Shown here: in pieces, positions 1-49,903 of the stretch
Position numbering within the stretch: the stretch's first letter is position 1
How the letters are laid out: each line of letters starts with the position of its first letter
Assembly (NCBI GenBank): GCA_017433855.1
Contig: JAFRGM010000008.1
Coordinates: forward strand, 1-49,903
From: Candidatus Saccharimonadota bacterium
Lineage (GTDB): Bacteria > Patescibacteriota > Saccharimonadia > Saccharimonadales > Saccharimonadaceae
Reading direction: 5' to 3'
Length of the DNA stretch: 49,903 nt
Notes under the pieces: generated by a model
Databases searched by the model: none
What the model was told of the DNA's origin: nothing
What the model saw: the letters and a program-made list of their open reading frames with translations, nothing else
Position numbers and translations under genes: made by a program

Positions 1-21
1 CATGAGAGTCTTTGCTAGGAT

Positions 22-98
22 TGGTACACCCGGGGGGATTCGAACCCACGACCCCTTGGTCCGAAGACAAGTGCTCTAATCCACTGAGCTACGGGTGC
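22..98 (-). tRNA. tRNA-Arg (anticodon TCG)
   Basis: A full cloverleaf can be folded on the minus strand. The acceptor GCACCCG pairs with CGGGTGT (G1-U72 wobble), followed by A73 and an encoded CCA. The anticodon loop is CTTCGGA, giving TCG for Arg CGN codons. The 31-39 pair is T-C, a weak closing pair. It is the second gene of a Met-Arg tRNA unit transcribed leftward from a -10 box at 290-295. Confidence 0.88.
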
Positions 99-115
99 AG
101 GGATGCGTTTGTCAT

Positions 116-148
116 AAAATGGTGGTACCGGGTGGGATCGAACCACCG
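116..148 (-). repeat. partial copy of the tRNA-Met 3' end
   Basis: These 33 bases are identical to 199-231, the downstream flank, CCA, acceptor 3' strand and T arm of the tRNA-Met gene. The 5' half of the tRNA is missing. On the transcribed (minus) strand it lies between tRNA-Met and tRNA-Arg, so it would be part of the same precursor. It has a T arm and an encoded CCA but no D or anticodon arm. See the findings on 3'-end repeats. Confidence 0.9.
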
Positions 149-202
149 TTGGCGTAGCCCGCGTGGTTCCCCGGTAGATACCGCCTGCTGGAATTGTAAA
201 AA

Positions 203-279
203 TGGTGGTACCGGGTGGGATCGAACCACCGACCTCGGGCTTATGAGTCCCACGCTCTAACCAGCTGAGCTACGGTACC
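203..279 (-). tRNA. tRNA-Met (anticodon CAT)
   Basis: The minus-strand cloverleaf has acceptor GGTACCG paired with CGGTACC, A73 and encoded CCA. The anticodon loop is CTCATAA, giving CAT. The G1-C72 pair argues against an initiator, which usually has a 1-72 mismatch, so this is elongator Met or the lysidine-modified tRNA-Ile(CAT); the sequence alone does not decide. A partial copy of its 3' half follows at 116-148. Confidence 0.85.
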
Positions 280-289
280 ATATTGGTTA

Positions 290-295
290 ATTATA
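290..295 (-). promoter_or_regulatory. -10 box for tRNA-Met/Arg
   Basis: TATAAT on the minus strand lies 10 nt upstream of the 5' end of tRNA-Met. No clear -35 is seen. Confidence 0.6.
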
Positions 296-308
296 GCACA
301 GAATATGT

Positions 309-314
309 TATAAT
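309..314 (+). promoter_or_regulatory. -10 box, leaderless pilin gene
   Basis: TATAAT is followed after 6 nt by the ATG at 321, with no Shine-Dalgarno sequence between them. The spacing implies that transcription starts at or next to the start codon. Confidence 0.65.
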
Positions 315-320
315 AAAAGC

Positions 321-707
321 ATGAAAATAAAAAATGGTTTTACGTTGGTTGAAACTGCGATTGTGGTGGTGGTTTTTTCTTTGACGGTAGGATTGATTTG
401 GAAACAGAAAGCCAATATTGACGCAATGACGCGTGACGAAAGGCGAAAGACGGCTATCAATGCAATGTATTACGCTTTAGAGGAAAGTTTTTATAGTGAA
501 AATGGATATTATCCAGAGCAAATAAGTAAGGATGTTTTGCCGGTAGTTGGTAGTGAGTTGTGGACAGATCCTGATGGGTATGATTTTAGTGATGTAAGAA
601 GTTCCTATAAATATGAGCCAGCAAATTGCATAAATGGACAATGTAAAGAATATATGTTAAGTGCAAAACTGGAACAAGAAGATAAATACATTAAAGCTAA
701 CCGATAA
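321..707 (+). CDS. type IV pilin / pseudopilin-like protein
   Basis: The 128-residue protein starts MKIKNG followed by FTLVE, the class III (prepilin peptidase) signal: cleavage after Gly6, Phe at +1 and Glu at +5. A hydrophobic helix follows (about residues 7-26) and then a small globular domain with two cysteines (CINGQC), which could form a disulfide loop. It should be processed by PilD and assembled into a type IV pilus or competence pseudopilus; the PilB-type ATPase at 3478 and ComEC at 860 are close by. The start is supported by a TATAAT box 6 nt upstream. Whether it is a major or minor pilin cannot be told. Confidence 0.85.
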   Translation: MKIKNGFTLVETAIVVVVFSLTVGLIWKQKANIDAMTRDERRKTAINAMYYALEESFYSENGYYPEQISKDVLPVVGSELWTDPDGYDFSDVRSSYKYEPANCINGQCKEYMLSAKLEQEDKYIKANR

Positions 708-711
708 AAAA

Positions 712-788
712 TGGTACACCCAAGAGGATTCGAACCTCCAGCCTTCAGCTCCGGAAGCTGACGCTCTATCCAATTGCGCTATGGGTGC
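712..788 (-). tRNA. tRNA-Arg (anticodon CCG)
   Basis: Minus-strand cloverleaf: acceptor GCACCCA with TGGGTGT, A73, encoded CCA, anticodon stem TCAGC/GCTGA and loop TTCCGGA, giving CCG (Arg CGG). It lies 4 nt from the pilin stop codon on the opposite strand, with its own -10 at 798-803. Confidence 0.92.
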
Positions 789-797
789 ACTAGATAT

Positions 798-803
798 ATT
801 ATA
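798..803 (-). promoter_or_regulatory. -10 box for tRNA-Arg(CCG)
   Basis: TATAAT on the minus strand, 9 nt upstream of the tRNA 5' end. Confidence 0.6.
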
Positions 804-836
804 ACACATTTATGGTGGGGGGGTTGTTTTTGTTGT

Positions 837-842
837 TATAAT
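837..842 (+). promoter_or_regulatory. -10 box for comEC
   Basis: TATAAT is followed by an ATG at 843 that opens a 6-codon frame (MLEKIG) whose TGA overlaps the comEC ATG at 860 as ATGA. Initiation at 860 has no Shine-Dalgarno site and may depend on this short leader frame, or simply on a leader of about 11 nt. Confidence 0.55.
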
Positions 843-859
843 ATGTTAGAAAAAATTGG

Positions 860-2371
860 ATGAAAAATCTATGCAAGTTATTAAAAAGTACTTTGCATCA
901 GTCTTGGTGTGTGGTGTATTTGGCGGTGGGGGTAATTATTGGCGTGATACTTGGTATAGTGTTTAGGGTGAACTATCTAGCGAGTGGATATTTTTTGATA
1001 CTTGCATTGATGCTGTTTGTGATTGCTATGGTGCGTCCGAAGGTTGTGTGGATGGTGCTGGCATTGGTTGCGGGGCTGTTGATGAGTTTTGTAAGGATTG
1101 CGATTGAGCTAACTGGCGAAAATTACATACGACAGTTTTATGGTGAAACTGTCGTAGTGTATGGCGTAATAACTGGCGACCCGAACACCGACGAGGGCGG
1201 AACTTCGTATAAACTTTCGCAATTAAAATTTGGTGAGAATGGAGAATTTGAAACTACCGGGAATCTATATGTTAGTGGTTATAGGAATTACGATTTGATG
1301 CGAGGTGATACGGTAAAACTAGAAGGAAAGATGAGTGAAGGTTTTGGAACCTATGCTGGGTATATGTGGAGGCCAGAGATTAAACTGCATTTAAGACCAG
1401 AGCCAGGTGACGCGATTTTGGGTGTGAGAAACTTTTTTGCGACGAGAATTAAAACTCAAATTTCTACTCCGCAGTCTGATTTGGGACTTTCGTATTTGTT
1501 GGGCATGAAAGCTGGTCTGCCGGACGAACTAAATGAGCAATTGCGAGTAGTGGGGTTGACGCATATTGTGGTGGCGAGCGGAGCACATTTATCTATTTTA
1601 GTGGAAATAGCACGGAAGATTTTTGGTAAGATTTCACGAATGACTGGGGTGATATTTTCCGTGCTGTTTGTTGTGTTCTTTATGAGCATGGTGGGGTGGA
1701 CGCCGTCTATTATGCGTGCAGGAATTATGGCAATTCTAACATTGCTGGCTGGCATGACTGGGCGCAAGATTGAACCGTGGCGAATAATTTTGATAGTAGC
1801 GGCAGGAACATTGCTAATGAATCCGATGTTTGTAATTGATTTGGGATGGCTATTGTCCTTTGCGAGTTTTGGTGGAATTATGATTGTGGGGCCAAGGCTG
1901 ACAAAGTATTTTTATGGGGACAAGAAACCAAATTTTGTGGCAGAAACTATTATTACTACGATTGCTGCTACGATTATGACCTTGCCGATTACGCTATATT
2001 ACTACGGGCAGATTTCGCTGATATCGGTGGTGGCAAATTTGTTGATATTACCAACGTTAAGTTGTGCGATGGGGTTAGTGTTTGCGGCGGGGGTAATGGC
2101 GGAAGTCCCCATTGTGGGGATGGCAATTGGGTGGTGCGCGACGAAGATTTTGGACTATCATATTGCAGTGATAGGATTTTTTGGGAAGATGGATAACTTT
2201 TTGATTAAGATGGAGCCTTATCAACCGTGGGTGTTTGGAATCTATGTGGTGATTGGTGGAATACTGGCTATAGGAATGATACGCAAAAGAAGAAATGTGA
2301 TTATTCGCTCTGAGTTGGTAGCTAGAGTGTCGACAAAAAGCGTAAAAAATGATAAAATAAAAAGAAGTTAA
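860..2371 (+). CDS. comEC: ComEC/Rec2-type DNA uptake channel protein
   Basis: The 503-residue polytopic membrane protein belongs to the ComEC competence family, which moves single-stranded DNA across the inner membrane. Two or three N-terminal membrane helices precede a soluble OB-like segment (about residues 75-180). The Competence domain follows, with the signature GLTHIVVASGAHLSIL near residues 230-245 and many further helices. The C-terminal metallo-beta-lactamase nuclease domain of long ComEC proteins is absent; the protein ends in a basic tail. With the pilin at 321 and the PilB-type ATPase at 3478 it makes an uptake route plausible. It is probably co-transcribed with yebC, which starts 20 nt downstream. 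Confidence 0.9.
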   Translation: MKNLCKLLKSTLHQSWCVVYLAVGVIIGVILGIVFRVNYLASGYFLILALMLFVIAMVRPKVVWMVLALVAGLLMSFVRIAIELTGENYIRQFYGETVVVYGVITGDPNTDEGGTSYKLSQLKFGENGEFETTGNLYVSGYRNYDLMRGDTVKLEGKMSEGFGTYAGYMWRPEIKLHLRPEPGDAILGVRNFFATRIKTQISTPQSDLGLSYLLGMKAGLPDELNEQLRVVGLTHIVVASGAHLSILVEIARKIFGKISRMTGVIFSVLFVVFFMSMVGWTPSIMRAGIMAILTLLAGMTGRKIEPWRIILIVAAGTLLMNPMFVIDLGWLLSFASFGGIMIVGPRLTKYFYGDKKPNFVAETIITTIAATIMTLPITLYYYGQISLISVVANLLILPTLSCAMGLVFAAGVMAEVPIVGMAIGWCATKILDYHIAVIGFFGKMDNFLIKMEPYQPWVFGIYVVIGGILAIGMIRKRRNVIIRSELVARVSTKSVKNDKIKRS

Positions 2372-2391
2372 TATATTGGAGTAATTATTAT

Positions 2392-3093
2392 ATGTCTGGA
2401 CATAGTAAGTGGGCGACGACGAAGCGGCAAAAAGCGGTAGTGGATGCCAAAAGAGGGGCGCTTTTTACGAAAATTGGTAATCAAATTGCTATTGCGGCGC
2501 GTGCTGGTGTGGACCCAGCAATGAATCCGAGCCTTGCAATGGTACTAGAAAAAGCAAGACTGGCGAATATGCCTAAAGCTAATATCGAGCGAGCAATTGC
2601 GCGGGTGGTAGATAAATCTGCTGCGGCTTTGATTGAAGAAGTATATGAGGCATATGGGCCTGGTGGGGTTGGTATTGTAATTGAAGTGGCGACCGATAAT
2701 AAAAATCGTACGATGCCAGAAGTGCGCCATACGCTTGACAAAAATGGTGGGAGGATGGCGGAGCCCGGAAGTGTGATGTTTCAGTTTACGCGTAAGGGCG
2801 TAATAGAAGTGACCGAGAAGGGCGATGATGTGATGATGGCGGCGCTTGATGCTGGTGCAGAGGATGTATCGGATGAGGAAGACGGCACTGTTGTTTATAC
2901 TGCGGCGGCTGATTTGATGAAGGTAAGACAGTCTTTGGTGGATGCTGGTTTGAACGTATCGTCGGCCGAATTGCAATATGTACCTAATTCATACGTACCA
3001 GTTGAAGGTGAACAAGCAGAGAAGCTAGAAAAGTTGCTTGGCGCGATTGATGATTTGGATGATGTGGTAAATACCTACACAAATGCCGAATAG
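2392..3093 (+). CDS. yebC: YebC/PmpR family protein
   Basis: The 233-residue protein opens with MSGHSKWATTKRQKA and continues through AKRGALFTKIGNQI, the hallmark of the YebC/TACO1 family. The usual GPGGVG and NRTMPEVRHTLDKNGG segments follow. Members were annotated as DNA-binding regulators and more recently as translation factors that relieve ribosome stalling. Length is normal (about 235-250). A GGAG about 10 nt before the ATG serves as ribosome binding site. It follows comEC by 20 nt, whereas in many bacteria yebC sits with ruvCAB; here ruvC and ruvA are 42 kb away. Confidence 0.95.
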   Translation: MSGHSKWATTKRQKAVVDAKRGALFTKIGNQIAIAARAGVDPAMNPSLAMVLEKARLANMPKANIERAIARVVDKSAAALIEEVYEAYGPGGVGIVIEVATDNKNRTMPEVRHTLDKNGGRMAEPGSVMFQFTRKGVIEVTEKGDDVMMAALDAGAEDVSDEEDGTVVYTAAADLMKVRQSLVDAGLNVSSAELQYVPNSYVPVEGEQAEKLEKLLGAIDDLDDVVNTYTNAE

Positions 3094-3098
3094 TATGG

Positions 3099-3104
3099 TA
3101 TAAT
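3099..3104 (+). promoter_or_regulatory. -10 box for tRNA-Ser
   Basis: TATAAT lies 7 nt upstream of the tRNA 5' end and only 6 nt after the yebC stop codon. Confidence 0.6.
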
Positions 3105-3111
3105 AATTGGT

Positions 3112-3197
3112 GGAAGGGTGGCCGAGTGGTTGATGGCACTGGTCTTGAAAACCAGCATACGAAAGTATCGCAAGTTCGAATCTTGTCCCTTCCGCCA
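3112..3197 (+). tRNA. tRNA-Ser (anticodon TGA)
   Basis: A class II tRNA of 86 nt with a long variable arm. The acceptor GGAAGGG pairs with CCCTTCC, G73 and an encoded CCA follow, and the anticodon loop is CTTGAAA, giving TGA (Ser UCN). A 19-nt hairpin (CATGCC / GGCATG) starts within the CCA end, and a partial 3' copy follows at 3252-3274. Confidence 0.95.
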
Positions 3198-3251
3198 TGC
3201 CATTTTAAGGCATGCCAAAAATTAAGGATTGGAATCTCGCTTCGCTCGATG

Positions 3252-3274
3252 CGAATCTTGTCCCTTCCGCCATG
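3252..3274 (+). repeat. partial copy of the tRNA-Ser 3' end
   Basis: These 23 bases are identical to 3177-3199: the tRNA-Ser sequence from inside the T loop through the acceptor 3' strand, G73, CCA and the next two bases. It lies in the same transcript, 54 nt beyond the tRNA and before the terminator at 3291-3314. No D or anticodon arm is present. Confidence 0.9.
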
Positions 3275-3290
3275 TCTTTTCAAGAAAAAA

Positions 3291-3314
3291 TAGCCCCAGA
3301 AGGGCTAATTTTTT
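3291..3314. terminator. bidirectional intrinsic terminator
   Basis: A stem TAGCCC / GGGCTA with a 5-nt loop is flanked by a T run on both strands (ATTTTTT rightward, ATTTTTTC leftward). It would end the tRNA-Ser transcript on the plus strand and the small basic gene at 3313-3417 on the minus strand. Confidence 0.8.
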
Positions 3315-3417
3315 AGCGACCGTTTTTAAGACGTGGGTGCTTGCGCTTGTCGCTGTGCTTGTGATTATTGTTGCGGTTTTGCTTGGAAACCGGCTTCATT
3401 GTAAACTTTCTTGTCAT
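3313..3417 (-). CDS. 34-residue strongly basic small protein
   Basis: A short minus-strand frame begins MTRKFTMKPVSKQNR and ends HPRLKNGR. It contains 14 Lys/Arg plus three His in 34 residues, with no hydrophobic segment. It is supported as a gene by a TACAAT box ending 6 nt before the ATG, the same spacing as the leaderless genes here, and by a strong terminator immediately after its stop. A second possible start is Met7. Composition resembles small ribosomal or RNA-binding proteins, but I do not recognise a family and assign no function. Confidence 0.6.
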   Translation of the reverse strand: MTRKFTMKPVSKQNRNNNHKHSDKRKHPRLKNGR

Positions 3418-3423
3418 GTGAAT

Positions 3424-3429
3424 ATTGTA
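3424..3429 (-). promoter_or_regulatory. -10 box of the small basic gene
   Basis: TACAAT on the minus strand ends 6 nt before the ATG at 3417, consistent with a leaderless transcript. Confidence 0.5.
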
Positions 3430-3462
3430 GCATATTGAAGTAAAAAAAGAAAATACTTATGT

Positions 3463-3468
3463 TATAAT
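3463..3468 (+). promoter_or_regulatory. -10 box, PilB-type ATPase gene
   Basis: TATAAT is followed after 9 nt by the ATG at 3478, with no Shine-Dalgarno site. Confidence 0.6.
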
Positions 3469-3477
3469 GAGAAGTAT

Positions 3478-5088
3478 ATGGATGAGCGGGAAATACAAAT
3501 AAAACGTCGGGAAAATGAGGAAGAGGCGACGGCTGGTCGCGCGCGCATATTAGGGCTGCCGTATTTGGACACTAGAAATTTTGAAAATACCTTGCCGCTC
3601 ACAATGGACTTGTTGGACGTGGCGGAAATGCGTAGAAATTATATTTTGCCGTTGCATAAGGGCGGTGGCGATGAGCATTTTCAGTTCATGGTGACAAGTC
3701 AGACTCCGCGGTCGTTAATTCAAAATATGCGACAAAAATACACTGATGAGGGTGAAAGAGCAGACTTTTTCTTAATATCTGGGGCTGCTTTTAAGGCTTT
3801 TATGCTGAGGTATGATCCACCGAAGGAGATAATCTATGACGACATTAAGATTGCGGGCGAAGGTGATTCGGAAACGATAGAGGCCGTATCGCAAACACTT
3901 GCTGAGGTGTCTACAGAGCGTATTTTTGACTTTTTGATTGAGCAGGCTGATAGATTGGGGGCAAGTGATATTCATATTGAGAATTTAAATAACATTATTA
4001 GAATTCGGATGCGTGTGGATGGGCTGTTGCATCCGGTGGCTAATATTGACCGTGATAAATATCGAGTTTTGATGGGGGAGTTATCGTCGCGAGCTAATAT
4101 TTCTACGGCGACGGATAAACCACAATCTGGGCATATGCAACAAGAAGTGGTTCATGATGGGGTGAAACGCATGCTGAATTTGCGGGTAGAAACTATCCCC
4201 ACTATGTATGGGCAGGATGCCGTACTGAGGTTGTTTAATTTTGATGAATCACTACTAAACTTAGATTTATTAGGACTTTCGGCGGATGAACGAGCAAAAA
4301 TCAACGAGATTATTTCGCATCCGCGTGGGTTGGTGCTAATGGTGGGGCCAACTGGATCCGGGAAGTCTACAACACTTTATTCGATGCTAAATGCATTAAA
4401 CACGACCGATAGAAAAATTATTACACTTGAGGATCCGATTGAGTATGGTATTACTGGTATTTCACAGATTCCGATTAATACAAATGAGGGCGGTTCCTTT
4501 GCTGAGGGTTTGAGGTCGGTGCTGAGGCTTGATCCAGACGTAGTGATGGTGGGCGAGATTCGCGATGCAGATACGGCTAAGACTGCAATACAAGCTTCGA
4601 TTACTGGACATTTGGTATTGTCGTCATTTCATGCCAATTCTACGGCGGCGGCTTTTTCGCGAATGATTGATCTAGTTGGCGTGAATCCGATTTTTGCGAG
4701 TTCGATTCGACTCATTGTGGCGCAGAGATTAGTGAGAAAATTAGCCGATAGCAAAAAAGCACGAGGCGCAACTGAGGCGGAAAAAGAGTATATTCGTAGC
4801 GTGTTGAATGGCTTGAACATAAAAGTAGATTTTGATAATTTGACTTTGTATGATCCAGTGGAGACGCCTGAGGCGCCATTTGGCTATAGTGGGCGAATGG
4901 TGTTGATGGAGCAATTGGTAGTAAATGATAGCATACAAGCGTTTATCCGTGGGGATACGGCTGATATTGATACAGCGGCAATTGAAAAGACCGCTAAGAA
5001 TCAGGGAATGTTGACCTTGGAACAAAAGGGGGTGTTGGCGGCGATGAAGGGCGAGACGACCCTTGCGGAAGTTTCGCGCGTGATTTAA
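3478..5088 (+). CDS. pilB: GspE/PilB-type secretion/pilus assembly ATPase
   Basis: The 536-residue protein is a type II secretion / type IV pilus extension ATPase that powers pilin polymerisation at the cytoplasmic face of the membrane. An N-terminal MshEN-like region (about 1-130) precedes the N2 domain with ASDIHIE. Next come Walker A GPTGSGKST (about 290), the EDPIEY Asp box, Walker B with VMVGEIRDADTA and the His box SSFHAN. The four-cysteine zinc motif usual in the C-terminal part of PilB/GspE is absent; no cysteines occur there. The nearby pilin and comEC suggest a role in pilus-driven DNA uptake. No platform gene (pilC) or retraction ATPase is in the window. Confidence 0.92.
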   Translation: MDEREIQIKRRENEEEATAGRARILGLPYLDTRNFENTLPLTMDLLDVAEMRRNYILPLHKGGGDEHFQFMVTSQTPRSLIQNMRQKYTDEGERADFFLISGAAFKAFMLRYDPPKEIIYDDIKIAGEGDSETIEAVSQTLAEVSTERIFDFLIEQADRLGASDIHIENLNNIIRIRMRVDGLLHPVANIDRDKYRVLMGELSSRANISTATDKPQSGHMQQEVVHDGVKRMLNLRVETIPTMYGQDAVLRLFNFDESLLNLDLLGLSADERAKINEIISHPRGLVLMVGPTGSGKSTTLYSMLNALNTTDRKIITLEDPIEYGITGISQIPINTNEGGSFAEGLRSVLRLDPDVVMVGEIRDADTAKTAIQASITGHLVLSSFHANSTAAAFSRMIDLVGVNPIFASSIRLIVAQRLVRKLADSKKARGATEAEKEYIRSVLNGLNIKVDFDNLTLYDPVETPEAPFGYSGRMVLMEQLVVNDSIQAFIRGDTADIDTAAIEKTAKNQGMLTLEQKGVLAAMKGETTLAEVSRVI

Positions 5089-5094
5089 ATGTGA

Positions 5095-5100
5095 TATAAT
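5095..5100 (+). promoter_or_regulatory. -10 box, methyltransferase gene
   Basis: TATAAT ends 6 nt before the ATG at 5107; there is no Shine-Dalgarno site. Confidence 0.6.
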
Positions 5101-5106
5101 ACTGGC

Positions 5107-5856
5107 ATGAGTGAAAAAGTTGTTTCAGACTACAATGGTTATGACTATAAGAAGATTTTTTGGGAAGATGCGGATCGTGAGTACGAGGATCAGGCTGATC
5201 GTATGGCGATTCGTAAACTTCTACCAAAACGCATGGAGAGATTTGCAGACATCGGTGGCGGATACGGGCGTTTGGCAAATGAGTATTTAAAGCGAGCGCA
5301 TAAAGTTTTTATTTTTGATTATTCTAAGACTGAGTTGAAACAGGCGAAAGAAATCTATGGTGATAGAATAGAAACGAAGGCTGGAGATATTTACAAATTA
5401 CCGTTTCGTGATAATGAGTTGGATGGACTGATGATGGTGCGCGTAACACATCATTTAGAGTATCTTGATAAAGCCCTGGCGGAGCTTTACCGTGTATTGA
5501 AGCCTGGTGGGGTGGCGGTGATTGAAGTGGCAAATAAACGAACCTTGCCAAAGATGGTGCGATTTGCTTTCGGTAAAAGCAAGGTTAATCCATTTGATAA
5601 AACTGTAGCTAACTATAAAGAAATCTCAGCTGGAGGATTCTTTAATTATCATCCAAAATACGTGGAGGAGATTTTTTCAAAAACTGGGTTCAAGATAGAG
5701 CGGGTGCTTTCGGTATCGAATTTTCGAAGCCGTGGACTTAAGAAGATTTTTGGTACTAAGAATTTGGTTAAGATGGAAAATGGAGCACAGCAGATGCTTG
5801 CACCAATTCGTTTTGCACCATCAATATATTATAAGTTGAGAAAACCAGAAGAATAG
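5107..5856 (+). CDS. class I SAM-dependent methyltransferase
   Basis: The 249-residue protein has a Rossmann-type methyltransferase core. Motif I is FADIGGGYGRLA (about residues 42-53), followed by the acidic end of strand 2 (IFDYS), a motif with AGDIYKLPF, and the post-motif LYRVLKPGGVAVIEVAN typical of the UbiE/Methyltransf_11 group. The substrate cannot be inferred. It starts leaderlessly between the pilus ATPase and tRNA-Arg(TCT); neither neighbour points to a pathway. Confidence 0.85.
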   Translation: MSEKVVSDYNGYDYKKIFWEDADREYEDQADRMAIRKLLPKRMERFADIGGGYGRLANEYLKRAHKVFIFDYSKTELKQAKEIYGDRIETKAGDIYKLPFRDNELDGLMMVRVTHHLEYLDKALAELYRVLKPGGVAVIEVANKRTLPKMVRFAFGKSKVNPFDKTVANYKEISAGGFFNYHPKYVEEIFSKTGFKIERVLSVSNFRSRGLKKIFGTKNLVKMENGAQQMLAPIRFAPSIYYKLRKPEE

Positions 5857-5858
5857 TG

Positions 5859-5864
5859 TATAAT
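5859..5864 (+). promoter_or_regulatory. -10 box for tRNA-Arg(TCT)
   Basis: TATAAT lies 17 nt upstream of the tRNA 5' end, just after the methyltransferase stop codon. Confidence 0.5.
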
Positions 5865-5881
5865 ATACATTATCTGGTGAT

Positions 5882-5956
5882 GGAGCCATCGTTCAACGGA
5901 TAGGACCCAGACCCTCTAAGTCTGCGATGCTGGTTCGATTCCAGCTGGCTCTACCA
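5882..5956 (+). tRNA. tRNA-Arg (anticodon TCT)
   Basis: A 75-nt cloverleaf: acceptor GGAGCCA with TGGCTCT, A73, encoded CCA, anticodon stem CAGAC/GTCTG. The loop reads CCTCTAA, giving anticodon TCT (Arg AGA/AGG). Position 33 is C instead of the nearly invariant U. A strong terminator follows at 5968-5989. Confidence 0.9.
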
Positions 5957-5967
5957 ACTAGTGATAT

Positions 5968-5989
5968 AAACGCCTAGGAAGGCGTTTTT
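5968..5989 (+). terminator. intrinsic terminator of tRNA-Arg(TCT)
   Basis: A perfect 8-bp stem AAACGCCT / AGGCGTTT with loop AGGA is followed by a T run. Confidence 0.8.
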
Positions 5990-6025
5990 GCTTGCATAAA
6001 ATGAAGATGTTTGATAGAATAGGTA

Positions 6026-6220
6026 ATGTCGTCCGTTAATTCCCAAATAGACTGGTGGCTAAGTCTTTGCGAGGTGGGCTCACAAATAAAGGTCGCGATG
6101 CGGGCGAGAAACATTAAGGAGAATATTCGATACATGCGTATCAATAAAAGACTGAAGCGTGCTGGCACGCGGAAGTCAGCGATAGCTCCGGCTGAATGGC
6201 AAGAGTTTATCGAGATTTAA
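6026..6220 (+). CDS. possible 64-residue small protein
   Basis: This open frame begins MSSVNSQIDWWLSL and ends APAEWQEFIEI, with a basic middle part (RARNIKENIRYMRINKRLKR). A TAGAAT box ends 5 nt before the ATG, close to the leaderless pattern here, and a terminator follows the stop directly. No family is recognised. An overlapping minus-strand frame of similar length has no such signals. It could still be chance coding in the spacer between tRNA-Arg and the DsbA-like gene. Confidence 0.4.
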   Translation: MSSVNSQIDWWLSLCEVGSQIKVAMRARNIKENIRYMRINKRLKRAGTRKSAIAPAEWQEFIEI

Positions 6221-6246
6221 AAAGACCCCCGTGAGGGGGCTTTTTA
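6219..6246. terminator. bidirectional terminator, convergent genes
   Basis: The hairpin CCCCC-GTGA-GGGGG is flanked by an A run on the left and a T run on the right, so it can act on both strands. It separates the small plus-strand frame from the convergent DsbA-like gene. Confidence 0.7.
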
Positions 6247-6254
6247 TTGATAAA

Positions 6255-7019
6255 TTATTTTGAAAGTTTAGCTTCCACGATGTTGGTTATGAGCTCGGAG
6301 AATTCACTGCCAGAAAGTGGAGATTCCCAACTGAAAGTTTCGCCATTGATGGTGATAGACGAGCCGGTGGGGTTGCTCCAGTCAATATACTGGCCGTCCA
6401 CATAGAAAGCTGGCGTGGCTGGAACATCAAGGCGTTTTGAGATGCCCATATCGAAGCTGACCTTTTGGGATACTTCTTTGGAGGCTAAATCTTGCTTGAA
6501 TTTTTCGGTATCGCCATCGCCATTGGAGGCTTGTTCGAAATACTGAACAAACAATGCGGTGCGTTCCGTGGAAGAGGTATATTCCCATTCGGCTTGGTTG
6601 GAGAACAATAGATCTGAGTATACTTTCCAGTAGCCTTGCAACCCGGCTGCTGCGGCAGCAGAGGCGGCAGCGGTACCGTTTTGATGATAGGGCAGGATAT
6701 CGCTACGATAAACGACGGCGAGCATATCATCTAATTCTTCGACTAAATCATTGATGCGTGGATTCATGCTTGCGCAGCCAGGGCATTGATAATCGGCATA
6801 TTCAAAAATTAAAACTGGGGCATCTGCTTTACCTTTCACGAAATCACCGATATAACCGTTATGCTCGTCAGGGGCAATAATTGAATTAAAATCGTATTTT
6901 GAATAATCAGTTGCTTTGTTGTTGCTATCTACTACCAGAAATGTAGCACTAGATATAAAAGCGACAATTGCGATAATAGCAATGACGCCAAAAATTGCAA
7001 AACCGTTAAGACGTTTCAT
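6255..7019 (-). CDS. DsbA-like thioredoxin-fold protein, membrane-anchored
   Basis: The 254-residue protein has an N-terminal membrane helix (about residues 8-30) followed by an extracytoplasmic thioredoxin fold. The redox motif is CPGC at 79-82 in FEYADYQCPGC, and the cis-proline loop is VPATPAF. This matches the DsbA / Thioredoxin_4 family, which oxidises or isomerises disulfides in exported proteins. Likely clients include the cysteine-rich giant proteins at 35000-43387 and the pilin, though that is inference. An AAGGAG site lies about 6 nt before the ATG, so unlike its divergent neighbour it is translated from a leader. Confidence 0.88.
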   Translation of the reverse strand: MKRLNGFAIFGVIAIIAIVAFISSATFLVVDSNNKATDYSKYDFNSIIAPDEHNGYIGDFVKGKADAPVLIFEYADYQCPGCASMNPRINDLVEELDDMLAVVYRSDILPYHQNGTAAASAAAAAGLQGYWKVYSDLLFSNQAEWEYTSSTERTALFVQYFEQASNGDGDTEKFKQDLASKEVSQKVSFDMGISKRLDVPATPAFYVDGQYIDWSNPTGSSITINGETFSWESPLSGSEFSELITNIVEAKLSK

Positions 7020-7030
7020 ATAACTCCTTT

Positions 7031-7051
7031 ATGATATAATAATTATATCAT
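7031..7051. promoter_or_regulatory. 21-bp palindrome with two mirrored -10 boxes
   Basis: ATGATATAAT and its exact reverse complement flank a single central A, forming a perfect palindrome. The plus-strand TATAAT (7035-7040) serves the CBS gene at 7050. The minus-strand TATAAT (7042-7047) serves the DsbA-like gene ending its frame at 7019. Each predicted start point falls in the other promoter's -10 box, so the two should compete for RNA polymerase. Confidence 0.7.
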
Positions 7052-7622
7052 GTGGCAACGGTTAATGGAAAAAATCGTAAGAATGATTGACGTGAGGCTC
7101 GAGAAATACCGAGTAAAACCAGAGGTGGTAAAGAAGAAATATACGCCAGCTACGTTGGAAGATTTTGTGGAGGTGATACAACGGACGCCAAAGACGATAT
7201 TATCCATGAAGGATAGGGAGCGAATTGCTGCTATTATGAGCTTTGAAGACCGAAAGGTTGCGGATGTGATGGTAAAAAAAGATAAGATGCTCTTTGTGAG
7301 GGCAGATGAAGTATTGGGGCCACTGGTGCTTGATAAATTATACAAGTCAGGTTTTACGAATTTTCCGGTTGTGAATCTACGCGAAAAAGTAATTGGTATT
7401 ATTCATACGGAAGCATTGAACGCCTTGGAGATTCGTAAGGCTGATAAGGCGGAGACTTATGTAGACAAAAATGTATATTACTTGCATACAAATGATGGTT
7501 TGACAAAAGCAATAGAAGAGATTGAACGAACTAATGCTTACTACTTTTTGGTATTGGATGAGAATGAAAAACTAGCAGGGTTTTTGACGGTAGAGATGAT
7601 ATTCAGCTATCTATCTTTATAA
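7050..7622 (+). CDS. CBS-domain pair protein, CorC/CNNM-like
   Basis: The 190-residue soluble protein has a short N-terminal helix and then a segment like the region before CBS domains in CorC/HlyC/CNNM proteins: RERIAAIMSFEDRKVADVMV. Two CBS motifs follow (about residues 75-130 and 135-190), which in this family bind adenine nucleotides and sense magnesium or energy state. The DUF21 membrane domain of full CorC/CNNM proteins is absent. Its ATG is part of the promoter palindrome, 9 nt after TATAAT. Its role cannot be specified beyond probable nucleotide-responsive regulation. Confidence 0.8.
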   Translation: MWQRLMEKIVRMIDVRLEKYRVKPEVVKKKYTPATLEDFVEVIQRTPKTILSMKDRERIAAIMSFEDRKVADVMVKKDKMLFVRADEVLGPLVLDKLYKSGFTNFPVVNLREKVIGIIHTEALNALEIRKADKAETYVDKNVYYLHTNDGLTKAIEEIERTNAYYFLVLDENEKLAGFLTVEMIFSYLSL

Positions 7623-7629
7623 AATGTGG

Positions 7630-7635
7630 TATAAT
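7630..7635 (+). promoter_or_regulatory. -10 box, leaderless aspS
   Basis: TATAAT is followed by an ATG directly (7636) and another at 7642. The 6-nt spacing favours 7642 as the start of both transcript and protein. Confidence 0.65.
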
Positions 7636-7641
7636 ATGAAT

Positions 7642-9444
7642 ATGAGAGTTTTTACTGATGAACTAAATGATTTTTTGGGCCAAGAGGTAATGGTTGAAGG
7701 TTGGGTCAACTCAAGGAGAGATCACGGCGGTTTGATTTTTATTGATTTGCGCGATAACCGTGGGTTGATACAGCTAGTAGTGACGCCGGAAACTGAAGCT
7801 GCGTTTAAGTTAGCGGAGACGGTGCGTGACGAGTTTGTCTTGGCGGCACGAGGGGTTTTGAGAGAACGTGACCCCGAGCTAGTGAATCCAAATATTCCGA
7901 CTGGTAAAATTGAAATTGTGGTAGACGAGTTAACGCTACTCAACCGTTCGGAGCCATTGCCGGTAAATACGCATGATGATGGGGCGGAATCATCTGAAGA
8001 GTTGCGCTTAAAATATCGCTATTTGGACCTTCGTAGGCCTTCGATGCAAAAACGTTTGAAGCGTCGTTCAGAGTTTTATCGTTTTTTGCGTGAATATATG
8101 TATGACCGAGGGTTTACAGAGATTACGACGCCGATTCTGGCAAATTCTTCGCCGGAAGGGGCACGGGATTTCTTGGTTCCGTCGAGATTGCATCCGGGGC
8201 GGTTTTATGCTTTGCCTCAGGCGCCGCAGCAGTTTAAGCAACTATTGATGGTGGGTGGAGTTGAAAAATACTTCCAGATTGCGCCGTGTTTTCGTGATGA
8301 AGATCCGCGTGCGGATAGATTGTATGGCGACTTCTATCAGTTGGACTTTGAAATGTCGTTCGTGAATGATGGTGAGGTGGTGCGTAAGGAGATTCAGCCG
8401 CTTTATGAAAAGTTGACCACTGAGTTCGCTGGTAAAAAGTTAGTATGCAGGAGCGAAGTGGCGAAAAAATACATTCCAGAGGGCGAGACGGTGCCAAGGT
8501 TGCCGTTTACAGTGTCTATGGATGTGTATGGTGTAGATAAACCTGATCTTCGTTATGGCATGGAACTGGTTGAGCTAACTGATGTATTCCAGAATACAGA
8601 GTTTAAGGTATTTAAACAACCTTCGGTAAAAGCGATTTGCGTGAAGGGCGGGGCGAAGTTAACGCGTCGCGAGATTGATGAGTTTACGGAAAAAGCGCGA
8701 AAGTTGGGCGCTGGTGGTTTGGCGTATATTTTATACACCGATGAGGGCGAGAAGTCTCCGATTTTGAAGTTTATGAGCGCCGAAGAAATTGCCGAAGTAA
8801 CAGAGAGAACTGGTGCTAAAAATGGTGATGCTGTATTCTTTGGGGCTGACGAACGCGACAAGGTGAATAAAGTTTTGGGGCAGCTGAGAATTGCGTTTGC
8901 AGACCATATGGGTCTAAAGAATAATGCAGAAGTAGCACTAACTTGGATAGTAGATTTTCCGTTCTATGAGTGGGACGAGAAAAATAAGAAGCTAGATTTT
9001 GGACACAACCCATTTTCTATGCCAAAGGGTGGCTTAAAGGCGTTAGAAGCGGCAGAAACCGTAGAAGATAAACTTGCAATTGTGGCCGATCAGTATGATA
9101 TGGTAATGAATGGGTATGAAGTAGCATCTGGTGCGGTGCGTAATTATAACCCTGAGATTATGTACAAGGTGTTTAACATTTTGGGATATAGTAATGAGTA
9201 TGTAGAAGAAAGATTTGGTGGAATGTTGTCGGCGTTTAAGTTTGGTGCTCCACCGCATGCAGGGGCGGCGCCGGGTATTGACCGAATCTTTATGATATTA
9301 GAGGACGAGGAAAATATTCGCGATATTGTAGCATTTCCAAAGAATGGTAATGGCGTGGACCTCATGATGAATTCGCCGTCTGAAGTTGATCAAATACAAC
9401 TTGACGAGGCACACCTTGCGATTGTGCAGGAAGAAGACGAGTAA
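7642..9444 (+). CDS. aspS: aspartyl-tRNA synthetase
   Basis: The 600-residue class IIb synthetase attaches Asp to tRNA-Asp. It has the N-terminal OB fold (VMVEGWVNSRRDHGGLIFIDLRD) and class II motif 2 with FRDEDPRADR. The bacterial GAD insertion lies at about 280-410, and motif 3 ends in GAAPGIDRIFMILE. Full bacterial-type length. The start at MRVFTDELN is preferred over frames further upstream because of the -10 spacing and family homology. Whether it is discriminating, or also charges tRNA-Asn, cannot be told here. Confidence 0.97.
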   Translation: MRVFTDELNDFLGQEVMVEGWVNSRRDHGGLIFIDLRDNRGLIQLVVTPETEAAFKLAETVRDEFVLAARGVLRERDPELVNPNIPTGKIEIVVDELTLLNRSEPLPVNTHDDGAESSEELRLKYRYLDLRRPSMQKRLKRRSEFYRFLREYMYDRGFTEITTPILANSSPEGARDFLVPSRLHPGRFYALPQAPQQFKQLLMVGGVEKYFQIAPCFRDEDPRADRLYGDFYQLDFEMSFVNDGEVVRKEIQPLYEKLTTEFAGKKLVCRSEVAKKYIPEGETVPRLPFTVSMDVYGVDKPDLRYGMELVELTDVFQNTEFKVFKQPSVKAICVKGGAKLTRREIDEFTEKARKLGAGGLAYILYTDEGEKSPILKFMSAEEIAEVTERTGAKNGDAVFFGADERDKVNKVLGQLRIAFADHMGLKNNAEVALTWIVDFPFYEWDEKNKKLDFGHNPFSMPKGGLKALEAAETVEDKLAIVADQYDMVMNGYEVASGAVRNYNPEIMYKVFNILGYSNEYVEERFGGMLSAFKFGAPPHAGAAPGIDRIFMILEDEENIRDIVAFPKNGNGVDLMMNSPSEVDQIQLDEAHLAIVQEEDE

Positions 9445-9446
9445 AT

Positions 9447-9476
9447 AATAGCACCGGTTTTGGCCGGTGCTATTTT
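9447..9476. terminator. bidirectional terminator aspS / rarA
   Basis: An 11-bp stem AATAGCACCGG / CCGGTGCTATT with loop TTTTGG and short T-rich flanks lies between the convergent aspS and rarA and overlaps the last codons of rarA. Confidence 0.75.
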
Positions 9477-10657
9477 ATTTCGGTAGAATGAAAGATAGTG
9501 GTATCCTTAATGGAATCTGGAAGATAGTTTTTGTCTAGATGAAAACCAGATTCCCATTTTTGGCCTTTGCCGTAGCCAAGGTCGCGCATTAGTTTAGTAG
9601 GGGCGTTGCGTAGCCAAACTGGTACAGGTTCGTTGGGTGTTTTACGTGCGAGGTCTAGTGCGGCGTACCAAGCGTCGGCGGAATCGCGATTTTTGCGTGA
9701 TTTGGATAGGGCAACGCAAGTATGGGCAAGAATCAAACCGGACTCTGGCATACCAACACGTTCAACCGCCTGAAAACAAGCGGTGGCGAGAGAAAGGGCG
9801 CCGTTACCAGCTAACCCAATATCCTCGGAAGCGAAAATTACCATGCGGCGAGCTATAAATTTGGGATCTTCGCCGGCTTCTACCATGCGAGCGAGGTAGT
9901 AAAGGGCGGCATCGGTATCGGAACCGCGCATGGATTTTATAAAAGCTGAGATGGTATCATAGTGATTGTCGCCTTTTTTGTCGTAGCCAGGCATTTTGCG
10001 GCCAGCTGCTTCAATCACAATGTCTCTGGTGATGTGGTCGGATAAAGAGATGGCAAGCTCCAGATCGCCGAGGGCGCTTCTGGCATCACCGCCGGATAAT
10101 TCTGCTAGATAATCTAGAGCATCATCATCTATGGATGTAACGTTTTCGCTCTTGCAGGCGTTTTTGAGGACTTGCAGAATGGCGGATTTGGAGAGAGGGC
10201 TAACGACGACGACGCGCGAGCGAGAAAGAAGTGGGGAAATTACTTCAAAAGAAGGATTCTCGGTGGTGGCACCAATAAGGGTGATAAGGCCAGATTCGAC
10301 GTGGGGTAAAAAGGCGTCCTGCTGGGCTTTGTTGAAACGGTGAATTTCGTCTACAAATAGGACGGTACGGGTTTTGAGATTCCAGTTGGTTTTGGCGCGT
10401 GCAACTACGGCTTCAACATCTTTTTTACCGGCTGTAACAGCGGAGATTTCGATGAAGTCTGCATTAAACTCATGGGCCAAAATACGTGCAAGAGTGGTTT
10501 TGCCGGTGCCGGGAGGTCCCCAAAAAATTAGATTGACCGGCTCGCCTTTTTTGGCAATTTCGGTAAGTATCTTGCCGTCACCGACGATTTCAGATTGGCC
10601 AAGCACATCGCTGAGTTTGGTGGGGCGCATACGCTCCGCAAGTGGCACTCTATTCAT
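9470..10657 (-). CDS. rarA: replication-associated recombination protein RarA (MgsA)
   Basis: The 395-residue AAA+ ATPase of the RarA/MgsA/WRNIP1 family acts at stalled replication forks. It shows the N-terminal [14 protein letters not shown], Walker [10 protein letters not shown], Walker B with [13 protein letters not shown], sensor GATTENPSF, and the C-terminal tetramerisation part ([29 protein letters not shown]). Slightly shorter than the E. coli protein (447). It is leaderless: TATAAT ends 7 nt before the ATG. Confidence 0.95.
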
Positions 10658-10664
10658 AAGGAAT

Positions 10665-10670
10665 ATTATA
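10665..10670 (-). promoter_or_regulatory. -10 box, leaderless rarA
   Basis: TATAAT on the minus strand ends 7 nt upstream of the rarA ATG. Confidence 0.6.
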
Positions 10671-10738
10671 CTAAAAATCTTTACAAAAAGAAATTTTTTA
10701 TGCTATGATTAAGATAAATAATAAAAAGGAGTTATTTT

Positions 10739-11152
10739 ATGTATACATCGTATTTTAGTGAGCCGAGCAACGTAGTAATATCCGATTCAATGACGGCTGC
10801 TGGCGTATTGGGAGTAATTGCGATAATCTTGGCGCTCGTAGGCGGGATTTTGACTTATTTTCTTTTTGTGAGGTCAAATCAAACTCCAAAGAATAAGTTT
10901 TTGGTATGGCTAAAAGATTTTTTGGCATTTAAATCAATGTGGATTGAGCCAATCTTGAAAATATCTTATTACGTTGAAACGATTTTTGTCATTCTATTTT
11001 CGTTTGCGTTGATTAGCGAGAGCTTTTTGTCATTCTTGGCGATGTTGGTTTGTGGCCCAATCGTAGTGCGGTTAGTCTATGAGCTGTTGATGATGTTCAT
11101 AATGATATGGCGCAATTCTCGTGATATTGCTGAGAATACAAAAAAGAAATAA
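10739..11152 (+). CDS. small membrane protein, DUF4282-like
   Basis: The 137-residue protein has a hydrophobic segment near 22-47, a soluble linker, then two closely spaced membrane helices (about 75-95 and 97-125) and a polar basic tail. The part from [16 protein letters not shown] to [10 protein letters not shown] resembles DUF4282 membrane proteins, whose function is unknown; this match is from memory of the pattern. An AAGGAG site lies 7-8 nt before the ATG. Its TAA overlaps the next ATG as TAATG, so the two are translationally coupled. Confidence 0.7.
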
Positions 11153-11376
11153 TGTTAGTAAACGTCCAAGTAAAACCTGGATCAAAGAAGGGGCCGCTTG
11201 TTGAAGCGGCTCTTTCTGGCGAGCTGGTAGTGTATCTAAATGAAAGGCCGCATGACGGAGAGGCCAACAAGGCTTTAATTAAGATGCTAGCGGAATATTT
11301 TGGCGTGGCAAAAAGTTGCGTCGTAATTAAAGCGGGCGAAAAAGCGCGGAAAAAAGTAATAGAAATTATAAAATAA
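11152..11376 (+). CDS. DUF167 / YggU family protein
   Basis: The 74-residue protein matches the DUF167 (YggU) family: [14 protein letters not shown] at the start, [18 protein letters not shown] in the middle and KARKKVIEI at the end. The family is widespread and small with no settled biochemical role. It is coupled to the upstream membrane protein gene by a 1-nt overlap. The hairpin just after it terminates the opposing tRNA operon. Confidence 0.85.
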
Positions 11377-11395
11377 AAAATCTCCCGTTCGGGAG
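11372..11395 (-). terminator. terminator of the Phe-Lys-Val tRNA operon
   Basis: The stem CTCCC / GGGAG with a 4-nt loop is followed on the minus strand by ATTTTTTATTTT. Its T run on the plus strand is poor, so it mainly serves the leftward tRNA unit. Confidence 0.75.
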
Positions 11396-11416
11396 TCTTG
11401 GTAAATTCTTGGTTTT

Positions 11417-11493
11417 TGGTGGGCGATAGAGGAGTCGAACCTCTGACCTTGTCTACGTCAAAGACACGCTCTAGCCAACTGAGCTAACCGCCC
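11417..11493 (-). tRNA. tRNA-Val (anticodon GAC)
   Basis: Cloverleaf with acceptor GGGCGGT / ATCGCCC, A73, encoded CCA, anticodon stem TGTCT/AGACA and loop TTGACGT, giving GAC. Last gene of the Phe-Lys-Val unit, 12 nt after tRNA-Lys. Confidence 0.93.
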
Positions 11494-11505
11494 AAGTATA
11501 GGGAT

Positions 11506-11582
11506 TGGTGAGTCGGGAGGGGCTCGAACCCTCGACACCGGGCTTAAAAGGCCCGTGCTCTAACCAGCTGAGCTACCGACCC
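11506..11582 (-). tRNA. tRNA-Lys (anticodon TTT)
   Basis: Cloverleaf with acceptor GGGTCGG / CCGACTC, A73, encoded CCA, anticodon stem GGGCC/AGCCC region and loop CTTTTAA, giving TTT. It lies between the tRNA-Phe 3' copy and tRNA-Val. Confidence 0.94.
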
Positions 11583-11593
11583 AATTGTTAATA

Positions 11594-11609
11594 TGGCTTG
11601 GTGGTTCCG
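11594..11609 (-). repeat. partial copy of the tRNA-Phe 3' end
   Basis: These 16 bases are identical to 11638-11653: acceptor 3' strand CGGAACC, A73, CCA and the AGCCA that follows. Just before it on the minus strand is GGCTCCG, which can pair with CGGAACC except for one C-A mismatch. The copy could therefore form a 7-bp acceptor-like minihelix ending in ACCA. It lies between tRNA-Phe and tRNA-Lys in one operon. Confidence 0.85.
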
Positions 11610-11642
11610 TTTACGAAGTTCCGGAGCCAGCAAGTTTTGGCT

Positions 11643-11718
11643 TGGTGGTTCCGACTGGACTTGAACCAGTGACACAAGGCTCTTCAGGCCTCTGCTCTAC
11701 CAACTGAGCTACAGAACC
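11643..11718 (-). tRNA. tRNA-Phe (anticodon GAA)
   Basis: Cloverleaf with acceptor GGTTCTG / CGGAACC, A73, encoded CCA, anticodon stem GAGGC/GCCTT and loop CTGAAGA, giving GAA. Position 37 is G rather than the usual A. First gene of the Phe-Lys-Val unit. Confidence 0.93.
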
Positions 11719-11728
11719 ATCTTCATCT

Positions 11729-11734
11729 ATTATA
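11729..11734 (-). promoter_or_regulatory. -10 box for the Phe-Lys-Val tRNA operon
   Basis: TATAAT on the minus strand, 10 nt upstream of the tRNA-Phe 5' end and divergent from the hisS promoter. Confidence 0.6.
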
Positions 11735-11746
11735 GCACATTTATGA

Positions 11747-11752
11747 TATAAT
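11747..11752 (+). promoter_or_regulatory. -10 box, leaderless hisS
   Basis: TATAAT ends 7 nt before the hisS ATG at 11760. Confidence 0.6.
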
Positions 11753-11759
11753 TGGAAGT

Positions 11760-13031
11760 ATGAAAAGAATAAATACATCCCCAATCTCAGGCATGCAGGA
11801 ATTATTGCCTGCAGCACAAGCTACTTTTAATGATTTAAAAGATAAGATTACAGCTACTTACAAAAAACACGGATATCTAAATATTGAAACGCCAATCATT
11901 GATAGATGCGAGATTTTGCTAGCAAAGGCTGGTGGCGATACTGAAAAACAGATTTATAAGGTGGTTAAGACTGCAGAAGCGAGTGAAGGTGCAGACCAGG
12001 CATTGCGTTTTGATCATACAGTGCCGCTAGCACGTTATGTGGTGGAGCATGAAAATGATTTGCAATTTCCATTCAAGGTTACACAAGTGGGGCGCAATTT
12101 TCGTGGTGAAAGAGCACAAAAAGGTAGATTTCGTGAGTTTTACCAGTGCGACGTGGATGTGATTGGTCGTGGCGAATTGCCACTATACTATGATGCGGAT
12201 GCGATTTCAACATTGTTGGATGCTTTTGATAGTTTTAATTTGGGTACGCCAGTAGTGGCAAGGATTAATAACCGCAAGATTTTGTCTGGTCTGTTAGCGG
12301 GATTAAATTTGCAAGAGAAATCTGGTGACATTTTTGACATTATAGACCATTCCGAAAAAGTGCCGGCAGAAAAAACTGAAGAGGCTTTGGTGGAAATTGG
12401 TTTAAACGAAAACGAAAAAGCTAAGGTTTTGACATTTATGAGCCTAGCGGGGGAACGCGATAAAGTGGTAGAGGGTCTCAAAGGTCTTGGCGTAGAAAAT
12501 GCCATGATGGATGAGGGTATCGAGGAGCTTGATATTGTGATGGGGCTACTTGAGAATGATGGTCGTGCGGAGCAGATACGTGCTGATATGAAAATTGTGC
12601 GTGGGCTAGATTATTACACGGGGACGGTGTTTGAATTTAATTTGCCAGAATATCCTGGTGTAGGTTCGGTATGTGGCGGTGGCCGCTATGAGAACCTTGC
12701 GGAATACTTTACCGAGCAAAAACTGCCTGGCGTGGGCGGGTCGATTGGCCTTACTCGTTTGTTCTATGTGCTAAATGCGAATGGGCTTGTGAAGGATGCA
12801 ACGATTCAGCCGGTAGACTATGCAATTGTGCCGATTTCTGCAGACGAAATGTCTTTTGCTTTGAAGGTGGCGGCAGAATTGCGTGCGGCAGGTAGTAGTG
12901 TAACTATCGTGGGGACGGACAAAAAGCTGGGCGATAAATTAAAATATGCGGCGCAGGTGGCGAAGAAGGGTATCGTCCTGGGTGAGAGTGAAGCGCAAAC
13001 TGGCAAGTACGAAATAAAAGAATTTAAGTAG
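11760..13031 (+). CDS. hisS: histidyl-tRNA synthetase
   Basis: The 423-residue class II synthetase charges tRNA-His. Motif 1 region GYLNIETPIID is followed by the HisRS motif 2 region QVGRNFRGERAQKGRFREFYQCDVDVIG. The histidine-A signature RGLDYYTGTVFEF and motif 3 GGGRYENL / GVGGSIGLTRLF come next, then a C-terminal anticodon-binding domain (PVDYAIVPIS onward). Normal length. Leaderless start. The glycosyltransferase at 13033 begins 1 nt after its stop, so it probably heads a four-gene transcript. Confidence 0.96.
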   Translation: MKRINTSPISGMQELLPAAQATFNDLKDKITATYKKHGYLNIETPIIDRCEILLAKAGGDTEKQIYKVVKTAEASEGADQALRFDHTVPLARYVVEHENDLQFPFKVTQVGRNFRGERAQKGRFREFYQCDVDVIGRGELPLYYDADAISTLLDAFDSFNLGTPVVARINNRKILSGLLAGLNLQEKSGDIFDIIDHSEKVPAEKTEEALVEIGLNENEKAKVLTFMSLAGERDKVVEGLKGLGVENAMMDEGIEELDIVMGLLENDGRAEQIRADMKIVRGLDYYTGTVFEFNLPEYPGVGSVCGGGRYENLAEYFTEQKLPGVGGSIGLTRLFYVLNANGLVKDATIQPVDYAIVPISADEMSFALKVAAELRAAGSSVTIVGTDKKLGDKLKYAAQVAKKGIVLGESEAQTGKYEIKEFK

Positions 13032-13032
13032 A

Positions 13033-13851
13033 ATGAATATTTTGTATTGTGGCGATGATGGAATTAAACGTGGGGTTTTGATTTCGATTTTGTCAATTTT
13101 GATGAGGACATCAAAGACTAACGTTTATAATTTTTATATCGCCACAATAAAATATAAAGACGTGAAACCATTTAAGGCGGAAGCAGCGAAAAGATTGGAT
13201 GAACTGGTAAAAAAATACAATAGGAAAAATTCGGTGCAGCTAATTGATGCGACGAAAGTTTTTGTAGACAATTTGCCAAAGAAAAATATGGGTTCGTATT
13301 TTACGCCATGCTCAATGTTGAGATTATACGCTGATAAAATGCCAGAGCTTGAACATTGTGATAGGATTTTGTATTTAGATTACGATGTGGTTTGCAGAAA
13401 AGATTTTAGCGATTTTTACAATATGGATTTGACTAATATAGAAGCGGCCGGAGTGTTAGATATTTATGGCAAGAATTTTTATCATTATCATGGACTATTC
13501 AAGTTTGACTATATGAATTCTGGAGTAATGCTATTTAATCTTGATGAGTGTAGAAAAACTAAAATGTTTGAAAAAGCCGTGACGTTATGTGAAAAGCGCT
13601 GGATGATGTTGGCAGACCAGGCGGCGCTGAATAAGGCAATTACAAAACGTAAATTAGTAGATAGAAAATATAATGAGCAAGGCGAGAGGCCACATGCGGA
13701 TACAGTATTGCATCATTTTTCGAACAATTTTAAGTTCTGGCCTTATTTTAGAGTGCAAAAAGTAAAGCCTTTTGACGTGGAACGTGTACATAAGGTTTTG
13801 AAAATTACTGAATATGATGATATACTAGAGGCATATAATAATTATGGCTAA
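13033..13851 (+). CDS. glycosyltransferase family 8 protein (first of two)
   Basis: The 272-residue protein has the GT8 pattern: a start MNILYCGDDGIKRGVLISILS, the metal- and nucleotide-sugar-binding DxD in RILYLDYDVV (about 110-120), MNSGVMLFNLDE, and a final catalytic segment with LHHFSNNFKFW. GT8 enzymes transfer glucose or galactose with retention, for example onto LPS core or glycolipids. It is followed by an acyltransferase (8-nt overlap) and a second GT8 gene, which suggests glycolipid or cell-envelope glycan synthesis. The acceptor is unknown. Confidence 0.85.
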   Translation: MNILYCGDDGIKRGVLISILSILMRTSKTNVYNFYIATIKYKDVKPFKAEAAKRLDELVKKYNRKNSVQLIDATKVFVDNLPKKNMGSYFTPCSMLRLYADKMPELEHCDRILYLDYDVVCRKDFSDFYNMDLTNIEAAGVLDIYGKNFYHYHGLFKFDYMNSGVMLFNLDECRKTKMFEKAVTLCEKRWMMLADQAALNKAITKRKLVDRKYNEQGERPHADTVLHHFSNNFKFWPYFRVQKVKPFDVERVHKVLKITEYDDILEAYNNYG

Positions 13852-14668
13852 AGCAGAACTATTCCAAAAAAATATACCAAAAAGTGAACGGGTGTTTTAC
13901 TACGAGTCGGAAGAATCTGACCCAATTAAAACCGATGAGCAAGAAAAAAATATCAAGGTGGGTTTGCCAGAAGATTATGAGTTTATTCCGAAGAATGTTT
14001 TTGTGAGGATGTATTCTGCGGTATTGTTTAGGGTTTTTTGGATTTTTGGGCAGTGGTATGAGCGACATTATTGGAAAATGAAAATCCATGGGCGCAATAA
14101 ATTGAAGGCAGCGCGGGGGAATGGATACATAATATATGCAAATCATACTAATCCGTTTCACGATGTGTTTGGGCCGGCGATTGTGGCCGACAAAAGAATA
14201 TTTACGATTATTTCGCCGGTGAATCTGAAGATTCCGGGTATTGGAAAAATCTTGCCTTATATTGGTGGTTTGCCACTAGGTGAGACTACTAAAGAAAAAC
14301 AGGCTTTTAACGCGGCGGTGGATGAACGATTGGCGCAAAAAAAGTGTTTGGTGATTTATCCCGAGGCTCACGTTTGGCCGTATTATACCGATATACGGAA
14401 GTTTCCGGCAGGAGATAGGTCGCTTAAATATGCGGTAAGAAACAAGGTACCAGTTTTTACGATGACGACTACTTATCATAAACGTAAGAGTGGAGAGCTG
14501 CCGCGTATGGAAGTATATGTGGATGGTCCGTTTTGGTATGATGCCGATAAAAATGACGAAGAAAATATGGCCATGTTGGCGAAAAAAGTTTATGATAGCA
14601 TGAAACAGGATGCGAAAAATAGTACTTATGAGTATTTTGAATATAAGAAAAAGGCAGGAAAGAAATGA
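13844..14668 (+). CDS. plsC: PlsC-type 1-acylglycerol-phosphate acyltransferase
   Basis: The 274-residue protein has the PlsC/LPLAT acyltransferase motifs: NHTNPFHD (the catalytic HX4D) near residue 101, GGLPLG, and YPEAH with the following glycine/phosphate-binding region. These enzymes move an acyl chain to lysophosphatidic acid or a related lipid at the membrane face. An N-terminal extension of about 60 residues precedes a hydrophobic stretch (FVRMYSAVLFRVFWIFG). It overlaps both flanking glycosyltransferases, by 8 nt upstream and 4 nt downstream, so the three are translationally coupled. The real acyl acceptor could be a glycolipid. Confidence 0.87.
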   Translation: MAKAELFQKNIPKSERVFYYESEESDPIKTDEQEKNIKVGLPEDYEFIPKNVFVRMYSAVLFRVFWIFGQWYERHYWKMKIHGRNKLKAARGNGYIIYANHTNPFHDVFGPAIVADKRIFTIISPVNLKIPGIGKILPYIGGLPLGETTKEKQAFNAAVDERLAQKKCLVIYPEAHVWPYYTDIRKFPAGDRSLKYAVRNKVPVFTMTTTYHKRKSGELPRMEVYVDGPFWYDADKNDEENMAMLAKKVYDSMKQDAKNSTYEYFEYKKKAGKK

Positions 14669-15636
14669 GTATTTTTGCAACAGGCAATCCAATAGACAAG
14701 TATACTAAAGTTGTACCAGTTTTTTTGACAATTAACAACGATTATGCCCCGTATGCTGCAGCGTCGATTCATTCTTTGACGCAGCATTGTAACCCCAAAA
14801 GATATTATCGTGTGATAATTTTGCATGATGGATTGTCTTTTGTGAGCAGATTGAGACTCCGAAGTTTGGTGACGAGAAATGTGGCAATTCAATTTAAGAA
14901 AATGACGCACAATTTATATTTGAGGGCGATTATTACGTATTGTACACGCAGGCAAAAAGGTGCTGGAGATTTTTTCTCCAGTGCAGTATATTATTATCGG
15001 GCATTTATTCCACGATTATTCCCAGTGTATGAAAAAGCAATATACATTGATAGCGATACAATTTTGCGCGGAGATATAGGCGAGTTATTTGATGTAGATC
15101 TAGAAGACAAAGCATTGGCAGCAATGGTGGATCCGAAAGTGTCTTTGATTCCTGAGTTTAGAAGATATGTGGATAATGCGGTGGGGGTAAAGCACGATGA
15201 GTATGTAAACTCTGGTGTGCAATTGATGGATCTAAAGAAGATGCGTAAGATGAAATATCTTTCCACGATGATAGATTTAATTAAAAAGTATGATGCAGAT
15301 CTAGTGGCGCCGGATCAAGATTATTTGAACGTGATTTTGGCTGGGCAGATTAAGTTTTTGGCGCCAGTTTGGAATGCAGAGCCGGTGGAGTCTTTGCCTA
15401 AGGGCACAAAATTAGTGCATTATAATCTGTTTAATAAGCCTTGGCATTATAAGAATGTACCACAAGAGAAGTTATTCTGGAATGCTGCGAAAGGGACTGG
15501 TTTTTTGGGGGATTTGAAGCGACAGCAAGAGGCTTTTGATAGTGCAAAGCAAAAAGCTGACCATGCAAAAGTGGAGGCTTTAATCCAAAAAGCCGATAAA
15601 CTAAGTAAGACCAAGAAACCACTAATTAAATTATAA
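14665..15636 (+). CDS. glycosyltransferase family 8 protein (second of two)
   Basis: The 323-residue protein carries the GT8 hallmarks: YAPYAAASIHSLTQH, AIYIDSDTILRGDIGELF with the DSD metal motif (about 130), EYVNSGVQLMDLKKMR, and PDQDYLNVILAGQIKFLAPVWN followed by VHYNLFNKPWHY. The C-terminal 50 residues are a charged Lys-rich helix, perhaps for membrane association. Its ATG overlaps the plsC stop (ATGA). It is a more canonical GT8 than the protein at 13033, so the two may add successive sugars to the same lipid or glycan. Confidence 0.9.
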   Translation: MSIFATGNPIDKYTKVVPVFLTINNDYAPYAAASIHSLTQHCNPKRYYRVIILHDGLSFVSRLRLRSLVTRNVAIQFKKMTHNLYLRAIITYCTRRQKGAGDFFSSAVYYYRAFIPRLFPVYEKAIYIDSDTILRGDIGELFDVDLEDKALAAMVDPKVSLIPEFRRYVDNAVGVKHDEYVNSGVQLMDLKKMRKMKYLSTMIDLIKKYDADLVAPDQDYLNVILAGQIKFLAPVWNAEPVESLPKGTKLVHYNLFNKPWHYKNVPQEKLFWNAAKGTGFLGDLKRQQEAFDSAKQKADHAKVEALIQKADKLSKTKKPLIKL

Positions 15637-15649
15637 TAGCAATAAAAAA

Positions 15650-15723
15650 TGGAGGTGCCTACCAGAATTGAACTGGTGTACGCGGTTTTGCAGACCGCTG
15701 CGTAACCACTCCGCCAAAGCACC
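15650..15723 (-). tRNA. tRNA-Cys (anticodon GCA)
   Basis: A 74-nt cloverleaf with acceptor GGTGCTT / AGGCACC, the Cys-specific discriminator U73 and encoded CCA. The anticodon stem is GCGGT/ACCGC and the loop CTGCAAA, giving GCA. Twelve nucleotides downstream of tRNA-Gly. Confidence 0.94.
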
Positions 15724-15735
15724 ACCTACAAAAAA

Positions 15736-15812
15736 TGGTGCGAATGAAGAGACTCTAACTCTCGACCTCTTCCTTGGCAAGGAAGCGCTCTAAACAACTG
15801 AGCTACATTCGC
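15736..15812 (-). tRNA. tRNA-Gly (anticodon GCC)
   Basis: Acceptor GCGAATG / CATTCGC, A73, encoded CCA, anticodon stem CTTCC/GGAAG, loop TTGCCAA, giving GCC. The T loop is TTAGAGT, with A at position 56 instead of C, and the D loop has G18-T19 instead of GG. The conserved G19-C56 tertiary pair is therefore replaced by U19-A56. The leader upstream contains several ACGTGC motifs. Confidence 0.92.
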
Positions 15813-15875
15813 ACGTGGATTTATCGCACGTTATCGTGCTGATGCACGTACAACTTTTAACTTGCGTATGTAATA

Positions 15876-15881
15876 ATTATA
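15876..15881 (-). promoter_or_regulatory. -10 box for tRNA Gly-Cys
   Basis: TATAAT on the minus strand, 63 nt from the tRNA-Gly 5' end. This is the longest tRNA leader in the window; the leader holds short repeats of ACGTGC / GCACG that could fold. Confidence 0.5.
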
Positions 15882-15914
15882 TCATAGATTCTAAAAAAAT
15901 GTAAAATTTTGTGA

Positions 15915-15920
15915 TATAAT
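15915..15920 (+). promoter_or_regulatory. -10 box for the cation exchanger gene
   Basis: TATAAT with a leader of about 20 nt before the ATG at 15947; a weak GGAAAG lies within the leader. Confidence 0.5.
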
Positions 15921-15946
15921 TATAAGCGTAAACGGAAAGATAAAAA

Positions 15947-16930
15947 ATGGAAATATTCTGGCAAGTATTGTTACTTATATTCGGCTTTGTGATTTTAATC
16001 AAAGGCGCAGATTGGCTAGTGGAGGGCGCGTCTAGTGTTGCGTCTAATTTTAAGGTATCAAAGCAGTTGATTGGTCTAACAATTGTGGCTTTTGGTACAG
16101 GTGCGCCGGAGCTTGCGGTATCTATTTCGTCGCTCGCGTCTGGTAATGCAGATATGTTACTTGGTAACGTGCTCGGTAGTAATATTATAAATATATTGCT
16201 ACTGATTGGCGTAGCAGCTTTGATTAGTCCAATTAAAATCAATCGAAGTACAATTTCTAAAGAGTTGCCACTGCTACTACTTACTTCTATAGGATTGGTG
16301 TTTTTGTTCTTGGATACGTTGATATCTGGCGCGGATGAGAACATGATTACGCGTAGTGATGGCTTGATTTGCGTGTTGTTCTTTGCTGTGTTCTTGTATT
16401 ATATTATTGCAATGATGCGCAGAAATCGCAACGAGAAAAAGGTGGTAGAAAAACCGCGTTGGAAGTTGGGTAAATCGTGTCTATTCGTGGTACTAGGTTT
16501 GGCTGGCGTGGTAGCGGGCAGTGAGTTTGTGGTAAGTTCGGCATCGTTTATTGCATCAGCGATAGGAATATCTGACCGAATTATTGCATTGACTGTGGTG
16601 GCGTTTGGGACTTCGTTGCCAGAGCTAGTGACCACAATTACGGCGGCTAGAAAACATGAGAACGAGCTACTAGTAGGGAACATAATTGGTAGTAATATCT
16701 TTAATATTTGTATTGTATTGGGGCTGCCAGTGGCGATTTTTGGCGGCATACGGCCGGAAAACTTTGAGATGCTAGATGTTATCATGATGGTGGGCAGTGC
16801 GGCACTTCTGTGGTTTGTAGCAAGAAAAGGAAGCCCTATTTCAAAGAAGGAGGGAGCATTGTTGTTGGTAGTATTTGCGCTGTATTATGGCTACATTGTG
16901 ACAAATGCCGTAATAAATATGCAAGTATGA
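15947..16930 (+). CDS. CaCA-family sodium/calcium exchanger
   Basis: The 327-residue membrane protein shows the two inverted alpha repeats of the CaCA (YrbG) family. The first has VAFGTGAPELAVSISSLASG and GNVLGSNIINI (about residues 45-85). The second has VAFGTSLPELVTTITAA and GNIIGSNIFNI (about 220-260). About ten helices are expected. Such proteins exchange Ca2+ for Na+ or H+ across the cytoplasmic membrane. Normal length. It ends exactly where the first -10 box of the lemA gene begins. Confidence 0.93.
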   Translation: MEIFWQVLLLIFGFVILIKGADWLVEGASSVASNFKVSKQLIGLTIVAFGTGAPELAVSISSLASGNADMLLGNVLGSNIINILLLIGVAALISPIKINRSTISKELPLLLLTSIGLVFLFLDTLISGADENMITRSDGLICVLFFAVFLYYIIAMMRRNRNEKKVVEKPRWKLGKSCLFVVLGLAGVVAGSEFVVSSASFIASAIGISDRIIALTVVAFGTSLPELVTTITAARKHENELLVGNIIGSNIFNICIVLGLPVAIFGGIRPENFEMLDVIMMVGSAALLWFVARKGSPISKKEGALLLVVFALYYGYIVTNAVINMQV

Positions 16931-16953
16931 TATAATAAGGTTATAATAAGGAG
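16931..16953 (+). promoter_or_regulatory. two -10 boxes and ribosome binding site of lemA
   Basis: TATAAT occurs at 16931-16936 and 16942-16947, followed by AAGGAG at 16948-16953 and the ATG at 16959. Unlike most genes here, this one has a short leader with a Shine-Dalgarno site. Confidence 0.6.
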
Positions 16954-16958
16954 AAAAT

Positions 16959-17516
16959 ATGCCAGTTTGGGGAATAGTATTGATAGTAGTGCTTGTGGTA
17001 GTTGGTTGTTACAACTCGCTCGTGACACTAAATGAGCGCGTAAATGAAGCTTGGAGCGATATTACGGTGCAATTAAAGTACCGAGCGGATTTAATACCAA
17101 ATGTGGTAGAATCCGTAAAAGGGTATGCTAAGCACGAGAAAGAAACCTTTGAAATGGTGACGAGTGCGCGATCGGCGGTGATGGGTGCAAAAACTGTAAA
17201 GCAGGCGGCGGCAGCTGAAAAAGAAATGTCGGCGGCGCTAGGGCGTATTTTCGCGATTGCTGAGGCGTATCCAGAACTTAAGGCGAATACTAACTTCATA
17301 AAGCTGCAGGATCAATTGCAGGATGTTGAGGATAAGATTCAGGCAGCCCGAAGATTTTATAATTCTGGTGCAAAAGAACTTAATACAAAAGTGATGACGT
17401 TCCCGACTAATTTAATTAATAAGTTGTTTGGCGGAAAGTTTAAGAAGCGGGATTATTTTGAGGTAGCCGAAACTGAAAGAACAAAACTTGACAAGGCGCC
17501 AGAAGTAAAATTCTAA
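16959..17516 (+). CDS. lemA: LemA family protein
   Basis: The 185-residue protein has one N-terminal membrane helix (residues 1-20) and the LemA coiled-coil core: YNSLVTLNERVNEAWSDITVQLKYRADLIPNVVESVKGYAKHE, then ARRFYNSGAKELNT and FPTNLI. LemA proteins are membrane-anchored helical bundles of unclear function, often encoded beside an HtpX-type protease, as here (7 nt to the next gene). Confidence 0.94.
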   Translation: MPVWGIVLIVVLVVVGCYNSLVTLNERVNEAWSDITVQLKYRADLIPNVVESVKGYAKHEKETFEMVTSARSAVMGAKTVKQAAAAEKEMSAALGRIFAIAEAYPELKANTNFIKLQDQLQDVEDKIQAARRFYNSGAKELNTKVMTFPTNLINKLFGGKFKKRDYFEVAETERTKLDKAPEVKF

Positions 17517-17523
17517 ATATATT

Positions 17524-18402
17524 ATGTACAAACAAATTGCGGAAAATAGGCGAAGAACGGCGATAATTATCGTGGTCTTTGTCTTGATGATTACAGCTAT
17601 AGCGGCGTTGTTTGCTTATTATTTTCGCGACCCGTGGATTGCGGTATGGGTCTGTGTGATCGCGATTATTTATGCGGTGATTCAATATTTTGCGGCAGGT
17701 TCTTTGGCAGTAGCCATGACTGGGGCGGAAGAAATCACAAAAAAAGACAACCCTAGACTATACAATATTGTTGAGAATTTGTCAATTACGACTGGACTAC
17801 CAATGCCGAAAGTGTATGTAATTGAAGATTCGGCACCGAATGCATTTGCAACCGGGCGTGATCCAGAACATGCAGTAGTGGCTGCTACAACCGGGCTCAT
17901 GGACATCATGAGTGACAAGGAGCTCACGGCGGTAATGGCGCACGAAATGTCGCATGTAAAGAACTACGATATTAGGGTTAGTATGATTGTGTTTGGACTG
18001 ACCTGCGTGGTAGGGTTAATTTCTGATATAGCGTTTAGGATGGTGTTTTATGGCGATAGGCGACGCAATGACGAGGGCAGCCCTATGGGGTATTTCTTGA
18101 TTTTGATTGCGGCAATTCTTTCGCCACTTTTGGCGGCGGTTGCACAAATGGCAGTGTCTAGACAACGTGAATATCTGGCTGATGCATCGGCGGTGAATAT
18201 AACGCGTTACCCAGAAGGTATGATTGAAGCATTGAAAAAATTACAAACTCATACCCAGCCAATGAGATCGCAGAATACAGCGGCGGCATCAATGTATATC
18301 AATGACCCATTGAGGAAGGGTTTCTTTAACGATTTATTTAGCACGCATCCACCGATTGAAAAACGGATAGAGCGATTAGAAAATAGTAAAAAGACTTTTT
18401 AA
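17524..18402 (+). CDS. htpX: HtpX-type M48 membrane metalloprotease
   Basis: The 292-residue protein has two N-terminal membrane helices (about 18-60), the M48 zinc motif HEMSH (about 140-144, HExxH), another hydrophobic pair, and the third zinc ligand Glu in SRQREYLADASAV. HtpX degrades misfolded membrane proteins from the cytoplasmic side. Length is normal (about 290). It forms an operon with lemA and probably with ligA, which starts 11 nt after its stop with GGAGATGAAGG as ribosome binding site. Confidence 0.94.
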   Translation: MYKQIAENRRRTAIIIVVFVLMITAIAALFAYYFRDPWIAVWVCVIAIIYAVIQYFAAGSLAVAMTGAEEITKKDNPRLYNIVENLSITTGLPMPKVYVIEDSAPNAFATGRDPEHAVVAATTGLMDIMSDKELTAVMAHEMSHVKNYDIRVSMIVFGLTCVVGLISDIAFRMVFYGDRRRNDEGSPMGYFLILIAAILSPLLAAVAQMAVSRQREYLADASAVNITRYPEGMIEALKKLQTHTQPMRSQNTAAASMYINDPLRKGFFNDLFSTHPPIEKRIERLENSKKTF

Positions 18403-18410
18403 GGAGATGA

Positions 18411-20410
<2,000 letters not shown>

Positions 20411-20411
<1 letters not shown>

Positions 20412-20441
20412 AAAGAGCCCCGGCTATGATAGCCGGGGCTT
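20411..20441 (-). terminator. intrinsic terminator of the 20447-21460 gene
   Basis: The 11-bp perfect stem AGCCCCGGCTA / TAGCCGGGGCT with loop TGA is followed on the minus strand by CTCTTTTT. On the plus strand the T run after ligA is weak. Confidence 0.8.
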
Positions 20442-20446
20442 AGCGT

Positions 20447-21460
20447 TTAATAGGGACTGCGATTGACGTTGCCAGCCGTATCCCGATAAGGGAATGTATA
20501 GTTAGTGCTGGCGTTATCCTTAACGCTTCTGTAATAAAGATTCCCGCTGGAATCTTTATAGTAGAAGCAGTAGTTGGACGGCAACGTCTGTCCGCAGTTG
20601 GCGATGCCGCTACTTCTGGCCTCGATCCGGAAGAAGATCTCGTAGGCCAGCTTGACGTCGTCCTCCGAGAATTTGGCGTTGGACTTATAGTCGGGATAGT
20701 ACTGGATGAGATTCGCGAAAGTATCGCTGCCCTTCGCGTTCATGATGTTCCAGTATGTATCTGCAAGGCTCTTGTAGTTTCCGGAGGGGTTCAAAGAGCG
20801 GCCAAAGCGCGCCAGGTATTCGGCGTCGCTACGGGAAGCGGCGGTTTCAACACCGTAAATACGCCCAGCATAGAGCTTAACGCCACTGTAGCTATAGTTG
20901 CTACTACTTAAATTGGCATTCCGCTCTGTCCAGGCATTTTTATATTTGGTGTTGTCGTTCTTGTTGTCTTTCTCTTTACCACCGTAGTCGTCGTAGTAGG
21001 TATTGCCGAGATATGTGCCGTTTTTCAAAATACGGTCATTTTCGGCGGCTGTGGCCCAAATCTGCGAAGTCCCGCTACGGCGGTAGAAAGTGCCGCTTTG
21101 GGTTTGGTACCAGATGTAGCCACTGTAGCGAAAGGCAATGCCGTTGGAGGTATTGCCGCCGTCGCTGTAGTAGCTACCGATGATGTCCGGGGTCAAGTAG
21201 TACTTCTGGCCATCCGTGGCATCGTAGAAGTAGCACTTGGCCATATCTTTGCCGTCGGCCATATCCCAGCCGCGTTGGTTGATTTTGACGAAAGCCGATT
21301 TCTCTGCGATGTTGGCATCACGATAGATTTCGGCGGCGGCGTGAAAATGGTCTTTGAGGGATACGCTGTCCACGTAATTGTAGGCAGTGGCGGTGCCGAC
21401 CGAGATGGCACCCAGGAAGAATGTGGCAATAAGAGACAAAACGATAATGGCTTTTTTCAT
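20447..21460 (-). CDS. secreted protein of unknown function, probably very highly expressed
   Basis: The 337-residue protein begins with a signal peptide, MKKAIIVLSLIATFFLGAISVGTATA, with likely cleavage near residue 26. The mature part is rich in Tyr, Ser, Asn and Gly, with short aromatic repeats (GYIWYQTQSGTFYRR, SSGNLYYRS) and four cysteines. No family is recognised. Expression signals are exceptional for this window: TTGACA-17-TATAAT, AAGGAGGT 7 nt before the ATG, and a strong terminator. Codon choice differs from neighbours, with more GC and C-ending codons. It may be a major surface or envelope protein, or recently transferred DNA; high expression explains the signals better. Confidence 0.85.
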   Translation of the reverse strand: MKKAIIVLSLIATFFLGAISVGTATAYNYVDSVSLKDHFHAAAEIYRDANIAEKSAFVKINQRGWDMADGKDMAKCYFYDATDGQKYYLTPDIIGSYYSDGGNTSNGIAFRYSGYIWYQTQSGTFYRRSGTSQIWATAAENDRILKNGTYLGNTYYDDYGGKEKDNKNDNTKYKNAWTERNANLSSSNYSYSGVKLYAGRIYGVETAASRSDAEYLARFGRSLNPSGNYKSLADTYWNIMNAKGSDTFANLIQYYPDYKSNAKFSEDDVKLAYEIFFRIEARSSGIANCGQTLPSNYCFYYKDSSGNLYYRSVKDNASTNYTFPYRDTAGNVNRSPY

Positions 21461-21467
21461 GATAATG

Positions 21468-21475
21468 ACCTCCTT
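21468..21475 (-). promoter_or_regulatory. full-length Shine-Dalgarno site AAGGAGGT
   Basis: The minus strand has AAGGAGGT 7 nt before the ATG at 21460, a near-complete match to the anti-SD. It is the strongest ribosome binding site in the window. Confidence 0.8.
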
Positions 21476-21513
21476 AAAATAATTTGGATTATCTATTCAA
21501 AAGCGACGAAGCC

Positions 21514-21558
21514 CTAATTAAACGCTAAAAAATTAAGGTACGTCGCAAAAAGCGTCAT
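21514..21558 (-). other. possible 14-codon leader frame
   Basis: An ATG 6 nt after the -10 box opens a frame MTLFATYLNFLAFN ending in TAG, upstream of the secreted-protein gene. Its spacing equals that of the leaderless genes. It may be chance, or a leader peptide. Confidence 0.35.
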
Positions 21559-21565
21559 ACCTTAA
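21527..21565 (-). terminator. hairpin plus T6 overlapping the next promoter's start
   Basis: On the minus strand TTAAGGTA (21565-21558) and TACCTTAA (21540-21533) form an 8-bp stem with CGC/GCG pairs inside, followed directly by TTTTTT. A transcript coming from tRNA-Glu would contain the whole hairpin and should end here. A transcript starting at the promoter at 21565-21593 would begin near 21558, inside or after the 5' arm, and would escape. It could also be a DNA operator. Confidence 0.6.
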
Positions 21566-21593
21566 TTATATCACACAAAATGAAAAATGTCAA
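21565..21593 (-). promoter_or_regulatory. perfect sigma-70-type promoter
   Basis: TTGACA (21593-21588) and TATAAT (21570-21565) are both exact consensus matches separated by 17 bp on the minus strand. It drives the secreted-protein gene at 20447-21460 and starts 4 nt after the last tRNA-Glu 3' copy. Confidence 0.85.
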
Positions 21594-21597
21594 TAGC

Positions 21598-21667
21598 TGG
21601 TAGTCGCGGCGGGATGGGTTATCCCTTGCTCCTGGTAGTCGCGGCGGGATGAAGAATCCCTTGCTCC
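21598..21667 (-). repeat. two tandem 35-bp copies of the tRNA-Glu 3' end
   Basis: Two 35-bp units lie directly downstream of tRNA-Glu. On the minus strand each has GGAGCAAGGGAT, a variable 5-nt loop (TCTTC or AACCC), and ATCCCGCCGCGACTACCA, which is the T-stem/acceptor 3' strand and CCA of tRNA-Glu. GGGAT and ATCCC pair around the variable loop. The units are identical except for that loop. With the tRNA itself the CCA ends recur every 35 nt at 21598, 21633 and 21668. Confidence 0.95.
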
Positions 21668-21744
21668 TGGTAGTCGCGGCGGGATTCGAACCCGCGATTG
21701 CATGGATGAAAACCATGTGTCCTAGGCCTCTAGACGACGCGACC
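21668..21744 (-). tRNA. tRNA-Glu (anticodon TTC)
   Basis: Cloverleaf with acceptor GGTCGCG / CGCGACT (G1-U72), A73, encoded CCA, anticodon stem CATGG/CCATG, loop TTTTCAT, giving TTC. It is followed by two tandem copies of its own 3' end. Confidence 0.95.
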
Positions 21745-21752
21745 ACAGTGCT

Positions 21753-21758
21753 ATTATA
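21753..21758 (-). promoter_or_regulatory. -10 box for tRNA-Glu
   Basis: TATAAT on the minus strand, 8 nt upstream of the tRNA and 10 nt after the stop codon of the membrane-protein gene. Confidence 0.6.
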
Positions 21759-21768
21759 GCAAATAATT

Positions 21769-22290
21769 TCAAAATTCGCAAGAGCAATGGTAATCTATGC
21801 GGTAATCTTGGCGCCCGAAAGGCTCTAAGGGGTAGATTTTGATGTAGGTGTTTTCGAGATCGCAGTAGGTAGAGAGTGTGGAAGTGGCGCCAGAGTGACG
21901 GCCATTGTCAAAATGAAGCAATTGGTTAAGTGTGACTTTGGCAAAACCTCTGGTTAAGTATTTTTCCATGATTTCTGGTATTGATGTATTTGAGGTGGCG
22001 TTACTACCGATTTGGTCGTAGAAATAATTTTCGTAATAATCTGTAGAGATGGCTTCGACTTGGTGAGTAATGACGCGCTCTGGGGTAGAGAGGGTAGTAA
22101 AAAGAATAGTTAAGATGACGGACATCATGGCCAGAACGATGACAGCTAAAATAGTATGCCGAGAACGGCGATGGATTTTGCGACTGGTATCCTGGGACTT
22201 GGCGATACGGGAACTACGGATACGATGGCGCGAACTATGCATGGCGGCGCTGGAAGTCTTGGCTAGTTTTTGTTTTTTGATAGTAACCAT
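21769..22290 (-). CDS. membrane-anchored protein of unknown function
   Basis: The 173-residue protein has a strongly basic N-terminal cytoplasmic part (residues 1-45, many Lys/Arg/Ser). One membrane helix follows (HTILAVIVLAMMSVILTILF, about 45-65), then an external domain of about 105 residues with three cysteines near the C-terminus. No family is recognised. TAAAAT ends 6 nt before the ATG, so it is probably leaderless. The external domain is too small and plain to assign a role; it could be an envelope or division-associated protein. Confidence 0.7.
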   Translation of the reverse strand: MVTIKKQKLAKTSSAAMHSSRHRIRSSRIAKSQDTSRKIHRRSRHTILAVIVLAMMSVILTILFTTLSTPERVITHQVEAISTDYYENYFYDQIGSNATSNTSIPEIMEKYLTRGFAKVTLNQLLHFDNGRHSGATSTLSTYCDLENTYIKIYPLEPFGRQDYRIDYHCSCEF

Positions 22291-22296
22291 AAGTTT

Positions 22297-22302
22297 ATTT
22301 TA
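22297..22302 (-). promoter_or_regulatory. -10-like box TAAAAT
   Basis: TAAAAT on the minus strand ends 6 nt before the ATG at 22290. Confidence 0.45.
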
Positions 22303-22323
22303 ACATAAAAAGAGTGATTATGG

Positions 22324-22329
22324 TATAAT
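22324..22329 (+). promoter_or_regulatory. -10 box of pyk
   Basis: TATAAT with a leader of about 15 nt; GGAGG at 22343-22347 precedes the ATG at 22351. Confidence 0.6.
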
Positions 22330-22350
22330 GGCTTATGAAAATGGAGGAAA

Positions 22351-23781
22351 ATGAGTAAACTGTTTAAACGGACAAAGATATTGGCCACGATTGGGCCGGC
22401 TACGATGACGCCGGAAATGGTGGAAAAAGTAATAATGACTGGGGCGAATGGTTGTAGATTGAACTGTTCGCACGGTACTAACGAAGAGCGCAGTGAGCAG
22501 ATTAAGTGGATACGTGCAGCGGCCGAGAAAAAAGGCAGGAGCGTGGCAATACTATGGGATTTGCAGGGGCCGAAGATACGGCTAGGGACAATTCTAAATA
22601 ATCATTTAGATTTGGCCGAGGGAGACGAGCTAGTGTTAGAAGCGAGGCCAGACTATGAGCATGATGGCGGCAAGACGGTGCCAGTGCAGTATAATTTGGC
22701 GGCGAAGTGTAAGGTGGGGGAGCCGCTGTCGATGTTTGATGGCAAAGTTCGCGCCGAAGTGACGGAAATTGTAAGTGAGACGGCCATAAAGATTCGTATT
22801 CTTAATGACGGTTTTATTATGTCTAAGAAGGGATTGAATCTACCTGATACGGACTTTGGTGGTGATATTTTGACCAAGAAAGATTTGACGGATATTGAGT
22901 ATGGTGCAAAAGAGGATATTGATTATGTATCGCTATCTTTTGTGCAGTCGGCGGCGGATATTTTGAAATTAAAACAGCTACTATTGGCGCACGGGTCTAC
23001 CGCTAAGGTGGTGGCAAAGATTGAGACGAAGCGGGCGATTGCTTCGGACGAGCATCTTGAGGAAATAGTGAAGGCGGCTGATGGTGTAATGGTGGCGAGG
23101 GGCGATATGGCGTCTGAGGCGGGGGCGGAAGTGGTGCCGATTGTGCAGCGCAAGTTGATTGCGATGTGTCGGCGATACGGAAAACTATGTATTGTGGCGA
23201 CGCAGATGATGTCGTCGATGGTGGATGCGCCGGAGCCGACGCGTGCGGAGGTGTCTGATGTGGCGACGGCTGTAGTGCAAGGGGCTGATGTGGTGATGCT
23301 GTCGGATGAAACTGCGAATGGTAAATATCCGCTAGAAACAATTGCGGAGATGAAAAAAGTGATTTTGTATACGCAAAACCATTCTAGGTTGGCACCACTG
23401 AATCGCCCGGAAGACAACGAAAGGGTAATGGATGCGATTTCGGCGTCGGCGGCACGCTTGGCGGAGAAAATCGACGCGGATGTAGTGGTATGTCAGACGG
23501 CTTCTGGCGCTACGGCAATGGCAATGGCGGCGGAAAGGCCAAATTTGCCGATTATTTCGGTAACGCCGAATAAGCGGGTGGCAAATCAGCTGGCACTGCT
23601 ATATGCAAACTCGGCATTTGTGAGGCCATATTCGACTGAATTTGGTTATGATTTGGCGGTAGAGTTAAAGGCTTCGGGATATTTGCAAACGCGTGAAGGT
23701 AGAGATGATTTGCTGGCGGTAATTGTATCTGGCGATAAGGATAAAGTGGGGACTGATACAATTAGAGTGCGTACAATCTAA
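22351..23781 (+). CDS. pyk: pyruvate kinase
   Basis: The 476-residue enzyme converts phosphoenolpyruvate and ADP to pyruvate and ATP. It shows the N-terminal RTKILATIGPAT, NGCRLNCSHG, the LWDLQGPKIRLG loop and the B domain. KIETKRA, GVMVARGDMASE and CIVATQMMSSMVDAPEPTRAEVSDVATAV follow, then a C-terminal domain. Length is normal (about 470). In this reduced metabolism it is one of the few ATP-yielding steps. It converges with pgk, the other substrate-level phosphorylation gene, across a bidirectional terminator. Confidence 0.97.
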   Translation: MSKLFKRTKILATIGPATMTPEMVEKVIMTGANGCRLNCSHGTNEERSEQIKWIRAAAEKKGRSVAILWDLQGPKIRLGTILNNHLDLAEGDELVLEARPDYEHDGGKTVPVQYNLAAKCKVGEPLSMFDGKVRAEVTEIVSETAIKIRILNDGFIMSKKGLNLPDTDFGGDILTKKDLTDIEYGAKEDIDYVSLSFVQSAADILKLKQLLLAHGSTAKVVAKIETKRAIASDEHLEEIVKAADGVMVARGDMASEAGAEVVPIVQRKLIAMCRRYGKLCIVATQMMSSMVDAPEPTRAEVSDVATAVVQGADVVMLSDETANGKYPLETIAEMKKVILYTQNHSRLAPLNRPEDNERVMDAISASAARLAEKIDADVVVCQTASGATAMAMAAERPNLPIISVTPNKRVANQLALLYANSAFVRPYSTEFGYDLAVELKASGYLQTREGRDDLLAVIVSGDKDKVGTDTIRVRTI

Positions 23782-23811
23782 AAAAATGCCTGGGTTAGCC
23801 CAGGTATTTTT
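23781..23811. terminator. bidirectional terminator pyk / pgk
   Basis: The stem CCTGGG / CCCAGG with loop TTAG is flanked by T runs on both strands. Confidence 0.8.
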
Positions 23812-23812
23812 G

Positions 23813-24865
23813 TTACTCTGCGATGGCGGCGAGGCCGGGTAGGGTTTTGCCACAAAGAAATTCGAGAGAGGCGCCGCCACCGGTAGAAATGAGAGAATAA
23901 TGAAGATTTTGGTGCTCTGATATAAGATTTTCGACGAAGGCTGTAGTATCGCCGCCGCAGATAATAGTGGTGGCAGATTGATTTTCGCCGAGTAATTCTG
24001 CAACAATAGTAGAAGCGGTAGCATAAGCAGGGTCTTCTACTTTGCCTAGAGTGCCATTCCAGATGATTGTTTTGGCATCTACAATGCGATTGGCGAATTC
24101 GGCGGTTGAAAGGGGACCAATGTCCAGCTTGGTACCAGTAGTATCTGTGTCGAAATCATTAGCAACATAGATTTTGGGATTGTTTGGGGTGTAGCCGTTG
24201 GCAGCAATTTGACCACCAACAAGGATATGATCGGCGATATTGAGAAAATTATCAATGAGAGGCTGTTTGTCTTCGACTTTGGCGCCGCCGATGATAAGAG
24301 CAACTGGATGAGTGGGGTTTTGAAGTGCGGAACTAAGATTGGAAACCTCACGCTCTACAAGCAGGCCAGCGTAAATGGGTAGGAAATGTTTGACTGCGTC
24401 AGTAGAAGCATGGGCGCGGTGAACGACGGCGAAGCCATCTTGGACATAGAAGTCTGGTTTGGTGCTAGATAAGATTTCTTCTATAAAGTCTGTGGAATTG
24501 GAAGTTTCACCAGGGTAAAAGCGGAGATTTTCTAGGAGAAGGATGCCGCCGTCTGGTAAGTTGTCTACAGCGGTGGAGACATCTGGGCCGGATACATTAG
24601 CTGAAAAATAGACGTTTTGAATGAGTTGATTAAGAACGGTGGCGACTGGCTTTAATGAGAGTGCAGGGTCGACGCCGTTGGGGCGACCAAGGTGCGAAAT
24701 GATGATGATTTTTTTGGCGCCATGCTCGCGCAAATACTGCAAGGTTGGTAGGCTGGCTCGAATACGAAGATCATTTGTGACTTGACCATCTAATATGGGA
24801 ACATTGTAATCGGTGCGGACAAGAATAGTTTTGCCCTTGATATTGATATCGCGAATAGTTTTCAT
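23813..24865 (-). CDS. pgk: phosphoglycerate kinase, shortened
   Basis: The 350-residue enzyme makes ATP from 1,3-bisphosphoglycerate. Family landmarks are LVRTDYNVP, RIRASLPTL, ISHLGRP, LLLENLRFYPGE, HRAHAST, GGAKVEDK, WNGTLGKVE and the nucleotide-binding GGDTTAFVE. It is about 40-45 residues shorter than usual (about 395). The loss falls mainly between IGGAKV and DIGP, where the C-domain helices are compressed. The typical NDAFG is QDGFAVV. The key Arg and Lys residues are present, so it is probably active. Leaderless: TATAAT ends 6 nt before the ATG. Confidence 0.95.
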   Translation of the reverse strand: MKTIRDINIKGKTILVRTDYNVPILDGQVTNDLRIRASLPTLQYLREHGAKKIIIISHLGRPNGVDPALSLKPVATVLNQLIQNVYFSANVSGPDVSTAVDNLPDGGILLLENLRFYPGETSNSTDFIEEILSSTKPDFYVQDGFAVVHRAHASTDAVKHFLPIYAGLLVEREVSNLSSALQNPTHPVALIIGGAKVEDKQPLIDNFLNIADHILVGGQIAANGYTPNNPKIYVANDFDTDTTGTKLDIGPLSTAEFANRIVDAKTIIWNGTLGKVEDPAYATASTIVAELLGENQSATTIICGGDTTAFVENLISEHQNLHYSLISTGGGASLEFLCGKTLPGLAAIAE

Positions 24866-24871
24866 GAGATT

Positions 24872-24877
24872 ATTATA
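24872..24877 (-). promoter_or_regulatory. -10 box, leaderless pgk
   Basis: TATAAT on the minus strand ends 6 nt before the pgk ATG and 3 nt after the murA stop codon. Confidence 0.6.
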
Positions 24878-24880
24878 GCA

Positions 24881-26431
24881 TTAAATGCCGGTGAGTGGGA
24901 CGATGTCGGCGCCGAGATGACGGAGCCTGGCGGCAAAATCTTGGTAGCCGCGATTGATAGGGTAGACATTGCGAAGGATTGAAATGCCAGGGGCAGCAAG
25001 CATGCCAATTAAGACGACTACGGCAGGACGAAGTGCTTGTGGAGCGACTAATTCAGCGGCGTGCCAGTTGGTAGGACCTTCGACATAGAGGCGATGGGCA
25101 TCGAGGAGCTCGACTTTAACGTTGAGATTGGCAAGTTCGGTGGTATAGATGGCGCGATTTTCAAAAACCCAGTCATGGATCATAGTGCGGCCCTCGGCGA
25201 CGGCGGCAATCACAGAAAAGAAAGGTAAATTGTCGATGTTAAGACCAGGGAAAGGCATGGGGTGAATCTTGTCAACTGGGGCGACAAGGTGAGACTTGAG
25301 GATTTTGAGGTCAATAAGACGAGTGCGGCCATTGGCGGAGCTATACTCTGGAGATTTTTCAAAACGAGCACCCATGTTTTTGAGGACTTCGAGCTCAATC
25401 TCTAGGAATTCGATGGGGGCACGGAGTAAGGTGATTTCCGAATTGGTGACAAGGGCGGCAGCAATGAAACTCATGGCCTCGATGGGGTCTTCGGAGAGGT
25501 TGTATTCGACATCTTCGTTGATGGTGGAGCGGCCACGCACTACGAGCGTGGTAGTGCCGATGCCGGAGATTTTGACACCGAGTTTTTCAAGGAAAAAGCA
25601 CATATCTTGAACCATGTAATTAGGGGAAGCGCCGACGATAGTAGTGCGGCCGGGGGCAAGGGCAGCAGCCATGAGGACGTTTTCGGTGACAGTGTCGCCA
25701 CGCTCGGTTAAGACAATGTAGCGATCGGTGTATTTGTGAAGGGTGTTTTGATTGACGTGAACTTCGTAGAAACCGCTGTTTTTTTCGGCATCGACTTCAA
25801 GACCGAAAGATTTGAGGGCTTGCATATGCGGCTCAACAGTGCGCGTACCAAGTGAACAGCCACCGGCGTACGGAAGCTCAAAACTTTCAAATTTATGAAG
25901 CAGTGGGCCTAAAAACATGATAATCGAGCGAGTGCGACGTGCAGCATCGATGTCTAATTCGTTGAGTTTTAATTCGCGTGGTGATATAATTTCTAGGTCG
26001 CGGTGGCGGTTTTGCCAGTGACATTTTACGCCGATAGACTCTAAAACTTCAATGATACGAAAAACTTCTTCGATGCGGGCTACTTTATGTAAAATGGTGC
26101 GTCCAGAGTTCAAAAGAGCAGCACAAAGGATGCCGACTGCGGCATTTTTGGAAGTATTGATGGTGATTTCGCCAGACAATTCGCGGCCGCCACGGATACG
26201 AAAACTTTGAGAAACGGAATCATTGATAGAGAGAATTTGGTTGCCGAGAGCCTCGGATAACTTCTTAACCATCTCAAGGGAAATATTTTGACCGCCTTTT
26301 TCAATGCGGTGAATGGCCGACTGGCTGGTGCCTGCGGCTTCAGCGAGCTCACCTTGTGTCCAGCCTTTTTCGAGACGCATTTGCTCGATGGTTTCACCAA
26401 TAACTTGTTGGTAGGTTTTTGATTTTTTCAT
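24881..26431 (-). CDS. murA: UDP-GlcNAc 1-carboxyvinyltransferase (MurA) with N-terminal XRE HTH domain
   Basis: The 516-residue protein is a fusion. Residues about 8-67 form an XRE/Cro helix-turn-helix (ETIEQMRLEKGWTQGELAEAAGTSQSAIHRIEKG). Residues about 75-516 are a complete MurA, which catalyses the first committed peptidoglycan step, adding enolpyruvate from PEP to UDP-GlcNAc. It keeps SKNAA (Lys95), the loop GGCSLGTR with the PEP-binding Cys192, and the late IHDWVFENR with the catalytic Asp. The linker is only about 8 residues. The HTH suggests DNA binding and perhaps self-regulation; no operator could be identified. Leaderless start. Confidence 0.93.
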   Translation of the reverse strand: MKKSKTYQQVIGETIEQMRLEKGWTQGELAEAAGTSQSAIHRIEKGGQNISLEMVKKLSEALGNQILSINDSVSQSFRIRGGRELSGEITINTSKNAAVGILCAALLNSGRTILHKVARIEEVFRIIEVLESIGVKCHWQNRHRDLEIISPRELKLNELDIDAARRTRSIIMFLGPLLHKFESFELPYAGGCSLGTRTVEPHMQALKSFGLEVDAEKNSGFYEVHVNQNTLHKYTDRYIVLTERGDTVTENVLMAAALAPGRTTIVGASPNYMVQDMCFFLEKLGVKISGIGTTTLVVRGRSTINEDVEYNLSEDPIEAMSFIAAALVTNSEITLLRAPIEFLEIELEVLKNMGARFEKSPEYSSANGRTRLIDLKILKSHLVAPVDKIHPMPFPGLNIDNLPFFSVIAAVAEGRTMIHDWVFENRAIYTTELANLNVKVELLDAHRLYVEGPTNWHAAELVAPQALRPAVVVLIGMLAAPGISILRNVYPINRGYQDFAARLRHLGADIVPLTGI

Positions 26432-26438
26432 GAAAGTA

Positions 26439-26444
26439 ATTATA
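26439..26444 (-). promoter_or_regulatory. -10 box, leaderless murA
   Basis: TATAAT on the minus strand ends 7 nt before the murA ATG. Confidence 0.6.
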
Positions 26445-26482
26445 TCACGGGATGAATAATTTTACAAGACTAAAAAGTTTGT

Positions 26483-26488
26483 TATAAT
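26483..26488 (+). promoter_or_regulatory. -10 box, leaderless uvrD
   Basis: TATAAT ends 6 nt before the uvrD ATG at 26495. Confidence 0.6.
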
Positions 26489-26494
26489 AGAAAA

Positions 26495-28519
26495 ATGGAT
26501 AAGATAACAGACGGGCTGAATGCGGCGCAGAAGGATGCGGTGGAAACCTTGGAGGGGCCGCTTTTGATTTTGGCAGGGGCCGGGTCTGGGAAAACTAAAA
26601 CTTTGACGCATAGAATTGCGAATTTAATATATCATGGCGTGCAGCCGCAGAATATTTTAGCGGTGACCTTTACAAATAAAGCAGCTAAGGAAATGCGTGA
26701 AAGGTTATGGATGCTACTTAATACCGGGGTTGGCGCCATAATCGAGCCACCGCGCTCATTTATGCCTTATATGGTTAATTTTCATGGTATTTGTGTGAAG
26801 ATTCTAAGAATTGAAGCGGATGCGGCAGGGCTGGATCGTAATTTTGTAATATACGACACGGATGATCAAGTTTCGCTGGTGAAACGTGTGATGAAGAGTT
26901 TAAGGCTAAACGAAAATAAAGCTTTGAAGCCTAAATCTATTCAGGCGATTATTTCTGCGGAGAAAAATCGTGGTAGGGGGCCAGAAGAATATGCGGCCGG
27001 GGCGATGTATCCAAATCAATATGACATTGCCAAGGTCTTTAGTGGTTATGAAGAAGAAAAGAAGAAAGCTGGTGCTCTAGATTTTGACGATTTACTACTG
27101 AAAACGTTGGAGTTATTTGCTACAAATGAGGCGGTGCGTCGAAAATGGCAAGACAAGTTTGCACATATTTTGATAGATGAGTATCAGGATACTAATTTGG
27201 TACAATATAAGCTCGTGAAATTGTTGGTTAATGAAAAACGTAATATTTGTGTGGTGGGGGACGATTGGCAGTCGATTTATTCGTGGCGCGGAGCAGATTT
27301 TACGAATATTTTGAATTTTGAGAAAGACTTTCCTGGTGCAAAGGTGATTAAATTGGAACAGAATTATCGTTCAACTGGGAATATCTTGGAAGCATCGCAA
27401 AAAATTATTAATCACAATAAGACGCGTACGGAAAAGACCTTATTTACTGAGGCTGGAAATGGTGCACCGGTAGATATTCAAAGTTTGGCGGATGAAGAAC
27501 AAGAGGCGCAATTTGTGGCGCGGACAATTTTAAGGATGGCGAGGGAGTATCCAGACTATAGTGATTTTGCGGTACTTTATCGTACGAATGCGCAGTCGTA
27601 TACTTTTGAAAAAGTGTTTATTAACATGCATATTCAATATAAGATTGTGGGTGGTGTGAGATTTTACGATCGCAAAGAAGTGAAGGATGTGCTAGCGATT
27701 CTGAAATTGATTGTGAGTGGTAGAGATAAGGTATCGCTGGAGCGGGTGGCAAAAAATGTTCTGTCTGGCATGGGCGAAGCGTCACTTAGCAGAGTTTTGT
27801 CGGCGATAGATTCGATGGCAGATGCGGAGCCATTAAAAAATGCAGATTTACCAGAGGTTCTAACTACGGCGAAGGCTAAAAATGCATTGATGCGATTAGT
27901 AAATTTTGTAAAAACAGTAAAAGCGACTGATAACCCTGGTGAGGTTGTGAGGCGAGCGATAGAATATTTTGATTTCAAACGTTTGACCGATGATGGTACG
28001 CCGAGCGGTGAGGAGAGATTGGCAAACCTTGAGGTGTTGGCTGGTAATGCTGGGGCGTATGAAAACTTGGAAGATTTTTTGGCAGATGCATCGCTAATGT
28101 CGTCGGCAGACGAGGGTACGAGCAAGAATTCGGTAACTTTGATGACTTTGCATGCGGCGAAAGGTTTGGAGTTTCCGGTGGTGTTTATGGTGGGGCTTGA
28201 AGAAGGGCTATTTCCAAGTAGTCGTGCAGCCGAAGATGTGGCGGGACTTGAGGAAGAGAGGCGGCTGGCTTATGTGGGGATGACGCGTGCAATGAAAAAA
28301 TTATTCTTGACATATGCCGGTAGCAGATATTCGTTTGGTAGTAGAAATTATAATATGCCGTCGAGATTCTTGATAGAGTTGGGGTATAATCCGTATGGGT
28401 CGGCCGGGTATGGTGGCTATCGCGATGAAGATGGTGATGGATTCACAGATTTTAATGATAGTAGTTTTGATGAATCAGATTTTGATCCGTTCCCAGATGA
28501 TTTGCCGGTGTTTGAATAA
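26495..28519 (+). CDS. uvrD: UvrD/PcrA-type superfamily 1 DNA helicase
   Basis: The 674-residue 3'-5' helicase acts in repair and replication. Motifs in order: Q motif LNAAQKDAV, Walker A GAGSGKT (about 29), VTFTNKAAKEMRER, motif II DEYQDTN (about 230), motif III GDDWQSIYSWRGAD, motif IV LEQNYRST, motif V LMTLHAAKGLEFPVVFMVGLEEG and motif VI EERRLAYVGMTRA. The last 45 residues are acidic, Gly- and Asp-rich, and replace the usual RNA-polymerase-binding Tudor-like tail. Leaderless start, divergent from murA. Confidence 0.95.
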   Translation: MDKITDGLNAAQKDAVETLEGPLLILAGAGSGKTKTLTHRIANLIYHGVQPQNILAVTFTNKAAKEMRERLWMLLNTGVGAIIEPPRSFMPYMVNFHGICVKILRIEADAAGLDRNFVIYDTDDQVSLVKRVMKSLRLNENKALKPKSIQAIISAEKNRGRGPEEYAAGAMYPNQYDIAKVFSGYEEEKKKAGALDFDDLLLKTLELFATNEAVRRKWQDKFAHILIDEYQDTNLVQYKLVKLLVNEKRNICVVGDDWQSIYSWRGADFTNILNFEKDFPGAKVIKLEQNYRSTGNILEASQKIINHNKTRTEKTLFTEAGNGAPVDIQSLADEEQEAQFVARTILRMAREYPDYSDFAVLYRTNAQSYTFEKVFINMHIQYKIVGGVRFYDRKEVKDVLAILKLIVSGRDKVSLERVAKNVLSGMGEASLSRVLSAIDSMADAEPLKNADLPEVLTTAKAKNALMRLVNFVKTVKATDNPGEVVRRAIEYFDFKRLTDDGTPSGEERLANLEVLAGNAGAYENLEDFLADASLMSSADEGTSKNSVTLMTLHAAKGLEFPVVFMVGLEEGLFPSSRAAEDVAGLEEERRLAYVGMTRAMKKLFLTYAGSRYSFGSRNYNMPSRFLIELGYNPYGSAGYGGYRDEDGDGFTDFNDSSFDESDFDPFPDDLPVFE

Positions 28520-28535
28520 TTTTTGATAGATATGA

Positions 28536-28541
28536 TATAAT
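28536..28541 (+). promoter_or_regulatory. -10 box of galU
   Basis: TATAAT with a leader of about 22 nt; GTGAGGA lies about 8 nt before the ATG. Confidence 0.5.
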
Positions 28542-28570
28542 GATGGTAGCTTAATAAGTGAGGAAACAAA

Positions 28571-29410
28571 ATGACTGCTAAGATTACGAAGGCAATAATA
28601 CCGGTAGCTGGTTGGGGGACAAGAAGACTGCCAATCACAAAGGTTGTAGAAAAATCGATGTTGCCTGTAGGAAATCGTCCGCTTGTAGATTATTCGGTGC
28701 AAGAATTGATTGAGGCTGGGGTCAAGGATATTTATATGGTAGTGTCGAATGTTGAGCCATGCCAGGTGAGAGCGTTTTATCAAGACAACTTGGCGCTTAA
28801 TAGATATTTGATTGATCGTGGCAAAGAGGATAAGCTAGAGAAGGCTAAGACTTTGCCGGACGACGTAAAAATCCATTACGTAGCACAAGATCCTTCTAGT
28901 AAATATGGAACGGCTGTGCCGATTGCGATGGTGGTAGAAGAGTTCAAAATTGATGAGCCGGTCTTGGTGTTTATGGGTGATGATTTTATTTGGAACCCAG
29001 GGGGCGAGTCAGCGGCAGAGGCGCTAATTAAAGCGTCAGAGGGTGACAAGTCGGCGATTTTGGGTGTAGAAATTGAAAGGTCCGAAGTAGAAAAATACGG
29101 TGTGTTATCCGTAAAAGATGGTAATTTAGTAAATGTGGTAGAGAAACCAACCGTAGAAGATGCTCCGTCTAATTTGATTAATGTTTCTAAGTATATTATG
29201 ACGCCAGATTTATTGCGGCGAATTGTGAAGTATGTAGACGAGAATAATTTTGGGCCAACTGATCAAGAATATGTAGTAATTGACCCAATTGATGAATATT
29301 TGCGCGATGGCGGTATTATAAAAGTGACAGCAACGAGCGGTGAATACCTTGATGGCGGTTCGGTAGAGGGTTGGGTGCACGCCAATAATGTAGTGCTTGG
29401 TAATAAATAG
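28571..29410 (+). CDS. galU: UTP-glucose-1-phosphate uridylyltransferase
   Basis: The 279-residue nucleotidyltransferase makes UDP-glucose from UTP and glucose-1-phosphate. It has the pyrophosphorylase signature IPVAGWGTRRLPITKVVEKSML, the SSKYGTAVP segment, FMGDDFIWN with the metal-binding Asp, GVEIERSEVEKYGVL and EKP. Length is normal for GalU. UDP-glucose could supply the two GT8 enzymes at 13033 and 14665. The CIRCE element of clpC begins 4 nt after its stop. Confidence 0.94.
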   Translation: MTAKITKAIIPVAGWGTRRLPITKVVEKSMLPVGNRPLVDYSVQELIEAGVKDIYMVVSNVEPCQVRAFYQDNLALNRYLIDRGKEDKLEKAKTLPDDVKIHYVAQDPSSKYGTAVPIAMVVEEFKIDEPVLVFMGDDFIWNPGGESAAEALIKASEGDKSAILGVEIERSEVEKYGVLSVKDGNLVNVVEKPTVEDAPSNLINVSKYIMTPDLLRRIVKYVDENNFGPTDQEYVVIDPIDEYLRDGGIIKVTATSGEYLDGGSVEGWVHANNVVLGNK

Positions 29411-29413
29411 AAA

Positions 29414-29440
29414 TTAGCACTCTTGCATTTGGAGTGCTAA
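29414..29440 (+). promoter_or_regulatory. CIRCE element (HrcA operator)
   Basis: TTAGCACTC, a 9-nt spacer and GAGTGCTAA form a perfect match to the CIRCE consensus. It is placed 5 bp before a TATAAT and upstream of clpC. HrcA binding here would repress clpC, and probably clpP, and release it on heat shock. No hrcA, groEL or dnaK is in the window. Confidence 0.95.
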
Positions 29441-29445
29441 TTGTG

Positions 29446-29451
29446 TATAAT
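29446..29451 (+). promoter_or_regulatory. -10 box of clpC
   Basis: TATAAT lies 5 bp after CIRCE and ends 9 nt before the ATG at 29461. The operator therefore covers the -35/spacer region. Confidence 0.7.
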
Positions 29452-29460
29452 GGTGGTATT

Positions 29461-31926
29461 ATGCAAGAAGAATTTAGCGAAATTATGAATCATTTGTCTG
29501 AAAATGCAAGATTTGCATTGCAGAAGTCAGACTATTATAGTAAAAGATACAATAATGGCTATATGGGGACGGAGCATCTCTTGATGGGGCTTTTGGCCAT
29601 GGATACTTCTACGGCGGCGAAGGTTCTAAGAGAAGCTGGTGTAACGATAGACGAAGTGGAAAAATCGCTAAATAAGGTAGCAGTAGAAGTGGTGGGTAGT
29701 GATATGGCGATGATGTCTTTGTCTGAGGCGGTGATTTTGACGCTAAGAATGGCGCAAAATTATGTTAAGGAGCAGGGGCTTACCGTGATAGGCACTGAAC
29801 ATATTTTGTATGCGCTTTTGAATCAGCCAAATTCGCGAGCAGCTTTGATAATTAACGGGTTGGATGCAGATACGGAAAAAATTCTAGATGAAATCGAGGC
29901 GCTTGTAGAAGAACAAACTAAGGACGAACAGTCTAAGGCGGAAAAGGCCAAATATATTAAAAGCCCAGCGTTGAAGTTCTTGAAAAAATACGGTAAAGAT
30001 TTAACGGAAGAGGCACGAGCTGGACAATTAGATACGGTAATTGGACGCGAAAATGAAATCGAACGTGTAATTACGGTTTTATCTAGACGAACAAAATCTA
30101 ACCCGGTGCTAATTGGTGAAGCTGGTGTGGGTAAGACTGCAATTGTGGAGGGGTTGGCAACTAGAATTGTAAAGAATGAGGTGCCGGGTGGACTAATTGG
30201 CAAGCATATTTATCAGGTAGATTTGTCATCTGTGGTAGCTGGAACGAAATTCCGGGGTGAGTTTGAGGAGCGCATTAAGGGTATTATCGACGAAGCGGTA
30301 GAAGATGATACGGTATTGTTATTTATTGATGAGATACACCTTTTGTGTGGTGCGGGTTCTAGCGAGGGGAGTATGGACGCGGCAAATATTCTAAAGCCGG
30401 CACTGGCGCGTAACAAAATTAATTTGATTGGCGCTACTACTTTGGATGAATACCGGAAGACGATAGAAAAGGACAAGGCACTAAGTCGAAGATTCCAGAC
30501 TGTAATGGTGGAAGAACCGAGTGCAGCGGTGACGCTTAGGATCGTAAAAGGGATTAAGCAGCACTATGAAAAACATCACGGTGTAATTATTCCAGACGAT
30601 GTGATTGAAACGGCGATCGCAATGAGTCAACGCTATATTAATGATAGATTTATGCCCGATAAAGTAATTGACATCGTGGACGAGGCTTCGGCGATTGCGA
30701 AGGTAGCCGCAGATAAAAAAGGTGGTGGTAAATATAAAAAGTTGAAGATTGAAAAGTCATCACTTGAAGAAAAGATTACCGAGGCGGCCGAAAAAGAAGA
30801 TTTTGAAAAGGCGGCGGAATACAAGACGGAGTTGGCGCGGCTTGAGAAAGAGATTTTGGCGCTGGAAAAATCTGGCGTAAAAGAAGAAGAGACGCCAACT
30901 CTGACCGAAGAGAACTTAGCCACGGCGGTTTCGCTGAAGACTGGTATTCCGGTATCCAAGGTGCATGGTTCGGAAATGAAAATGCTGATGGGATTGGAAG
31001 ACGAACTAAAGAAATCTATTGTTGGACAAGATGAGGCGGTGGCGGCAGTAGCGAAGGCAATACGTCGGGGGCGCAGTGGTATTACGGATTCGCGACGCCC
31101 AATTGGTTCGTTCTTGTTTATGGGGCCAACCGGTGTAGGTAAAACAGAGCTTGCACGCGTGATTGCTAGAGAGGTGTTTGGCGGCGAAAACGCGCTTGTA
31201 AAAATAGATATGAGCGAATTTGGCGAGAAACATAATGTGTCGCGATTAGTTGGGGCGCCAGCCGGATATATTGGTTATGATGATGGCGGGAAGCTAACCG
31301 AGGCAGTAAGACGTAAGCCATATTCGGTAATTTTGTTTGATGAAATTGAAAAGGCCCACCCGGATGTATTTAATTTGTTGTTGCAGATTTTGGAAGATGG
31401 GGTGCTGACCGACGGACAAGGAAACAAAGTGAAGTTTAATAATACGATTGTGATTTTGACTTCTAACCTTGGCTCTGCGGATATGTATCGTGAGAGTGAA
31501 CTTGGTTTTACCGCAAAGACATCTAAAGACAAAAAAGCACTTGCGGAAGAATATGAAGAAAATAAATCGTATGCGATGAAAGCATTGCGAAAGGTGATGC
31601 GACCAGAGTTAATCAATAGATTGGATGACATTGAAGTCTTCCATGCTTTGACAAGAAAGGATGTGGAGAAAATTTTTGACAATTTGATTGGTGATTTGAA
31701 ACGACGATTGGCGGTGAAGGGCGTGGGACTAAAAGTGTCGGACGAGGCGAAAAACTATTTGATTGAAAAGGGATATGATCCAAAGAATGGGGCTAGACCG
31801 CTTAGGAGATGCATTGAAGAAGAAGTGGAGTCGATAATGGCGGAAGCGTTGATTAGTGGCGAGCTGAAAAAAGGAGATATTCCAGAGCTTGTGCTACGCA
31901 ATAAGAAATTGGAGCTATCTAAATAA
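29461..31926 (+). CDS. clpC: ClpC-type AAA+ unfoldase
   Basis: The 821-residue Clp ATPase unfolds substrates for ClpP. The N-terminal Clp-N repeats include [10 protein letters not shown] and [12 protein letters not shown]1 has Walker A GEAGVGKT (about 220) and FIDEIHLL. A short middle region carries a UVR-like motif ([20 protein letters not shown]), typical of ClpC rather than ClpB. NBD2 has [11 protein letters not shown] and [12 protein letters not shown], with a C-terminal D2-small domain. The start at [16 protein letters not shown] fits ClpC homology and the -10 spacing; a longer upstream frame would run into CIRCE. Controlled by CIRCE and followed by clpP 11 nt later. Confidence 0.95.
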
Positions 31927-31937
31927 GAAAGGATGAT

Positions 31938-32519
31938 ATGAAAAATTATTTAGTACCAACTGTAGTTGAGGAAACGAATAAGGGCGAGCGGGCGTACGAT
32001 ATTTACTCGCGCTTATTAAATGATAGAATAATATTTTTAGGTGAAGACGTAAATGCGCATACGGCAAATTTGGTTGTAGCGCAGCTACTATATCTTGCCC
32101 ATGAAGATCCGAAGCGCCCAATTAAACTTTATATTAATTCGCCTGGGGGTTCTGTGTATGACGGTTTGGCAATTATTGATACAATGAACTACATTGAGCC
32201 AGATGTGGAAACAATAGGGATTGGTCTGCAGGCAAGTATGGGGGCAATGTTGCTTTCTTGTGGAGCAAAGGGGAAGAGATTTTGCTTGCCAAATGCACGC
32301 GTGATGATACATCAGCCGTCGTCTGGAACCGAAGGAAAAATTACGGACCAGGAAATAATGCTAAAAGAGGGGATTTTCTTGAAAAAACGACTAGCGGAAA
32401 TTTTTGCGAAAAATACCGGTAAGACTTTGGCGCAGGTTGAAAAGGACATGGATAGAGATAACTGGATGAGCGCTGAGGAGGCTTTGGAATACGGCATTAT
32501 TGATGAAATAATAAAATAA
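31938..32519 (+). CDS. clpP: ATP-dependent Clp protease proteolytic subunit
   Basis: The 193-residue serine peptidase forms the ClpP tetradecamer that works with ClpC. It shows [20 protein letters not shown], the YINSPGGSV substrate strand, the catalytic Ser in QASMGAML (about 100), the catalytic His in MIHQPSSG (about 125), and the [18 protein letters not shown] segment holding the third catalytic residue. Normal length, no obvious propeptide. A GAAAGGAT ribosome binding site precedes the ATG; it should be co-transcribed with clpC under CIRCE. Confidence 0.97.
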
Positions 32520-32538
32520 CTTTTGTTATATTTTGTTG

Positions 32539-32544
32539 TATAAT
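32539..32544 (+). promoter_or_regulatory. -10 box, leaderless membrane-protein gene
   Basis: TATAAT ends 6 nt before the ATG at 32551. Confidence 0.6.
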
Positions 32545-32550
32545 GTAAGT

Positions 32551-32946
32551 ATGAGTAGTAAGAAAGCTAGTATTGCGGTAAGTTTGGTGGCACTTGCGAT
32601 GATCGTGGGGATGTTCGTAGGTGTAGGTGGGATTTTTCGCGATACATCTGGTGACCTTGGTGTAGCGCTTGAGAAAGCTAAAGATGATACGGCAATCGCA
32701 AAGGTTGAAAGTGAAGATGCGGCAGTGGCAAGAGCTTATCGTGGAGCGGAAGCAACTTTTGACCCGACGGTGGCAGCGGATGAGATGGGTTTTAGGGAGC
32801 CATTGGGCGAAAGCGTAACAACGCGAGCGAACCAGAGCAAAACGTTAGCATCGCTAATGGTGATGGAGCTGATAGCGATTAGTGTGTTGGCTTTTGCCGT
32901 AGTATTTGTGGTTTCGCGAACCGTGAAGAATGCTTTAGAAAATTAA
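32551..32946 (+). CDS. small membrane protein of unknown function
   Basis: The 131-residue protein begins MSSKKASIAVSL with a membrane helix (about 8-28). A charged Ala/Glu/Asp-rich external segment follows, then a second helix near the C-terminus (SLMVMELIAISVLAFAVVFVVS, about 98-119) and a short tail. The predicted form is a two-helix hairpin with an exposed loop of about 70 residues. No family is recognised. The start is set by the -10 spacing; an upstream TTG in frame overlaps the promoter. It follows clpP by 31 nt but has its own promoter. Confidence 0.65.
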   Translation: MSSKKASIAVSLVALAMIVGMFVGVGGIFRDTSGDLGVALEKAKDDTAIAKVESEDAAVARAYRGAEATFDPTVAADEMGFREPLGESVTTRANQSKTLASLMVMELIAISVLAFAVVFVVSRTVKNALEN

Positions 32947-32977
32947 AATAATATCGCCGATGGGCGATATTATTTTT
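32947..32977. terminator. bidirectional terminator before tsaB
   Basis: The 11-bp stem ATAATATCGCC / GGCGATATTAT with loop GATG is followed by TTTTTG on the plus strand and by an A/T-rich tract on the minus strand. It lies between the convergent membrane-protein gene and tsaB. Confidence 0.7.
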
Positions 32978-33302
32978 GTGGGGTAGTAATATTAGCGGAG
33001 CGTCCGTAATTGGGTAGAATAATTGGCTGATGGTTGCCGAGGTGGTCTTTTAGGGGGATTTGAAGTTCATGCGCTAAGGTATTAACAACGGCGGCGCCGA
33101 TACGAAGGCCAGTAAAAGAGCCGGGTCCCGTCATGAAGGTGATTTCTGAAATATCTTGCCAGGTTTTGTGATTTTCTGATAATTTTTCTTGAATAAATGA
33201 CAGAAGTTGCTCGGCGAGGTCGTGGCCGGATTCCCATTGGTAGGTTTTATCGTCCAGTTTTAGTATGGTGGTGGGAGTAGAAGTGTCTAAGTATAATTTC
33301 AT
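32970..33302 (-). CDS. tsaB: TsaB-like protein, short form
   Basis: The 110-residue protein matches only the N-terminal lobe of TsaB, the partner of TsaD in making the t6A37 modification of ANN-decoding tRNAs. It starts MKLYLDTSTP, and the hallmark GPGSFTGLRIG sits near residues 60-70. Full TsaB has about 220-230 residues, so the C-terminal lobe is missing; the frame stops normally with no downstream remnant. The ATG overlaps the tsaE stop (ATGA). TsaB dimerises through its N-terminal lobe, so a minimal form may still work with TsaD. tsaD is outside this window. Confidence 0.85.
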   Translation of the reverse strand: MKLYLDTSTPTTILKLDDKTYQWESGHDLAEQLLSFIQEKLSENHKTWQDISEITFMTGPGSFTGLRIGAAVVNTLAHELQIPLKDHLGNHQPIILPNYGRSANITTPQK

Positions 33303-33715
33303 AGGATGACCTCGCGCGTATTTTCATCGGTATAATTGATATTAATAATATGGTGATGAGGGGGCAGTAGAGATTGGATAGATTCGCCCCATTCAATAAT
33401 GATAATTTGATGAGGATCAGAAAGTTTTTCGGAAAGATCATCTACCATAAGTCCTGGATCTGGCAGGCGATAAAAGTCGTAATGTGTAAGTATGCGACCA
33501 TCGGGTAATGCGTAAGTTTTGGAAATGGTATAGCTTGGGCTGGTGATGGGCTGGTTAATATTAAGACCACGAGCTAGGCCGCGCACAAAAGTAGTTTTGC
33601 CGGCGCCAACATCGCCCACAAGCTCAATAACCGTAGCCTCTGAAGTAGGGGACTTGAGGTTTTTGGCAAAGCTTTTGCCAAAATCTAGCATCTCTTGCTC
33701 GGATTGAATCTTCAT
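33299..33715 (-). CDS. tsaE: TsaE, tRNA threonylcarbamoyladenosine ATPase
   Basis: The 138-residue P-loop ATPase assists t6A synthesis. It has Walker A ELVGDVGAGKTTFVRGLARGL (about 38), ITSPSYTISKTY, HYDFYRL and IIIEWGES. The start at MKIQSEQEMLDFGK gives the normal family length and lies 6 nt after a TATAAT on the minus strand. A longer upstream frame would run through the divergent promoter and into murC and is rejected. tsaB follows with a 4-nt overlap. Confidence 0.93.
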   Translation of the reverse strand: MKIQSEQEMLDFGKSFAKNLKSPTSEATVIELVGDVGAGKTTFVRGLARGLNINQPITSPSYTISKTYALPDGRILTHYDFYRLPDPGLMVDDLSEKLSDPHQIIIIEWGESIQSLLPPHHHIININYTDENTREVIL

Positions 33716-33717
33716 TG

Positions 33718-33727
33718 TATAATTATA
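33718..33727. promoter_or_regulatory. overlapping divergent -10 boxes tsaE / murC
   Basis: TATAAT on the plus strand (33718-33723, for murC) and TATAAT on the minus strand (33727-33722, for tsaE) overlap by 2 bp. Each ends exactly 6 nt before its ATG. Only 14 bp separate the two start codons, so both messages should be leaderless. Confidence 0.75.
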
Positions 33728-33729
33728 GC

Positions 33730-34995
33730 ATGAAAATCTATATTTCTGGAATATCTGGGACCGGGATGGGGCCACTGGCGTTAATGGCAAAACAGGCCGG
33801 GATTGAGGTGTGTGGGTCAGACTTGAATAGGGGTGCGATATATGATGAATTAGTTGATGCTGGCGTAGATGTGGAGATTGGTGAGCAGGACGGAGAGTAT
33901 TTGCAAAGCCAGGCAGAGGGGCTAGATTGGTTTGTGCACACTTCGGCTTTACCGGAAAATCATCCGGAATTAATAATGGCAAAAAAGCTAGGAATCCGAG
34001 TATCTAAGCGAGATGATTTGACGGCTTTTTTGGTAGAAAAGTTGGGACTTAAAATGATTGCGGTTGCCGGAACACATGGCAAAACTACGACAACGGCAAT
34101 GACTGTATGGACGGCGCTAAAACTCGGATTACCGGTAGCGTACATTGTGGGGACGACACTAGGATTTGCGCCAAGTGGGGCGTACCATTTTGGTGATAAG
34201 TATTTTATTTATGAAGCAGATGAATATGACAGGAATTTTTTGAAGTACCATCCGTGGCTAGCGGTAATAACGTGCGTAAGTTATGATCATCCAGATATTT
34301 ATGCCACCGAGGCGGAATATCGTGCGGCATTTGGGCAATTTAAGATGCAAAGTGAGCGCGTAATTGAAGCGGCTGGGGAGGGTACGTTGGTGAGGGGGGT
34401 GAATGTGCCAGTGTTTGAAGCGGATGATTTTAGGTTGGCAGGAGCGGTACGCCGAAAGGATGCAGCGCTAGCTGGGGATGCAATCGGTGTGATGCTGCAG
34501 GATAGTGGTTTTGATGCGGACAAACAGCGAATAGTTGATATATTAAATCAGTTTCCAGGAGTGGGTAGGAGATTTGAAAAACTTGTAGATGGGATATACA
34601 CGGATTATGCGCATCATCCTGAGGAGATTGCGGCTACGGTGGAAATGGCGCGTGAGCAGGCAAAAATTGATGGAAAATCTGGTGTAGTGGTGGTGTATCA
34701 GCCACATCAAAACACAAGACAGCATGAGGTTAGGGACGGATATGTAGATGCGTTTAGTGGAGTAGATAAAATCTATTGGTTGCCGACATATTTGACACGG
34801 GAAAATCCGGCACTAAAAATACTTAGTCCAGCGGATTTGATTGATGGTTTGTCTAATCGCAGCGCAGCGGAAGCGGCGGAGCTGAATGATGAATTGTATG
34901 ATAACATTGTGCGGTGGCGTGACGATGGATATTTGGTGCTACTGATGGCGGCTGGCCCGGCGGATGGATGGTTGCGGGGCAAACTATTGGCTTAG
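33730..34995 (+). CDS. murC: UDP-N-acetylmuramate--L-alanine ligase family (MurC)
   Basis: The 421-residue Mur ligase shows an N-terminal Rossmann domain (MKIYISGISGTGMGPLALMA), the ATP-binding AVAGTHGKTTTT (about 109-120), a central YEADEYDRNFLKYHPWLAVIT, and a C-terminal part with YTDYAHHPEEIAAT and VVYQPHQNTR. MurC adds L-Ala to UDP-MurNAc; Mpl, the murein-peptide ligase, is the close alternative. Together with MurA this supports a self-made peptidoglycan. Leaderless start at 33730, and its stop lies 4 nt from the end of the convergent giant-protein gene. Confidence 0.9.
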   Translation: MKIYISGISGTGMGPLALMAKQAGIEVCGSDLNRGAIYDELVDAGVDVEIGEQDGEYLQSQAEGLDWFVHTSALPENHPELIMAKKLGIRVSKRDDLTAFLVEKLGLKMIAVAGTHGKTTTTAMTVWTALKLGLPVAYIVGTTLGFAPSGAYHFGDKYFIYEADEYDRNFLKYHPWLAVITCVSYDHPDIYATEAEYRAAFGQFKMQSERVIEAAGEGTLVRGVNVPVFEADDFRLAGAVRRKDAALAGDAIGVMLQDSGFDADKQRIVDILNQFPGVGRRFEKLVDGIYTDYAHHPEEIAATVEMAREQAKIDGKSGVVVVYQPHQNTRQHEVRDGYVDAFSGVDKIYWLPTYLTRENPALKILSPADLIDGLSNRSAAEAAELNDELYDNIVRWRDDGYLVLLMAAGPADGWLRGKLLA

Positions 34996-34999
34996 TGTT

Positions 35000-37900
35000 T
35001 TAGTACCTTGGTGCCAATTCATGCTGGTAGACCGTAGTCATAACACTAGATTCGCTAGCCTCAGCCATAGAATGTGCCCAAATTAGAGAAGATGTATCAT
35101 AATTGACTATTTCTGCTGGTGTACCAGATTGATTACCAATCGCATTACCGTAGGTGCGAGCTGGATTAATGGTGTTTGCAATGACAACGCCGTTAATGAC
35201 AAGCTGTGACAGTGAACGTTCACGGCTATTTAGCGCATTTTGTGTTTCTGAGCTATATCCATTGCATGTATGAACCGTGCCACCAGAAATCAGAATCGCA
35301 TCAATCCTACCTACGTTACAGTTGATTCTAATGTCCCCTGCAGCAGATATGATGATTTTTGGTATTTGCGTAGAAGAAGTTAGATTGGTAGAGCGCGCAT
35401 AGATATCGCCAGCGATTGTTATGCTCCCAGTGGCTTTTACGACTCTCGTAGCCATATTTGGCACATTGCCACCACTAATTGTCAAATCACCATTATAATA
35501 TGCATAACGAATATCTTTTCCGGTACCACTTGATGTTTGTGTGCCGACATAGTCTAGAATAATATTGTTAGAGATATTATTAGATGGATTGCTCGGCATG
35601 AAATAATCTACTAATGCCGTGCGGTTTTTTGCGGTATTGGTGTGAATATTTGCATTGCCTGATGCGGAGCCGTTTTGCCCACAGAGTATTCCCCAGTTTG
35701 AACTACTGGAAGTGAAATTTGCGAAAGATAGCGGCACTTGATTCCCACAGAAGTTATATGTTAGTCCACTTCTCGTTGATAAGCCATAAATAGTGTTTGT
35801 GCCAGTTCGTCCTAGCGCGGCGCCCGATGCTAAGTTCCTCACTAAGCCGTTAGCAATAATGCCTTCTTCCACCCATGAACCAAAATATGTTGCGCCGACA
35901 CGGTCTCCAGTATAATTATAGATTCCATATAAATTATATTTTTTTGTTACACCAGTAGACATTTCGCCATTTGAGAAGATTGAGCCACCAAGAACTTGCA
36001 GGGTCGGTTTCTTCACGATACGTGCACATTTTGGTGCAGAAATACGCCACATGCCATCACCATCCATGTTGTAGTAATTGGTATCGGCGCCGCTACTGGC
36101 TGGATAGACGGCGGCAGCAAAACACATGTAATCACCTGCGCTTGCGTCGTAAGCACTGTAGGTGCCATTGAGTGAAACACTGTTTCTGACGCCAGCTAAA
36201 TAGCTATTGGAGTTGAGCCTGCCTGAGTATGTTTCAACGTGGTCATTGCAAAGCCCGGCCTTACTTCCTAGAAAAGCACAGAGATTGTCGCTACGTACTA
36301 CCTGCTCACTACCACCATCTGTAGTGGAAACATAGCCTATGAGTCTAGCTCTAGCATTAGGAACTATAGTGGCATAATCTGCTTCAGTGGCATTATTATA
36401 TCTTGTGCCAACTGTAACATAGGCATTGTATACAGCGATTTCATCACCAGCAAATACTCTGGTACGGTCTATATCTAGAGAAATTGTATTATAGTAGTTA
36501 TATGGGACGTGTACGTAAGAACTATCACTGACGGAGCCACGAGTAGTTCTGCCTATGTTGTAGGTATTACAATGCTTAATGGTATGGTCACAGTCACAGA
36601 CGTCTTTAACGCAACGTGAACATGTGTAGGTGCTTCCGTCCTTATGCGTGCATGTCCTAGATTCGGTATGGTGCGGACAACTGCATGAGCAACAACTCTT
36701 CGTCCAGGAATGGTTGGTATCAATTTCTATAGAAGTTATCGGTTCACTCATTCTTCTGCCGTAACGATTGTCCGTACTAATAAAATCGTTGTAGCTTGTA
36801 CCGACATCACTATTGGTGACTCTGTAGTTATTGGCAATTCCTCGCTTAGTGGTATCGCCAGCGCTGTAAATAAACTCCTTTTGAAACGACGCAACTCTAT
36901 TGCCAGATAAATCATTGAAACCATATGGCGAGGATGTTGTAACGCGATAACCGCTAATCCAATCGAAATCCGTAGCGCTACGAAGTTGGATATAACCATT
37001 ATATGATCCGCAGCCTGGACAGCCGCTTGTTTTGCTGCTATCGTGATATGCCACTTCTGTTCCATTCCATTCTGTTACATTATGATACATATAATATTGT
37101 GCTCCTGGAAAGTAACAGTTTTGCCAGGCCACTACGTCACCCGGCATGGCATAGGTTGCATCATCTTGCCATCCACGATAAGTGCCGGCCAAACGAGTAT
37201 TCTTGGCTTTAGATATAACCGAAGTAATCCCGGAATCAGGACTGTAAGAAGAAAAACCGTGTGGTGCAAGTTCGCCATTTCCACACGTATCTGGCTGGCC
37301 GCCACCTACGATGACTTTGGTGCAGACTTTTGTGAGGGGTGTTAGAGTGCCACCTTTACCTACACTTACAGTTTCGCAAAAGAGATATTGGCCGGCGGTA
37401 CTAAAGCGCACATTGAATGATTCTCGGAAAATGTATTTGCTACCACCCGAGCTATAGCTACGATTCTCGGCGGCATAATAACCATCCTCCGCCACAGTAA
37501 GATTAGCAGTGCCGCTTCCTGCGATTCCAGAACGAAAACCACCATAGTTAGTGCCGCTTCGTTCTACTTTCCAAGATACATTGGAATCTTTTTGGGTAGA
37601 ATAGATATTATGTGAAAAAGTAATTGTGGCGGTTTGGTTTGTGTTGACGACTGCATCGGTGGTGTATACTACCTTGACCGGTGCAGTACCATTGATTCCG
37701 GTAGAAGAGTAGCCACCAACAGCACTGTTGGAAACATTGGATAGTGATAGATATGAAGCGGCGGGTTCTCTAGGAGCACAAAACCACGCTAATGGTCCAC
37801 TGGTGCCATTTTCATCCCAGGTAATTGGATATAATGAACTGCCATATTGCTCGCGCATGTTGTTGTATTGTTCTCGTACATAGTCCATTGGGAAGCCCAT

Positions 37901-38398
37901 TTCATAATATCTAGTATATCCGCCATAGGCTTCAGAGTCATAAAATGAGTTAGCGTTTTGATCGATACCCAAAAGACCCATTTGATGTTCACCATACACC
38001 TGAAGACCATTTTCACTGTCGCCGTAATCATAATCAAACTTAGCTACCATGGCGTAGCGCCAAAAACCATCGCCACGAGCACTACAATCTTGGTCTATTT
38101 TGCCGGCACCAATAAACTGACGATTGCCAGTTGAACCCATAATTTCTAGACTATCGCTCCCGTCGAGGCTAACACGTATACCGTCCTCTAGATAGCCATT
38201 ATTGCGCGCAGTATTCCAATCATACCATTTCCAAGTAGCGCCATAACAAGTAGAGAAAGGGCCATCGCAGGTTGGCGATCCGCCACTACCAGAACCAGTA
38301 CCATAATATGCAGCATGTGCTACATTGCCAAAAATCGTAGTCATTAGTGCAATAATGGCTACCGTAAAAATAGCTCTGTGGTGGTTTTTAATACTCAT
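35000..38398 (-). CDS. giant secreted surface protein (copy A)
   Basis: The 1,132-residue protein starts with a signal peptide (MSIKNHHRAIFTVAIIALM, cleavage after AHA near residue 27). The N-terminal region has YGTGSGSGG and FSTCYGATWKWYDW; next come Ser/Thr/Tyr-rich beta-type segments. A dense cysteine cluster follows (SCCSCSCPHH, TCTHKDGSTYTCSRC, CDCDHTIKHC), then a block RIVKKPTLQVLGGSIFSNG and a bactofilin- or beta-helix-like part (DLTISGG, SITIAGDIYA, DIRINC). The last 53 residues, ending YQHELAPRY, are identical to copy B. Function unknown; an adhesin or envelope fibre is plausible. GGAG precedes the ATG, which overlaps the upstream gene by 11 nt. Confidence 0.85.
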   Translation of the reverse strand: MSIKNHHRAIFTVAIIALMTTIFGNVAHAAYYGTGSGSGGSPTCDGPFSTCYGATWKWYDWNTARNNGYLEDGIRVSLDGSDSLEIMGSTGNRQFIGAGKIDQDCSARGDGFWRYAMVAKFDYDYGDSENGLQVYGEHQMGLLGIDQNANSFYDSEAYGGYTRYYEMGFPMDYVREQYNNMREQYGSSLYPITWDENGTSGPLAWFCAPREPAASYLSLSNVSNSAVGGYSSTGINGTAPVKVVYTTDAVVNTNQTATITFSHNIYSTQKDSNVSWKVERSGTNYGGFRSGIAGSGTANLTVAEDGYYAAENRSYSSGGSKYIFRESFNVRFSTAGQYLFCETVSVGKGGTLTPLTKVCTKVIVGGGQPDTCGNGELAPHGFSSYSPDSGITSVISKAKNTRLAGTYRGWQDDATYAMPGDVVAWQNCYFPGAQYYMYHNVTEWNGTEVAYHDSSKTSGCPGCGSYNGYIQLRSATDFDWISGYRVTTSSPYGFNDLSGNRVASFQKEFIYSAGDTTKRGIANNYRVTNSDVGTSYNDFISTDNRYGRRMSEPITSIEIDTNHSWTKSCCSCSCPHHTESRTCTHKDGSTYTCSRCVKDVCDCDHTIKHCNTYNIGRTTRGSVSDSSYVHVPYNYYNTISLDIDRTRVFAGDEIAVYNAYVTVGTRYNNATEADYATIVPNARARLIGYVSTTDGGSEQVVRSDNLCAFLGSKAGLCNDHVETYSGRLNSNSYLAGVRNSVSLNGTYSAYDASAGDYMCFAAAVYPASSGADTNYYNMDGDGMWRISAPKCARIVKKPTLQVLGGSIFSNGEMSTGVTKKYNLYGIYNYTGDRVGATYFGSWVEEGIIANGLVRNLASGAALGRTGTNTIYGLSTRSGLTYNFCGNQVPLSFANFTSSSSNWGILCGQNGSASGNANIHTNTAKNRTALVDYFMPSNPSNNISNNIILDYVGTQTSSGTGKDIRYAYYNGDLTISGGNVPNMATRVVKATGSITIAGDIYARSTNLTSSTQIPKIIISAAGDIRINCNVGRIDAILISGGTVHTCNGYSSETQNALNSRERSLSQLVINGVVIANTINPARTYGNAIGNQSGTPAEIVNYDTSSLIWAHSMAEASESSVMTTVYQHELAPRY
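35007..35162 (-). repeat. 156-bp inverted repeat, left arm
   Basis: This segment is the reverse complement of 43225-43380 with 154 of 156 positions identical; the differences are synonymous. It encodes the C-terminal end of copy A. Outside this arm the two genes are clearly diverged, so recent gene conversion or inversion is likely. Confidence 0.95.
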
Positions 38399-39254
38399 TG
38401 TTTTCTCCATAAATTGACTCGTATAATGAACCGTATTGTATTTGGTACCATTCGCCAGTTGCACTATCACCTTCGGCGTAACTGATTTTGGCCATCGCAT
38501 TAAAGTAATCTAATCTTTGTTCGTTGTCTAGTTTTTCAGTATCAATGGCCTCTGCTACGGCTAGTGCGGCTGCTGAGTCACCCATGCGTAAATACTGGAA
38601 GATTAAAGTCATTCGCGTACCAAACTCGGCCGTAGTGCCAGTATATTCTTGTAATTTTGTGTTAAGATATTCTACGGCTTCTTGTTGAGGTAGGCTTTCG
38701 GCTTCGGCTACCATATCCTCAATTACGGTGGGGAGATTTTCTATGACAGTTTCACCACTTGATGTTTCACCGTCACCATCACCATCTGGACATGTACTGG
38801 GTTTGCCGCTAGTATCGGCATCTGAATCAGCACTGGTATCAGAGCTGCTCTGCTCGTTGCTAGTATTACTCACAATGACAACGCCAGCAACTAAACCACC
38901 TAAGATTAGGACTGTTGCGATAATAATAATAGCGATAAGATATTTCTTGTGAGATTTTGGCTGAGAGGCAGAATTACTAGTTTTGAGGCGAGAAGGACTT
39001 TTACCACGACCGCTAAACATTTTAGTGAAAATGTTACGCGTTCGTGCTTTTTTCTTAGGGTTGGAATTGGGTGAGGGCAATTGCTGCGACGTTACAGTTG
39101 GCTGACTAGTGTTGTCTAGAGATTGGTTATTGATGGCTTTGCCGATTCTATCACGCAGAGTTTTACGCGCACGCGCATTAGCCTCAATCCGTTCTTGTAC
39201 AGATTTAGGTTTATTAACCGGCACTCCAGAATTATCAGTATTACTCTCCGCCAT
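38388..39254 (-). CDS. membrane-anchored protein with helical-repeat external domain (copy A)
   Basis: The 288-residue protein begins MAESNTDNSG. A basic, disordered cytoplasmic region (about 1-110: ERIEANARARKTLRDRIGKA, IFTKMFSGRGKSPSRLK) is followed by one membrane helix (KKYLIAIIIIATVLILGGLV, about 112-135) and a Ser/Asp/Gly linker (CPDGDGDGE). The helical, TPR-like external part contains EYLNTKLQEYTGTTAEFGTRMTL and AEGDSATGEWYQIQYGSLYESIYG. It is paralogous to the plus-strand gene at 39373 and always directly precedes a giant protein, so they may act as a pair. Leaderless start. Confidence 0.8.
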   Translation of the reverse strand: MAESNTDNSGVPVNKPKSVQERIEANARARKTLRDRIGKAINNQSLDNTSQPTVTSQQLPSPNSNPKKKARTRNIFTKMFSGRGKSPSRLKTSNSASQPKSHKKYLIAIIIIATVLILGGLVAGVVIVSNTSNEQSSSDTSADSDADTSGKPSTCPDGDGDGETSSGETVIENLPTVIEDMVAEAESLPQQEAVEYLNTKLQEYTGTTAEFGTRMTLIFQYLRMGDSAAALAVAEAIDTEKLDNEQRLDYFNAMAKISYAEGDSATGEWYQIQYGSLYESIYGENNEY

Positions 39255-39260
39255 AATCTT

Positions 39261-39266
39261 ATTATA
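39261..39266 (-). promoter_or_regulatory. -10 box of copy A operon
   Basis: TATAAT on the minus strand ends 6 nt before the ATG at 39254. Confidence 0.65.
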
Positions 39267-39372
39267 GCATAAAAAATTATCAAAAGCATTTAACATTTTC
39301 ACTAAAATATTTAGTGTTAATGCCGAAAAGAAGCATGTTAGACGACCAAAACTTACAAAAAATACTAAATGG

Positions 39373-39975
39373 TTGATTGTTATAATAACTTTGACTTTTT
39401 GTGTAGTCGGTAGCTTGACGGCGATTGTGATTAGTACGTTTAATACTAACCAAACGCAGGAAGAGTTGGCGGACGAGGAAGATGGTGGTGGTTGTCCAAT
39501 GGACGAAGATGGGGATTCCATCGTGGAAGATGATGAGGAAGCACAACAGAATATTACGAATATACTTAATGAGTTGAACGAGATGAGCGTTGGCGACTCA
39601 ATAGAATATCTTAATGAGAAGCTTGATGAGTATACGGGGACCAGCACGGAATTTGGTGTGCGAGAGACATTGATATACTTACTGATTCGCAACGGTGATA
39701 ATAATGCAGCTTTAGAATATTTAGAACAGATTGAGCCTGAGTCTTTGTCTGGTAAACAGTTTCTGGACTATTATGCAATGTATTACAAGACATATTCAGC
39801 TCTTGGAGAGGAGGAGACAGCGAATATCTATATGAATCAATATGCTGCTTTGTACGATGCTCTATATTGGGATACTGCACAGGATTATATTGACGAATAT
39901 ACTGCTGAAGAATATGATGACGAATGGATTGAGGGTGAAACTATAATAATAGAAGGGGAAAGACAGGATGAATAG
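39373..39975 (+). CDS. paralogue of the helical-repeat protein (copy B), 5'-truncated
   Basis: From 39373 (TTG) the frame gives 200 residues: a membrane helix (LIVIITLTFCVVGSLTAIVIS), an acidic linker (GGGCPMDEDGDS) and a TPR-like part matching copy A (EYLNEKLDEYTGTSTEFGVRETLIYLLIRNG, NIYMNQYAALYDALY), plus an acidic C-terminal extension. Homology continues upstream of any start codon: in-frame codons from 39289 read FNIFTKIFS, matching IFTKMFS of copy A. A TAG at 39265 closes the frame and no ATG exists between, so the N-terminal part has been lost. Translation may begin at a TTG or be impaired. The giant-protein ATG overlaps its stop by 8 nt. Confidence 0.65.
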   Translation: MIVIITLTFCVVGSLTAIVISTFNTNQTQEELADEEDGGGCPMDEDGDSIVEDDEEAQQNITNILNELNEMSVGDSIEYLNEKLDEYTGTSTEFGVRETLIYLLIRNGDNNAALEYLEQIEPESLSGKQFLDYYAMYYKTYSALGEEETANIYMNQYAALYDALYWDTAQDYIDEYTAEEYDDEWIEGETIIIEGERQDE

Positions 39976-42900
39976 AGGAAGACTCTTTAGCGTTATGGTA
40001 TTATTAATGCTGGCGGTGATGTGCCTATGTTCTAGTGATGCCTATGCTGATTATACTGGTACTGGTACTGGACAGGGTGGTTTTGCTGGGTGCCAGGGTC
40101 CACTCTCGACGTGTTATGGGGCGGCATGGCAGTGGTATAGCTTTAGGGATATTCAGGCTGGATTACATGAAAAGGACGGTATCTTCTATAATGGTAACAA
40201 TACATATACTATTACTGGTACTGTAAGTAGTTTACGCTCATTCGCAAGGGGGACGACTATTAATGTTGATGGTAGCTATGGGAGCTGTAGTGATTCAGAT
40301 TTTGGTTTATGGCGCTACGCGATGTATGCGATGCGTGACTATAAGTATGGGGCGCAAGAAAATTATTTGCAGGTTTATGGAAATCGCCAGGTTGGCGTAG
40401 TTGGTATTGATAGCAATCCGGACTTTGTGTTTGACTCTCAATATTATGGGGGTGCTATGAATTATATTGATGGTATTGGCAAAACGATGGATGATGCGTG
40501 GGAGCAATACAATTGGGCGCAGAAAACTTTTCCGGGCGAATACAATATAAACTGGAACAAAATCTCTGGTGCGGATGGACCGCTTGCTTGGTTTTGCGCT
40601 CCAGAAAAACCCGATGGCGAGGTTAATTATTACACAGAGTCGTTGGTAAATTATGATAATAGTTCTTATAAAAGTACCGGTATTAATGGTGCGCAGCCAG
40701 TGAAAACTGTTTACGTCAATAAGTCGATTGAAGTTAATAACTACGTTGCGGTAAATTTTAGACATAATTTATATGCGAATTATGCAGCGCAAGGGGTACA
40801 GTATGATATAGAGAGAAGTACTTCAATTCCTAGCTATGGTGCTTATGATAGTGATCCTGGTTTTAATATTTATGGTGGGTATGAATATAGTAACACTAAT
40901 ACGACAGATTTCTCAGTGTCAAAAAATAGCTACTATGTGCCTTCTCTGCAAGCGACGAGGGGATATTTTATACAAGATTCTTATAGAATGATCTTTTATG
41001 CGGAGGGAACGTATGAATTTTGTGAAAAAGTGGTGGTTGAGGGTGCTGGCTATGATGAGGAATCTCGTAGCAGTAAGCCATTAACTCAATCGTGTATTAG
41101 AATTATAGCATATCGTAAGAATACTTTTAATTCCGCTGTCTGCGGAAAAGGTGGCGAGCTTGGCACATATACACCAAGCTCTGGTACGACTTGGGTGCTC
41201 TCAAAGGCCAATAATAGTAGATTGAGGACGCTTTATAGCGGATGGAAGGAGAAGGTTTATGCGATGCCTGGTGACATGGTGGCTTGGACGAATTGTTATT
41301 TTCCGGGTGCGCAATTTTACGCCAACTATGGCGTAACTGAAATAAAGGGCTATGGAGGTGTAGTAGGTAAGCACGGTCAAGAAAAGTATTGCGGATGTAC
41401 GTCCAATACTTACAAAACTTATAAGGACTATACGACTTTTGATTGGACCAATAAATATCAGGTAAGAACGTCATCTCCATGGGGCCTAAATAATATGTCT
41501 GGTGGTGGGTGGTATGCAAATATGCAAGATTTTGGTATGTACGCTGTAGGCGATACGACATCTAGGGACACGAGGAATAATTATAAGATTAGATACAATG
41601 ATGATGTTGGTAAGGAGTTTTACGATACAATCTCTACTGATTCAAACCCAATATCGGCTGGTTGGTACGCTGAAAATCACCCATGGCACTGGCAATGTTG
41701 CTCGTGTAAATGCGGCTGTAGGAGCTATACTTGCCGTACAAGGAACGGTGGCACTAGAACGTGTCGTACGCCAGTGGGCTGTCAATGTGATCATACAATT
41801 TATCATTGCAATACTTACAATGTTGGTAATCCAACTTTAGGCACAGACTCAAAAACGTCCACCGTGGTTGTACCATATAATTATGTTAATACTGTGAGTT
41901 TGACGCTGGGTAGTGGTGATGTATATGCTGGCGAAACGATTTCGGTAACTAAAGCAAGTGTTACCACTGAAACGAGGTATAATGAAGCGACGGAGAATGA
42001 ATATGCGACGATTGTACGTGATGCAAAAATGAAGTTAACGGCGTATATTTCGGACACGAATACCGGTACTGAGCAAGTGAGTAATAGATATGGCGACGAA
42101 ATATGTAAGTATTTTACGAGTAAACAATGTGCAGAGGTAGATAGCAGGACGCAAAATTTAAACACTGGCGATAATGAAGATAGTCTGCGTGGCGATACGA
42201 CAAATGTATTTGCAGGCTCTTATAACGTTTTTGATGCGAGTGCCGGCGATTATATGTGTTTTGTGATGTCAGTATTTCCAGCAACGAGTGGTGATGATTT
42301 AAATACAGCTGTTTCTGGTGACGGAATGTGGAGAATTTCAGCTCCGCAGTGTAGATTGATTGTAAAAAAGCCGAGTATGCAGGTTTTGGGTGGGAGTGTT
42401 TTTTCGAATGGTGCTATCAATACCTATAATACTATATCAACTAAGCATAATTTATTTAATATCAGCAATTATTATCCGCATAATGCAGGTGCAACATATT
42501 TTGGTTCGTGGGTAGAAGAGGCGGTAATTGCAAATGGTGTTGTTAATGGTTTGGCGTCTGGTGCGGCGTTGGGGCGAAGCGGCACAAATACTATTTATGG
42601 CTTATCTGCTCCGTATGACTTTTGTAAAAATCAAGTGCCTTTGTCGTTTGCTAATTTTAGCGCAGCTAGTACTGAGCTTGGGCAGATTTGTGGACAAGGT
42701 GCTGATTCTGCGGGTAAGGCAAATATTCATACTAATACCGCGATTAATCGCACCGCGTTACTGAACTATTTTTTGCCGAGCAATTTGACGGATGCTGGCG
42801 TTAGCAGTGTAACTTTAGGATACGATGAGGGTGTGCAGATTGCAAGCGGTACTGGAAAGGATATTAGATATGTTTATCACGACGGCGATTTGACGGTCAC

Positions 42901-43387
42901 CGGTGGCAGTATTGTGCCGAACAGTACCAGAATCGTAAAAGCTAACGGTAACATTATGATTAGCAATAGTATAGCTGTGAGAGGTGAGGGCATTGATACG
43001 GCGACGAAGGTACCAAAAGTGGTGATTTATGCTGCAGGGGATATCAAAATTGACTGCAGTGTGGCACAGGTGGATGCGATTTTGATAGCGGGTGGAACAG
43101 TGTATACTTGTGGTAGTTATACTGCGGCGAACGTTACGTCGAGTACTAGTAATGCGGAATTAAGGATGCGTTCGCAGAAGCAGTTGGTAATAAATGGAAT
43201 AGTAATTGCCGACAAGGTGGAGCTAGCTCGCACCTACGGTAATGCGATTGGTAATCAATCTGGTACACCAGCAGAAATAGTCAATTATGATACATCTTCT
43301 CTAATTTGGGCACATTCTATGGCTGAAGCTAGCGAATCTAGTGTTATGACTACGGTCTACCAACATGAATTGGCACCAAGATATTAA
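39968..43387 (+). CDS. giant secreted surface protein (copy B)
   Basis: The 1,139-residue paralogue of copy A has a signal peptide (MNRGRLFSVMVLLMLAVMCL, cleavage near AYA, residue 27), then YTGTGTGQGGFAGCQGPLSTCYGAAWQWYSF. It has the same cysteine cluster (CCSCKCGC, YTCRTRNGG, CQCDHTIYHC), the block RLIVKKPSMQVLGGSVFSNG, SGAALGRSGTNTIYGL and beta-helix-like DLTVTGG / DIKIDC segments. Its end YQHELAPRY is identical to copy A. The shared block order shows duplication. Many cysteines suggest disulfide-stabilised extracellular domains, for which the DsbA-like protein could act. No anchor such as LPXTG is seen. Function unknown. Confidence 0.85.
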   Translation: MNRGRLFSVMVLLMLAVMCLCSSDAYADYTGTGTGQGGFAGCQGPLSTCYGAAWQWYSFRDIQAGLHEKDGIFYNGNNTYTITGTVSSLRSFARGTTINVDGSYGSCSDSDFGLWRYAMYAMRDYKYGAQENYLQVYGNRQVGVVGIDSNPDFVFDSQYYGGAMNYIDGIGKTMDDAWEQYNWAQKTFPGEYNINWNKISGADGPLAWFCAPEKPDGEVNYYTESLVNYDNSSYKSTGINGAQPVKTVYVNKSIEVNNYVAVNFRHNLYANYAAQGVQYDIERSTSIPSYGAYDSDPGFNIYGGYEYSNTNTTDFSVSKNSYYVPSLQATRGYFIQDSYRMIFYAEGTYEFCEKVVVEGAGYDEESRSSKPLTQSCIRIIAYRKNTFNSAVCGKGGELGTYTPSSGTTWVLSKANNSRLRTLYSGWKEKVYAMPGDMVAWTNCYFPGAQFYANYGVTEIKGYGGVVGKHGQEKYCGCTSNTYKTYKDYTTFDWTNKYQVRTSSPWGLNNMSGGGWYANMQDFGMYAVGDTTSRDTRNNYKIRYNDDVGKEFYDTISTDSNPISAGWYAENHPWHWQCCSCKCGCRSYTCRTRNGGTRTCRTPVGCQCDHTIYHCNTYNVGNPTLGTDSKTSTVVVPYNYVNTVSLTLGSGDVYAGETISVTKASVTTETRYNEATENEYATIVRDAKMKLTAYISDTNTGTEQVSNRYGDEICKYFTSKQCAEVDSRTQNLNTGDNEDSLRGDTTNVFAGSYNVFDASAGDYMCFVMSVFPATSGDDLNTAVSGDGMWRISAPQCRLIVKKPSMQVLGGSVFSNGAINTYNTISTKHNLFNISNYYPHNAGATYFGSWVEEAVIANGVVNGLASGAALGRSGTNTIYGLSAPYDFCKNQVPLSFANFSAASTELGQICGQGADSAGKANIHTNTAINRTALLNYFLPSNLTDAGVSSVTLGYDEGVQIASGTGKDIRYVYHDGDLTVTGGSIVPNSTRIVKANGNIMISNSIAVRGEGIDTATKVPKVVIYAAGDIKIDCSVAQVDAILIAGGTVYTCGSYTAANVTSSTSNAELRMRSQKQLVINGIVIADKVELARTYGNAIGNQSGTPAEIVNYDTSSLIWAHSMAEASESSVMTTVYQHELAPRY
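43225..43380 (+). repeat. 156-bp inverted repeat, right arm
   Basis: Reverse complement of 35007-35162 with two mismatches, covering the C-terminal codons of copy B. The 8.1-kb segment between the arms carries both divergent operons. Confidence 0.95.
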
Positions 43388-43395
43388 AACGATGC

Positions 43396-43401
43396 TATAA
43401 T
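43396..43401 (+). promoter_or_regulatory. -10 box, leaderless radA
   Basis: TATAAT ends 6 nt before the radA ATG at 43408, only 9 bp after the copy B stop. Confidence 0.65.
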
Positions 43402-43407
43402 AATGGT

Positions 43408-44757
43408 ATGAAAAGTGGAAGTGTGTTTGTATGTCAGCAGTGCGGACATAGTTACCGGAAATGGGTAGGGCAATGCACAAATTGTAGTGCTTGGAATTCG
43501 TTGGTAGAGCAGGTTGTAGAGCCAGAACTTGGCAAGAAATCCGCAATCGAAAAAGGCAAGGCGTCTGGCAAGAAACTAGATTTTGTAAAACTAAAATCAG
43601 TGGTACCGAGTGACGCAAAGGCGCGACTTAAGACCGAGTTCGATGACCTAAATACTGTGTTAGGTGGTGGAATACTGATGGGGTCAGTGTCGCTTTTGGC
43701 GGGGCAGCCGGGTATAGGTAAATCTACGATTCTAATGCAGATTTGTGCAGAAGTGGCGAAAGAGCACGACGTGCTATACATATCTGGTGAGGAGAGTGCT
43801 GGGCAGGTGAAGCTAAGAGCAGAGCGACTGGGGGCAGATAGCGAGAGGCTGAACTTTGCCGCGAGCACGTCTAGTAATGATATTGCCAAGACAATTGAAT
43901 CTGGAGAATTTGATCTGGTGATAGTTGATTCAATCCAGACGCTTGCGATGGACGAAATAGCTTCGGCGCCGGGTACCGTTTCCCAGGTTACAAACTCCGG
44001 CAATTTGATAATTCGCGCGGCAAAAGCTACTGATACTGCCGTAGTGATTGTAGGGCATGTAACGAAAGAGGGCACCTTGGCGGGGCCAAAAGTGTTGGAG
44101 CATTTGGTGGATGTAGTGTTGAACTTTGAGGGGGATAGATATGGCGGTTTTAAGACGGTGCGGGCGGTTAAGAATAGGTTTGGTTCTACTAATGAAGTAG
44201 CAATTTTTGAAATGACAAGCGATGGGCTAAAAGAAGTGCAAAATCCGTCTGCGGCGCTTTTGGCGGAGCGAACAAATACTGATGGCTCGGTAATTTTGGC
44301 AACGCTCGAAGGTAACAGACCGATTTTGGTGGAAATACAGGCCTTAGCAACAACAACGAACTTTGGGTATCCAAAACGTACGGCGAGTGGTTTTGATATT
44401 AACAGATTAAACTTGTTGATTGCGGTATTAGAAAGAAGGACAAAGTTACGTCTTGGTGACAAAGATATTTTTATAAATGTAGTTGGCGGTATGAAGCTTA
44501 ATGATTCGGCGGCGGACTTGGCAATTTGTATGGCAATAGCTTCGGCGGTGGCGGGTAGAAAGTTAGATGAAAAATATGTGGTCTTTGGTGAGGTGGGGTT
44601 GGGCGGTGAGATTCGTTCGGCATTTAGGGCGGATCAAAGAATTGCCGAGGCAAAGAAGTTAGGGTTTTTGCATGCAATTGGGCCGGCGACGGTACATGAT
44701 AAATTTGTTATTCCAGCAAAAGATTTGCGTGAAACGCTAATTAGGTATGTAAAATGA
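43408..44757 (+). CDS. radA: DNA repair protein RadA/Sms
   Basis: The 449-residue RecA-like ATPase drives branch migration in recombination and transformation. It has an N-terminal C4 zinc finger (CQQCGHSYRKWVGQCTNC), Walker A GQPGIGKST (about 95), the RadA-specific KNRFGSTNEVAIFEM (about 252), and a Lon-like C-terminal domain (DIFINVVGGMKLNDSAADLAICMAIAS). Normal length. Stop and the ruvC start overlap as ATGA, giving a radA-ruvC-ruvA operon. In naturally competent bacteria RadA extends recombination from incoming DNA, which fits the ComEC and pilus genes. Confidence 0.97.
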   Translation: MKSGSVFVCQQCGHSYRKWVGQCTNCSAWNSLVEQVVEPELGKKSAIEKGKASGKKLDFVKLKSVVPSDAKARLKTEFDDLNTVLGGGILMGSVSLLAGQPGIGKSTILMQICAEVAKEHDVLYISGEESAGQVKLRAERLGADSERLNFAASTSSNDIAKTIESGEFDLVIVDSIQTLAMDEIASAPGTVSQVTNSGNLIIRAAKATDTAVVIVGHVTKEGTLAGPKVLEHLVDVVLNFEGDRYGGFKTVRAVKNRFGSTNEVAIFEMTSDGLKEVQNPSAALLAERTNTDGSVILATLEGNRPILVEIQALATTTNFGYPKRTASGFDINRLNLLIAVLERRTKLRLGDKDIFINVVGGMKLNDSAADLAICMAIASAVAGRKLDEKYVVFGEVGLGGEIRSAFRADQRIAEAKKLGFLHAIGPATVHDKFVIPAKDLRETLIRYVK

Positions 44758-45278
44758 GGATACTTGGTATTGACCCGGGGATTGGGATTTGCGGTTTTGG
44801 CTTGATTGAAACTTCGACGAGGGCGCAGGCGAAGGCGTTAGATTTTGGAGCTGTGACTACCACGATTGATGCGCCGATGTCAGTGCGCCTAAAAGAACTT
44901 TACGAATCACTGGTAATTGTATTTGAAGAAACAAAGCCAGAAGTAGTAGCGATAGAAAAATTATTTTTTGCAAAAAATATCACAACTGGTATTGCTGTGG
45001 CAGAAGCAAGGGGAGTGATATTGCTAGTGGCGGAACAAAATGGCGTGCAAATACGTGAGTACACTCCAAACGAGATCAAAAAATCATTAACTGGTTATGG
45101 GGCGGCAACGAAATCGCAGATGCAGGAAATGACGAGGGTGCACCTAGGTTTGAAAGAAAAACCTAAGCCAGACGATGCGGCTGATGCTTTGGCGGCGGCA
45201 ATTACTTGTGGTTTTTTGTATCGTGTGGATGATATAATTGAAGTGGATAAGTTTTCAAATAGCAGGAGAAGAAAATGA
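44754..45278 (+). CDS. ruvC: Holliday junction resolvase RuvC
   Basis: The 174-residue endonuclease cuts Holliday junctions. The acidic catalytic residues are visible: Asp7 in LGIDPG, Glu in VAIEKLFFAKN (about 66-70), and the Asp pair in KPDDAADALAAAI (about 140). TGIAVAEARGVIL and YTPNEIKKSLTGYGAATKSQM are typical. Normal length plus a short basic tail. It overlaps both radA and ruvA by 4 nt. Confidence 0.97.
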   Translation: MRILGIDPGIGICGFGLIETSTRAQAKALDFGAVTTTIDAPMSVRLKELYESLVIVFEETKPEVVAIEKLFFAKNITTGIAVAEARGVILLVAEQNGVQIREYTPNEIKKSLTGYGAATKSQMQEMTRVHLGLKEKPKPDDAADALAAAITCGFLYRVDDIIEVDKFSNSRRRK

Positions 45279-45853
45279 TAGCGCATATTCGTGGAATTGT
45301 GACCGAAAAATATAGCAACCATTTGATCGTGGATGTGCAAGGTGTAGGGTATGAGATGATGGTGCCGACGCCTGATTTTGAGGCGACCCTACTAAATGAA
45401 GAGCGGCAATTCTATACTTATCATGCGATTCGGGAAAACGCAGAAGATTTATATGGGTTTTCTACACTTGCGGCGAAGAAGATTTTTGAGTTGTTAATTA
45501 GTGTGCAGGGGATTGGGCCTAAGGCGGCGATTGCGATTTTGTCGTTGGCGGAAGCCGAAGAAGTGCGTAATGCTATCGCGAATGCGGATACGGCGTTTAT
45601 TTCTAAGGCGTCCGGTGTGGGGAAGAAATCTGCGGAGAGAGTGATTGTGGATTTGTCTGACAAGGTGGGCACGCCAAGCCATTATGGTGCAACTGATGTG
45701 AAATATGCGAAAAATACTAATGAGCCAGACGAGGCGCTGGATGCACTAATTGCGCTAGGATTTCCGCTCAAAGAGGCTTCGCAAGCGCTTGAAAAAGTGG
45801 ATGTGAATTTGCCGGTGGAGGAGCGAGTGCGGCTAGCTCTGAAAAACCGTTGA
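45275..45853 (+). CDS. ruvA: Holliday junction branch migration subunit RuvA
   Basis: The 192-residue junction-binding protein has an N-terminal OB fold (MIAHIRGIVTEKYSNHLIVDVQGVGYEMMVP), tandem HhH motifs (LLISVQGIGPKAAIAILS and FISKASGVGKKSAERVIVDL), and the C-terminal RuvB-binding domain (DEALDALIALGFPLKEASQALEKV). The motor ruvB is not in the window. It overlaps ruvC by 4 nt. Confidence 0.96.
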   Translation: MIAHIRGIVTEKYSNHLIVDVQGVGYEMMVPTPDFEATLLNEERQFYTYHAIRENAEDLYGFSTLAAKKIFELLISVQGIGPKAAIAILSLAEAEEVRNAIANADTAFISKASGVGKKSAERVIVDLSDKVGTPSHYGATDVKYAKNTNEPDEALDALIALGFPLKEASQALEKVDVNLPVEERVRLALKNR

Positions 45854-45872
45854 TTTTTTAAGACTAGTATGA

Positions 45873-45909
45873 TATAATTGGGTGTAATTGTATAATATAA
45901 AGGTATAAT
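45873..45909 (+). promoter_or_regulatory. three consecutive TATAAT boxes before rplS
   Basis: TATAAT occurs at 45873-45878, 45891-45896 and 45904-45909; the last abuts the rplS ATG at 45910. The spacing of the second to the ATG (13 nt) best fits a short-leader start. Multiple start points are possible. Confidence 0.55.
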
Positions 45910-46350
45910 ATGAGTTTTTCTATTCTAAAACAGATCGGTGATGCGCAGAAAAAGAAAGCGGTGGTAGATGTGCGCTCTGGTGATACCGTAAAAGTCACTC
46001 AGAAAATTAAGGAAGGCGGAAAGTTCCGTTTGCAGACTTTTGAAGGTGTGGTAATACGGGTGGACCGTAAAGAATCACATACTGCACGCATTGTAGTGCG
46101 CAAGGTTACTTCTGGCGTAGGTGTAGAGAAGTCCTACTTGATCCATTCACCACTCGTTGAAAAGATTGAGGTGACGAAGCGTTCTAAGGTGCGTCGTAAT
46201 AATTTGACTTACCTTCGTGAGCGTTCTGGTAAGTCGGCAAGACTTGCGGCGAAGGATTTTGATCGCGCAGCTGTGAACAACGTTGAAGTGAAGGAAGTCG
46301 AAGTAGTAGAAGCAGCTGAAGAGCCTGCAGAAGAAAAAGTTGAAGCCTAA
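45910..46350 (+). CDS. rplS: 50S ribosomal protein bL19
   Basis: The 146-residue protein is bL19, at the 30S-50S interface. It has the core SGDTVKVTQKIKEGGKFRLQTFEGVVI, RIVVRKVTSGVGVEKSYLIHSPLVEKIEV and RNNLTYLRERSGKSARL. It exceeds the usual 115 residues by a C-terminal acidic tail of about 30 residues (Glu/Val/Ala-rich, ending EEKVEA), unlike the basic tails of most ribosomal proteins. The stop overlaps the next ATG (TAATG), which couples it to rnhB. Confidence 0.95.
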   Translation: MSFSILKQIGDAQKKKAVVDVRSGDTVKVTQKIKEGGKFRLQTFEGVVIRVDRKESHTARIVVRKVTSGVGVEKSYLIHSPLVEKIEVTKRSKVRRNNLTYLRERSGKSARLAAKDFDRAAVNNVEVKEVEVVEAAEEPAEEKVEA

Positions 46351-47309
46351 TGGCATTACTTGGAATAGACGAAGTTGGACGCGGACCCCTTGCGGGTCCG
46401 CTTGTTGTGGGCGCCGTAGTTTTGCCGGACAAAAGACCTGAATGGGTGAATGACTTAAGAGATTCTAAAAAACTATCCGCAAAGAAACGTGAATTTCTAG
46501 CTGGGATAATTATGACGGAAGTAGTGGCGACTGGACTTGGCTGGGTGACACCAATGGAGATAGATGAGATGGGTATAAGTGCGGCTTTAAGATTGGCGAC
46601 GCGACGTGCAGTACAGGAAGTACAGGGTAAACGTGGTAGTTTTTCTCAAGTAGTAATAGACGGCAAAGTGAACTTTTTGGCTGGAACAAGATTGGAGAAA
46701 TATACTTCTACGGCAATTAAGGCGGATGATTTAATAAAGGAAGTGTCGGCGGCATCGATTATTGCAAAGGTGGCGCGTGATAAATATATGATAGAGATAG
46801 ATGCCGCGTTCCCGCAGTATGGTTTTAAGAAGCATGTAGGCTATGGCACCAAAGTGCACATTGCGGCAATCAATGAATATGGGGTTTGTCCGGAGCATCG
46901 AAAGAGTTTTGAGCCAATTAGGAGTCTAGTGGGCTTTGAGCGCCCGCAGAATGTTGTAAAAAATACAACAAAAATCGGCAACGACGGTGAGAATGTGGTT
47001 TGTGAATACTTAGCGAGACTCGGGCACGAGATTGTAGTGCGTAATTTCAGAACATACTATTATGAAATAGATATTATATCGGTGCGAGGAGGGAAGATTT
47101 ATTTTACAGAAGTAAAGACACGCAAAAATAATGATTTTGGCGGTGGGTTATATGCGGTTGATAAAAGAAAGATGAGACAGATGAGGTTTGCGGCGGAATG
47201 CTACATGAAGTATCGGAAAAGGTGGTCTGCTGAGTATGACCCGCAGTTGGCTGTAGCGGTGGTTGATGGGACTAAAATGCAAGTAGATGATTATATAGAA
47301 ATTTTTTAA
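46350..47309 (+). CDS. rnhB: RNase HII fused to YraN/UPF0102 nuclease-like domain
   Basis: This 319-residue protein is two neighbouring genes joined. Residues about 1-195 are RNase HII, which removes RNA from DNA hybrids and excises ribonucleotides. It shows GIDEVGRGPLAGPLVVGAVVL, LRDSKKLSAKKRE, AASIIAKVARDK and FKKHVGYGTKVH. Residues about 210-319 are a UPF0102/YraN domain (GNDGENVVCEYLARLGHEIVVRNFR, EIDIISVRGGKIYFTEVKTRK), a predicted endonuclease fold with the E-x-D...EVK pattern. In many bacteria rplS, rnhB and yraN are adjacent in this order, so a lost stop codon explains the fusion. Coupled to rplS by a 1-nt overlap. Confidence 0.94.
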   Translation: MALLGIDEVGRGPLAGPLVVGAVVLPDKRPEWVNDLRDSKKLSAKKREFLAGIIMTEVVATGLGWVTPMEIDEMGISAALRLATRRAVQEVQGKRGSFSQVVIDGKVNFLAGTRLEKYTSTAIKADDLIKEVSAASIIAKVARDKYMIEIDAAFPQYGFKKHVGYGTKVHIAAINEYGVCPEHRKSFEPIRSLVGFERPQNVVKNTTKIGNDGENVVCEYLARLGHEIVVRNFRTYYYEIDIISVRGGKIYFTEVKTRKNNDFGGGLYAVDKRKMRQMRFAAECYMKYRKRWSAEYDPQLAVAVVDGTKMQVDDYIEIF

Positions 47310-47331
47310 GATAGTTTTTATGATAATCTTG

Positions 47332-47337
47332 TATAAT
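47332..47337 (+). promoter_or_regulatory. -10 box, leaderless beta-helix protein gene
   Basis: TATAAT ends 7 nt before the ATG at 47345. Confidence 0.6.
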
Positions 47338-47344
47338 ATAAAAT

Positions 47345-48619
47345 ATGGAAAGTGATAAGAATAAAGTTTGGTGGGGAAAAATAGAAAATGATAAGCCGGT
47401 AAGAAAACACGGGCTGATGAAAATTGGATTTTATATTACCATTGGCGTGGTGGCGATTGCTGTAATTGTGGCACTAATTATAATAAACATTAACAAGAAA
47501 GCTGATGACGGCACAGATGTCGAGGTGTCAGTAGAGGTGAACGACGATGAAGAAATTGTTGCACTGGATAATACTGAACTGTCTGCAGGGACGGTGACGA
47601 CTACGATTGGTGGTAAAAGCATAACGTATTCTGGCGCTTATGTGGTGGATGGCATCAATGCGACGATTGGGTCTGGAGTATATGAATCCGCCATGGATGA
47701 CCAAGTAGTATTCTTGGTGATAAATGGAGGATCGCTAAAAATACAGGGCGATGTCAAAATCAATAAAACCGGCAGCAGTAATTTTAGTGGACGCGGAGAT
47801 AACTATAGTTTTTATGGTATAAATTCGGCTATTGCGGTAGTTGGGAGTGGCTCATCGGTGACAATCAATGGTGCAACGATTACGTCTGATGTGTCTGGCG
47901 CAAATGCCGTAGTGGCTACGAATGGTGGGGGAGCTGTTGTAAAAAATACAACAATTACGACCGCGAAAGATAATTCTAGGGGTTTGCACGCTACATATGG
48001 TGGTGCGATTCAAGCAGAGAAGACGACGATTAGTACGCAAGGTGGGTCTTCGGCGACGCTCGCTACTGATAGGGGTGCTGGAGTCGTGAATGCTTCGGAT
48101 ATGACGCTCAGTACGGCTGGGGCAGGTTCACCGTTGATTTATTCTACGGGCGAAATAATGGTAAGCAATTCAACTGGAACGGCAACTGGTGCGCAGATTG
48201 CGGTGGTGGAAGGAAAAAATACCATTGCGTTATACAATTGTGAATTCGCAGCGAATGGTGTAGGTAATCGTAATAGCGTAGACAATGCAGGTGTGATGAT
48301 CTATCAATCGATGAGTGGAGATGCAGCGGTGGGGGCTGGCAAGTTTACGGCCAAAGATTCAAAGTTGAATGTACTTAGCACTTCAAGTGTGTATAATGCG
48401 GTGCCATTTTTCTTCGTTACGAACACTACCGCGACGATTGAGCTGGACAATGTGGAGATTGGATTTAGTGATGCAGAATATTTTATCTCAGTGCTAGGCA
48501 CGAGCGAGTGGGGTAAGTCTGGTAGTAATGGTGGCACGGTAACGATTACCACTAGCGGGCTAACGGCAACTAATACCAAGGTGGAAGTTGACGATATTTC
48601 CGTAGTAAGTGGTTTGTAG
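47345..48619 (+). CDS. membrane-anchored beta-helix surface protein
   Basis: The 424-residue protein has a short charged cytoplasmic start (MESDKNKVWWGKIEND), one membrane helix (MKIGFYITIGVVAIAVIVAL, about 25-50), an acidic linker (VEVNDDEEIV), then about 350 residues of short hydrophobic/Thr-Asn-Gly repeats such as GSSVTINGATITSDVSG, GGAVVKNTTITTAKDNS and GGAIQAEKTTISTQGG. These are typical rungs of a right-handed parallel beta-helix, as in pectate-lyase-like adhesins and polymorphic outer-membrane proteins. There are no obvious catalytic acidic clusters. A role in host-surface contact is plausible but inferred. Confidence 0.8.
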   Translation: MESDKNKVWWGKIENDKPVRKHGLMKIGFYITIGVVAIAVIVALIIININKKADDGTDVEVSVEVNDDEEIVALDNTELSAGTVTTTIGGKSITYSGAYVVDGINATIGSGVYESAMDDQVVFLVINGGSLKIQGDVKINKTGSSNFSGRGDNYSFYGINSAIAVVGSGSSVTINGATITSDVSGANAVVATNGGGAVVKNTTITTAKDNSRGLHATYGGAIQAEKTTISTQGGSSATLATDRGAGVVNASDMTLSTAGAGSPLIYSTGEIMVSNSTGTATGAQIAVVEGKNTIALYNCEFAANGVGNRNSVDNAGVMIYQSMSGDAAVGAGKFTAKDSKLNVLSTSSVYNAVPFFFVTNTTATIELDNVEIGFSDAEYFISVLGTSEWGKSGSNGGTVTITTSGLTATNTKVEVDDISVVSGL

Positions 48620-48627
48620 AATAGAAG

Positions 48628-48662
48628 AGCTCCGCCGCGATGTTTGGCTGGCGGAGCTTTTT
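48628..48662. terminator. intrinsic terminator
   Basis: A 9-bp stem AGCTCCGCC / GGCGGAGCT with a 13-nt loop is followed by TTTTT on the plus strand. It separates the convergent beta-helix gene and ychF. Confidence 0.75.
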
Positions 48663-48681
48663 GTTGGCGTATTTTGAGTTT

Positions 48682-49749
48682 TTAGACGTTAAACTTGAAC
48701 TCTACAACGTCGCCATCTTGCATAATGTAGGTTTTGCCTTCGGTGCGGAGTTTGCCGGCGGCTTTTACGGCTTGTTCGGAGCCGTAGGTTTTTAGGTCGT
48801 CATAGTTGCAGATTTGCGCAGCGATAAAGCCACGCTCAAAATCGGTATGGATGGTGCCGGCGGCTTCTGGTGCGGTGGAACCCTGTTTAATGGTCCAGGC
48901 GCGGCATTCTTTTTTGCCAGCAGTAAGAAAAGATTGGAGGCCGAGAGTATTGTAGGCGGCTTTGATTAGTTCTTCCATGGCATCGTGTTCTACGCCATAG
49001 GATTTTAGGAATTCTTTGCGTTCTTCGCGGGTCATGCCGGACATTTCTTCTTCGAGCTTGGCATTGACAAAAATACAATTATTTCCGACGGGTCCTGCCG
49101 CCGAAGTTTCCCCCACGCTCGACGTGGCTCGCGCGGGGGTCCCCCCATCGGCGTCACCCGTCGGTGTAACAATTTTTCGCAATTCCTCTTGAAGGTGTTT
49201 GTCGGTGAGGCCCGCTTCATCTACATTAAACATGTAAATAACTGGCTTTTCAGTGAGGTAAGGAATAAGCTCGTCGGCGGGGTCTTTTTTGCGCTTGGCT
49301 TCTATTCGGGCGCGGGTTTCTTCGTCGGCAAGCTGGAGTTCAAGATTAATAATGTCAATGTCGTCTTTGGCTTGCTGGATGATATCATTTTCTGGCTTGT
49401 TGTCGGCCCTAACTATGTCGTTATTTTTGAAGGCGCGGACAACGTGGCAGATGGCTTGGCACTCGCGGATGTGAGCTAGAAATTTATTGCCGAGACCTTC
49501 GCCTTTGGAGGCTCCGGCGACTAGGCCGGCAATATCTACAAATTCAACGGTGGCGGGCACGATTTTATCGGTGTCGTACATTTTGGCCAGTGCATCTAGA
49601 CGCTCATCCGGAACCGGTACGATGCCAACATTTGGTTCGATGGTAGCAAAAGGATAGTTGGCGGCAAGTGCGCCAGCGTTTGTGAGTGCATTAAAAAGCG
49701 TAGATTTCCCAACATTTGGGAGTCCGACAATTCCGATCTTTAAATTCAT
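48682..49749 (-). CDS. ychF: YchF/OLA1-type ATPase with in-frame insertion
   Basis: The 355-residue Obg-related P-loop protein starts [22 protein letters not shown], with [33 protein letters not shown], and a C-terminal TGS domain ([17 protein letters not shown] to DVVEFKFNV). YchF proteins bind ribosomes and prefer ATP. About 27 residues near 196-222 ([19 protein letters not shown]...) interrupt the domain between LRKI and CIFVNAKLE; they match a GC-rich palindromic DNA element. The start codon is chosen by homology, as the frame extends upstream without homologous sequence. Confidence 0.95.
49085..49164. repeat. GC-rich palindromic element inside ychF
   Basis: An 80-bp segment is bounded by CCGACGGGT and ACCCGTCGG, with further complementary blocks inside (GCCG/CGGC, CCCCCACGC/GCGCGGGGG and a CCACG-CTCGA-CGTGG hairpin). 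It is far more GC-rich than the surrounding gene and is read through in frame. It resembles in organisation, not in sequence, the palindromic elements that insert into Rickettsia genes. Confidence 0.8.
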
Positions 49750-49782
49750 AATCAACCTGTGATGTCTGTTATTGTTGGTATT

Positions 49783-49788
49783 ATTATA
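49783..49788 (-). promoter_or_regulatory. -10 box of ychF
   Basis: TATAAT on the minus strand with a leader of about 33 nt; an AGG lies 8-10 nt before the ATG at 49749. Confidence 0.5.
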
Positions 49789-49801
49789 ACATAATTTGAT
49801 G

Positions 49802-49807
49802 TATAAT
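49802..49807 (+). promoter_or_regulatory. -10 box, leaderless gene at window edge
   Basis: TATAAT ends 7 nt before the ATG at 49815. Confidence 0.6.
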
Positions 49808-49814
49808 ATAAGAT

Positions 49815-49903
49815 ATGAGCAAAGAGAACGAAAAGACAATTGAGGTTTATGAGGAGTTTGGTGGTAAATATCTTGAGCGAAATGAAGAAGCGATAAAGAA
49901 TAA
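49815..49903 (+). CDS. partial gene at the window edge, possible methyltransferase
   Basis: Only the first 29 residues are visible, beginning MSKENEKTIEVYEEFGGKYLE and running off the window without a stop. The pattern of a charged start with VYEEFGxKYLExN resembles the N-terminus of small class I SAM-dependent methyltransferases, but the SAM motif is not in view, so this is tentative. The start is supported by a -10 box 7 nt upstream. Confidence 0.6.
   Translation, partial: MSKENEKTIEVYEEFGGKYLERNEEAIKN

Follow-up and report, generated by a model that had tools for sequence, protein, structure and literature searches.

A secreted SleB/CwlJ-like protein without the conserved glutamate and a motif-linked complementarity between mRNA leader and stop codon in a genus of Saccharibacteria

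The window, that is, the whole stretch of DNA that was analysed (49,903 nucleotides), contains on its reverse strand a gene for a secreted protein, which lies next to ligA, a tRNA-Glu gene and pyk (Table 1). The gene is furnished with pronounced expression signals. Its promoter is the sole site on either strand of the window that matches TTGACA-17-TATAAT at 12 of 12 positions. Its Shine-Dalgarno (SD) match, TAAGGAGGT, spans 9 nt and is the longest among the 39 genes of the window, five of which have a match of at least 6 nt. The terminator stem (20440-20416, reverse strand) comprises 11 bp with 8 GC, is followed by a T tail and ranks first of 18 candidates in the 19 kb scanned, where terminator-like sites are not in excess (18 versus 15.4 in shuffles). 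These results bear out the first-pass annotation, which had described a secreted product with strong expression signals on the basis of a consensus promoter, a strong SD at 7-nt spacing, a strong terminator and a signal peptide, the last of which is a signal-peptide-like N-terminus recognized by eye. The same annotation held most neighbours to be leaderless; a crude rule classes 17 of the 39 genes as leaderless, so leaderless genes are present but "most" is too strong. A near-consensus TTGAC...TGnTATAAT promoter is seen in most of 46 family leaders and is thus a family trait rather than a peculiarity of the window copy.

Table 1. Features of the locus, in window coordinates
Feature	Position	Strand	Remark
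ligA	18414..20411	+	convergent neighbour, position conserved
Intrinsic terminator AGCCCCGGCTATCATAGCCGGGGCT + T tail	20411..20440	-	
X', ATTAAACGCTAA	20440..20451	-	overlaps stop codon, directly before terminator
CDS, secreted protein of 337 aa	20447..21460	-	
C-terminal degenerate SleB/CwlJ-like domain	20450..20848	-	~aa 205-337
N-terminal aromatic-rich module	20861..21382	-	~aa 27-200, boundary approximate; common to L002-L006; no Pfam family
Likely Sec signal peptide	21383..21460	-	aa 1-26, TATA end before Y; assigned by eye
Shine-Dalgarno AAGGAGGT	21468..21475	-	7 nt before ATG, outside X
X, TTAGCGTTTAAT	21517..21528	-	just after GTACCTTAA, complementary to X'
Leader motif GTACCTTAA (GTACNTTAA)	21533..21541	-	genus-wide promoter-proximal motif
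Inverted repeat AATTAAGGTATGACGC-TTTTT-GCGACGTACCTTAATT, then T run	21531..21567	-	overlaps -10 end and transcript start
Promoter TTGACA-17-TATAAT	21565..21593	-	TG preceding -10
tRNA-Glu	21668..21744	-	neighbour
pyk (pyruvate kinase)	22351..23781	+	conserved neighbour

If transcription starts 6-7 nt past the -10 element, only the inner part of the inverted repeat at the promoter would be present in the RNA. A switch between leader hairpin 1 and an antiterminator formed with the downstream repeat can be drawn in the window and is kept in L002; it is a weak possibility, because hairpin 1 may partly precede the transcription start and is absent from some leaders. In Rfam 15, only tRNA reaches the gathering score within window positions 20300-21900 and in a set of 11 loci. 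Two side observations concern the surroundings of the gene. The tRNA-Glu 3' end is repeated three times with a 35-nt period between the tRNA and the promoter (21597-21701), which resembles an integration or duplication scar, and positions 24881-26431 encode a protein of the EPSP-synthase fold (MurA-like) with an HTH_3 domain at its N-terminus.

Relatives of the protein are almost confined to the same Saccharibacteria genus. A single-sequence search finds them in 23 of 394 family genomes, and a profile of the window group matches 33 of 174 genus genomes, several through the hydrolase-like domain only. Two relatives come from Saccharibacteria metagenome-assembled genomes, one of them from goat reticulum, and the genome of the window itself holds one further relative, the hydrolase-type L090. 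One match (L021) was dropped as false, being pilin-like by eye, and L004 and L005 each have a second piece, L026 and L029 respectively. The gene is adjoined by ligA and/or pyk in L002-L009, L039-L042, L060 and L061 (the last two being L005 and L006 again, by sequence), in several cases together with a 173-aa neighbour, and by tRNA-Glu in L001, L004, L007, L008 and L040-L042; L027 lies elsewhere, after tRNA-Ser. Because ligA and/or pyk flank the group genes across genus genomes, L027 excepted, the window group mostly represents a single, vertically inherited ligA/tRNA-Glu/pyk locus. The proteins of the group are only 21-31% identical, compared with 74-79% for ligA across the same loci. Such divergent orthologs at one locus in other genomes of the genus disfavour recent transfer, which the first-pass annotation had named as the alternative. 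In three sister-genus members (L015, L105 and L108), no ATG, GTG or TTG stands at the expected SD distance; the frame starts with CTTATTTTA... and possibly uses ATT or another rare start codon.

Do the C-ending codons of the gene reflect expression? The C fraction in pooled two-fold NNY codons is 0.67 in the window gene, the highest C-ending fraction of the 39 genes, versus 0.40 in the other reverse-strand genes, 0.22 in the forward-strand genes and 0.37 in the ribosomal region, which lies on the forward strand. GC skew of the forward strand is mostly +0.2 to +0.35. Since the window gene is encoded against the GC skew, its C-ending codons are partly a strand asymmetry (a lagging-strand effect). 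The C-ending bias that the first-pass annotation counted among the expression signals is real and extreme (67% versus 37% in the ribosomal region), but expression alone does not account for it; strand and expression may both contribute, and the codon signal by itself does not prove abundance. As a separate observation, the strand that carries the gene has a negative flank GC skew at all tested family loci (18, plus L060 and L061) and is opposite to that of the neighbours.

The window protein is rich in Tyr, Ala, Ser, Asn and Gly (Y 37, A 34, S 33, N 28, G 26), in agreement with the Tyr/Asn/Ser/Gly-rich mature part noted from the first reading. It has no direct family match in Pfam, NCBIfam or PHROG and none in the PDB by sequence; in the Pfam search it does not reach the PF07486 cut-off, and its sole match is Sas10 (E 0.18). 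Relatives L012, L015 and L105, by comparison, pass the cut-off of PF07486 (Hydrolase_2), and L018 matches below it. A profile-profile comparison (hhalign) of nine window-group proteins with 13 relatives gives a probability of 99.3 and an E value of 2.4e-20 over 126 columns, and the profile of the relatives matches SleB structures 4fet (2.5e-8) and 4f55 (4.4e-7). The earlier statement that the protein belongs to no recognized family thus holds for direct searches and fails for the comparison with SleB/CwlJ relatives. The GES motif of SleB aligns to a Glu that is invariant in 13 of 13 relatives (reference alignment A3) and that we take to be catalytic. This position is Leu223 in the window protein and, by eye, Tyr in the 12 loci L002-L009 and L039-L042; L027 keeps Glu. 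The window protein has likewise lost the QF and HN positions that are conserved in the relatives, and it retains the core residues A217, W237, N241, R278, G290 and P294. Structure models are weak (pLDDT 44 and 61, predicted with three sequences), and the absence of SleB from the fold-search matches of these low-confidence models carries no weight against a SleB fold. Choline-binding-like repeats in the N-terminal module were considered and dropped for want of Pfam support.

Thus, by sequence comparison, the C-terminal half is a SleB/CwlJ-like (PF07486) domain that evolves fast, is degenerate and lacks the invariant Glu, and the protein is a likely pseudoenzyme. The domain is homologous to SleB/CwlJ hydrolases (PF07486; 4fet, 4f55) by profile comparison and would descend from wall hydrolases of this type, but differs from them in carrying Leu at the place of the conserved Glu, and the whole protein differs in having no direct Pfam match. 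Because the conserved Glu is lost, the domain probably binds or decorates a wall, either that of the cell itself or that of a host bacterium, rather than cutting it. The domain might still be active on the wall by means of a catalytic residue at another position, in keeping with the several core residues that are retained; we regard this as quite unlikely, given the loss of the invariant Glu and of the QF and HN positions. Also improbable is the proposal of the first-pass annotation that the product dominates among the proteins of the cell surface or envelope. Although the promoter and SD are the strongest in the window and the C-ending codon fraction exceeds that of the ribosomal region, the codon bias is partly strand-driven, the group is absent from most genus genomes, and the homology indicates a degenerate domain of cell-wall-hydrolase type. 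The analysis brought up no sign of an S-layer, anchor or adhesin function. A fast-evolving likely pseudoenzyme would be a candidate for host-specific wall recognition. Elsewhere in the same genome, two large proteins with signal-peptide-like starts are encoded within the ribosomal protein cluster (L103:8690-10285 and 10488-12188, C11).

In addition to its protein product, the gene has an unusual relation between its two ends. A leader segment, X, is perfectly complementary over 12 nt, and over a longer stretch if mismatches are allowed, to a segment at the stop codon, X'; both lie between the predicted promoter and terminator, and X ends ~40 nt upstream of the SD. With one test for all genes, in which 120 nt of leader are compared with positions -12..+50 around the stop, a perfect complement of 10-14 nt is found in 13 of 13 window-group genes, compared with means of 6.1-7.0 for shuffled leaders; the matches are reached by 0 of 200 leader shuffles in 11 genes and by 2 of 200 for L004 and L006. 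The four loci L039-L042, added after the idea of pairing had arisen, all fit, although the start chosen downstream of X and the leader windows hand-set around X favour L039 and L042. The leader-stop match of the target (12) is the longest in any of the 39 genes of the window; an AT-rich match of 11 comes next, and the remaining values are at most 9. The own duplex energy of the window group is reached by 0 of 20,000 re-pairings; 30 other family loci give no signal (8,975 of 20,000). Within these 30 loci, L010 (13 nt), L015 (11 nt) and L028 (10 nt) have X within the leader, and L018 and L081 reach 10 nt, but through T-rich stretches upstream of the promoter. Sister-genus members added later again show matches (14 nt in L105, 13 nt in L108, 12 pairs including G.U in L106 and a weaker match in L107), and L015 together with L105-L108 scores like the window group (4 of 5 at p<=0.05). 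Little pairing is found in 28 other family members of the window's genus, mostly hydrolase-like (4 of 28 at p<=0.05), and none in the paralog L090. L009 came without a leader. In L042, X and the main gene are separated by a small upstream ORF.

The two segments covary. In 12 orthologs (10 distinct rows), both sides change in 10 of 10 paired columns, and 96% of cells are paired, a figure biased upward by the choice of 10-nt windows around the match; 0 of 5,000 row shuffles reach it. Less subject to this bias are the uniform leader-stop test, the duplex-energy re-pairing, the scores of the family and sister-genus members and the genus-wide comparisons given below. The columns were counted ungapped by script because MAFFT shifted the joined rows. 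Wobble counts, taken to tell RNA from DNA pairing, are 19 for G.U and 14 for A.C.

X follows a leader motif. Of 45 family leaders, 20 contain ACNTTAA (shuffles average 1.4 and reach 5 at most); L017 is left out of this count and L088 out of all leader counts, because their start or promoter was unclear. The pattern TGNTATAATN{8,36}GTACNTTAA, which places GTACNTTAA after TGNTATAAT at a motif-to-promoter spacing of 8-36 nt, yields about 120 matches, with 47 of 60 genus genomes positive and one control match; in 115 genomes that belong to the order but not to the genus, it yields seven matches and one control match. GTACNTTAA beside strong promoters is therefore a genus-wide leader motif. Ten motif genes that were scanned encode mutually unrelated products (GGDEF, SPFH/Band_7, ThyX, HD and unknowns). 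Leadered genes without GTACNTTAA often carry GCACATTAA, GTTCTTTACA or ACATTTACA before the SD, and the motif may extend beyond the pattern used. The long leaders of L126, L138, L170, L171 and L205 have self-complementary stretches after GTACNTTAA (GATCGCAGA ... TCTGCGATC in L170/L171) and no Rfam match.

The motif predicts the complementarity. The test set consisted of 110 loci (30 plus 80 fetched) minus three of the hydrolase family and four unusable ones, leaving 103 genes whose proteins were scanned in part for the hydrolase domain; the 80 loci were picked from the listed matches, a few of which were omitted, before the gene ends were seen. Their own leader-stop score is 20.94 versus 17.73 for permuted pairs (z 11.2, 0 of 5,000; dereplicated n=100, z 10.9) and also exceeds scores against windows within the same CDS (mean 16.2). 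The 53 leadered genes without the motif (70 loci, 57 usable, four with ACNTTAA removed) show no leader-stop excess (z -0.2). The signal is present in genes whose stop is followed by T5 (z 10.0, n=70, versus 0.0 in controls, n=20) and in those without a T run (z 4.5 versus -0.3), and direct repeats show no excess (z 0.8). Among own pairs, 18 of 100 combine an X close to the end of the motif with an X' close to the stop; among cross pairs, 171 of 9,900 do so. About a quarter of the motif genes (26 of 103) reach a strong match (score >=24), which 4.7% of cross pairs do; weak matches in the others may reflect short pairings, operons that end further on or wrong gene calls. The motif genes L094 (6 nt) and L098 (5 nt) of the window's own genome show no pairing. 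Between the flotillin-like L158/L209 and L190, pairing is retained and the letters differ.

What could such complementarity do? We propose, as the best explanation and one that we hold on balance to be probable, that the gene encodes a Glu-less, SleB/CwlJ-derived secreted protein and that X-X' pairing joins the ends of its mRNA and protects it in the manner of Bacillus subtilis hbs. The gene would belong to a genus-wide class of mRNAs with a strong promoter, the leader motif GTACNTTAA, a gene-specific X and an X' at or just past the stop before the terminator. X and X' most likely form a duplex that joins the two ends of the mRNA; pairing of mRNA ends is the simplest account of a complementarity that is inverted, specific to each gene and covarying, goes with the motif at variable spacing and falls within the predicted transcript. 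Since X lies upstream of the SD and not on it, the closure would mainly protect the message, and ribosomes arriving at the stop codon would melt X', tying the lifetime of the message to its translation. The motif itself would have a reader, either protein or RNA. A bolder reading, which we offer tentatively and consider rather doubtful, is that the genus runs a dedicated mRNA-closure system, with GTACNTTAA as the entry motif and a gene-specific pairing, by which a message senses its own translation and is stabilized or silenced. If true, regulation throughout the genus would include an additional level with a code of its own, in genomes that contain many leaderless-looking genes.

Other roles can be imagined for the same complementarity. 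X' and the terminator might be set free as a small RNA derived from the 3'UTR, which would pair in trans with X and exert negative feedback, as do OppZ and CarZ. Of the 21 pairings that score >=24 and have a T run in the tested interval, 16 have an X' that stops short of this run, and every gene has its own X even within one genome (L003 versus L027 in G089; L004 versus L028 in G346), both of which would suit such an RNA; the window X, however, covers neither the SD nor the start, and the processed RNA is a prediction, which leaves this model unlikely. Pairing might instead repress, as in icaR, by turning the closed mRNA into a substrate of RNase III or by blocking initiation. X abuts or overlaps the SD in a few genes (L028, L120), but its distance from the SD in the window gene and the better fit of a strong promoter and SD with high output make repression rather improbable. 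A further reading places the function of X and X' in DNA, as inverted repeats that form the ends of a small mobile cassette or looped repressor operators. The repeats do flank the CDS, the wobble counts are compatible with DNA and tRNA-end repeats adjoin the window gene. Promoter and terminator, however, lie outside the repeats, the window group occupies one conserved ligA-pyk locus apart from L027, the motif-to-promoter spacing varies, no direct repeats are found, and X differs among genes of one genome, unlike the sites of a shared regulator; we judge a role in DNA very improbable. Integron-like cassettes were set aside because of the promoter outside X and the conserved locus, and a DNA operator because X is unrelated between two pairing genes of one genome.

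Motif-linked leader-stop complementarity of mRNA is a new finding, and a literature search of partial coverage returned no report of the GTACNTTAA motif or of 5'-3' pairing in Saccharibacteria. In a review (PMC7821165), bacterial 5'-3' mRNA pairing is known from the single cases of RNAIII, icaR and hbs, and the question is raised of whether it extends to other genes. Here, pairing across ~100 genes is predicted by a sequence motif and shows covariation from ortholog to ortholog, which opens the question to genome-wide tests in very small bacteria of a candidate phylum.

Among the known systems, the putative motif-linked closure most resembles B. subtilis hbs, in which, as the review relates, a 14-nt pairing of the 5' and 3' UTRs protects against RNase (Braun 2017, via PMC7821165). 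The window gene likewise has complementary 5' and 3' segments inside one transcript of predicted ends, and its 12-nt X/X' is similar in length to the hbs pairing, but hbs is one gene, whereas the present case is a class of ~100 motif-linked genes of one genus recognized from sequence. The icaR mRNA of Staphylococcus aureus also shows 5'-3' complementarity within one molecule; its UTRs pair at the SD and form an RNase III substrate (PMC3868564). In the window gene, by contrast, the 3' segment pairs away from the SD (X 21517-21528, SD 21468-21475), and X' lies at the stop codon with no long 3' UTR; this position of X favours hbs-like closure over icaR-like blocking. The OppZ and CarZ RNAs of Vibrio cholerae, described as autoregulatory 3'UTR-derived small RNAs, share with X' a 3'-end sequence complementary to their own transcript (PMC7398697), but the complement in the Saccharibacteria genes lies in the leader, upstream of the SD.

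Follow-up and report, generated by a model that had tools for sequence, protein, structure and literature searches.

RtT-like repeat units matched to the adjacent tRNA 3′ end behind tRNA genes of gut Saccharibacteria

Among the short repeats found behind bacterial tRNA genes, those of E. coli tyrT were described around 1980, and to our knowledge no explanation for them has gained general agreement since. Several other systems combine small hairpins or tRNA duplications in comparable ways. REP/BIME elements, which are mobilised by RAYT (Y1) transposases, are small conserved intergenic hairpins, and integron attC sites are imperfect hairpins that keep conserved unpaired positions, occur in arrays and have arms maintained by base pairing, the cassettes themselves usually bearing genes. 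When genomic islands and tycheposons target a tRNA gene, the gene stays intact and an attR site downstream repeats its 3′ end. The tyrT repeats belong to the RtT family (RF00391), which has been found in other places as well. RtT adjoins tRNA-Asn and tRNA-Lys in Actinobacillus, where Northern signals were obtained (PMC4986893), gammaproteobacterial RtT is expressed as RNA and has been described as a stringent response modulator (PMC4986893), a tandem G.A motif has been reported for RtT (PMC7657543), and a 175-bp rtT VNTR differs between strains of Salmonella Paratyphi A (PMC2658671). The initial annotation of the sequence analysed here was right to choose tyrT/RtT as the nearest parallel; its remark that the parallel is limited to one operon has to be corrected, as RtT units also stand at Salmonella tRNA-Pro and at the two Actinobacillus tRNAs (PMC4986893).

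The window that we analysed is one contig of 49,903 nt from an 86%-complete assembly of 596 kb with 42 tRNA genes, and the nearest named relatives of the source genome are Ca. Saccharibacteria of the ruminant gut. tRNA-Glu(UUC), identified with ARAGORN and Rfam RF00005 at 21668..21744 on the minus strand, is the source of a duplicated 3′ end. Behind it, on the same strand, stand two 35-nt units at 21633..21667 and 21598..21632, each composed of GGAGCAA, a GGGAT-loop-ATCCC hairpin, the acceptor 3′ strand and CCA. The first reads GGAGCAAGGGAT-TCTTC-ATCCCGCCGCGACTACCA (21667-21633) and the second GGAGCAAGGGAT-AACCC-ATCCCGCCGCGACTACCA (21632-21598), so that only the 5-nt loop differs, and the last 18 nt of each (21633-21650 and 21598-21615) are an exact copy of the tRNA-Glu end, just as the initial annotation had described these tandem units. 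Given that no further copy of this 18-nt suffix was found with up to two mismatches on both strands of the 596 kb, chance is excluded for the tandem Glu copies. The GGGAT/ATCCC hairpin pointed out in the same annotation is present in both units, but the stability of a single unit is ordinary (RNA z −1.36, with 21 of 200 shuffles equally good; DNA z −0.34), and its significance therefore derives from the family rather than from the Glu locus, at which the units are the minimal form: a T-stem hairpin, the acceptor strand and CCA.

In total, 4 of the 11 tRNA genes of the window are tailed, as had been claimed, all with copies of at least 11 nt. tRNA-Met(CAU, 203-279) has a 29-nt 3′-end copy at 120..148 (minus strand), 54 nt downstream of its CCA; tRNA-Ser(UGA, 3112-3197) has a 21-nt copy, from position 56 to CCA, at 3252..3272 (plus strand), preceded by a hairpin arm; and tRNA-Phe(GAA, 11643-11718) is followed at 11599..11628 (minus strand) by a hairpin, GGCTCCG-loop-CGGAACC-ACCA, in which 11 nt of the acceptor 3′ strand, CCA included, recur at 11599-11609. 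Five nucleotides past the second Glu copy begins a 12/12 consensus sigma-70 promoter with a 17-nt spacer and TG (21593-21565, minus strand); it reads into AAGGTATGACGC-TTTTT-GCGACGTACCTT and then TTTTTT, a possible leader attenuator ahead of the ORF at 20447-21460.

A search for 3′-end copies near tRNA genes in related genomes had been proposed as a check of these observations, and it shows clear enrichment. With tRNAs masked and a threshold of 11 nt, we scanned three genomes for copies of each tRNA's own 3′ end within 400 nt downstream and found them behind 15 of the 42 tRNA genes of the source genome, 16 of 44 in congener G072 and 2 of 41 in congener G039, that is, behind 33 of 127 tRNAs, against none of the 127 upstream or antisense. 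Only 1 of 5230 cross-tRNA pairs in the three genomes matched; the copies are thus those of the tRNA itself, downstream and on the same strand. Many begin in the T-loop, at position 56 or 58/59 (a suffix of 21 or 18-19 nt), and finish at CCA. Other species of the genus present the same pattern, including species that share an identical tRNA-Glu(CUC) yet have different tails or none. In many elements, the 3′ copy has been lost or has decayed; for instance, G039 has long elements, yet only two copies of at least 11 nt. The genome-wide scan and the relatives rule out chance or a local scar, and a dispersed repeat inserting anywhere is ruled out because the long and medium cores of the source genome occur behind tRNAs only. 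Tail-bearing tRNAs had no replication-strand preference (15/18 vs 39/55, p 0.69), proteobacterial loci taken as a control had copies at 0 of 9 tRNAs, a sample too small for statistics, and a literature search found no paper on tRNA tails in Saccharibacteria.

In the commonest arrangement, a terminator-like palindrome follows the CCA of the tRNA, and after it come the hairpin element, the copy with its CCA and a second terminator. The 5′ arm of the hairpin carries the antisense of that tRNA's T-arm (for example, GGATGAGAACC opposite GGTTCGAATCC), and at one tRNA-Phe (locus L251) it extends to TGGTGGTTCC and so covers acceptor and CCA in antisense as well. In the full unit, this arm is followed by a sense copy of positions ~51-57, by P3/P4 and by a sense copy from 58/59 to CCA, the sense strand of the long form being broken after position 57 by the two additional hairpins. 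P2 also copies tRNA-specific letters, for instance GGTTTCGA behind a Gly tRNA and GAGTTCAA behind one for Trp. P3 contains two tandem G.A modules, G[GA]R-N-C[GA]G opposite Y[GA]G-R-Y[GA]C, whose G and A positions are conserved in 54-59 of 59 aligned elements, and P4 is often capped by GCGAAGC. Long forms have folding z values of −6 to −8.7, while medium and short forms retain the antisense arm and the copy and have smaller loops. Hairpins were found within 60 nt past CCA in 73 cases, and a T-run comes after 52 of them, which argues against routine transcription of the element, and a terminator-like hairpin separates tRNA and element in most long elements. At L268, L285 and L304, the elements abut the tRNA directly and seem to borrow from it, its T-arm serving as P2 and its 3′ end forming the 5′ strand of P3. 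We also observed a second recurrent structure of ~105 nt behind tRNAs, CCATTAGAG..GGCGCCATCTCGGCGTTTTTT..AAAACACC..GGTGCC..CTCTAATGG, at L219, L235, L236 and L218 and at the source genome's tRNA-Leu(taa) (contig C11, behind 4905); it looks like a pair of opposed terminators within one palindrome.

The distribution of the long form (a P1-P4 junction) was followed with R1, a covariance model of P2-P3 built from alignment A2. It matches 83 of 99 genomes of the genus, with 1-17 matches per genome, and 59 of 295 genomes of the order, in 16 of 143 genera. Where context was available, 58 of 60 matches lie directly downstream of a tRNA on the same strand, mostly 46-59 nt past CCA; one of the remaining two is at a contig start, and the other is an element abutting tRNA-Glu. 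Among 59 distinct sequences, 97.2% of cells are paired, and both-side changes occur in all 23 modelled pairs and in 344 cells, a level reached in 0 of 500 shuffles and in no slid version. Fitting the alignment to the model inflates these figures somewhat, but slid controls drop to 35-62%. The elements also match their own tRNA. For 55 elements behind 18 tRNA species, agreement with the adjacent tRNA is 6.1 of 7 positions in P1, where other tRNAs reach 4.5 (0 of 2000 permutations), and 15.1 of 18 in the copy, where they reach 9.8 (0 of 500 permutations). With downstream copies strongly enriched in relatives and stems kept by compensatory change, the tails are a recurrent, non-chance feature and more than a single recombination scar, which agrees with what the initial annotation had supposed.

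The likeness to RtT is one of architecture. As in E. coli tyrT-tyrV and Salmonella tRNA-Pro, the elements stand behind a tRNA gene on the same strand (58 of 60 here), end in 18-19 nt of the tRNA's own 3′ end with CCA, as checked in E. coli and Salmonella units, and open with an antisense T-arm, GGATGAGAA(CC), followed by a P2 that ends in the tRNA's own GGTTC and by more hairpins. The tyrT-tyrV repeats of E. coli K-12 have the same order, with GGGGAAGGATGAGAA, a P2 ending in AAGGTTCGA, more hairpins and AATCCTTCCCCCACCACCA, the 19-nt end of tRNA-Tyr; at Salmonella tRNA-Pro, two annotated 168-nt RtT units each end in the tRNA's own 3′ end, ATCCTCTATCACCGACCA, with a terminator between. Both groups have tandem G.A in a conserved stem (54-59 of 59 here; PMC7657543 for RtT) and tandem units, those of RtT being 168-178 nt. 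Unlike RtT, the Saccharibacterial tails reach up to 36% of one genome's tRNA genes (counted as copies), occur at many tRNA species and include 35-nt minimal forms. The RF00391 model gave no match over its gathering cut-off in 20 genomes (source and relatives) and one at E 0.4, the E. coli control being positive, and R1 did not match E. coli tyrT; in Rfam as a whole, only tRNA matched at gathering scores, and no weaker match was credible. By analogy, then, we regard the tails as a variant with RtT architecture that is built like RtT and would work like it, a comparison that makes no claim to membership of RF00391.

Searching for the antisense pattern GATGAGAACCN{2,14}GGTTCG in 380 Patescibacteria genomes and in 21 genomes reached via loci (nearly all Proteobacteria) gave 14 matches outside the source genome, 8 of which lie 13-77 nt behind a tRNA. 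Among 120 fetched IMG/VR loci with the antisense T-arm, just 1 lies behind a tRNA, on which basis viral spread is rejected, and the E. coli rtT in phage records proved to be just a Salmonella draft chromosome contig filed as phage. Other systems share single features. The imperfect hairpins with conserved unpaired positions, the arrays and the paired arms are like those of integron attC, but here there is no integron integrase, there are almost no gene cassettes, and the arms match the adjacent tRNA. Genomic islands and tycheposons likewise have a 3′-end duplicate downstream of an intact tRNA, in contrast to which we find units of 35-180 nt without an integrase, in arrays and with a conserved hairpin core. 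REP/BIME elements are also small conserved intergenic hairpins, whereas those described here are strictly behind tRNAs and tRNA-matched, and Y1 transposase is absent in 29 of 30 genomes.

Units occur in arrays, and tails turn over. At L262, a unit of 182 nt is repeated exactly in tandem, at L226 and L251 the second unit is truncated, and Arg-gcg of G072 has two units; tRNA-Ser(UGA) in five relatives has the short form, other forms or no tail. In L133, the closest named relative, CTTGT stands in the Ser tail and CCTGT in the tRNA; the window has CTTGT in both. The tail of L133 therefore bears a T-stem letter that among the tRNAs is confined to the window. As the other relatives have CCTGT, the most economical order of events is a change in the tail that was later carried over into the tRNA; this single case suggests a transfer from tail to tRNA in the lineage of the window. 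No insertion, excision or template switch was directly observed in these comparisons, and no empty site was found. In the 86%-complete source assembly, the single recombinase is a housekeeping Xer-type tyrosine recombinase, and no integron integrase was found; Y1 transposase is absent from the source genome and present in 1 of 30 genomes of the genus. Counts of integrase, Y1 transposase and reverse transcriptase do not track R1 counts (for integrases, rho −0.07; G040 has 5 elements and no integrase match), and a dedicated recombinase, Y1 transposase or reverse transcriptase as the driver is rejected accordingly. In the source genome (G000, contig C8), a 143-aa ORF without a Pfam match (29487-29927, plus strand) lies on the opposite strand to tRNA-Gln(ttg) (30280-30354), between two 3′-end copies 169 and 1081 nt downstream of that tRNA; as the one ORF-bearing interval among 33 tRNAs with copies, it leads us to reject a gene-cassette array.

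The main rival to the reading that we prefer is that read-through of the tRNA releases a structured, functional RtT-like RNA, finishing with the tRNA 3′ end and CCA, that would act as an sRNA, a decoy for tRNA-handling enzymes or a regulator. A structure required in RNA from one strand is expected to tolerate G-U far more than A-C. The elements have 18 GT and 22 AC pairs, the tRNA stems of the three genomes 103 and 5 (Fisher p 5e-11, relatedness ignored), and P4 has 488 Watson-Crick pairs, 4 GT and no AC, while the first hairpins behind CCA have 36 GT and 9 AC. The test rejects tRNA-like upkeep as one-strand RNA; polarity is also low, however, in terminator-like hairpins at other places in the genome (40 GT and 30 AC), and the wobble test alone cannot tell DNA hairpins apart from RNA hairpins required in both orientations. 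Because pairing is kept without the tRNA-like G-U excess, DNA upkeep through hairpin or repeat recombination is favoured, and we prefer it to a dedicated RNA function with moderate confidence. The terminator-like hairpin that usually stands between tRNA and element and the loss or decay of the 3′ copy in many elements also count against a functional RNA, and together with the missing G-U excess they leave unsupported the role as a processing signal or decoy that had initially been suggested. Nevertheless, the strong covariation, the conserved tandem G.A modules, also reported in RtT (PMC7657543), and the RtT RNAs detected in gammaproteobacteria, where they have been described as modulating the stringent response (PMC4986893), all speak for such an RNA, which we consider the less likely reading.

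It is less probable that the tails are passive scars, i.e., inverted and direct 3′-end copies produced by template switching and replication slippage at tRNA hairpins, with neither function nor identity as elements. The short forms are wholly tRNA-derived, the 5-nt loops vary freely, types turn over at one tRNA (Ser-tga has none, short or medium) and arms are near-perfectly Watson-Crick, all as such an origin would predict, but P3 with its two tandem G.A modules is not tRNA-derived and is nonetheless found at 18 tRNA species and across genera, and the imperfect G.A positions persist though correction of the arms should erase them. We give still less credence to integron-like cassettes, in which a recombinase using the T-arm as an attachment site would insert small cassettes ending in a tRNA 3′ copy. 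Copies that run from the T-loop (position 56 or 59) to CCA, hairpin sites and arrays that recall attC, and the Gln-ttg ORF between two copies would all fit this idea; against it stand the lone gene-bearing interval, a source genome with only a housekeeping Xer-type recombinase, and the absence of any relation between integrase and element counts, including the five elements of G040.

The explanation that we prefer, with a probability of roughly 0.45, is that of a tRNA-anchored, RtT-type repeat unit, with arms templated on the tRNA and kept by DNA-level pairing and exchange. On this view, each unit is anchored on the 3′ end of the tRNA gene, and the tails correspond in Saccharibacteria to RtT repeats. 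As every unit carries the tRNA 3′ end once more, an exchange between the gene and its copy would add or remove whole units and leave an intact tRNA each time, allowing arrays to grow and shrink. Pairing would be upheld mainly at the DNA level, in hairpins on the tRNA-sense strand, and housekeeping enzymes may re-match the arms to each other and to the tRNA through template switching or exchange. We thus infer a tRNA-parasitic repeat rather than a dedicated host RNA. Two points argue against DNA-level upkeep: the tandem G.A modules suggest one-strand selection, for which a purely passive repeat would have no need, and RtT is expressed as RNA in gammaproteobacteria (Northern signals, PMC4986893). 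A broader and more doubtful proposal would unite RtT-type units across phyla as one ancient class of hairpin elements of single-stranded DNA, which would take the sequence of their arms from the adjoining tRNA and spread or persist via host replication and recombination enzymes, "RtT RNA" then being a by-product of a DNA element.

In this gut Saccharibacterium, around a third of the tRNA genes have a tail that duplicates their own 3′ end, in most cases as an arm of a tRNA-matched hairpin. A design known from a few tRNA genes of E. coli and Salmonella is thus found in a distant phylum, in which it is far more abundant. What looked like a curiosity of a few operons becomes, with many tRNA genes per genome, tRNA-matched arms and natural variants in the hundreds, a class of tRNA tails that is open to covariation analysis and to testing in cultured Saccharibacteria. 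Duplicates of tRNA 3′ ends are not always att sites of prophages or islands, and the RtT entry of Rfam may cover only a corner of this class.

Follow-up and report, generated by a model that had tools for sequence, protein, structure and literature searches.

Recently homogenised 3' ends in a divergent pair of giant secreted-protein genes from a Saccharibacteria genome

How do two giant genes that are well diverged over most of their length come to share almost the same DNA at their outer, oppositely oriented ends, and does this arrangement act as a switch? The question arises from the window analysed here, a stretch of 49,903 nucleotides from a Candidatus Saccharimonadota bacterium that forms contig 7 of a 596-kb, 11-contig genome assembly (completeness 85.8%). 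A murC-like gene and radA bracket two divergent two-gene operons, in each of which a small gene (one transmembrane segment, TPR-like part) is followed by the gene for a giant secreted protein, A or B:

33715 to 34995, plus strand: murC-like Mur ligase gene, left flank and conserved neighbour (TIGR01082, E 3e-70)
34997 to 35162, minus strand: left arm, formed by the 3' end of giant gene A and the 3 bp after its stop codon
35000 to 38398, minus strand: giant secreted protein A (open reading frame from 38500; placed in the family by profile match)
38388 to 39254, minus strand: small gene of operon A, with one transmembrane segment and a TPR-like C-terminal part (start placed by eye)
39255 to 39372, no strand: stretch between the divergent operons
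39373 to 39975, plus strand: small gene of operon B, its frame open further upstream
39968 to 43387, plus strand: giant secreted protein B, 1139 amino acids, ending HELAPRY
42800 to 43384, plus strand: C-terminal domain of B, a predicted beta-solenoid
43225 to 43390, plus strand: right arm, formed by the 3' end of giant gene B and the 3 bp after its stop codon
43408 to 44757, plus strand: radA, right flank (TIGR00416, E 1e-155, above cut-off)

The murC-like gene scores below the curated cut-off of TIGR01082 (237.5 against 335.1 bits) and may encode another type of Mur ligase; in most relatives it adjoins radA or a giant gene. The radA product is 81-94% identical to its 80 best named relatives, 79 of which are from Candidatus Saccharibacteria, mostly of the ruminant gut. 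Counted from its first ATG, the open reading frame of A (35000-38500, minus strand) encodes 1166 amino acids, and the likely start is the Met at 38398, where a signal-peptide-like segment can be read to follow. The small proteins of the two operons are 36% identical. Since the operons diverge from the centre, both promoters must lie within the inter-operon stretch; a putative extended -10-like element, TGCTATAAT, is discernible by eye immediately ahead of the ATG that opens the minus-strand small gene at 39254. Between 39255 and 39400 the frame of the small gene of operon B extends toward the start of operon A and includes a segment, NIFTK, that is homologous to small protein A; this upstream open part contains no ATG, GTG or TTG, and may reflect a rare start, a frameshift or a 5' truncation. 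GC skew is close to zero over operon A (35001-39000) and about 0.2-0.35 across most of the remaining window, in keeping with genes on the opposite strand, and was not taken as a sign of a recent flip.

Near-identical inverted ends of the two giant genes

The sequence-only reading of this locus had described two giant proteins, well diverged apart from their ends, and an inverted repeat of 156 bp with 154 matches. Both open reading frames were confirmed, and the repeat proved slightly longer: 34997-35162 matches 43225-43390 in inverted orientation at 162 of 166 bases, continuing 3 bp beyond both stop codons, with four mismatches that are all synonymous and in third codon positions. These two are the only tail matches within their own assembly, at its 85.8% completeness. 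Over 1177 aligned columns the giant proteins are 47% identical, and the synonymous identity of their bodies is 0.47, the sites being near-saturated. The inner edge of the match is sharp, identity falling to 21/30, then 18/30, then background immediately upstream.

Conservation of the protein ending is a genuine feature of the family, P and R of the ELAPRY-like terminus being invariant across 26 aligned tails, and one might suppose that selection on this C-terminal end alone keeps the DNA alike. We give that explanation virtually no weight. Of the 51 tail codons for identical residues other than Met or Trp, 47 are identical, whereas outside the tail the two genes use the same codon at 208 of 479 identical-residue sites (43%; binomial P = 2.6e-13); most other within-genome pairs keep the motif at their tails and yet have saturated synonymous sites. 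Identity at tail synonymous sites, set against saturation in the bodies, means that selection on the protein cannot by itself account for the tail. The ELAPRY terminus, which the sequence-only reading had offered as a possible functional motif for export or anchoring, is a conserved family ending, from which a few other members deviate (for example SQRF and STRF in G162 and G166), and both protein selection on the end and homogenisation of the DNA apply to it.

We conclude that the 3' ends of A and B were recently homogenised through DNA recombination, either gene conversion or a tail-swapping crossover, as the sequence-only reading had proposed; tail synonymous sites are mostly identical in a pair otherwise saturated, and similar events are found in other species. 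An assembly artefact, whether a mis-join or a consensus repeat, is a very improbable source of the match. The genome is fragmented and the contigs of several relatives break in this same tail, but the two tails carry four fixed differences and their longest common exact run is 102 bp, so that an assembler using k above 102 can resolve the repeat. Moreover, the divergent layout was assembled independently in three other genomes (G025, G162, G166) and, across contigs, in G116.

Shared tails and exchanged bodies among relatives

A family profile built from 26 C-terminal domains was searched in 174 genomes of the genus and detected giant genes in 160 of them, including 108 of the 110 good ones; across this ruminant-gut Saccharibacteria genus its presence is close to universal. 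It evolves far faster than the genes around it, as in G006, whose identity to the window is 93% for radA, 68% for the murC-like gene and 34% for the giant protein. Dispersed copies recur beside the same housekeeping genes, namely clpP-tyrS, metG and an aspS-like gene (L107, L099, L101, L117 and others), these names having been assigned by reading translations; judged by gene context, the sites are apparently recurrent insertion slots. The majority of the 80 named radA loci have one giant copy. Tandem giant genes occur at several (e.g. L143, L166, L183, L196), the divergent layout of the window at two (L168 and L177, with the same gene lengths as G166 and G162), and at 11 nothing separates radA from the murC-like gene, whose end is no more than 100 bp away (L134, L142, L144, L146, L148, L160, L165, L169, L174, L184, L195). 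The locus of G025 is also divergent, and that of G116, assembled across contigs, is very probably a fifth such case. G028 was considered as a further one and rejected: its murC contig ends near the gene, and no tail was found there.

Sixty regions from genomes with at least two giant copies provided 44 within-genome pairs from 36 genomes. Tracts of at least 100 bp at 95% identity or more were present in 10 of the 44 pairs, corresponding to 10 of the 36 multi-copy genomes (examples being 553/553, 890/891 and 475/479 bp); the remaining 34 pairs had none, which implies that exchange is sporadic. Six tracts (in G196, G199, G026, G166, G183 and G003) stop 37-103 bp short of the gene end, so the very end is not always included, and the G165 tract occupies -838 to -520 instead of the end of the gene. 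Several other pairs, among them G112 (418/460), G009 and G201, fell under the 95% rule and were not counted. In G116, tail stretches match at 93.8% over 259 bp in inverted orientation and at 95.4% over 197 bp. When copies from different genomes were compared, 40 of 2882 pairs had a common tract of 100 bp or more, and the long, nearly identical tracts belonged to sister-species groups.

Within each of G047, G054 and G058, contig ends share exactly 141 bp of tail, G047 being already among the tract genomes; the largest k of MEGAHIT is 141, and the exact sharing looks like an assembler word length. Contig-end pairs in G053 and G100, with just 55 and 25 bp of exact sharing, were not counted as near-identical. 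Upstream of radA, 26 contigs begin within 10 kb; seven of these starts are 132-228 bp from the gene, at the tail or inside it, and six of the seven have a detectable tail frame. Contigs that break in tails in this way indicate that assemblies probably under-report near-identical tails.

These data bear directly on the proposal that recombination between the arms inverts the 8.1-kb segment as a programmed antigen or ligand switch, changing the protein made. That the arms are near-identical and inverted would favour such a device, and inverted repeats do flank a segment as in known invertible elements. However, each arm is the 3' coding end of a giant gene, and the promoters must be located between the two operons; inversion would therefore alter neither protein nor promoter, and no change of promoter or reading frame follows from it. 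We also rejected a special tie between near-identical tails and the inverted layout: they occur in 2 of 4 divergent pairs, and likewise in 3 of 12 tandem and 5 of 28 dispersed ones, two of the four fully assembled divergent pairs (G025, G162) being without them. Tail identity arises from general recombination and not from an inversion switch; phase variation by inversion is not supported, and a programmed switch, in our assessment, has only a slim chance of being correct.

Inversion as an occasional event is another matter, and here the earlier claim gains indirect support from a reciprocal left/right swap of bodies between two related species with divergent loci, a swap that may also be cited in favour of a switch. 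Tail and body trees were computed with FastTree from one genome per species, mostly fragmented metagenome assemblies. In G123, G162, G166 and G201, tails group by genome and bodies do not. In the tail tree, the left and right copies of G162 pair with each other, as do those of G166; in the body tree, the left copy of G162 groups with the right copy of G166 (support 1.0), scoring 978 bits against it and 276 against the left. The right body of G162 scores 461 bits against G166 left and 331 against G166 right, but these two are not direct sisters in the body tree (node supports 0.0 and 0.98), which leaves the pairwise scores as the basis for the second half of the swap. The outer genes keep their positions in both genomes. 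This pattern matches what a tail-to-tail inversion predicts, and judging from these sequences one such event probably happened. Exact in-register sharing between tails is short (at most 5 bases in G162, 83 in G166), which makes it unlikely that the swap stems from mis-assembly. G043 and G101 keep the body order in their tandem pairs, and each of the two G201 bodies groups with its counterparts there, again in the same order. In the window pair, tails and bodies both group together, the bodies of A and B being mutual closest relatives (support 1.0), and no body swap is therefore demonstrated for this genome.

Replacement of bodies is most evident at the clpP-tyrS slot of three close relatives, G055, G190 and G195, whose radA genes are 94.7-95.8% identical. 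Identity between G195 and G190 is 0.89-0.97 from -1250 to -500, drops to 0.37-0.59 between roughly -350 and +1900 of the giant open reading frame, and returns to 0.85-0.99 from +2050 onward; in the slot comparison as a whole, G195 spans 0.89-0.99, 0.32-0.59 and at least 0.85 in these three segments. G055 and G190 are 0.85-1.00 identical throughout. Thus a 2.5-kb cassette, comprising the small gene and about two-thirds of the giant gene, was evidently replaced as one block in G195, with flanks and 3' third remaining about 95% identical to the close relatives. The replaced body scores higher against radA-slot copies (312, 254 and 253 bits) than against those of its own slot (179 and 178); no donor was identified in the comparison of giant copies. 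Giant genes are present in six of the seven radA-slot pairs with radA at least 90% identical: one pair shows uniform similarity (0.95), two show even divergence (0.75-0.76), and three are mosaic. These observations suggest that the shared end may allow very different protein bodies to be exchanged. What variation these genomes reveal is body replacement anchored on the 3' part, known between species only, and not an inversion switch.

The same observations could be read differently for the window itself, as a recent duplication after which an imported and divergent allele took the place of one body, so that the tail is what escaped replacement. G195 provides a precedent for replacement with the 3' part kept, and the sharp edge of the tract within the window's genes would be expected. 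Yet the bodies of A and B are sisters with support of 1.0, better fitted by an old duplication with later conversion of the tail, and no duplicated sequence remains outside the arms. We consider this history unlikely, though deserving of more weight than either a switch or an artefact.

Predicted fold and association with type IV pili

Searches of A and B against Pfam and NCBIfam gave no usable family, and a sequence search of the PDB no match. The C-terminal domain of B, by contrast with the full-length protein (pLDDT 58, a poor model), was modelled with a mean pLDDT of 80.8 as a predicted beta-solenoid. Its top Foldseek match is ComZ (6qvi; E 4.3e-3, probability 1.00, a modest TM of 0.39), and VIA-align places the domain with solenoids at Z 7-9; DUF3494 ice-binding solenoids (Z up to 9.1) outscore ComZ there (Z 7.2), which makes the fold class firmer than the relationship. 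The Foldseek list for the full-length model (Ig-like assemblies, TM about 0.1) was discarded, that model being poor. ComZ is described, in the available part of PMC6561018, as a competence pilin whose proposed position is the tip of the pilus.

Gene context points in a similar direction. In at least 20 genomes a giant gene is followed, at a distance of 1 kb or less, by a minor-pilin gene of the same orientation, a lower bound from coordinates read by hand (G005, G013, G017, G029, G031, G032, G037, G039, G040, G057, G059, G105, G107, G124, G136, G141, G184, G191, G209, G210); in G011 the distance is 2.06 kb. The minor pilin was found in 158 of 174 genomes, and in the window's own genome the pilin operon is on contig 1, without a giant gene. 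At one locus (L253, G011 contig 7, 6000-22000) a DivIC-like gene, a small transmembrane protein and a family gene precede minor-pilin genes; two stretches there translate as X. Near the start of the window, at 321-707, a short open reading frame bears a type IV prepilin N-terminal motif that passes the Pfam cut-off; a further pilus gene is thus present on this contig. On the basis of operon context and predicted fold, the giant proteins probably work with type IV pili, at the pilus tip or in the minor-pilin complex, and we infer that A and B are pilus-tip adhesins.

In Nanosynbacter lyticus TM7x, one type IV pilus tethers the host, pilus proteins of Saccharibacteria carry large C-terminal domains, and PilX2, a pilin with such a domain, is a proposed adhesin, according to the available part of PMC12206443. 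The giant proteins resemble Thermus ComZ in their solenoid domain, for which it is the best Foldseek match, and the PilX2/PilY1-type candidates of TM7x in that relatives place a giant gene beside minor-pilin genes. Unlike these, they carry a Sec-like signal but show no prepilin motif (Pfam N_methyl matched neither A nor B, its matches in their own genome lying elsewhere), they lack a Pfam pilin or PilY1 match (none of PilY1/PilC type in 18 family members, the full-length model being poor), and they possess a large N-terminal body without clear relative.

Recombination and host recognition

Taken as a whole, we consider it probable that the locus reflects paralog tails homogenised by recombination, exchange of bodies with constraint on the C-terminal end, and a role in the pilus, rather than a programmed inversion switch. 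The conserved 3' part would act as a homology block for general (RecA-type) recombination, through which a slot would acquire bodies from other slots or from incoming DNA; where the layout is divergent, some of the crossovers would invert the whole pair, with neither protein changed. The conserved C-terminal solenoid would dock to the pilus, the variable body would bind, perhaps to the host bacterium, and 3' identity would be the trace of ongoing exchange together with constraint on the C-terminal domain.

Precedents exist in unrelated systems. The bab and hom paralogs of Helicobacter pylori undergo gene conversion between loci, giving chimeric genes (PMC4552749, available part); like babA/babB/babC and hom as described there, the giant genes are surface paralogs at two or more loci with a variable part and a highly similar C-terminal region. 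As in that system, one part has a within-genome identity, synonymous sites included, that exceeds the remainder, and tail and body trees differ (in the four genomes named above). The proteins are unrelated, however, the 5' end of the giant genes is not homogenised, and their loci include an inverted back-to-back pair and the link to pilin operons. Inverted repeats at surface-protein genes with an invertible segment between are shared with Ureaplasma mba/UU172 (PMC3047005, available part), where inversion switches expression, whereas the repeats of the giant genes are 3' ends and their inversion would be silent. A search of the available literature for gene conversion in Saccharibacteria, or by title in the candidate phyla radiation, found no report; a paper found under antigenic variation (PMC12102498) concerns, in its available part, a type IV secretion system.

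Tentatively, and as a possibility on which we would not yet rely, the slots at murC-radA, clpP-tyrS, metG, aspS and the minor-pilin operon may house interchangeable recognition proteins linked to the pilus, with the C-terminal docking domain as their recombination anchor. If this is true, swapping or importing bodies together with the small partner gene would be a means by which an obligate epibiont changes the host bacterium that it grips. For host recognition and host change in the ultrasmall epibionts of the Patescibacteria, the giant family offers a concrete, testable candidate for determinants of host range.
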